From: a virus
Direction: 5' to 3' (one strand)
Virus record (IMG/VR): IMGVR_UViG_3300046465_000029
Location: 1 to 22,027 of that record
Length of the DNA stretch: 22,027 nucleotides
Shown: piece after piece, positions 1-22,027 of the stretch
Position numbering within the stretch: position 1 is the first letter of the stretch
How the letters are laid out: every line of letters starts with the position of its first letter
Position numbers and translations under genes: made by a program
The notes under the pieces: generated by a model
Told to the model about the DNA's origin: nothing
Databases searched by the model: none
What the model saw: the letters and a program-made list of their open reading frames with translations, nothing else

Positions 1-17
1 CAGGCTTGATTGCTCAT
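1..17 (-). CDS. Start of the gene after the tip protein (partial)
   Basis: Only the first five codons (MSNQA) are inside the window; the rest lies beyond the left edge. The ATG at 17-15 overlaps the TGA stop of the tip protein gene in an ATGA arrangement, which is the usual junction between neighbours in this genome. A purine-rich AGGGGCGAG stretch sits a few bases upstream and could serve as the ribosome binding site. No function can be inferred from five residues. In phages of this layout the next gene is often another tail fibre, lysis or tail-tip accessory gene, but that is only expectation from gene order. Confidence 0.5.
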
Positions 18-3000
18 CGTCTCGCCCCTAATAAACTTATATTGGCATCTGACGCTCGCCACCAGCCAGTAGCAGAGCCACTTTCAGCGGAGACCTCTAA
101 CGTCAAGAAAAAGTAGCGCGTTCCCGTCCACCCGTTTATTGTTTTAGACAGGTTTAACGATGGCGGCCCACCTTTGCGAGCATTTAATTGAACGCCATCA
201 ACGCTTCCACTGCCGCTAATAGTAGTGCTGTTACTAGTGTTATATCGCAATCTCAATACCGCCGCCGCAAAATCGCTACCAAACCCTGATGATTGCAGGT
301 CAGCTAACGCCAAACAAATAACTTTGTCAGGTGCGTTAGTGCCAAACCCTGCCGCCAACGCAGAGGTGCTAATTACCGTTTCCACGCCATTAGTCGTATA
401 TGCAGACATGGCCCCGTATTGAATGGTAAGCGGCACCGTCACCGCTTGATTGGCTATCTGCAGAGTATCAACAGATAAATCGCGGATATAAGTAGAAGCA
501 TAAGCGGGGTCAATAACAGGGGGGGCTTTAGAAACCCCAACTTGATGCCATGTTGTTGTACTTCCGCCGCTACTTGTGCCAAACCTTGCAAGAGCATACA
601 AATATGGATTGCCAGAGTAAGAAGGGTAATCTACTTTTGCGACTCTAAATTGTTGACTATTTCCCGCAGAAGGCGACCAACCGGACGTTAGTACCGTACT
701 AGAGGTAAACGAGCCATCTGCTTTAACAAAAAGAATTGTGCAATACGCATTAGCTCCATACACATCAGCGTAAACATAAAGCGGCTCATTAAGGCTTAGT
801 GGTATTTTAATTTGGCTTTGAATATATTCATTTGAATCGGTATACGCTCGGCCTAACGTGGTGTTAAAGAAAACAGAACCGCCAGTAGACCAGCCATTTG
901 CTCCTTCTACAAAACTTCCGTTGTATAGGCTGTTATTGCCCTCTGAAGATCGTAACCCGCCAGAGTCTAAAATAGTTGTATTGTCTGAGTCTTTAACCTC
1001 TAGCCCTGTAGTTGTTAGGTTAGTGCCATCCCACTTTAGGTTTTTGGTGGAGCTTCCAATATTAAACTTTGCAGTCCCACTGTCATTACCTAAGAAAAAC
1101 CCTGATGTAGTGCTTGAAAAAGAAGTTTTAGCTTGCCTTACCGCCATGCCACTTTGATTAGCTAAATCTACTACGCCAGTTTTAATCAGCCCCCCGTCTA
1201 TAGTTGTAACTAGACTAGATGCGGAATCTGCTAACTCTGTGTTTAGGTTCTTAAACGTGACCAAACCATCAAACACAGTGCTTTGAAAAGCCGAGCTAAA
1301 CTGTACAGTTACAGTGCCGTTGTATTGGCTTTCCGTGACGTAAAACCTTGCTACCCAAAAGGGGTTTCCAGTGGTGGCGCTGTTAGTGCTTGGAGCAGGC
1401 GGGTTTATGCCCCAACCGCTCGTGAGTCCGGTAAACGGGTTAGCTCCCGCCGCCGCCTCATAATCATAGTCGCTCGCGCTAGGAGTGCTTGGCTGTGCTG
1501 TTTGGGCTGTTTGATAATAGACATACCCATGCACCGTTCGCGGCTGTAGGCTAGATGTACTAATTGGTGCCGCATTGGTTGCGGCTTGAACTACGTTGCT
1601 TAGTGAGCTTTGATTATTAGACCAATCATAAGCGTATGCGCGATATTGGTAAGTGACATTGTCTGCAAGACCTGCATCTGCAAACAAAGACGTTGCGCTA
1701 GGCTTGCCAAATACGTCTTTTATGCTGACATAGTTGCCCGTGTTTAAGACCCTGCGCTGTATTCGTGCATAAGCAAAATCCGTTGCTGATGGATTAGTCC
1801 ACGACAAACCTATGCTTTTTACTCCGCCTACTGGTGTATTTAGCGTAATAGCAGACGGGGCTGTTGTGTCTCCGGTTATAGCGACGGTGCCTGATATGCT
1901 CGCTGACCTAACGCCAGCGTCATTCACTGCGCTAACCAACACTGTATAAGTAGTCACTAATGCAGGGCTAACTAGATACGCTACTGGAGAGGAACCTGCT
2001 AATTGCGCGGCTGTCATTTGCGCCGTGCTTAGTCGCACCTCAAAAGGATCAAATCCTTGGGGCGTAATATTAATGATGTATTCAACAACAAAAACGTCTC
2101 GTGACGTAGTAAAGGCTATATCTAAGTATGGAATAGCAGAGCCGTCTGCCGCTACATTAACGCCTTGCGTCAAACTCAAGCCAGTGGGCGCTCTAACGTC
2201 AAACGGGTTTGGTATTGTAGAGGCGGGAGAATCGCTTTCTTCTGGCCCCGCCGCATAGGTATATATGTTTGTATATTCTTGTAGCGTTAGCTTAACCTCG
2301 CCATCTTCTTGCAACTGCATATTTAAAACACGACAGTCTTTTATTGAGCCGCCTGTCCACCCCAACGAGTCATGCTCTAGCTCCACAACATCACCTACAG
2401 CAAGCTCTAGCGCCTCTGAGGTTGCCGTAACCTGTATGGTTAATTGATGCTCTCTTGATGCCCTGCAAATAATTCGCGCTAAGTCTCTCGCAGAATAATA
2501 GCTGGTGATGGTGTTTAGAGTTACGTTTCTAAGTAGCTCTTCGCCGTTGTCCTCTGCTTTAAATGTCGCGTAAGTGCTGTCGTTTGGGGGCCAATCTACG
2601 CTGTCTTCTTGCCAATTAGCCTCTGGATTAACAAACTTAGCTCGAACTCTGTTGTATTTTTTATTTTTGCCGCTAGCGGTAACAGTAATCGCCGATGTTA
2701 TATTGGAACCATCAAGCCTAAACGGAGTACCTGCGGGAGCCGCCGCGTCAATTAAAAGCGAGTATGTGCCATCTTGAAACGGCATAAGGCCGCGCATACC
2801 CTGCAAAAGTATTTTTACGTTATCAAAAAGCTGTTTTTTTGTATCAATAACTGCATTGCATTCCAGCAACTTTACCGTGCCGCTTGCACCGTCATATTCT
2901 GTAACCGTGCTATCGCAGACGTTTGCCGCCGCAGAAATAGCAGTGTCGTTTATTTGGCTGGATGCCAGCCCTTTTCCATATCTAGAGTTAGTTAAATAGT

Positions 3001-3568
3001 CGCGCAAGCATAACGCTGGATTTGTAGAAAAAGCGTCTGCGGCACTAGAGTTTCTAGGGTCATGAACTTTTCTGCCATTAACTATGGCCTGTATGTCAGG
3101 GATGCTACCAAACGCGTCTTGGTCGTACTTTAATTTTATAGCTAAATACGCGACCCCACTAAGTTTATGATTAGACCCCCAAGTATCAGTAGACCCTGCA
3201 AGCAGGGTGCTGTAAGTCTGGGTGTCCGTCCCTACATATTTAGCAATAGTAACTAAGCCGCTGTATTTAGAGTCTGTAGAAAGCACATCATTAATATAGA
3301 CGTCGCCAATAGATGACACCTCGCCTTCGCAAAGAACAAGCGCCATATATAAAAATTCGTTGTCATTGCCGCCAGTAGACAAAAATACTCTTGTGCCGCC
3401 TACTTTTCTCGTTCCATAAATAACGGGTATGTTTGCTATGTTGCTACTCTTGTTGAGTAACACTCCTTGCGCTTGGCTTTGATCGTCAAAGTCAGCACCA
3501 ACCAAAAACCCAATAACATCACCAATTAGGTTAGTAATGCCTTTAAATATTTTAGAGAAAAAGCCCAT
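14..3568 (-). CDS. Tail tip / host specificity protein (lambda J type)
   Basis: A 1184-residue protein expected to form the tail tip and recognise the host receptor. The N-terminal 450 residues look like the J/phage-tail_3 hub region, with YGTRKVGGTRVFLS near 51-64, the LCLRDYLTNSRYGKGL stretch near 186-201 and GMRGLMPFQDG near 257-267. Two fibronectin III-like domains follow (about 459-565 and 570-666). After them come a beta-rich stretch (GFFLGNDSG near 823, LKWDGTNL near 844), a possible lectin-like jelly-roll domain (about 878-1015) and a J-like C-terminus with RDLSVDTLQIANQAV near 1029-1043. It starts inside the stop of the hub-type gene (TAATG overlap). Family assignment rests on domain order and size; the receptor is unknown. 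Confidence 0.9.
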   Translation of the reverse strand: MGFFSKIFKGITNLIGDVIGFLVGADFDDQSQAQGVLLNKSSNIANIPVIYGTRKVGGTRVFLSTGGNDNEFLYMALVLCEGEVSSIGDVYINDVLSTDSKYSGLVTIAKYVGTDTQTYSTLLAGSTDTWGSNHKLSGVAYLAIKLKYDQDAFGSIPDIQAIVNGRKVHDPRNSSAADAFSTNPALCLRDYLTNSRYGKGLASSQINDTAISAAANVCDSTVTEYDGASGTVKLLECNAVIDTKKQLFDNVKILLQGMRGLMPFQDGTYSLLIDAAAPAGTPFRLDGSNITSAITVTASGKNKKYNRVRAKFVNPEANWQEDSVDWPPNDSTYATFKAEDNGEELLRNVTLNTITSYYSARDLARIICRASREHQLTIQVTATSEALELAVGDVVELEHDSLGWTGGSIKDCRVLNMQLQEDGEVKLTLQEYTNIYTYAAGPEESDSPASTIPNPFDVRAPTGLSLTQGVNVAADGSAIPYLDIAFTTSRDVFVVEYIINITPQGFDPFEVRLSTAQMTAAQLAGSSPVAYLVSPALVTTYTVLVSAVNDAGVRSASISGTVAITGDTTAPSAITLNTPVGGVKSIGLSWTNPSATDFAYARIQRRVLNTGNYVSIKDVFGKPSATSLFADAGLADNVTYQYRAYAYDWSNNQSSLSNVVQAATNAAPISTSSLQPRTVHGYVYYQTAQTAQPSTPSASDYDYEAAAGANPFTGLTSGWGINPPAPSTNSATTGNPFWVARFYVTESQYNGTVTVQFSSAFQSTVFDGLVTFKNLNTELADSASSLVTTIDGGLIKTGVVDLANQSGMAVRQAKTSFSSTTSGFFLGNDSGTAKFNIGSSTKNLKWDGTNLTTTGLEVKDSDNTTILDSGGLRSSEGNNSLYNGSFVEGANGWSTGGSVFFNTTLGRAYTDSNEYIQSQIKIPLSLNEPLYVYADVYGANAYCTILFVKADGSFTSSTVLTSGWSPSAGNSQQFRVAKVDYPSYSGNPYLYALARFGTSSGGSTTTWHQVGVSKAPPVIDPAYASTYIRDLSVDTLQIANQAVTVPLTIQYGAMSAYTTNGVETVISTSALAAGFGTNAPDKVICLALADLQSSGFGSDFAAAVLRLRYNTSNSTTISGSGSVDGVQLNARKGGPPSLNLSKTINGWTGTRYFFLTLEVSAESGSATGWWRASDANISLLGARR

Positions 3569-4122
3569 TACTTACGGCCCCATTTAATATCTCGGACAGT
3601 ATGCGCGGCGTATTGAAAGCCTACGTCAGTAGAAAAATAAAACTGCTGAGAGCTGTTATTAGTCAAACGCCCTTGCTTTTTTTCAAAGTCTGCCCAATGG
3701 GATGAAAGTGAAACTTGAACCTTAGAGTTGCCCGCACTTTCTTGGAATTGCCAATTAGTAATTTGACCATCAAAAACCAAAAGTGGAGCGCCTACTATGG
3801 CCCCGCTGTCATTCATTACCAATTTAAACACCTTGCCCTGCTTGTTCATCCAGTTATTAGATTGAAATATGCTTTGGTATGCTTGTCCAACGCCAGAGAA
3901 TTGAACGCCTAATTGATTAACGCGCAAATCTCTAGATTCAGATGGTGAGCCTACTTCTACTAAATATGCAGTTGCCTGCCAAGTTTGACTGTCATACGAA
4001 ATGTCTGACGCATAGTCTGTCAAATACAAACCAGAGGCTATGTCTAAAAAAATTAGGTGCGCCATGCGAAAGCCGTCTGTGGCTAACGCGGCTTTCATCG
4101 TTGCGTTGACATTTCTTGGCAT
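3568..4122 (-). CDS. Tail hub-type protein (DUF2163/lambda L-like)
   Basis: A 184-residue protein between the distal-tail-type protein and the J-like tip protein. This is the place of lambda L or of the DUF2163/BR0599 hub proteins of other siphoviruses and gene transfer agents. The N-terminus has MAHLIFLDIASGLYLTDYA (about 20-38), the centre has FSGVGQAYQSI, and the C-terminal half has FDGQITNWQF followed by a beta-rich domain ending in DIKWGRK, as in hub proteins of this kind. It would form part of the ring connecting the tail tube to the tip. Both ends use TAATG overlaps with the neighbours, suggesting translational coupling. The exact family is from memory of motif style; the role as a tail-tip structural protein is more secure than the family name. 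Confidence 0.72.
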   Translation of the reverse strand: MPRNVNATMKAALATDGFRMAHLIFLDIASGLYLTDYASDISYDSQTWQATAYLVEVGSPSESRDLRVNQLGVQFSGVGQAYQSIFQSNNWMNKQGKVFKLVMNDSGAIVGAPLLVFDGQITNWQFQESAGNSKVQVSLSSHWADFEKKQGRLTNNSSQQFYFSTDVGFQYAAHTVRDIKWGRK

Positions 4123-4691
4123 TAAATGGCCTCTACCAAATCAATTTCTAATTGGTATTGCTCAAATCCAGACAGCTTAAACTGCTGTGCGTCATTTGTA
4201 ACTCGCATGGTGAACGCTACGCTGTTAAATGTAACGACTTCATTATCTGCTACGGCCTCATGCAATGCAGGCTCTATTGTCATTGTCCCTGATGAAAAAT
4301 CAGACACAACCATATAAACCTTAGTGTGACTCGCAAACTTAATGAAATCACCAGCTTTGACTGTGCCGCTGATGCCGTCCATCGTGATGGTGTTGTCGCC
4401 AGCGGTATGCGCTCCATTGGCTCTCAGCGTCCCTGTAGCGTTTCCTGTGGATAAGCTAATCACTGGCGGGGTGATGCTAAAAGAGCTTGTGCCGCCCTGC
4501 TTGCCTGCTAGGAACGCATAAATTGGAGCCATTTGCGCTCTTGTCAGGTTGTTGTATTTAGCAGTAAATGACCATAACGCCGCGCCGATATTACGAACTT
4601 GCGATCTTCCGCTACGGGTTTGCGACCTAACATTGTTGTAATTTAGGCGCACATCAATAGCTTCAAACTCTGGGTCTGTTGGGTAGCTCAT
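4122..4691 (-). CDS. Distal-tail / minor tail protein with inserted beta module
   Basis: A 189-residue protein directly after the tape measure gene, where siphoviruses encode the distal tail protein or a lambda M-like minor tail protein. Residues 1-87 (with SFTAKYNNLTRAQM and IYAFLAGKQGG) and 157-189 (FKLSGFEQYQLEIDLVEA) read as one tail domain. This is interrupted at about 88-156 by a beta-rich module with GDNTITMDGISGT and AGDFIKFAS. That module closely resembles residues 239-301 of the major capsid protein in this window. The start overlaps the tape measure stop (ATGA) and the stop overlaps the hub-type gene (TAATG). Position and fold style support a structural tail role; I cannot assign a precise family. 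Confidence 0.7.
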   Translation of the reverse strand: MSYPTDPEFEAIDVRLNYNNVRSQTRSGRSQVRNIGAALWSFTAKYNNLTRAQMAPIYAFLAGKQGGTSSFSITPPVISLSTGNATGTLRANGAHTAGDNTITMDGISGTVKAGDFIKFASHTKVYMVVSDFSSGTMTIEPALHEAVADNEVVTFNSVAFTMRVTNDAQQFKLSGFEQYQLEIDLVEAI

Positions 4692-6616
4692 ATGATTGCC
4701 GCCCTCCCTTGGTCTTCTATGGCGTCATTTATAATGTTAATAATAAGGCCGCGCCGATTAACCAATAGCTCATCAAACCCTTGCGAGTCATTGGCTGTAA
4801 TGTTGAAGTTGACGTTAGCAGTTTTGTTGACCACGCCACTAGATCCCTGCCCTAGAGCGGAGTTAGGCGTAATGTTGCCCATGCCGCCCATTGTTAAGAC
4901 CTCTGGCCCTCGCTCTCCTACTACATAGGACTCTCCAGCGCGTACTTGACCGCCTAATGCCCTGCCTGACAAAGATTGTGCCGCAAACGACACGCCAGCC
5001 GCCAATATGGTTGCCGCCGCCGCCGCGCCTAATGCAGGGCCAATGAGTGGAATGCCTGCTAACGATTTATACGCTTTCATTGCCGCGTCATACGAGTTGC
5101 TAATGATGCTTTTTGCATTTTCACGCTTTTCTGCATTAGCTAGATTAACCGCTGTACGGAAAGCCATTTTTTCCTTTTCTGATTTGCCTTTCATGAGTAT
5201 GTCTTCAAACGCCAAAAGAGTTTGCGTTGTTTGGTCAGCCTGCTCTTTGCGCTTTTCGTCTTGCTCAATAATGCCTTCCATTAACGCATCGTTTTCTGCG
5301 TGTAAATCTTCTAAGTCTTGCAGGCGTATATCTTTGCGCTCTGCGTGACCATTACGCATAATCTCTGTCAAAGCATCTTGATATTCTTGCTCTGTAATAA
5401 GACCTTGGGTGCGGAAGTCTTGGAGCATTGTTATCTGCTCTGCTTCTGATCGCTCTAAAGCCTCTAGCTTTGTGTCGTTCATAGCCATTATTTCAGCCAT
5501 GTACTCTTGAGCGTCAACTAAGTCTTCTGCGCGAGCCTCTTCTTTTTTTCTATTTTCTTCTGCCAAGGCCGCGTCTTGTCGCTCTTGAAGCGCGTCTGCC
5601 TCATCTTTTGCGGCCTCACCTGCCGCAATTCCTATAGACGTTAATAGCTCCGCTCTGCGTACCAATAAGTTATTGATTTCATTCTGGTTAAATTTGTATC
5701 TTTTATCTTCTTCTGTAATTGTTTTTTGGGCGGCAATTCGCACATCTAATTCTTCGTTGATTCGTTCTAGCTGTGCCGCTTCTGACGCCGTGCCGTTTGC
5801 CAAGGCAATAGCTCCGGTAATTCCCTCTACGGCAGAAGTAGTCATGCGAACAAAGTCATTCATGATGCCCTTGTCGCCTTTGGCAATAGTTAAGAAAAGT
5901 TGGTCTATAGAATCGCCAAGGTTAGATATAGCACCATCTAAGGTGTTTGCCCGCTCTGCCATAGCACCCGCAAACTCTACACGGCCTATGTCTAGCAAAA
6001 ACTTTTGTATCTCGGCAGATGATTTGCCTATAGTTTTCGTTGTGCCTCTAAAAGTAAAGCTGACAGAATCCGTTTCTTGCCGCGCCTTAATACCAAACTC
6101 TTTAAGCCTTTCGAACTCAAATGTTGTCGCATCTGCAACGGCCTCTATCATTTGATTAAGGTCTTTGCCCATCGCGGACGCAGTGTTGCCGTAACTTAAA
6201 AGAGCCTCGCTAGACGGGTCTAAACCAAACGCTTTGAGCTTTACAAACGCATTGCCTACCTGTTGAAGATCAAACGGGGTCGTAGCGGCGAACTCTTGAA
6301 TTGCGGCAAACGCCCTAGACGCGCCTTCTGCAGAGCCAGTAACGGTAACTAGCGAGGCGTTAATAACATCAAACTCTCTAGCCACAGAAACAACTTTGGC
6401 GACCGCCCCTAAACTAGCGAGAGCGGCAACTAATGGCCCTATAAACCTAACGGCACTTTTTGCCCCTGCGCTAGTGGCTTTCATTTCTTTGCCAACACCG
6501 TCAAGGTTATGCTCGGCAGAATTAGCGGCTTTGGATAGGCGTTTGAGGCGAGCCTCTGCTTTAGAGAGGTCTGTAGTGTCTGCCTTGAACTGGAGAGTAG
6601 CTACTTCAACGGCCAT
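4688..6616 (-). CDS. Tail tape measure protein
   Basis: A 642-residue protein that sets tail length and is ejected with the DNA. The N-terminal third matches the tape-measure N-terminal domain (TIGR02675 type), with AREFDVINASLVTVTGSAEGA, FAATTPFDLQQVGNAFVKL and KAFGLDP. A long Glu/Lys/Gln-rich coiled-coil region (about 330-480) follows, then a hydrophobic Ala-rich segment (about 519-549) that could insert into a membrane. The C-terminus carries SYVVGERGPEVLTMGG (about 563-578), a motif common near tape-measure ends. At roughly 0.15 nm per residue it would give a tail near 95 nm. The start lies 16 nt inside the end of the second chaperone frame, as in lambda. Confidence 0.93.
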   Translation of the reverse strand: MAVEVATLQFKADTTDLSKAEARLKRLSKAANSAEHNLDGVGKEMKATSAGAKSAVRFIGPLVAALASLGAVAKVVSVAREFDVINASLVTVTGSAEGASRAFAAIQEFAATTPFDLQQVGNAFVKLKAFGLDPSSEALLSYGNTASAMGKDLNQMIEAVADATTFEFERLKEFGIKARQETDSVSFTFRGTTKTIGKSSAEIQKFLLDIGRVEFAGAMAERANTLDGAISNLGDSIDQLFLTIAKGDKGIMNDFVRMTTSAVEGITGAIALANGTASEAAQLERINEELDVRIAAQKTITEEDKRYKFNQNEINNLLVRRAELLTSIGIAAGEAAKDEADALQERQDAALAEENRKKEEARAEDLVDAQEYMAEIMAMNDTKLEALERSEAEQITMLQDFRTQGLITEQEYQDALTEIMRNGHAERKDIRLQDLEDLHAENDALMEGIIEQDEKRKEQADQTTQTLLAFEDILMKGKSEKEKMAFRTAVNLANAEKRENAKSIISNSYDAAMKAYKSLAGIPLIGPALGAAAAATILAAGVSFAAQSLSGRALGGQVRAGESYVVGERGPEVLTMGGMGNITPNSALGQGSSGVVNKTANVNFNITANDSQGFDELLVNRRGLIINIINDAIEDQGRAAII

Positions 6617-6933
6617 GTCGGTTGCACCTCGCGATATTTAGCTAATTTTACAATAGCTTTGACTTCCCAAGGGTCTAAATCGCGGCTTGTCAGTGCTATG
6701 AAGTTGTTTATTTCTGTATAGCTAAACTCTGATAATGAATTAAATGCGTCCCATGTAGGCTCTAGCTCTAGGCTTAACTCTGGAGCCTCTAGTAGCTCTT
6801 GAGGCATTTTGCCTGTTGTGTTTCTTACCTGCTGTAACGAATCAAAGCGGCTGACCGTGGAGCCTTCTGGCTTTGCGTGGATATACATCATCCACCTGCC
6901 AAACGTCACAAACTCATCAATCAGCCTTTCATA
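6601..6933 (-). CDS. Tail assembly chaperone, -1 frame extension (lambda T-like)
   Basis: This reading frame supplies the C-terminal part of a chaperone fusion. The frame is open from the slippery site at 6933 to the stop at 6601, giving 110 residues that begin YERLIDEFVTFGRW. A stand-alone product would have to use the GTG at 6909 (102 residues), which has no clear ribosome binding site. Residues such as LEPTWDAFNSLSEFSYTEINN and DLDPWEVKAIVKLAKYREV resemble the second chaperone frame that precedes tape-measure genes in lambda-like phages. After the -1 shift the fusion is 234 residues: 124 from the upstream frame and 110 from this one. The extended form would recruit tube subunits to the tape measure. 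The overlap with the tape measure start fits this role. Confidence 0.8.
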   Translation of the reverse strand, partial: YERLIDEFVTFGRWMMYIHAKPEGSTVSRFDSLQQVRNTTGKMPQELLEAPELSLELEPTWDAFNSLSEFSYTEINNFIALTSRDLDPWEVKAIVKLAKYREVQPTWPLK

Positions 6934-7304
6934 AAATTTACCCGTTCACCGCAAAAGTCCAAGACTCTGTCAACATTAACGGGAGATTTTGCAAAAAACT
7001 TTTTACAAGAGCTTTTAGAAAACTTAATAGGGCTACCATCTTTAGTTATCTCACCCCAGCCTGTAACGATGTCTGATGCAAATTCTGCGTCTAAAGGGAA
7101 AAAGTCATAGCTATCAAACTTAGTCCCTTTTTCTCTGAGCTTTATAATTGAGTTTCTTTGCTTCCGCTTTGCCAGCCTGTACGCTGGCGAATCTGGCCCT
7201 TGCACCACTACAAACGCATCTGACACAGAGCCATCAGCCTGTATCAAATGGCATTTGCTTCCTGCGGTGTGGGCCTCGCTTGTTTCAAGGAGACCTATTT
7301 CCAT
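6921..7304 (-). CDS. Tail assembly chaperone, zero frame (lambda G-like)
   Basis: A 127-residue protein between the tail tube and tape measure genes, the classic place for the G/GT tail assembly chaperones. It contains SPAYRLAKRKQRNSIIKL (about 39-56) and SDIVTGWGEITKDG (about 77-90), followed by a Lys/Phe-rich stretch, a layout familiar from tail chaperones that bind the tube protein during assembly. The stop follows five codons after a slippery heptamer (6939-6933), so most ribosomes would make this short form and a fraction the 234-residue fusion. It begins 4 nt after the tube gene stop. The function is by synteny, length and the frameshift signal; chaperones of this kind diverge greatly in sequence. 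Confidence 0.85.
   Translation of the reverse strand: MEIGLLETSEAHTAGSKCHLIQADGSVSDAFVVVQGPDSPAYRLAKRKQRNSIIKLREKGTKFDSYDFFPLDAEFASDIVTGWGEITKDGSPIKFSKSSCKKFFAKSPVNVDRVLDFCGERVNFMKG
6933..6939 (-). promoter_or_regulatory. Programmed -1 frameshift slippery heptamer (A AAT TTT)
   Basis: On the minus strand the zero-frame codons GTA AAT TTT give the canonical X XXY YYZ heptamer A AAT TTT, five codons before the zero-frame stop. Slipping back one base continues as TAT GAA AGG CTG into the frame that ends at 6601, which is open from this point. Six bases downstream, the octamer at 6926-6919 (GGCTGATT) can pair with the one at 6856-6849 (GGTCAGCC, two G-U pairs). A 6-bp hairpin (6895-6877) lies inside the loop. 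This could be a stimulatory structure, but no folding calculation was possible. Confidence 0.8.
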
Positions 7305-7308
7305 AGTT

Positions 7309-8226
7309 TTATGCCGTGCTTCTCGTAATTACAATATTGCTGGCATCAGAAACGTCGTACAAACCCACAAAGTCCATTGCTATTGTTATTGGCCCTTCGC
7401 CAGCAACATCAGGCTGACCAGAGTTGTACTTCACATTGCCAATTTCAATAATGTAATCATTTCCGTCTAGATCAGTCAAGGTTAAACGGATACTAGAACT
7501 AGTTTCGTTTACAAACTTCTCATATAGGGTTTTGCTATTAAAGTACGTTGTGAGGGTTCCAGTAACTCGCGACTTGCCAATAGCAGGCTGGGTCGTAGTT
7601 TGGCTACCCACAGAAAACAATGGCTCCAGACCGTTCTCTAAGGTTAGGTCTAAGGCTGTAACTACTGCGATTGTAGCCCCGCCTTCTTGTATAGAGCCTG
7701 TGAATGAATCAAAAGGCGTTTCTACGGCGGCGGCAGAATAAGTGCTGTTAGCCACTGAAGCTGTAGCAAGCGCCAAGTCTTTGCCCACAACCCCAAAGGT
7801 TAAGCCGATAAGCTGGTTAGGGGCTACGGACAGCGCGAAAGAGTTTATTTCACAACCGGAATAGCGGTGAAACTCTGCCGTTGCAAGATCTGCAAACTTT
7901 CTTTCAAAGGTAAAAGAACGGCGAGTAGTGCCAGCCTTTAAAACGTCAGATGACCAAGCGCCACCGAGCGCGGCCTCTAATAGCCCGTCAAACGCGGCAT
8001 ACTCTAACTCGCATGATATATCGCCGCCAATGGACTTATTGCCGTGGCGAAAGTCTTCTACTTGTCTGTCACCGCGCAGTTTTTCGCTTTCAATGGCGTC
8101 TTTTGTCAAGGCCAAGGTGGTTCCAGTGTGAGGGCATGGAGTCCATGTAGGACTAGATGGCGTAGTGCCATACGTTGATTCTGCTACAAAGTGCAGACTG
8201 TGTTGTGCGCCGTTCGCAATAGTCAT
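7309..8226 (-). CDS. Major tail tube protein
   Basis: A 305-residue protein likely to polymerise into the tail tube. It has the composition and motifs of phage tail tube proteins: an N-terminal AESTYGTTPSSPTWTPCPHT region, KLRGDRQVEDFRHGNKSIGGDI (about 47-68), the LEYAAFDGLLEAALGGAW stretch (about 73-90) and a beta-rich C-terminal half with VTGTLTTYFNSKTLYEKFV and PITIAMDFVGLYD. The length suggests a tube domain with an additional surface domain. It lies immediately upstream of the chaperone pair and overlaps the upstream tail terminator gene by ATGA. It resembles the Phage_tail_tube_2 type; the role is well supported by synteny even if the subfamily is uncertain. Confidence 0.9.
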   Translation of the reverse strand: MTIANGAQHSLHFVAESTYGTTPSSPTWTPCPHTGTTLALTKDAIESEKLRGDRQVEDFRHGNKSIGGDISCELEYAAFDGLLEAALGGAWSSDVLKAGTTRRSFTFERKFADLATAEFHRYSGCEINSFALSVAPNQLIGLTFGVVGKDLALATASVANSTYSAAAVETPFDSFTGSIQEGGATIAVVTALDLTLENGLEPLFSVGSQTTTQPAIGKSRVTGTLTTYFNSKTLYEKFVNETSSSIRLTLTDLDGNDYIIEIGNVKYNSGQPDVAGEGPITIAMDFVGLYDVSDASNIVITRSTA

Positions 8227-8633
8227 GATCTAGCCTCTGTAAATGTTTGAAAATTGACGGAAACAGGAACGGAATACCATGCCGTGTCAGTCACTAGAGC
8301 TATGCCAATACTCACAGACCTAACCCTTACTTTGACTCCATTATACGTCAAAACCGTTCCGCGTTTGAAAGCGTCAGCTATAGAATCTATGGTTTGTGGC
8401 CTGCCAGAGCCTCGCGGCACGACAACCTCTATTTGATACACGCCGTTTGTTTCATCTTTACCCGTAGCGCCTAATGAAGCCTGCGTAGTTTCAGCAGGCA
8501 AAAAAGTAGGCCGAACGTATACCGTACCAGCAGATGGCTCATACGGGACATTAGGGAAGGCTATGGGGTCGCTGACGCTTTGCCCCATTTTTGCATCAAA
8601 TGCCGCTTGTATGTCATTAAAAAAAGTGCTCAT
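8223..8633 (-). CDS. Tail terminator-like protein (DUF4128 type)
   Basis: A 136-residue protein expected to cap the head-proximal end of the tail tube and stop its growth. The motif order matches the DUF4128/tail-terminator group: an N-terminal helix (FFNDIQAAFDAKMG), a VYVRPTFLPAETTQASLG strand region (about 39-56), GVYQIEVVVPRGSGRPQTID (about 64-83), the DAFKRGTVLTYNGVKVRV segment and a final strand ending in VPVSVNFQTF. It sits between the HK97 gp10-like protein and the tube gene, the usual place for tail terminators, with TAATG upstream and ATGA downstream overlaps. The call combines family resemblance and position. Confidence 0.78.
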   Translation of the reverse strand: MSTFFNDIQAAFDAKMGQSVSDPIAFPNVPYEPSAGTVYVRPTFLPAETTQASLGATGKDETNGVYQIEVVVPRGSGRPQTIDSIADAFKRGTVLTYNGVKVRVRSVSIGIALVTDTAWYSVPVSVNFQTFTEARS

Positions 8634-8980
8634 TACGCCCCCAGCTTAGACGTTAGCCGCGACATCTCTCGCCGCACCATACCTGCTTTCATTTCCTGTA
8701 TCGCCGCATAAGCTAAATTGTTAGTTAAATAAAAAACACTTCCGAGCTTTATAGAAAGGGCGCGGCTTGCGGCTTCAGATTGCGCTGTAGCCTCCCCCCT
8801 GTTCGCCACTGACCCTTGAGCGCCTGTGTCTACAGTGGCCTGCCAATTAGAGCGCAAAAGGCCCGTGTCAACGGGCGTGTCTTGTATTATGCGGCTAGCA
8901 GAACCTAGCAATGTGCCGCGTATTAGCTTTTCTGTTCTGGCTAATATTTTCTTCGCGGCTTGTTCTACAGATTGGCTCAT
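8633..8980 (-). CDS. HK97 gp10-like head-tail connector protein
   Basis: A 115-residue protein with the hallmark TPVDTGLLRSNWQ motif (about 35-47) and the C-terminal LTNNLAYAAIQEMKAGMVRREM segment (about 85-106), typical of HK97 gp10-like tail completion/connector proteins. Such proteins act at the neck where the finished head meets the tail. The gene overlaps both neighbours (ATGA and TAATG), so it is likely translated with the head closure and tail terminator genes. The N-terminal helix KKILARTEKLIRGTLLG is also usual for the family. I see nothing unusual in length or content. Confidence 0.85.
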   Translation of the reverse strand: MSQSVEQAAKKILARTEKLIRGTLLGSASRIIQDTPVDTGLLRSNWQATVDTGAQGSVANRGEATAQSEAASRALSIKLGSVFYLTNNLAYAAIQEMKAGMVRREMSRLTSKLGA

Positions 8981-9327
8981 TTGCGTATCTGCAAATTAAC
9001 TGCGAGCGTTGTAGCCGCTGGCCTATTAGGGCTTACTGCAATAACGCGGAAAGTCTCGCTGTCTATAGAAACGGTGTCGCCTACTGCATAAACGTGACCT
9101 TCTGCCAGCATACGTCGATCACCTGCAACAACTGAAAACCCGCCAGAGTCTTGGTCAGACAGGTCAAAAACGCAAGCGTATTTAGCGAATGTGGTTGTGG
9201 TGTCTGTTGTTGTGCCTGTTGCCGCGCTATACGCCCCCTTTGTTGTGCGGGTAAACGTATATTGCCTACCAAACTTCTTTATCATTTGGCTTGCAGACGC
9301 CTGCAAAGGCGCATAGTTGTAGCTCAT
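8977..9327 (-). CDS. Head closure / head-tail joining protein
   Basis: A 116-residue, mostly beta protein in the head-closure position between the DnaT-like adaptor and the gp10-like protein. It begins with a short helix and then FGRQYTFTRTTKGAYSAATG (about 19-38), followed by YACVFDLSDQD, GDRRMLAEGHVYAVGDTVSID and FRVIAVSPNRPA. This pattern fits small head-tail joining proteins that form a ring below the connector and keep DNA from leaking. The start ATG overlaps the upstream stop (ATGA). Sequence conservation in this group is poor, so the call leans on position and fold style. Confidence 0.75.
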   Translation of the reverse strand: MSYNYAPLQASASQMIKKFGRQYTFTRTTKGAYSAATGTTTDTTTTFAKYACVFDLSDQDSGGFSVVAGDRRMLAEGHVYAVGDTVSIDSETFRVIAVSPNRPAATTLAVNLQIRK

Positions 9328-9797
9328 GCTCGGCTCACTGACCCACTGCTATGCGTAATTTTTCGCAATGCCTTGGTTAAAGCGGGAGTTTCGCGCTTCA
9401 TGCCTGAGCTATTTGCGTATGTGACTGATATATCCCCAATGGTTTCGCTAACAGTCTCTCGCTCTGAAGGGGTCATTTTGCTGTCATTCTCTATTTCTAA
9501 CTTAACGGACTCATAGACAGCTACCTTTACCTCTTTAGGTATTTCGTTAGATTCTACAGAGTAACCATCAATTAGAACGTAATCTCTAGGCCATTGAAGT
9601 GATTGCGTTTCTTCGTGTTTTTGGCCTACAAAGTGTAGCGACTCTATAAAATCCATAGACCGCAAGATTTTTTGTTCTAGCTCTGGAATTGCTGGATAAA
9701 CAATTCCTCTTCCATCTGCCCATGACACAAAATCTGCAACGCTGACATAGCTGTTTGCGTTAGCTACACCCGTTCCATTTTCTACGATAAGAGTCAT
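9324..9797 (-). CDS. Head-tail adaptor (annotated as DnaT-like in databases)
   Basis: A 157-residue, mostly helical protein directly downstream of the major capsid gene. The N-terminus has VENGTGVANANSYVSVADF and then WADGRGI (about 28-34), followed by LEQKILRSMDFIESLHFVGQ (about 40-59), LQWPRDYVLIDG (about 67-78) and IPKEVKVAVYESVKLEI (about 85-102). This is the pattern of the phage adaptor proteins that often carry the label 'DnaT-like ssDNA-binding protein'. The context strongly favours a head-tail adaptor ring under the portal and not a replication function. It is the first gene after the terminator that follows the capsid gene, so its expression depends on read-through or an unseen promoter. 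Confidence 0.8.
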   Translation of the reverse strand: MTLIVENGTGVANANSYVSVADFVSWADGRGIVYPAIPELEQKILRSMDFIESLHFVGQKHEETQSLQWPRDYVLIDGYSVESNEIPKEVKVAVYESVKLEIENDSKMTPSERETVSETIGDISVTYANSSGMKRETPALTKALRKITHSSGSVSRA

Positions 9798-9825
9798 GCT
9801 TAACCTCGACAGACTGCGATGCGGT

Positions 9826-9846
9826 AAAAAGGGGGCTTGCGCCCCC
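9826..9846 (-). terminator. Intrinsic terminator after the major capsid gene
   Basis: Read on the minus strand, GGGGGC, a GCAA tetraloop and GCCCCC form a perfect 6-bp all-GC stem, followed directly by five T residues. It starts nine bases after the capsid stop codon and is 29 nt before the next start codon. This is a textbook rho-independent terminator in the direction of transcription. It would raise the ratio of capsid mRNA to the downstream connector and tail mRNA, with partial read-through supplying the rest. Confidence 0.9.
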
Positions 9847-9854
9847 TGTTTGCT

Positions 9855-11000
9855 TTAGCCCATAAGGGTAGCGATGAAGTCAGACTTCCATGCCTTAACG
9901 CCCCAAGCAGAGGCAACTTCAATCATGGTCTTGCGGTAGCCTTTGTAAACTCGCACCTCAAAAACCAACCCGCTTACGGGATCTTGCACGGTGATTGCAT
10001 CATCAGCCGAATCGCCGCCTGCTGGAACAGCGGGAGCGCGAACAGCAAGCTCTATAGCTCGACGGTGGAACGCTACGTTAGGCGTATAGCTGTTGCCTAC
10101 AGTAATCGCGTCGTTGTCACTTTCTGCTGATCGCAAGCCAGTGCCGCCAATAACAAAGTTACCGCCAGAAAGCGCGGTATTCACTGCATAAGCGTCTGAA
10201 GTGCCAGCGAAGGTAACAATGTCACCCGCAAGAATCGTGCCAGAGCCGCCATCTACGGCGATAGTAGTGTCGCCAACAGCAGATGAAGCATCGTTTAACA
10301 GATAAGAAGCGCCCGTGCCTTTGGTGTGCAAGCCAACTTGAGATGACTCGCGAACAGCCATGCCCATAAGGTCAAGCAATACGCCTTGGCGCAGAAGGTC
10401 TGAGCCTCCAGATGTGTTGACCTGCTGGAGAGTGGACTGCTTACGCAAATTTGCACCTGCCGCAGTGTTCATTACAAGCGACACTTGCCCGTCATTCATG
10501 GGCATTCCGTTGTCAGCTAGGATTTGACGCAAATCAGCGAGAGCATCAAAGTTAGAGCCAAACGGAGTTGTGCCAGCCGTTCCGGTAGCGCGAGAAGAGT
10601 TTTTGTAGGCTTCTTCCCACAAATCTACTTCAATCTCATTACACAAAGTACGCATAGCTTGTGCAATTTGATCGCCGTATACAGTCTCGTAACCGATACC
10701 GTTGTTGAGGTGCCGAATGTCCTCACCAGTGTAAGGAATTTGTACGGCGCGGCTGTTGCTGATTGTCAAAGTCTTATTGTCTACCGTCTGGTCAGTGCCT
10801 TCTGGGACAGTCATAGACTCGCTGACATTTACAGCAGTCGCGGCTCTAGTGAATGAAGCTCTTACAGTGTCGCCTTTTGCAACACGCTCAGAACCGTTAG
10901 CGTTAATGGTAGACGCAGGGATAAAGCCTACAAGCTCGCGCCCTACTACGTCAGCCGCCTTATAAATATCTGCGGCGAGATCAGTTAATACGTTAGCCAT
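9855..11000 (-). CDS. Major capsid protein (P22 coat-like)
   Basis: A 381-residue coat protein. The start (MANVLTDLAADIYKAADVVGRE), the TVRASFTRAATA and VPEGTDQTVDNKTLTISNSRAV segments (about 46-86), and NNGIGYETVYGDQIAQAMRTLCNEIE (spanning about 99-124) follow the pattern of P22 gp5-like HK97-fold coat proteins. Residues 239-301 (GDTTIAVDGGSGT, AGDIVTFAG) form an inserted beta module at the place where P22 coat carries its I-domain. The gene has the best ribosome binding site in the window (AAGGAGG, 6 nt spacing), lies between scaffold and adaptor genes, and is followed at once by an intrinsic terminator, all fitting very high expression. The coat role is secure; membership of the P22 family is by memory of motifs. 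Confidence 0.92.
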   Translation of the reverse strand: MANVLTDLAADIYKAADVVGRELVGFIPASTINANGSERVAKGDTVRASFTRAATAVNVSESMTVPEGTDQTVDNKTLTISNSRAVQIPYTGEDIRHLNNGIGYETVYGDQIAQAMRTLCNEIEVDLWEEAYKNSSRATGTAGTTPFGSNFDALADLRQILADNGMPMNDGQVSLVMNTAAGANLRKQSTLQQVNTSGGSDLLRQGVLLDLMGMAVRESSQVGLHTKGTGASYLLNDASSAVGDTTIAVDGGSGTILAGDIVTFAGTSDAYAVNTALSGGNFVIGGTGLRSAESDNDAITVGNSYTPNVAFHRRAIELAVRAPAVPAGGDSADDAITVQDPVSGLVFEVRVYKGYRKTMIEVASAWGVKAWKSDFIATLMG

Positions 11001-11006
11001 TAGTGG

Positions 11007-11013
11007 CCTCCTT
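11007..11013 (-). promoter_or_regulatory. Strong Shine-Dalgarno site of the capsid gene
   Basis: The minus strand reads AAGGAGG, a full anti-16S match, six bases before the capsid ATG. It overlaps the stop codon of the scaffold gene, so ribosomes finishing the scaffold end on the capsid start site. Most other genes in the block have only partial GGAG or GAGG sites. Confidence 0.85.
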
Positions 11014-11677
11014 ACTCGTCATATATCTTGCCGCCTGATTTAACGAACTCAGCCCTGTTACGGTGATCCATTGCATCAAAGTCAGCCCTAGTTACCTCAA
11101 GTTTTGCTTGGGCTTTACCCTCACTTCTAACAGCCCCGCCGCCTTGCGCTTGGCTACCATCTATGAGGAAAGGAAATGCCGACCTAATCGACCCTTCCAA
11201 CTCCTCCATGCTACTTACGGTCAGTTGCCCATTGTCATCCGTCACTCTAATTTGATCTTCAACCAGCGTCAGCCTTGCTGATATTTGCGATTGAAGTAAA
11301 TTAGCTTTTTGAATATCTTTGGTCAGCTTTGCCGCCATTCTACCAGCTTCAGCGTCTATCTGTTGTTTTTGGGCATTGGTGTTCATTTCCTCAATGGTTC
11401 CCGTCAAACTAGACACTTTTTCTTCTAGTGCTTTATTGAGTTGTTGTAACTCTGTTTGATCTCCCTTGCCGTCTGCCATTTTTGCGACCTTGTTTTGCAT
11501 ATCGTCAAAGTCTGCTTCTTTAGTTTTCAGCTTACCTAATAGCTCACTGTTTTTAGCCTTTAAGCCTTTAACGGTTTCTTCTACTAGGGGGTCAGCAATT
11601 TCTCTAGCCTTTTGTTGAATAATGCTATCTAAATTAGCTTTAACTTCTTCTGGTAATTCTAGTGAATCTAAGTCCAT
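11012..11677 (-). CDS. Capsid scaffolding protein
   Basis: A 221-residue acidic, helical protein directly upstream of the major capsid gene. It has a long heptad-like coiled coil over about 30-125 (KAKNSELLGKLKTKEADFDD, ELQQLNKALEEKVSSLTGTI), a helical middle and a Gly/Ala-rich linker (about 175-195). The C-terminal tail, with ADFDAMDHRNRAEFVKSGGK, is typical of scaffolding proteins of this arrangement. It would assemble inside the procapsid, set its size and then leave. No protease gene is visible nearby, so it may exit intact, as in P22. A good AAGGAG site precedes the ATG. Confidence 0.88.
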   Translation of the reverse strand: MDLDSLELPEEVKANLDSIIQQKAREIADPLVEETVKGLKAKNSELLGKLKTKEADFDDMQNKVAKMADGKGDQTELQQLNKALEEKVSSLTGTIEEMNTNAQKQQIDAEAGRMAAKLTKDIQKANLLQSQISARLTLVEDQIRVTDDNGQLTVSSMEELEGSIRSAFPFLIDGSQAQGGGAVRSEGKAQAKLEVTRADFDAMDHRNRAEFVKSGGKIYDE

Positions 11678-11706
11678 ATCTTGCTCCTTGAGCTTGCCTT
11701 TAGCAG

Positions 11707-12723
11707 TTAGATAAAGTTGTCGTCATCGTCGCGTAATTCTTTTAGCGTTAAAACATTACCTTGATCGTCTACAAATCTATCAAGTTTCACACCGCCTTCT
11801 CGAAATAACTTAGCGCGCTCCGCACCTAACACGCGCTCTTGAAATTCCGGTGATTGCCTTCGCAACCAATCTCCATAATTCAGATCAGCATTAACGCGAC
11901 CTTTTGTGTCCCCTTTTGCAGGACGAGTACCCTTGATGCGCTTTCCTAGATCATATTCTGGGTTGACCACAAAAGAAATAGTAGAGCGACAATTAAAATG
12001 TGCCGGCGGTTTAGGATTTGCGTCATCTAGCTCATAAACGATTCCATCTCTGCTTCCGCAAATTAGGCTGGTGCGACTGTCGAGAGTGGCAACCCACTTA
12101 TAGGCGTCCACTACATCTGTATTTTCTTTCATTGTTTCGTTGCGAGCTACATTAGAGGTGTGATTTGTAATGGTTCGCGCCAAGGTTTCAGCTTTGCGTT
12201 GTTGAGTAGGGATAATATCCATAATGTCCTGCGTAAGCTCTTGATTGCTTTTGCCGAGCAACAGAGCCTCTTGAGCTATAGTGTATACCTTGTTTGCATT
12301 TTTGCGCCCAAATTGCTCTAACAAGCCCCCAACAGTGTATCCCTTGGCTGGCTCTATAGACATAATATTAGTAAAAATGGCCTGTTGCAGTTGGGCTGGA
12401 GCAGGCGCGTTAAGGCTTATATTGACCGCCTTTTCTAGAACTCGCTGGTTTACGCCCACTTCATACGAGCCAAATTCTATTATTTCATTACGGAAAGTGT
12501 CTGCGTATTCGTCGCCAAGCTCTATTAAATAGGCGTTTAATTCTTGTATATTGTTTTCTGCTATTGCCCTGCCAGCTTGATCGATCTCCTTTAATCGTTC
12601 TAACCCCTTGCGTATAGCGGCTTTAATTGCTCTTGCCGCCTCTTTTTCCCTGCCCCGCGCGTACCGTTGAACAAAAATTTGGTGCCGCGTGAGGGCGTCT
12701 TGAATATCGTCATTTGTAGACAT
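11707..12723 (-). CDS. Minor head protein (phage Mu F-like / SPP1 gp7-like)
   Basis: A 338-residue head morphogenesis protein. The helical N-terminal two thirds ends in a Mu F-like domain with TLARTITNHTSNVARNETMKE (spanning about 180-200), TLDSRTSLICGSRDGIVY (about 213-230) and KPPAHFNCRSTISF (about 238-251). The cysteine and histidine residues near 222, 242 and 245 are the conserved set of the family. Such proteins bind the portal and are packaged in the head; some are ejected with the DNA. It begins directly after the stop of a small Lys-rich gene (TGA-ATG with no gap) and lies upstream of the scaffold. The last ~70 residues carry charged stretches ending in KELRDDDDNFI and have no recognisable domain. 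Confidence 0.9.
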   Translation of the reverse strand: MSTNDDIQDALTRHQIFVQRYARGREKEAARAIKAAIRKGLERLKEIDQAGRAIAENNIQELNAYLIELGDEYADTFRNEIIEFGSYEVGVNQRVLEKAVNISLNAPAPAQLQQAIFTNIMSIEPAKGYTVGGLLEQFGRKNANKVYTIAQEALLLGKSNQELTQDIMDIIPTQQRKAETLARTITNHTSNVARNETMKENTDVVDAYKWVATLDSRTSLICGSRDGIVYELDDANPKPPAHFNCRSTISFVVNPEYDLGKRIKGTRPAKGDTKGRVNADLNYGDWLRRQSPEFQERVLGAERAKLFREGGVKLDRFVDDQGNVLTLKELRDDDDNFI

Positions 12724-12858
12724 TCACTTTTTCTTTTTGCCTTTTTTGGCGTCTTTCTTGGCAACAGCTAGGTTAGACCACGCATTGGGGTATTTGACGC
12801 CCCTCCGCTTAGACATGGCTTTAGCTCTCGCTTTTTGGCTTGGGGTTAGTTTAGCCAT
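12724..12858 (-). CDS. Small Lys-rich basic protein (44 aa)
   Basis: An ORF of 44 residues starting MAKLTPSQKARAKAMSKRRG and ending in a lysine cluster; 13 Lys and 3 Arg make it extremely basic. The ATG overlaps the stop of the 31-residue gene upstream (TAATG) and its own stop abuts the minor head protein ATG, so it sits in the coupled chain and is very likely translated. An AGGG stretch upstream could be its ribosome binding site. The central VKYPNAWSNLAVAKK resembles short basic phage proteins I have seen, but I cannot name a family. A DNA-binding or head-internal role is only a guess from charge and position. Confidence 0.75.
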   Translation of the reverse strand: MAKLTPSQKARAKAMSKRRGVKYPNAWSNLAVAKKDAKKGKKKK

Positions 12859-12953
12859 TATTTTTTGCCCTTAGACGCTTTCTTTTTTGCCGCCGCCGCT
12901 TCTTTCTTGCCTTTCTTGGTGTATGAGTACTTTTTTCCTTTTACCATCGGCAT
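12858..12953 (-). CDS. Small Lys-rich basic protein (31 aa)
   Basis: A 31-residue protein beginning MPMVKGKKYSYTKKGKKEAA, with 13 lysines. I chose the ATG at 12953 over an in-frame one at 13055. The shorter form has a good AAGGAAG ribosome binding site seven to eight bases upstream and starts one base after the stop of the 101-residue gene, while the longer form would overlap that gene by about 100 bases. The pattern 'MP.V.GKKY.YTK.GK..A' is common among tiny proteins of marine phages as I remember them. It has no known function. It lies between two other basic small genes in the portal-to-minor-head interval. Confidence 0.78.
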   Translation of the reverse strand: MPMVKGKKYSYTKKGKKEAAAAKKKASKGKK

Positions 12954-12954
12954 A

Positions 12955-13260
12955 TCAGCTTCCTTTTTTCCATTTAGTAGAGCTAGACTTGGTTTTGCTT
13001 GGCGACCACTTAACTTTGTTGGCCCACCATGCGGCAGACATTTTCCCCTTTGCAATGTTTTTAGCGTGGCGAGATTTAAACGCCTTGCGTTGCCCTGCTG
13101 TTTGATTAGTCTTTACGCCTTGTTGACCAAACCTTATCAGCTTAGTTTTGTCACCTTCCTTTGCAAGCACGACATGCGAGCTTTTAGAGTGCTTAGGGGT
13201 GCTTTTAGGCTTGTTATAGCCTGACAGCCCGTGTTTAGTTAAACGTGGGTCTTTAGCCAT
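12955..13260 (-). CDS. Small basic protein between portal and head genes (101 aa)
   Basis: A 101-residue, strongly basic protein without membrane segments. The segment KLIRFGQQGVKTNQTAGQRK (about 40-59) followed by SRHAKNIAKGKMSAAWWANKVKW (spanning about 63-85) matches a short protein family common in environmental and cyanophage genomes, which I recall as DUF6321; the number should be checked. Family members have no established role. It starts two bases after the portal stop with a GGAG site and is followed by two even smaller Lys-rich genes, all in the coupled structural set. A head-internal or DNA-binding function would fit but is not shown. Confidence 0.82.
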   Translation of the reverse strand: MAKDPRLTKHGLSGYNKPKSTPKHSKSSHVVLAKEGDKTKLIRFGQQGVKTNQTAGQRKAFKSRHAKNIAKGKMSAAWWANKVKWSPSKTKSSSTKWKKGS

Positions 13261-13262
13261 GA

Positions 13263-14660
13263 TTACTCCATCGGGCTTAGGTCGCCTAACTCCTCGCGCA
13301 CATCTTCTAGCGTCCGCGATCCCTCTATAATCCCTGCGGCTCGTAGCCTGTCAAATATATCTTGATCACTGATTATTTGTCGATCCATCAGTTGAACCAT
13401 TGACATAATAAGTTGCGGGTCAACAGACTTGTCGTAAAACTCTCGGTTTATTTCAATGGAGAACTCTTGCTCTCCACCAATAAACATCATGCACCATTCT
13501 ACGGCCTGCCTCAATGCAGAGCTTAAATTACCCACAATATCGCCTAATACAGAGTTTTCTGACGCAAACCGAATGCGAGCGCCTTCTGCTGTTTCATTGC
13601 CTCCCCTGTCAGTAACGATACGCGCACCAATAGCCACCATTTGAGTCTCTTTAGCCCTCATTGCCTCCAGCACAAGATTGTTGGCATTTGGCTGTAGCAA
13701 CGTAGCAGAGCCCGTCTCTCCTAGCACATGGCCTGCTCTCGCTCCTAGCTTGATGCCATCTGGATTGAACTCATGCCATTGTTCTTCGTTTAAAGAATGA
13801 GTGATAAATAATGTCGGTTGGCCCGTAATAAAGCACGACTCTTCGTAATCTGCGGAGTTGCGGTAATGCGCTATGTTGACGTCTGCTATGTCTGCGAGGG
13901 GCGCATCATCAATAGTGCTGTCGTTGTTTTTAGACCCTACAAAAATTGCGGGAATAACATCCCATCGCGACCCATCAGACTTTGTAGGATACGTTTCTTC
14001 ACCGATTGCCAGCCCTTCTCTATATATTTGTTGGCTGTAACCCTCTGCCGTAAGGCGTAAAACCCTGTATTGCACATCGCTTTCATGACCAAATTCGTCT
14101 CCATCGTCTATGTAAGACTCTGCTAAGACAATCATTGTCAGCAACTTGCGGCCTGCCACAGCGTCTGTCTTCCAATTAATGACTTGCTCTGCGGTATACG
14201 GAACGATGGACGGACGCAGTTGCAAGCGTTGAATGTCCTCTACAGACAATTCCTCATTAACCTGCGGATAGTCTACAACCAGCAAAGAGCGCCCTGTCTC
14301 TAGTATGTTGGCAAGCTCATCTTTAGCTAATTGCTCTATACCTAAGCCATCGCCTGTTGCGTCTTTAGCTAGGTAATCAACAGAGCTTGGAAGATCGTAT
14401 TTTATTTCTTTACGAAACGCCGCGCCGACTAAAGCGTTTTTAGTACGGCCTGTAAAGTTAGTGAACACGGCTCTTTTAATGTATTGCTTGTAGCGTAGAG
14501 TCTCTGAGCCTATGCGGTCATCGTGAGTCTCTGCATCTGGTACAGGCAAGTAAGTGTGCTTTTTTTCTTTAACGCATACCGCGCCTTTTACCGCATCGCG
14601 GGTCTTTGTCCACACTGGAGCGTATAACGCATATTGCGGATGTTGAGTTTCAACAGGCAT
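13263..14660 (-). CDS. Portal protein (DUF4055 type)
   Basis: A 465-residue portal protein, the dodecameric ring through which DNA is packaged and ejected. The sequence matches the DUF4055 portal group: an N-terminal LYAPVWTKTRDAVKGAVCVK region (about 12-31), RYKQYIKRAVFTNFTGRTKN, a central region with GRSLLVVDYP (about 123-132) and PSIVPYTAEQVINWK, then IPAIFVGSKNND and LADIADVNIAHYRNSADY. A late helical part contains GARIVTDRGGNETAEGARIR. Length and location, directly after the large terminase gene and before the head genes, are as expected. A GAGG site lies nine bases before the ATG. Confidence 0.92.
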   Translation of the reverse strand: MPVETQHPQYALYAPVWTKTRDAVKGAVCVKEKKHTYLPVPDAETHDDRIGSETLRYKQYIKRAVFTNFTGRTKNALVGAAFRKEIKYDLPSSVDYLAKDATGDGLGIEQLAKDELANILETGRSLLVVDYPQVNEELSVEDIQRLQLRPSIVPYTAEQVINWKTDAVAGRKLLTMIVLAESYIDDGDEFGHESDVQYRVLRLTAEGYSQQIYREGLAIGEETYPTKSDGSRWDVIPAIFVGSKNNDSTIDDAPLADIADVNIAHYRNSADYEESCFITGQPTLFITHSLNEEQWHEFNPDGIKLGARAGHVLGETGSATLLQPNANNLVLEAMRAKETQMVAIGARIVTDRGGNETAEGARIRFASENSVLGDIVGNLSSALRQAVEWCMMFIGGEQEFSIEINREFYDKSVDPQLIMSMVQLMDRQIISDQDIFDRLRAAGIIEGSRTLEDVREELGDLSPME

Positions 14661-14693
14661 GAATTGATCCTCGCAGAGATAAGGCGCAGTTTA

Positions 14694-15923
14694 TCACAGC
14701 GCGAACTTGACGTTGACGTTAGCCACTGGCTTCACTATGGGCATTTCATAAGCAATGACATAGGTTGTGGCGTCATTTTGATGGTCAAAGCCTGTTGTTT
14801 TGTCTGGGATGCCATTTAGATAGGTCTGCTGTTCTAGGCATTCTGCGACTCGCTTACATTTAACGGGGTTAATTTTTACTCGCCCTTTTTCCAGCGCGGA
14901 ATTCATAGACATTACCCTGTCTTTAACTAAAGGGTTTTGTTTCTTGGCCCTGACAGAAAAGCCTGCTTGTTGAAGCAGTGCTATGTCGCTAATACTGGCG
15001 TTGGAGCTATGCCTAGCACCTCCAGAGGCGTCAGGATATATGTAGATGTGGCTGTCTGGGTATGCAGAGTTAATGCACTCAATCATGTCGCGAGTGTCAT
15101 ACATATCAACAAATTCGTTTACTGCGTGAAGCTCATCGCCTCTAATGACAAATACTGTCGCCGCTTGTTGCATGACGTTAAAGTCACAACCTATTAACAC
15201 TGGCTCGCCTTTTTGATATTCCTCGTCACTGCCGCAAGTGTCTCTGTCATAGCTGGCATATACCGTCCCGCTTGTGAGGTTTACAAACTCACCGTCTAAA
15301 TAGGCTTTTAAAAGGTTAGCGGAGTAAGTCTCTGATAGCGTTTGTATGTAATTAGGCGGCAAATATTTAGCGTTTGATGCGGTTGGGGCTTTAATAAGCG
15401 CATAGCTTGGCGAGGGGTTTTTCTTCCAGCGCTCATATACAAACCGGAATCCCTCTGGCGTTGTGCCTACTGCAACCGTATTAATCCCTGTTTCTTTTTT
15501 TTGGCGGTTACGGGCAATGATCTGCTCCCACGCTCTTTGCGCTTTTGCAAGAGGCAAGGTGTCAAGCTCATCTACGCATGAGTCGCTGACTTCATATCCA
15601 ACAATACGGTCTGGGTTGTCTAAGGTGCGGAATATAATGCGCTTGCCGTTAACGTAAATGGCGTGTTCACTGCGGTTTATGCGGAACGGTATACCAGAGC
15701 CGCCTAGTATTTCCTCAAAGCGAGGATAGCAAATGTCCCTGACAAGCCCGTATGTCGGCATATAATAAGCAAGGTCACGCCCATCCCCAAACACTTTAGT
15801 AAGGGTTCTAAGGATTAAAGCATGAGTTTTGCCTGAGCCAAAGCCGCCCACAAAAGCAGGGAATGGTGCGGGGTGATGTATAAAATCAACCTGCGGCTTG
15901 CTCCCCGTTGTCTCCAATATCAT
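14694..15923 (-). CDS. terL: Terminase large subunit
   Basis: A 409-residue packaging motor with ATPase and nuclease halves. The Walker A motif is GGFGSGKT at 26-33 and the Walker B/catalytic pair is CVDELDT with D118-E119; a TTPEGF motif near 154-159 fits motif III. The nuclease half has acidic residues at D247 (IGCDFN), D298 (YPDASGG) and a final FDHQNDATTY motif near the C-terminus, the RNase H-like triad of terminases. LDGEFVNLTSGTVY (about 209-222) is the usual linker. The gene starts 38 nt inside the small subunit gene and precedes the portal. All key residues appear intact, so it should be functional. Confidence 0.95.
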   Translation of the reverse strand: MILETTGSKPQVDFIHHPAPFPAFVGGFGSGKTHALILRTLTKVFGDGRDLAYYMPTYGLVRDICYPRFEEILGGSGIPFRINRSEHAIYVNGKRIIFRTLDNPDRIVGYEVSDSCVDELDTLPLAKAQRAWEQIIARNRQKKETGINTVAVGTTPEGFRFVYERWKKNPSPSYALIKAPTASNAKYLPPNYIQTLSETYSANLLKAYLDGEFVNLTSGTVYASYDRDTCGSDEEYQKGEPVLIGCDFNVMQQAATVFVIRGDELHAVNEFVDMYDTRDMIECINSAYPDSHIYIYPDASGGARHSSNASISDIALLQQAGFSVRAKKQNPLVKDRVMSMNSALEKGRVKINPVKCKRVAECLEQQTYLNGIPDKTTGFDHQNDATTYVIAYEMPIVKPVANVNVKFAL

Positions 15924-16251
15924 CTTCTACGACTCTAAACCCTTTTATCTGTATATCGCCTTGCACAATTTGAGCGTCTTGCTGGCCTAACCAGTTTTTG
16001 CCAAGCCACACCATCATGGTGCTGTTGCCCTCTTGAGCGGCTTGAAATTGACGCCTCCTAAGAGATATTTTTCCTGCTTGGCGCTTTTGGGCAAAATAGT
16101 CCGAAAAACCCCTGCCTTTCTTTCTTTTACAGATGGTATTTAATGTGTCGTAATCTATGTCAAAGAATGCCGCTATTTCTTCTCCGGTGCATTGAATAGC
16201 ACATAGCTTGTCAAAATCATTCCAGTCTATCTCCTTGAGTGGCCTCGCCAT
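15886..16251 (-). CDS. terS: Terminase small subunit
   Basis: A 121-residue protein that recognises phage DNA to start packaging. The N-terminal part contains a helix-turn-helix (CTGEEIAAFFDIDYDTLNTI, about 21-40) followed by a basic KRKKGRGFSDYFAQKRQAGK segment. It then has LRRRQFQAAQEGNSTMMVWLGKNWLGQQD, spanning about 64-92, which is a hallmark of small terminases paired with this large subunit type. The acidic C-terminal tail probably contacts the large subunit. It overlaps the large subunit gene by 38 nt. The 27-nt gap to the cupin gene upstream shows no terminator, so the cassette upstream and the packaging genes may share a transcript. Confidence 0.9.
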   Translation of the reverse strand: MARPLKEIDWNDFDKLCAIQCTGEEIAAFFDIDYDTLNTICKRKKGRGFSDYFAQKRQAGKISLRRRQFQAAQEGNSTMMVWLGKNWLGQQDAQIVQGDIQIKGFRVVEDDIGDNGEQAAG

Positions 16252-16278
16252 TGACTGTTTCCTCGTCTTGCGTTTTGC

Positions 16279-16920
16279 TTACACCTCTTTTGTGCCGTTA
16301 AACATTGGGTGGTTGTTTTCCATGCCTTCCGGTGTAGAGCTAAAAATATGGATTGGCAGAACGGTGAGTGGAGTTTCCTCCGTTCTGAAGTGGTGTGGGC
16401 ACATAGGTTCAAGTATACAGGTCATGCCTGCGACAAGCTCCGTTTCCTCATCATCCCCTTTTTGGCCGACAATACTCCAGCCTTTCCCCTCTAAAACATA
16501 AACTACTCGGACTGTAGGGTGAATATGGTGAACTTGCTCGCTCGTAAAAGGCGGCATTGTAAGTTGCTGAAACGTGGGATCGCCAATTCTTTCTGGCGCA
16601 AAAAGCTGTCTAGTAGCACAGCCATTAACGTAAGGCAGATTTACCCGCTCCCCTAGCGAGGTTTTTTTGTAGCCGCACTGATACCCTGCGATGTGAACGG
16701 CTAAATGCTCGCTGTAGACCCTTTTTCTTTCTGGCGTCCACTCAACCGATTTGAGGTCGCCGCTGACCATTAATCGACTGCCGCCTTTTTCAATCTCAGG
16801 CGTCATTTGCTTTCCAATAAACGCCGTGTAGGTATAGAGGTCTTTATCTGAGGATTCGTAAATTTCTTCTTCCTCTTTATGCCAATAATGTGCGCCGTAT
16901 CTGGTGTTATGTATTCCCAT
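16279..16920 (-). CDS. Cupin-domain protein of the ParB/DUF3440 cassette
   Basis: A 213-residue protein whose C-terminal half is a cupin barrel. Cupin motif 1 is HHIHPTVRVVYVLEGKG (131-147), with H132 and H134 as likely metal ligands, but the usual glutamate is not seen (R138/V139 there). Motif 2 is AGMTCILEPMCPHHF (164-178), with H176 or H177. The N-terminal ~120 residues resemble nothing I know and contain a Trp/Tyr-rich start (MGIHNTRYGAHYWHKEEEE). The gene follows the second ParB-like gene by 3 nt, with a GGAG site. Cupins can be dioxygenases, isomerases or sugar-binding proteins, so the reaction is open. A non-enzymatic, ligand-binding role is possible given the missing Glu. Confidence 0.8.
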   Translation of the reverse strand: MGIHNTRYGAHYWHKEEEEIYESSDKDLYTYTAFIGKQMTPEIEKGGSRLMVSGDLKSVEWTPERKRVYSEHLAVHIAGYQCGYKKTSLGERVNLPYVNGCATRQLFAPERIGDPTFQQLTMPPFTSEQVHHIHPTVRVVYVLEGKGWSIVGQKGDDEETELVAGMTCILEPMCPHHFRTEETPLTVLPIHIFSSTPEGMENNHPMFNGTKEV

Positions 16921-16923
16921 TTT

Positions 16924-17427
16924 TTATACTCCCCAAGATTTAGAAAACTCTGAGTCATCAATAAGATCGCTTTTTGGTATGCCGACCCTAGCGGCAAGCC
17001 TAATCACTTCTTCCTCTTCCATTTGAAGACGCGACATGACTTCCTGCTTTGAAAGGCCGTCATCAATCATTGACTGAATAATCCCAGACATATCTAAAAC
17101 GCCATGCGTTCCTCGCGCTCTATTATGTCGGATTGTGCTCATCTTTTGGTGCGCGTCATTATTTGGCGCAGTCATAACAACAGGGACGAGTCCTTTTGTC
17201 ACTTCCATAAGCTCTTTGTGTCCGCTAACCGTCCAGCGATGAAACCCGTCCACTATTTCATAGTCTGGATTTACAACAATCGGCTGAGTCCATCCGTCTT
17301 CAAGTATGCTAATTTTTAAGAGCTTCATTTCTGGGCTTGCCACCCTGTTAGGGTTGTACCCGTTAGGTTTAAGCTTGTTTCTGTCTATCCATTGAACGCT
17401 GTTTATAGGTTGCGAATCGTGGCTCAT
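16924..17427 (-). CDS. ParB-like protein, IbrB type
   Basis: A 167-residue ParB/sulfiredoxin-fold protein. Visible motifs are YNPN (24-27), an ILEDGWTQPIVV strand-helix (41-52), DGFHRW (60-65, the ParB nucleotide-binding box with a Phe-His-Arg core) and IRHNRARGTH (99-108). The last is, as I recall, characteristic of IbrB-like proteins that pair with DUF3440 PAPS-reductase-like partners. The C-terminus has a helix-turn-helix-like stretch (GLSKQEVMSRLQMEEEEVI, 124-142). It overlaps the DUF3440 gene by ATGA and has a strong AGGAGGG site. It is probably a CTPase/ATPase-type switch or DNA-binding regulator; nuclease activity, though often annotated, is not shown by the sequence. Confidence 0.85.
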   Translation of the reverse strand: MSHDSQPINSVQWIDRNKLKPNGYNPNRVASPEMKLLKISILEDGWTQPIVVNPDYEIVDGFHRWTVSGHKELMEVTKGLVPVVMTAPNNDAHQKMSTIRHNRARGTHGVLDMSGIIQSMIDDGLSKQEVMSRLQMEEEEVIRLAARVGIPKSDLIDDSEFSKSWGV

Positions 17428-18599
17428 GCTCCCTCCTGTTTTTTCCCGTAAAGCATTTTTGCTTGCGCCTGCGTCATGCCTAAGCTATTAAGCCTTGTGC
17501 TGGCTTCATTACTAAGGTTTTGCAGAATGCGGCCCTTAAAATCTCCGCGCGTCACAATTTTTGATATAAAGCGCCATGAAACTCCGGTAAGCGGGTGAGC
17601 TAGCTCCTCTGGAATGGCGTCATCTGTTTTTGCTTTATGGGCGCGAATGGCCGCATTTACGTTTTTTGTTGCCGCCCTTTTGTTTTCGCCATTAAACTGA
17701 TCAAGGACGTTTTGTATATGCGCTCTCCATGATGTTTGATCTGGCTTGTAGCCCTGCGAATACATCTCCGTATTGCCATATCGTGCCGCAGTTGCCGCAC
17801 CTGCGACGCGATTAATCATTTTTTCCCATAACTCAGGAAAGCATTGGCTGTATAAGTACAGGCCGCGCAATGGTTCTTCTCCAAAAGGTGGGCAGACTCT
17901 TTGCTTTAACAGCGAGCCATACTGGTCAGTTCTGTTAAAAATATCGTACGTCCGGTTATAGTCCGCGTCTTTGTTTTTTACTAGTCGCCAAACATCTTTA
18001 GACGACCAATCATAAATGGGGTAAGCAAAATAAATCCCCTTGTTTGGTTTTGATATGTAGTTTTCATTTTTTTTCATTGCGACAGCGCGGTAACGACGGA
18101 TGCTTTCTTCTGTCCTGATGCCTTGTATGACCACTTTGTTTGTGTTTTTAAAGTGGGCTAATCCAAACTCCTGCATACTCTGACCCATCACGAATCGCTC
18201 ATGATCTGTAATAGCTTCTGGAGGTAAGTCTCTGACCCATATATCTTTTTCGTCGGGATGCCAGCAATGCCAGAACGGCTGACTATTAGAACAAGCGTTT
18301 CTATGTTTTATAGGCAGACAGTACCAATCTAGCTCTACCTCTGAGGACTGTGCTACGCGCCTCACATAATCAATTGTTGGAGGATGTATTGCCTCCTCAT
18401 CATAAAACACGGCTTTAACGGGCAACCTTCCTAGCTTAGTTGCAACGTCAATAGTGCAAAGCAACATAGCGGTGCTGTCTTTTCCTCCGCTAAATGACAC
18501 TATTACGTCATCATAGGTGTTATACAGATGCTCTATCCTCGCGAGAGCGGCCTGATAAACGTCTTCCTCTTGATATTTTTTTTTGTGGATCTTCGTCAT
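17424..18599 (-). CDS. DUF3440 / PAPS reductase-like ATP pyrophosphatase (IbrA-like)
   Basis: A 391-residue adenine nucleotide alpha-hydrolase. The PP-loop is SFSGGKDST at 35-43, followed by FYDEEAIHPPT (65-75), WYCLPIKHRNACSNSQPFWHCW (92-113), GIRTEES (160-166) and YPIYDWSSKDVW (193-204). The LP..RNA.S layout and the 140-residue C-terminal extension match the DUF3440 group that includes E. coli IbrA. The C-terminal ECGLH-type motif of assimilatory PAPS reductase (CysH) is absent. Cysteines at 103, 112 and 236 (RVCPPFGEEP) could act in sulfur or metal chemistry. The enzyme probably adenylates a substrate, but which one is unknown. It is flanked on both sides by ParB-like genes, each with an ATGA overlap. 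Confidence 0.88.
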   Translation of the reverse strand: MTKIHKKKYQEEDVYQAALARIEHLYNTYDDVIVSFSGGKDSTAMLLCTIDVATKLGRLPVKAVFYDEEAIHPPTIDYVRRVAQSSEVELDWYCLPIKHRNACSNSQPFWHCWHPDEKDIWVRDLPPEAITDHERFVMGQSMQEFGLAHFKNTNKVVIQGIRTEESIRRYRAVAMKKNENYISKPNKGIYFAYPIYDWSSKDVWRLVKNKDADYNRTYDIFNRTDQYGSLLKQRVCPPFGEEPLRGLYLYSQCFPELWEKMINRVAGAATAARYGNTEMYSQGYKPDQTSWRAHIQNVLDQFNGENKRAATKNVNAAIRAHKAKTDDAIPEELAHPLTGVSWRFISKIVTRGDFKGRILQNLSNEASTRLNSLGMTQAQAKMLYGKKQEGA

Positions 18600-19207
18600 A
18601 CATCCAGCACCATGATCATTAAAGCGTCCTCGTTACTGCTTACATCATGCTCGCGCTTTATTTCGTTAAGGCGTGAAACCAGTAAGGTTTTGTTTTCCTG
18701 TTGCATCACTACCGCAAACTCCGCGTAACCCTCGTCTGTTTTTTTGGGAGTTACATCACTTTCAGAAAATTCCTCACCGTCTTCGACCCCAAACTCATCA
18801 TTCGATATTGATGGCTCAAAATCCATGATCTGCATGTCTATATCAAATCCGGTCAGCGACATATCAAACTCAGCGGCTTGTAGATCATCTAGCTCCATCT
18901 GCAAAAGATCGACACTCCATGAGGATTTTTCAGCAAGGCGGTTGTCAGCAATAACATACGCCGCTCTATCTTCTTGCGATAACTCGCCTGTTTGTACTAC
19001 AGGTATTTTTTCCATTCCCAAAAGCATAGCGGCTTTATATCTGCCGTGTCCTGATATGATGGTCATGGTGTTATCAATAAGAATGGGGGCTTTCCAGCCG
19101 AAATGCTGGATGCTGGTAGCTATTTGTTTTATTTGCTGTTCTGAGTGCTGGCGGGGGTTGCGCGCATACTCTTTAACGTCTTGGATATTTGCGTACAACA
19201 GATCCAT
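18596..19207 (-). CDS. ParB-like nuclease-domain protein (cassette gene 1)
   Basis: A 203-residue protein with an N-terminal ParB domain: NPRQHSEQQI (17-26), ISGHGRYKAAMLLG (51-64, nucleotide-binding box) and YVIADNRLAEKSSW (84-97). These are followed by DLLQMELDDLQAAEFDMSLTGF, as in ParB-like proteins often fused or adjacent to DNA methyltransferases. The rest (about 110-203) is acidic with no recognised domain. Here there is no methyltransferase; the next gene is the DUF3440 protein, coupled by ATGA. An AAGGTGA site precedes the ATG, inside the end of the 96-residue ORF. It is clearly different from the IbrB-type ParB two genes on, so the cassette has two non-redundant ParB folds. Confidence 0.88.
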   Translation of the reverse strand: MDLLYANIQDVKEYARNPRQHSEQQIKQIATSIQHFGWKAPILIDNTMTIISGHGRYKAAMLLGMEKIPVVQTGELSQEDRAAYVIADNRLAEKSSWSVDLLQMELDDLQAAEFDMSLTGFDIDMQIMDFEPSISNDEFGVEDGEEFSESDVTPKKTDEGYAEFAVVMQQENKTLLVSRLNEIKREHDVSSNEDALMIMVLDV

Positions 19208-19463
19208 CTATCACCTTCACATAAAAGCCGCTTGGCGGCGAAACAATTTCCAGCACTTCTTCTGGGTTTGCCTCAGTCAAAGGGACTAGGCCGTAACTTT
19301 TTGTAACGGCTATCTGCTGGGCTTGCTCTACAGCTATCTTTTCAGCTAGCCGTAAAACGCCAGTTATTGCTTCCTGTTCAGCTTTCCCGCAAGCGAAGCT
19401 GGGTGTCAACGGTTTCAGAGGCAAGCAAGTCTCCAATAAATTTGTCTTTTTGCGCGTTGACAT
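19173..19463 (-). CDS. Hypothetical protein with uncertain start (up to 96 aa)
   Basis: The stop at 19173 closes a frame whose downstream part looks protein-like (LRLAEKIAVEQAQQIAV, then LVPLTEANPEEVLEIVSP). The end overlaps the ParB start by 35 nt. The only ATG in frame is at 19463, 86 nt inside the 68-residue gene, with no good ribosome binding site. After that gene's stop there is an AGGAAG but only an ATA codon in frame. The true start is therefore unresolved: the long form, an internal TTG, or an unusual start. I recognise no family. Composition is Ala/Glu-rich at first and basic at the end. Confidence 0.5.
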   Translation of the reverse strand: MSTRKKTNLLETCLPLKPLTPSFACGKAEQEAITGVLRLAEKIAVEQAQQIAVTKSYGLVPLTEANPEEVLEIVSPPSGFYVKVIDGSVVRKYPRR

Positions 19464-19584
19464 AGCGGAGCTTGCTTAACTCTACAGCCATTGAATAAAC
19501 AACATCTGGCGGTACAGTTTTCCAGTGATAACGCTGTTCAATATAACCATTCAACAGAGAATCATCAACAGTTTTGACGCTCAT
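19378..19584 (-). CDS. Hypothetical small protein (68 aa)
   Basis: A 68-residue protein beginning MSVKTVDDSLLNGYIEQRYH and ending in TQLRLRES. It is preceded by an AAGGAGA site eight bases from the ATG, one of the better sites in this block, so translation is likely. It is charged and probably helical in the second half (VYSMAVELSKLRYVNAQKDK). No known family comes to mind. Its 3' end overlaps the 96-residue ORF in another frame, and it is the first gene after a 44-nt gap that lacks a clear promoter or terminator. Confidence 0.72.
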   Translation of the reverse strand: MSVKTVDDSLLNGYIEQRYHWKTVPPDVVYSMAVELSKLRYVNAQKDKFIGDLLASETVDTQLRLRES

Positions 19585-19628
19585 TGCTCAGTCTCCTTTA
19601 GACTGTCAACGCAAATATACCATATAAG

Positions 19629-19844
19629 TCAAAACTTGACCGTTCGGCGCTTTTTTAAAACATATTTGGACACTACTGCTCCACTGTTAGTTTCTACAGG
19701 TACGCTCTCTATAGAATGCCCTCGCCCCCGTAGCTCGTATACCCTAGCCGCAAGCCTCATGCATCCATAGAGCTCTAGAGCTTCCTTGGGCGTGATGCCT
19801 CCTTGCTTTTTAATGTGGTTAAGAATTTGTATATTCTGGCTCAT
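19629..19844 (-). CDS. Helix-turn-helix protein (HTH_39-like)
   Basis: A 71-residue protein with a winged helix-turn-helix pattern: MSQNIQILNHIKKQGGITPK (1-20), then EALELYGCMRLAARVYELRGRGHSIESV, spanning 21-48, and a short beta wing ending in YVLKKRR. This is the common small HTH protein of phages (HTH_39 type), usually of unknown target. I chose the ATG at 19844, not one at 19925, because it has an AGGAGG site five bases upstream and starts 8 nt after the upstream stop, while the longer form would lie inside the upstream gene. It could regulate nearby genes, but its role is not established. Confidence 0.82.
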   Translation of the reverse strand: MSQNIQILNHIKKQGGITPKEALELYGCMRLAARVYELRGRGHSIESVPVETNSGAVVSKYVLKKRRTVKF

Positions 19845-19852
19845 ACTGCCTC

Positions 19853-20185
19853 CTAAAAGTTGTTGTCGTAATACTTGCAAGGCTCGTCGCTCATTTGGAA
19901 CCTGCAATACTTGCCTTTTTGCCATTGGCGGTTCCGCTTGCTCCAGCGAATGCGGCTTACGGGGTTGTCAGGGTTGCTAGTAATTATCCATTGCTGGCTG
20001 TGGTCGTTAAGGCACACTCCGGAAAAACCTCCTACGACCCACTCTGGCTTCCAATTCGGGTCTTGGACACAATCCATTGCTCTAATTTCAACGGTCTGCT
20101 CGCTAATCACCCTAACCACCTCAAAAGGCTCGCGGTCAGTCCATCCGCAATATGTGGCGAACTCTTTAATCTCTTGTGCGCTCAT
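19853..20185 (-). CDS. Hypothetical protein (110 aa)
   Basis: A 110-residue protein of unknown function. I place the start at 20185 (MSAQEIKEFATYCGWTD) because it overlaps the upstream stop by ATGA and has a GGGAGG site, whereas the longer form from 20215 would sit inside the upstream gene. It has a short N-terminal helix, then a beta-rich middle with FEVVRVISEQTVEIRAMDCV and WVVGGFSGVCLND, and a Trp/Arg/Lys-rich end (RIRWSKRNRQWQKGKYCRF). The many aromatic residues and paired basic residues suggest a small nucleic acid-binding or protein-binding fold; this is inference only. No family recognised. Confidence 0.72.
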   Translation of the reverse strand: MSAQEIKEFATYCGWTDREPFEVVRVISEQTVEIRAMDCVQDPNWKPEWVVGGFSGVCLNDHSQQWIITSNPDNPVSRIRWSKRNRQWQKGKYCRFQMSDEPCKYYDNNF

Positions 20186-20520
20186 GCGACCTCCCTTTTT
20201 TGCTCTTTTAACCAAGCGTCAATAGGTCCGTCATATACGGTCATCCAATCTTCGCTGTCCCAAGGGCGTCTGCACATCACCCATATTAACGGGGCTTGTG
20301 TCCCGCGGATGTGGTGTATTGAGTAGTGCCACTCTGTATCGCCGTGACAGTCGCGCTCTGCGGTTATCTCGCTGTCAGGGTGCTTGCGGATAAATGCCTC
20401 TGCGGTCAAGGCATCTGTGAGGTGGTCAGCCGCGCCTTCTGGATAACCGTCGTGGTGCTTGTAGACGGTCACTTGCGGCCCGTGGGGTCTAGTAAAACTG
20501 TAGGTTGCTCTTGTTGCCAT
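20182..20520 (-). CDS. Hypothetical protein (112 aa)
   Basis: A 112-residue protein beginning MATRATYSFTRPHGPQVTVY. It has His-rich and Asp-rich stretches (KHHDGYPEGAADHL, then SEITAERDCHGDTEWHYSIH) and an alpha/beta character; the acidic end contains DSEDWMTVYDGPIDAWLKEQ. A GGGAGG site precedes the ATG by about ten bases. It is coupled to the next gene by ATGA. I do not recognise the family and see no catalytic motif. The histidines and acidic residues could bind metal, but nothing in the sequence requires it. It belongs to the small accessory genes before the cassette. Confidence 0.75.
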   Translation of the reverse strand: MATRATYSFTRPHGPQVTVYKHHDGYPEGAADHLTDALTAEAFIRKHPDSEITAERDCHGDTEWHYSIHHIRGTQAPLIWVMCRRPWDSEDWMTVYDGPIDAWLKEQKREVA

Positions 20521-20547
20521 GCTTTTTTCCTCCCAAAAAAAGTTTGC

Positions 20548-20754
20548 TTACGCGACCTCGTCGTAACATTTAATTGCGGCTTCAGCGATATGCTCAAGCT
20601 CTTCACTGGCAAAAGTTTCACGGCCAAATACCAAGCGGATTGACTGCATGAGCTCACCCACCAGTGCCTCGTTGTTGAGATTGCTGAACCAACGTTCGGT
20701 CTCCAGCGCGTAGATGGCGAAATTATTTGCTTGCTGTTTAGTAGTTAGAATCAT
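20548..20754 (-). CDS. Hypothetical small protein (68 aa)
   Basis: A 68-residue acidic, mostly helical protein (MILTTKQQANNFAIYALETE at the start, SEELEHIAEAAIKCYDEVA at the end) with no recognised family. A GGAGG site lies seven bases upstream of the ATG. It is the first gene after the probable promoter at 20797-20824, so it likely heads a transcript that includes the following small genes. Small acidic helical phage proteins in early regions are sometimes inhibitors of host functions, but nothing here supports a particular target. Confidence 0.72.
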   Translation of the reverse strand: MILTTKQQANNFAIYALETERWFSNLNNEALVGELMQSIRLVFGRETFASEELEHIAEAAIKCYDEVA

Positions 20755-20782
20755 TATTGCCTCCTATATGGTCAGCACCATG

Positions 20783-20818
20783 CCTTCCATATATCCACGA
20801 TACAATACTCACGGAAGG
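20783..20818. repeat. Inverted repeat around the promoter -10 region
   Basis: CCTTCC at 20783-20788 and GGAAGG at 20813-20818 are 6-bp inverted arms separated by 24 bases. They bracket the proposed -10 element, and one arm lies directly beside the -35 box. Such an arrangement could be an operator, but 6-bp arms at this distance can occur by chance. Confidence 0.4.
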
Positions 20819-20824
20819 TGTCAA
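20797..20824 (-). promoter_or_regulatory. Probable sigma70-type promoter
   Basis: On the minus strand a perfect TTGACA -35 box (20824-20819) is followed after 16 bases by TATCGT (20802-20797), a four-of-six match to the -10 consensus. It lies in the largest gene-free gap of the right-hand region (20755-20844, 90 bases), upstream of the 68-residue gene with the GGAGG site. The position makes biological sense, but the -10 is weak and no TG extension is present. Confidence 0.5.
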
Positions 20825-20844
20825 CACTTTTGCATACTGTTAAT

Positions 20845-20991
20845 TCATACAGTGTTTTTCTTGGCGCTGTCTGACGCTCTCCACGTTATGCAGACTCTGC
20901 CGCATTCCGGACATCTTTCGTACTCTGTGACCACCTTGCCGTCTTTAACCTCTTTTCTGCTTTGAGTTGCGGCTCCGCATGAACACTGCAT
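20845..20991 (-). CDS. Small zinc-ribbon-like protein (48 aa)
   Basis: An ORF of 48 residues beginning MQCSCGAATQSRKEVKDGKV. Cysteines at 3, 5, 27, 30 and 34 (CSCG near the start, RCPECGRVC later) form a zinc-ribbon-like set around a charged spacer, a common arrangement in tiny phage and bacterial proteins. A GGAGAGG site lies a few bases before the ATG, and the start is 8 nt after the preceding small zinc-type gene. It would be missed at a 60-residue cutoff. The cysteine pattern makes it more than a chance ORF; function unknown. Confidence 0.75.
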   Translation of the reverse strand: MQCSCGAATQSRKEVKDGKVVTEYERCPECGRVCITWRASDSAKKNTV

Positions 20992-20999
20992 AACCTCTC

Positions 21000-21176
21000 C
21001 TAATTTCTGTGCTTGCTTGCGATTTCTTCACGCTCTTGGTCAACGACCTTGTCAAAACACCATTTGTGATAGTGCATTGCGTCCCAGCCAGTGCGCCACG
21101 GAATGTCATCAGGCAGGTCATCAGGGCAGGTCTTTGCCTCATGGAATATGCCCTCGTCGCAGTAATCACACCTCAT
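21000..21176 (-). CDS. Small Cys/His protein (58 aa)
   Basis: An ORF of 58 residues starting MRCDYCDEGIFHEAKTCPDD. CxxC at 3-6 with H12 and C17 could bind zinc; the middle has a Trp-rich DIPWRTGWDAMHYHKWCFD stretch and the end is charged (VVDQEREEIASKHRN). It overlaps the upstream 77-residue gene by 11 nt and precedes the 48-residue zinc-ribbon-like gene. A 74-residue ORF in another frame covers much of this stretch, but its Arg/Thr-rich composition and lack of motif mark it as a shadow. The function is unknown; this is one of several short Cys-rich products in this block. Confidence 0.7.
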   Translation of the reverse strand: MRCDYCDEGIFHEAKTCPDDLPDDIPWRTGWDAMHYHKWCFDKVVDQEREEIASKHRN

Positions 21177-21399
21177 ATTGTGGGTTCCATGATGTTGACT
21201 CTAAATACTTAACAAGTCTTTGAACGCATCTGGTTTGCGTACCAGCCTCAACCACTATTTGACCCAGCGCTCGCTTGTCTATACAGACCCACATATTGAC
21301 GCCGTCAGGCTCCTTGCGGAGTTCTCGCATTATTATGTAGGGATGGTCTAGCGGCTCATGGTAAAAGCCATAAGGGGCTTCGTAAGTTACGAATCGCAT
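21166..21399 (-). CDS. Hypothetical protein (77 aa)
   Basis: A 77-residue protein starting MRFVTYEAPYGFYHEPLDHP. The start at 21399 has an AGGAGG-like site immediately upstream and overlaps the preceding gene by 13 nt; a longer form from 21486 would run 100 bases into that gene. The middle contains PYIIMRELRKEPDGVNMWVC and the end is basic then acidic (CVQRLVKYLESTSWNPQYEV). I recognise no family. The alternation of hydrophobic and charged residues is that of an ordinary small soluble protein. It is coupled to neighbours on both sides by short overlaps. Confidence 0.72.
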   Translation of the reverse strand: MRFVTYEAPYGFYHEPLDHPYIIMRELRKEPDGVNMWVCIDKRALGQIVVEAGTQTRCVQRLVKYLESTSWNPQYEV

Positions 21400-21632
21400 A
21401 ACTCCTCCTCTGCTATAGCGTGTTCGCAACAGGTTTGGCATTGGAACCAGCCTGTTCGCCAGCCTATAACCACCTCTCGCCACCATGTGTCGCAGTCAGG
21501 CCAAACCTTTTGGACTAGCTCGCCACTTTGGTAACGCTCTAACTCTGGCTCATGCACCAGCACATATTGGGTGTCCTCGCAGTCGTAGCAAGTCGCCGCT
21601 AGTTTGTAGAGCCCATACTCTTGGTCAAGCAT
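21387..21632 (-). CDS. Cys-rich hypothetical protein (81 aa)
   Basis: An 81-residue protein with likely zinc ligands: CYDC at 15-18, C47, and CQTCC at 65-69 followed by EH. It starts MLDQEYGLYKLAATCYDCED and is rich in Trp near the centre (VWPDCDTWWREVVIGWRTGW). It overlaps the upstream gene by 8 nt; a run of five G residues before the ATG is the only candidate ribosome binding site. The two CxxC pairs suggest a zinc ribbon or similar fold. No named family. It belongs to a cluster of three small proteins with zinc-type cysteine pairs at 20845-21632. Confidence 0.72.
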   Translation of the reverse strand: MLDQEYGLYKLAATCYDCEDTQYVLVHEPELERYQSGELVQKVWPDCDTWWREVVIGWRTGWFQCQTCCEHAIAEEELCDS

Positions 21633-21888
21633 CGTAAACCCCCACGACTCCAGCGTTTATCCACTCAAAAAAGAGGCCGTGTTTCTGCAAAATTGCAGGA
21701 ATAATCGTGCGATCACCGAAGTAGTCTTCGTAATAATCAAGAAGCCTGTCAGGTCTATCGCCGATGCGTCCGTCACCCCAACACTCTGCGCCAATTGCAA
21801 AGTGTCCTCCCCACTCTAGATCAGGGCTTAACACATGGACGCCTTTGTTCTTGAGTTCCGTAAAAGCCTTTCTTGCGTGTCGCTTCAT
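21625..21888 (-). CDS. Hypothetical protein (87 aa)
   Basis: An 87-residue protein starting MKRHARKAFTELKNKGVHVL, followed by LEWGGHFAIGAECWGDGRIGDRPDRLLDYY (spanning about 24-53) and ending FFEWINAGVVGVYDA. It overlaps the upstream partial gene by ATGA, with an AAGAAGG stretch ten bases before the ATG. Gly, Asp and aromatic residues are frequent; the basic N-terminal helix and the acidic centre give a mixed-charge protein. I do not recognise a family or catalytic motif. The preserved overlap chain supports it as a real gene in this early or accessory block. Confidence 0.72.
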   Translation of the reverse strand: MKRHARKAFTELKNKGVHVLSPDLEWGGHFAIGAECWGDGRIGDRPDRLLDYYEDYFGDRTIIPAILQKHGLFFEWINAGVVGVYDA

Positions 21889-22027
21889 GAATTAACGCCT
21901 TCTTTCAGACTAGGTCCATTACGAACGGCAACAATGTTTGCCGCGCCATGATGCAAAGCGTTATTAAAAAGATCCCAATCGGAAAGGCTTTTAACTTCTT
22001 TGGTGTTTTTGTACACCTTGCCATCAC
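21885..22027 (-). CDS. C-terminal part of a gene running off the right edge
   Basis: An open frame enters from the right edge and ends in TGA at 21885. The visible 46 residues begin DGKVYKNTKEVKSLSDWDLF and end VRNGPSLKEGVNS. The stop overlaps the start of the next gene (ATGA), the junction style of real neighbours here. The other two frames across this stretch contain stops or read poorly. The sequence is a mix of charged and hydrophobic residues without a motif; product unknown because the N-terminus is outside the window. Confidence 0.65.
   Translation of the reverse strand, partial: DGKVYKNTKEVKSLSDWDLFNNALHHGAANIVAVRNGPSLKEGVNS

Follow-up and report, generated by a model that had tools for sequence, protein, structure and literature searches.

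Several described systems combine the protein types considered here. IbrA and IbrB, like YbdN and YbdM of Escherichia coli, are adjacent pairs of a DUF3440 PP-loop enzyme and a ParB-fold protein, and in most of them the DUF3440 gene leads; the phenotype known for IbrAB concerns the control of gene expression rather than modification, and database records annotate the pair as co-activators of prophage gene expression. In Dnd (DndB–DndC–DndD–DndE), a PP-loop enzyme gene likewise lies beside the gene of a ParB-fold protein. In 7-deazaguanine phages, 9g for example, Gat-QueC brings a class II glutaminase and a PP-loop enzyme together for DNA modification, and phage ParB–DNA methyltransferase fusions of the phrog_498 type join a ParB domain to a catalytic part.

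We analyzed a window of 22,027 nucleotides, the whole stretch taken from IMG/VR virus record IMGVR_UViG_3300046465_000029. A check of its open reading frames placed four minus-strand genes at 16279–19207 in the order ParB1, DUF3440 PP-loop enzyme, ParB2 and cupin, with junctions of −4, −4 and +3 nt. These frames, their coordinates and their junctions agree with a first-pass annotation made from the sequence, and the motifs that it had named, GHGR, SGGKDS, DGFHRW and IRHNRARGTH, were all found. The terminase small-subunit gene begins 27 nt past the cupin gene and overlaps the large-subunit gene. The features are the following.

19173–19463, minus strand: small ORF overlapping ParB1, found by tblastn in L001–L003
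18596–19207, minus strand: ParB1, 203 aa; ParB N-domain (PF02195) with GHGR box, without HTH
17424–18599, minus strand: DUF3440 PP-loop ATP pyrophosphatase, IbrA/YbdN-like, 391 aa; PF01507 and PF11922, SGGKDS intact, without ECGLH
16924–17427, minus strand: ParB2, IbrB/YbdM-like, 167 aa; ParB N-domain with DGFHRW and HNRARGTH, HTH-like C-terminal part
16279–16920, minus strand: bicupin, 213 aa; PF07883, C-terminal barrel QxxHxHxxxR...H, C-terminal HPMxNxT motif
15886–16251, minus strand: terminase small subunit TerS; phrog_309/phrog_606, fixed neighborhood
14694–15923, minus strand: terminase large subunit TerL; PF03237 (60.2 bits), PF17289 (33.8 bits)

The small ORF is kept in close relatives only and probably shares the ParB1 transcript. 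An Rfam scan of the window gave no match, and promoter and terminator scans gave signals no higher than in shuffled sequences.

Cupin-anchored searches revealed hundreds of relatives in IMG/VR, with more than 400 cupin loci in all. The complete four-gene set was present in 57 of the 58 fetched cupin-anchored loci with enough flank, the sole incomplete one being truncated by a contig end, and all four families occurred together in 39 of 46 DUF3440-anchored loci with flank. Neighboring cassette genes were co-stranded in 480 of 482 pairs, and the medians of the gaps between the common pairs lay from −4 to +1 nt. This recurrence, together with the shared strand and the near-zero gaps, places the grouping of the four families far beyond chance. 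The first-pass annotation had proposed that the genes form one unit and had named a lack of conserved co-occurrence as the finding that would speak against it; the unit withstood this check, and the four-gene set is a fixed unit in uncultured phages, not an oddity of one phage. TerL lay downstream in all 36 cupin-anchored loci with room for it and within four genes in 60 of 79 DUF3440 loci. The terminases differ between cassette-carrying groups despite this constant downstream place. Protein distances of the cassette members correlate mutually (rho 0.28–0.67), and those of the cupin and the DUF3440 protein barely track TerL (rho 0.12 and 0.14). We found no fusions between cassette genes that could serve as Rosetta-stone evidence. 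Cupin relatives were absent from 50,697 phage records searched with window-type and divergent queries and from PLSDB plasmids searched with the window query, and none of 38 family members had a match in PHROGs. Cassette loci L012–L016 are isolate prophages.

ParB1 matched ParB_N (PF02195) at 32.3 bits (cut-off 26.3), phrog_620 at 1e-48 and the DNA methyltransferase family phrog_498 at 7e-43. Its match to the PADLOC model MTase_II (1.5e-30) covers the ParB part only, and its PDB profile matches are to the Noc/Spo0J/ParB N-domain. The closest cultured relatives are mostly ParB–DNA methyltransferase fusions, and by sequence ParB1 is a relative of the ParB half of these enzymes. In pOW20-A, P8625 and Javan174, the three relatives checked, the fusion sits directly upstream of the terminase, in the same slot as the cassette; ParB enzymes that modify DNA thus also occupy this slot. 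The 203-aa ParB1 itself has ParB_N only, with no methyltransferase domain, and is not a member of the fusion family; in contrast to the fusions, the catalytic part of the cassette consists of a separate PP-loop enzyme and a cupin. The ParB_N domains and the structural matches to Spo0J, Noc and ParB might also be taken to mean that ParB1 and ParB2 are centromere-binding proteins of a partition system. We consider this highly improbable, given that no ParA-type gene was seen among annotated neighbors, recurring clusters or the G007 open reading frames scanned, that the complete relative contains no repeated parS-like palindromes, and that the cassette adjoins the terminase.

The DUF3440 protein matched PF01507 (PAPS_reduct) at 52.9 bits (cut-off 22.5), PF11922 (DUF3440) at 44.5 bits (cut-off 25) and phrog_2302 at 2.6e-87. 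The predicted fold of its AlphaFold model (pLDDT 88) is closest to CysH, with FAD synthase, CysD, TtuA, LarE and NcsA among the other neighbors, a set that includes adenylylating or thiolating PP-loop enzymes. The CysH-like fold and the PAPS reductase name that databases give to the family would suit a genuine PAPS reductase that serves assimilatory sulfate reduction, as an auxiliary metabolic gene to which the rest of the cassette would be a passenger. Such an enzyme was rejected on its motifs, as the catalytic ECGLH is missing from all 54 family members and the ATP-type SGGKD loop is present in 53; CysH models also score far under cut-off and the four-gene set is fixed, leaving the metabolic explanation with almost no likelihood.

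The first-pass annotation had also raised a link to Dnd and phosphorothioation, which the comparison weakens. The DUF3440 protein reached only 26.5 bits against the DndC equivalog TIGR03183 (cut-off 290.4). DndD was found in none of 17 carrier contigs, with related proteins matched in nine control genomes, none of them above cut-off, and AAA_23 was absent from 16 carrier contigs, whereas all 14 controls were positive. The DndE model matched 0 of 17 carrier contigs, but it matched no control genome either. Dnd membership was therefore rejected on the DndC score and the absence of DndD. A looser version, in which the phage carries out Dnd/Ssp-like phosphorothioation or another DNA thiolation with a host cysteine desulfurase, draws on distant matches of the DndC and BrxP models to the PP-loop protein and on the sulfur transferases LarE, TtuA and NcsA among its fold neighbors. 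It is improbable in light of the DndC and DndD results and of a family that, unlike Dnd, has no invariant cysteine (the best, C94, is kept in 49 of 54).

ParB2 matched PF02195 at 29.7 bits (cut-off 26.3) and phrog_2159 at 1.7e-62, and its family profile aligns to ParB/Noc structures up to and through chain residues of about 130–160, into the HTH region. Its gene overlaps that of the DUF3440 protein by 4 nt and its family HMM matches IbrB/YbdM. The pair is thus of the IbrA/IbrB type, as first suggested, with the same two families forming YbdN/YbdM in E. coli and 13 of 14 IbrA/YbdN references retaining the SGGKD loop; the extra ParB and the cupin make it a distinct variant. A DUF3440 tree including IbrA, which the first-pass annotation had called for, separated the 14 IbrA/YbdN references from the cassette proteins by a single branch (support 85/32, 84% of bootstrap trees), so that with modest support the cassette proteins fall outside the IbrA/YbdN branch. 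No cupin was found in 13 IbrAB-like reference phage genomes, while the carrier genomes, used as positive controls, matched. With a separate branch and a cupin missing from those genomes, the cassette is not simply IbrAB. The reference pairs, unlike the cassette, lie mostly away from the terminase, with Salgado an exception; a methyltransferase annotated in the cupin slot of the cupin-less Salgado and 035JT001 was rejected, as the annotation has no Pfam support. The kinship nevertheless makes it conceivable that an IbrAB-like DUF3440–ParB2 pair with extra genes switches on late phage or host-encoded genes, as the co-activator annotation, the HTH-like part of ParB2 and the location at the late-operon border would allow. 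We think such a regulatory module unlikely: the four to six proteins look catalytic and keep their active-site motifs, which is more than a regulator would require, the cassette DUF3440 proteins lie outside the IbrA/YbdN branch, and no repeated parS-like palindrome was found in the complete relative.

The cupin belongs to the Cupin_2 superfamily (PF07883, 31.7 bits, cut-off 27.2), and its AlphaFold model (pLDDT 88) has a double-barrel fold by Foldseek. The fold matches are bicupins such as ureidoglycine aminohydrolase (PDB 4e2q) and DUF861-type proteins, with TM-scores up to 0.65, plus several dioxygenases; a PDB sequence search with the cupin profile returned noise only. Identity to known bicupins is at most 13%, and the cassette protein differs from them in an invariant motif of its own, with 22 invariant columns across 38 relatives, conserved His residues, and Arg where usual cupins have Glu. 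H132, H134 and H176 are its putative active-site residues. The bicupin is a new phage family. Because most cupins act on small molecules, and nucleotides or small molecules are frequent substrates of ParB/Srx-fold proteins and of PP-loop enzymes, the cassette might instead be directed at the host, making or destroying a small molecule or nucleotide, or modifying host RNA or protein, and so disarming a defense or redirecting metabolism. This is a real but minority possibility; the fixed pre-terminase place and the ParB1–methyltransferase kinship favor DNA, and PADLOC gives no defense system, just distant domain matches.

Certain loci also encode another PP-loop enzyme (PP-loop2) and a class II glutaminase, both recognized by domain matches and encoded by separate genes; the isolate prophages of L012 and L014–L016 are among those with this extended set. 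These extended loci share the pairing of glutaminase and PP-loop enzyme with Gat-QueC phages, and gp06 of 9g is entered in its record as a glutamine-dependent aminotransferase. However, both PP-loop proteins fail the QueC model, the window protein at 18 bits against a cut-off of 22 and PP-loop2 likewise below it, and no QueD/QueE/FolE-type genes were present among the G007 open reading frames scanned.

The best reading of the cassette, which we hold tentatively, is that before packaging it modifies nucleic acid site-specifically, guided by ParB and at the expense of ATP. Support for it comes from the co-occurrence, the shared strand, the mutual distance correlation, the downstream TerL, the ParB1 relatives, the SGGKD loop in the absence of ECGLH, the adenylylating or thiolating fold neighbors and the domains of the extended loci, and the pre-terminase place together with the ParB1 kinship points to DNA. 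Its target would most probably be the DNA of the phage itself, altered at sparse or specific positions a short time ahead of packaging. The two ParB proteins would be NTP-binding, DNA-engaging subunits, with the HTH-like part of ParB2 giving or reading the site; the DUF3440 enzyme may then activate a group by ATP-dependent adenylation, and the bicupin could perform a tailoring reaction that depends on a metal. PP-loop2 and the glutaminase of the extended loci may supply ammonia-dependent amidation. Besides the palindrome counts given below, several points count against modification. The position upstream of terS is a common site for accessory genes, the methyltransferase label in Salgado and 035JT001 lacks Pfam support, and the IbrAB phenotype, by analogy, suggests regulation. 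It is possible, at a lower likelihood than the general reading, that the cassette represents an undescribed class of phage nucleic-acid modification with new chemistry, ParB-guided and PP-loop-driven, with bicupin tailoring and an optional glutaminase-coupled PP-loop2, that is broadly distributed in uncultured phages and marks DNA at specific sites before packaging.

In the literature searched, no paper named ParB, terminase and cupin together. The mycobacteriophage Giles interaction screen is not relevant, as the cupin and the PAPS reductase in it come from the host (PMC5705681). The operon is carried by hundreds of phage contigs from the environment and adjoins the terminase in all cupin-anchored loci that allowed this check, whereas ∼50,000 sequenced phage records did not contain it; it was missed by annotation, and its cupin is in no PHROG. 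It offers a defined gene set and conserved residues for probing the function of the DUF3440/IbrA family, whose E. coli member is YbdN, and could reveal new nucleic-acid modification or counter-defense chemistry.

The counts of 6-bp palindromes bear on how extensive any modification might be. The counts were judged against those of T4, T7, lambda and 9g. In the window's phage these palindromes reach 0.47 of the expected number, and in other carriers 0.28–0.91; intermediate ratios are not discriminating, because 9g itself stands at 0.76. Global hypermodification was set aside, since strong avoidance speaks against it as far as sequence can; the pattern argues against a modification that would protect the genome throughout against type II restriction. 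It suggests that virion DNA is not globally modified, which also suits a host-directed module. Of the DNA-modifying role first proposed, wholesale protection has lost ground, while modification at sparse or specific sites would fit persisting avoidance and is still the reading that we favor. Many carriers, including the window's phage, avoid 6-bp palindromes at least as strongly as T7.

The first-pass annotation had described four tightly packed genes just upstream of the terminase genes, and the gene positions in the window, an IMG/VR virus record of 22,027 bp, bear this out. All lie on the minus strand, with junctions of -4, -4 and +3 nt:

18596-19207, minus strand, ParB1
17424-18599, minus strand, DUF3440 PP-loop protein
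16924-17427, minus strand, ParB2
16279-16920, minus strand, cupin

Downstream of the cupin, 27 nt precede genes for TerS, TerL, a DUF4055 portal, a MuF-like protein and a capsid protein. At 0.44-0.47, the four genes are in line with the remaining window in GC content (0.465); thus, judged by composition, the cassette is not recently inserted foreign DNA. A 36.8-kb contig, IMGVR_UViG_3300037427_000190, shares 99.96% identity with the window; its own ends overlap by 188 bp (terminal repeat). It is therefore the complete genome of the window's phage, circular or terminally redundant, of roughly 36.6 kb. The accessory ORFs scanned beyond the window encode NinG, ERF, a sigma-like/HTH protein, an M15 peptidase and unknowns, with no DNA methyltransferase among them.

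A DUF3440-anchored search confirmed 289 viral loci, of which the best 80 were kept and 79 fetched. IMG/VR contigs are fragments, and co-occurrence was counted on the 46 loci with at least 2.4 kb on both sides: all 46 contained ParB2, 43 had ParB1, 41 had the cupin, and 39 had the full set of four. A cupin-anchored search confirmed 432 divergent-type relatives; among the best 80, which were fetched and share some contigs with the first set, all four genes occurred in 57 of 58 loci with enough flank, the remaining one stopping at a contig edge. Neighboring cassette genes share a strand in 480/482 pairs, with gaps near zero. The order ParB1-DUF3440-ParB2-cupin was kept in every window-type cupin locus with enough upstream sequence, even beside terminases unrelated to the window's; most loci outside the window's group read ParB1-cupin-DUF3440-ParB2. 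Pairwise distances between cassette proteins correlate (rho 0.28-0.67), and those of the cupin and DUF3440 protein hardly correlate with TerL (0.12 and 0.14; higher, 0.42, for ParB2). Thus, in passing from one phage backbone to another the genes mostly stay together, with some backbone signal in ParB2. The earlier claim of a four-gene unit, to be checked by co-occurrence, stands on these counts, and we are highly confident that the operon is real and widespread and its genes a functional unit. Some loci depart from this form: an Endozoicomonas cretensis accessory contig (L020) has a DUF3440 fragment, ParB2 and cupin with no evident terminase downstream; one prophage has ParB2 in two overlapping frames (L031:7157-7670), a possible frameshift, its sister prophages being intact; and a 119-kb isolate prophage-like contig (L105:2105-6290) has three tandem DUF3440 genes plus a second PP-loop gene and ParB2, without cupin.

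TerL lay within 4 kb downstream in all 36 cupin-anchored loci that contain ParB2 and extend at least 2.5 kb past it, and within four genes in 60 of the 79 DUF3440-anchored loci, most others being cut short or having another terminase type. The best cultured relatives of ParB1 are mostly ParB-DNA methyltransferase fusions, which occupy the same slot just upstream of the terminase in 3/3 annotated genomes examined. In Pantoea phage AH01, a cultured relative of the window's terminase, small unknown genes fill it.

The DUF3440 protein (model pLDDT 88) is closest in fold to CysH, FAD synthase and CysD, then sulfur transferases. Among 54 diverse members, 53 carry the ATP-type loop SGGKD and none the reductase motif ECGLH, ruling out a PAPS reductase; the CysH test was also negative. 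No cysteine is invariant (C94 49/54, C103 46/54, C253 46/54), which weakens a thiolation role. ParB2 is more constrained than ParB1 (34 invariant columns in 36 sequences), and its alignment to ParB/Noc structures extends into the HTH region, that of ParB1 covering the N-domain only. The cupin is a bicupin (model pLDDT 88; TM up to 0.65 against ureidoglycine aminohydrolase) that keeps Q129, H132, H134, R138, H176, H191 and HPMxNxT in 38/38 members, with Arg replacing the metal-binding Glu of most cupins; no member (0/38) matched a PHROG.

Tests for DndC and, across 17 carrier contigs, for DndD were negative, which argues against a Dnd system and weakens the suggested phosphorothioate link. In a maximum-likelihood tree, one branch parts all 54 cassette DUF3440 proteins from the 14 references of the IbrA type, among them E. 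coli YbdN (branch support 85/32; seen in 84% of bootstraps), suggesting, with modest support, that they are distinct from IbrA/YbdN. The cupin was absent from 13/13 IbrAB-like reference phage genomes, unlike the cassette carriers, three of which served as controls and contained it. Both results favor the distinct variant first envisaged. In E. coli, CitR represses ybdNM, and citR deletion raised ybdNM and cysteine-regulon genes (PMC9068703); these data are correlative and carry no weight in our conclusions. ParB-fold proteins bind ATP or GTP besides CTP, and phages commonly encode them, in many cases as methyltransferase fusions, according to a survey in which the terms PAPS, phosphoadenosine and Ibr are absent (PMC12704722). 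Microbacterium phage Hendrix (L234:1589-5137) has a divergent DUF3440 relative beside glucosyltransferase, N-acyltransferase and methyltransferase annotations, the last without Pfam support.

Six-base palindromes in the window's phage numbered 235 against 502 expected (ratio 0.47, z -15.6; complete relative), a much stronger avoidance than in T7 (0.63) or lambda (0.69); 9g and T4 gave 0.76 and 0.96. Ratios in other carriers were 0.28-0.91, with three contigs (G010, G012, G005) at 0.28-0.33. Most carriers thus look like phages whose DNA is open to type II restriction, making genome-wide protective modification unlikely and counting against the proposed DNA modification in that form. This leaves site-specific marking, or RNA or small-molecule targets. 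Our best reading, put forward tentatively, is that the ParB proteins would guide an ATP-driven nucleic-acid modification ahead of packaging. Counter-defense or host-directed chemistry is a less likely rival, and gene regulation a slightly less likely one still. The operon is apparently unannotated so far: tblastn at E 1e-5 did not find it in cultured phages, and the finding of no prior description comes from one open-access library, hence no proof that the system is undescribed.

Some cassettes are extended by two genes lying between those of the core:

L012:4649-5979, second PP-loop protein and class II glutaminase (GATase_6); also in L046-L048, L100-L102, L108 and L154

The carriers include four IMG isolate-genome prophages (L012, L014-L016) and further metagenomic loci. 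The second PP-loop protein, a PAPS_reduct domain with WSGGKDS, occurs in 17/47 well-flanked cupin loci and the glutaminase, starting MCGIFG in several, in about 4/47. Together, these two proteins give the clearest clue to a biosynthetic step that would depend on ATP and ammonia. The known precedent, phage Gat-QueC, likewise joins a glutaminase with a PP-loop enzyme. Separately, in L062:5499-6011 and about 10 similar loci, DUF3440 and ParB2 flank a conserved ~165-aa protein that has no clear Pfam domain, and a small SET-domain protein lies inside or directly after the cassette in L019:4155-4514 (PF00856), L027:9651-9947 and L029:611-907 (both by similar start).
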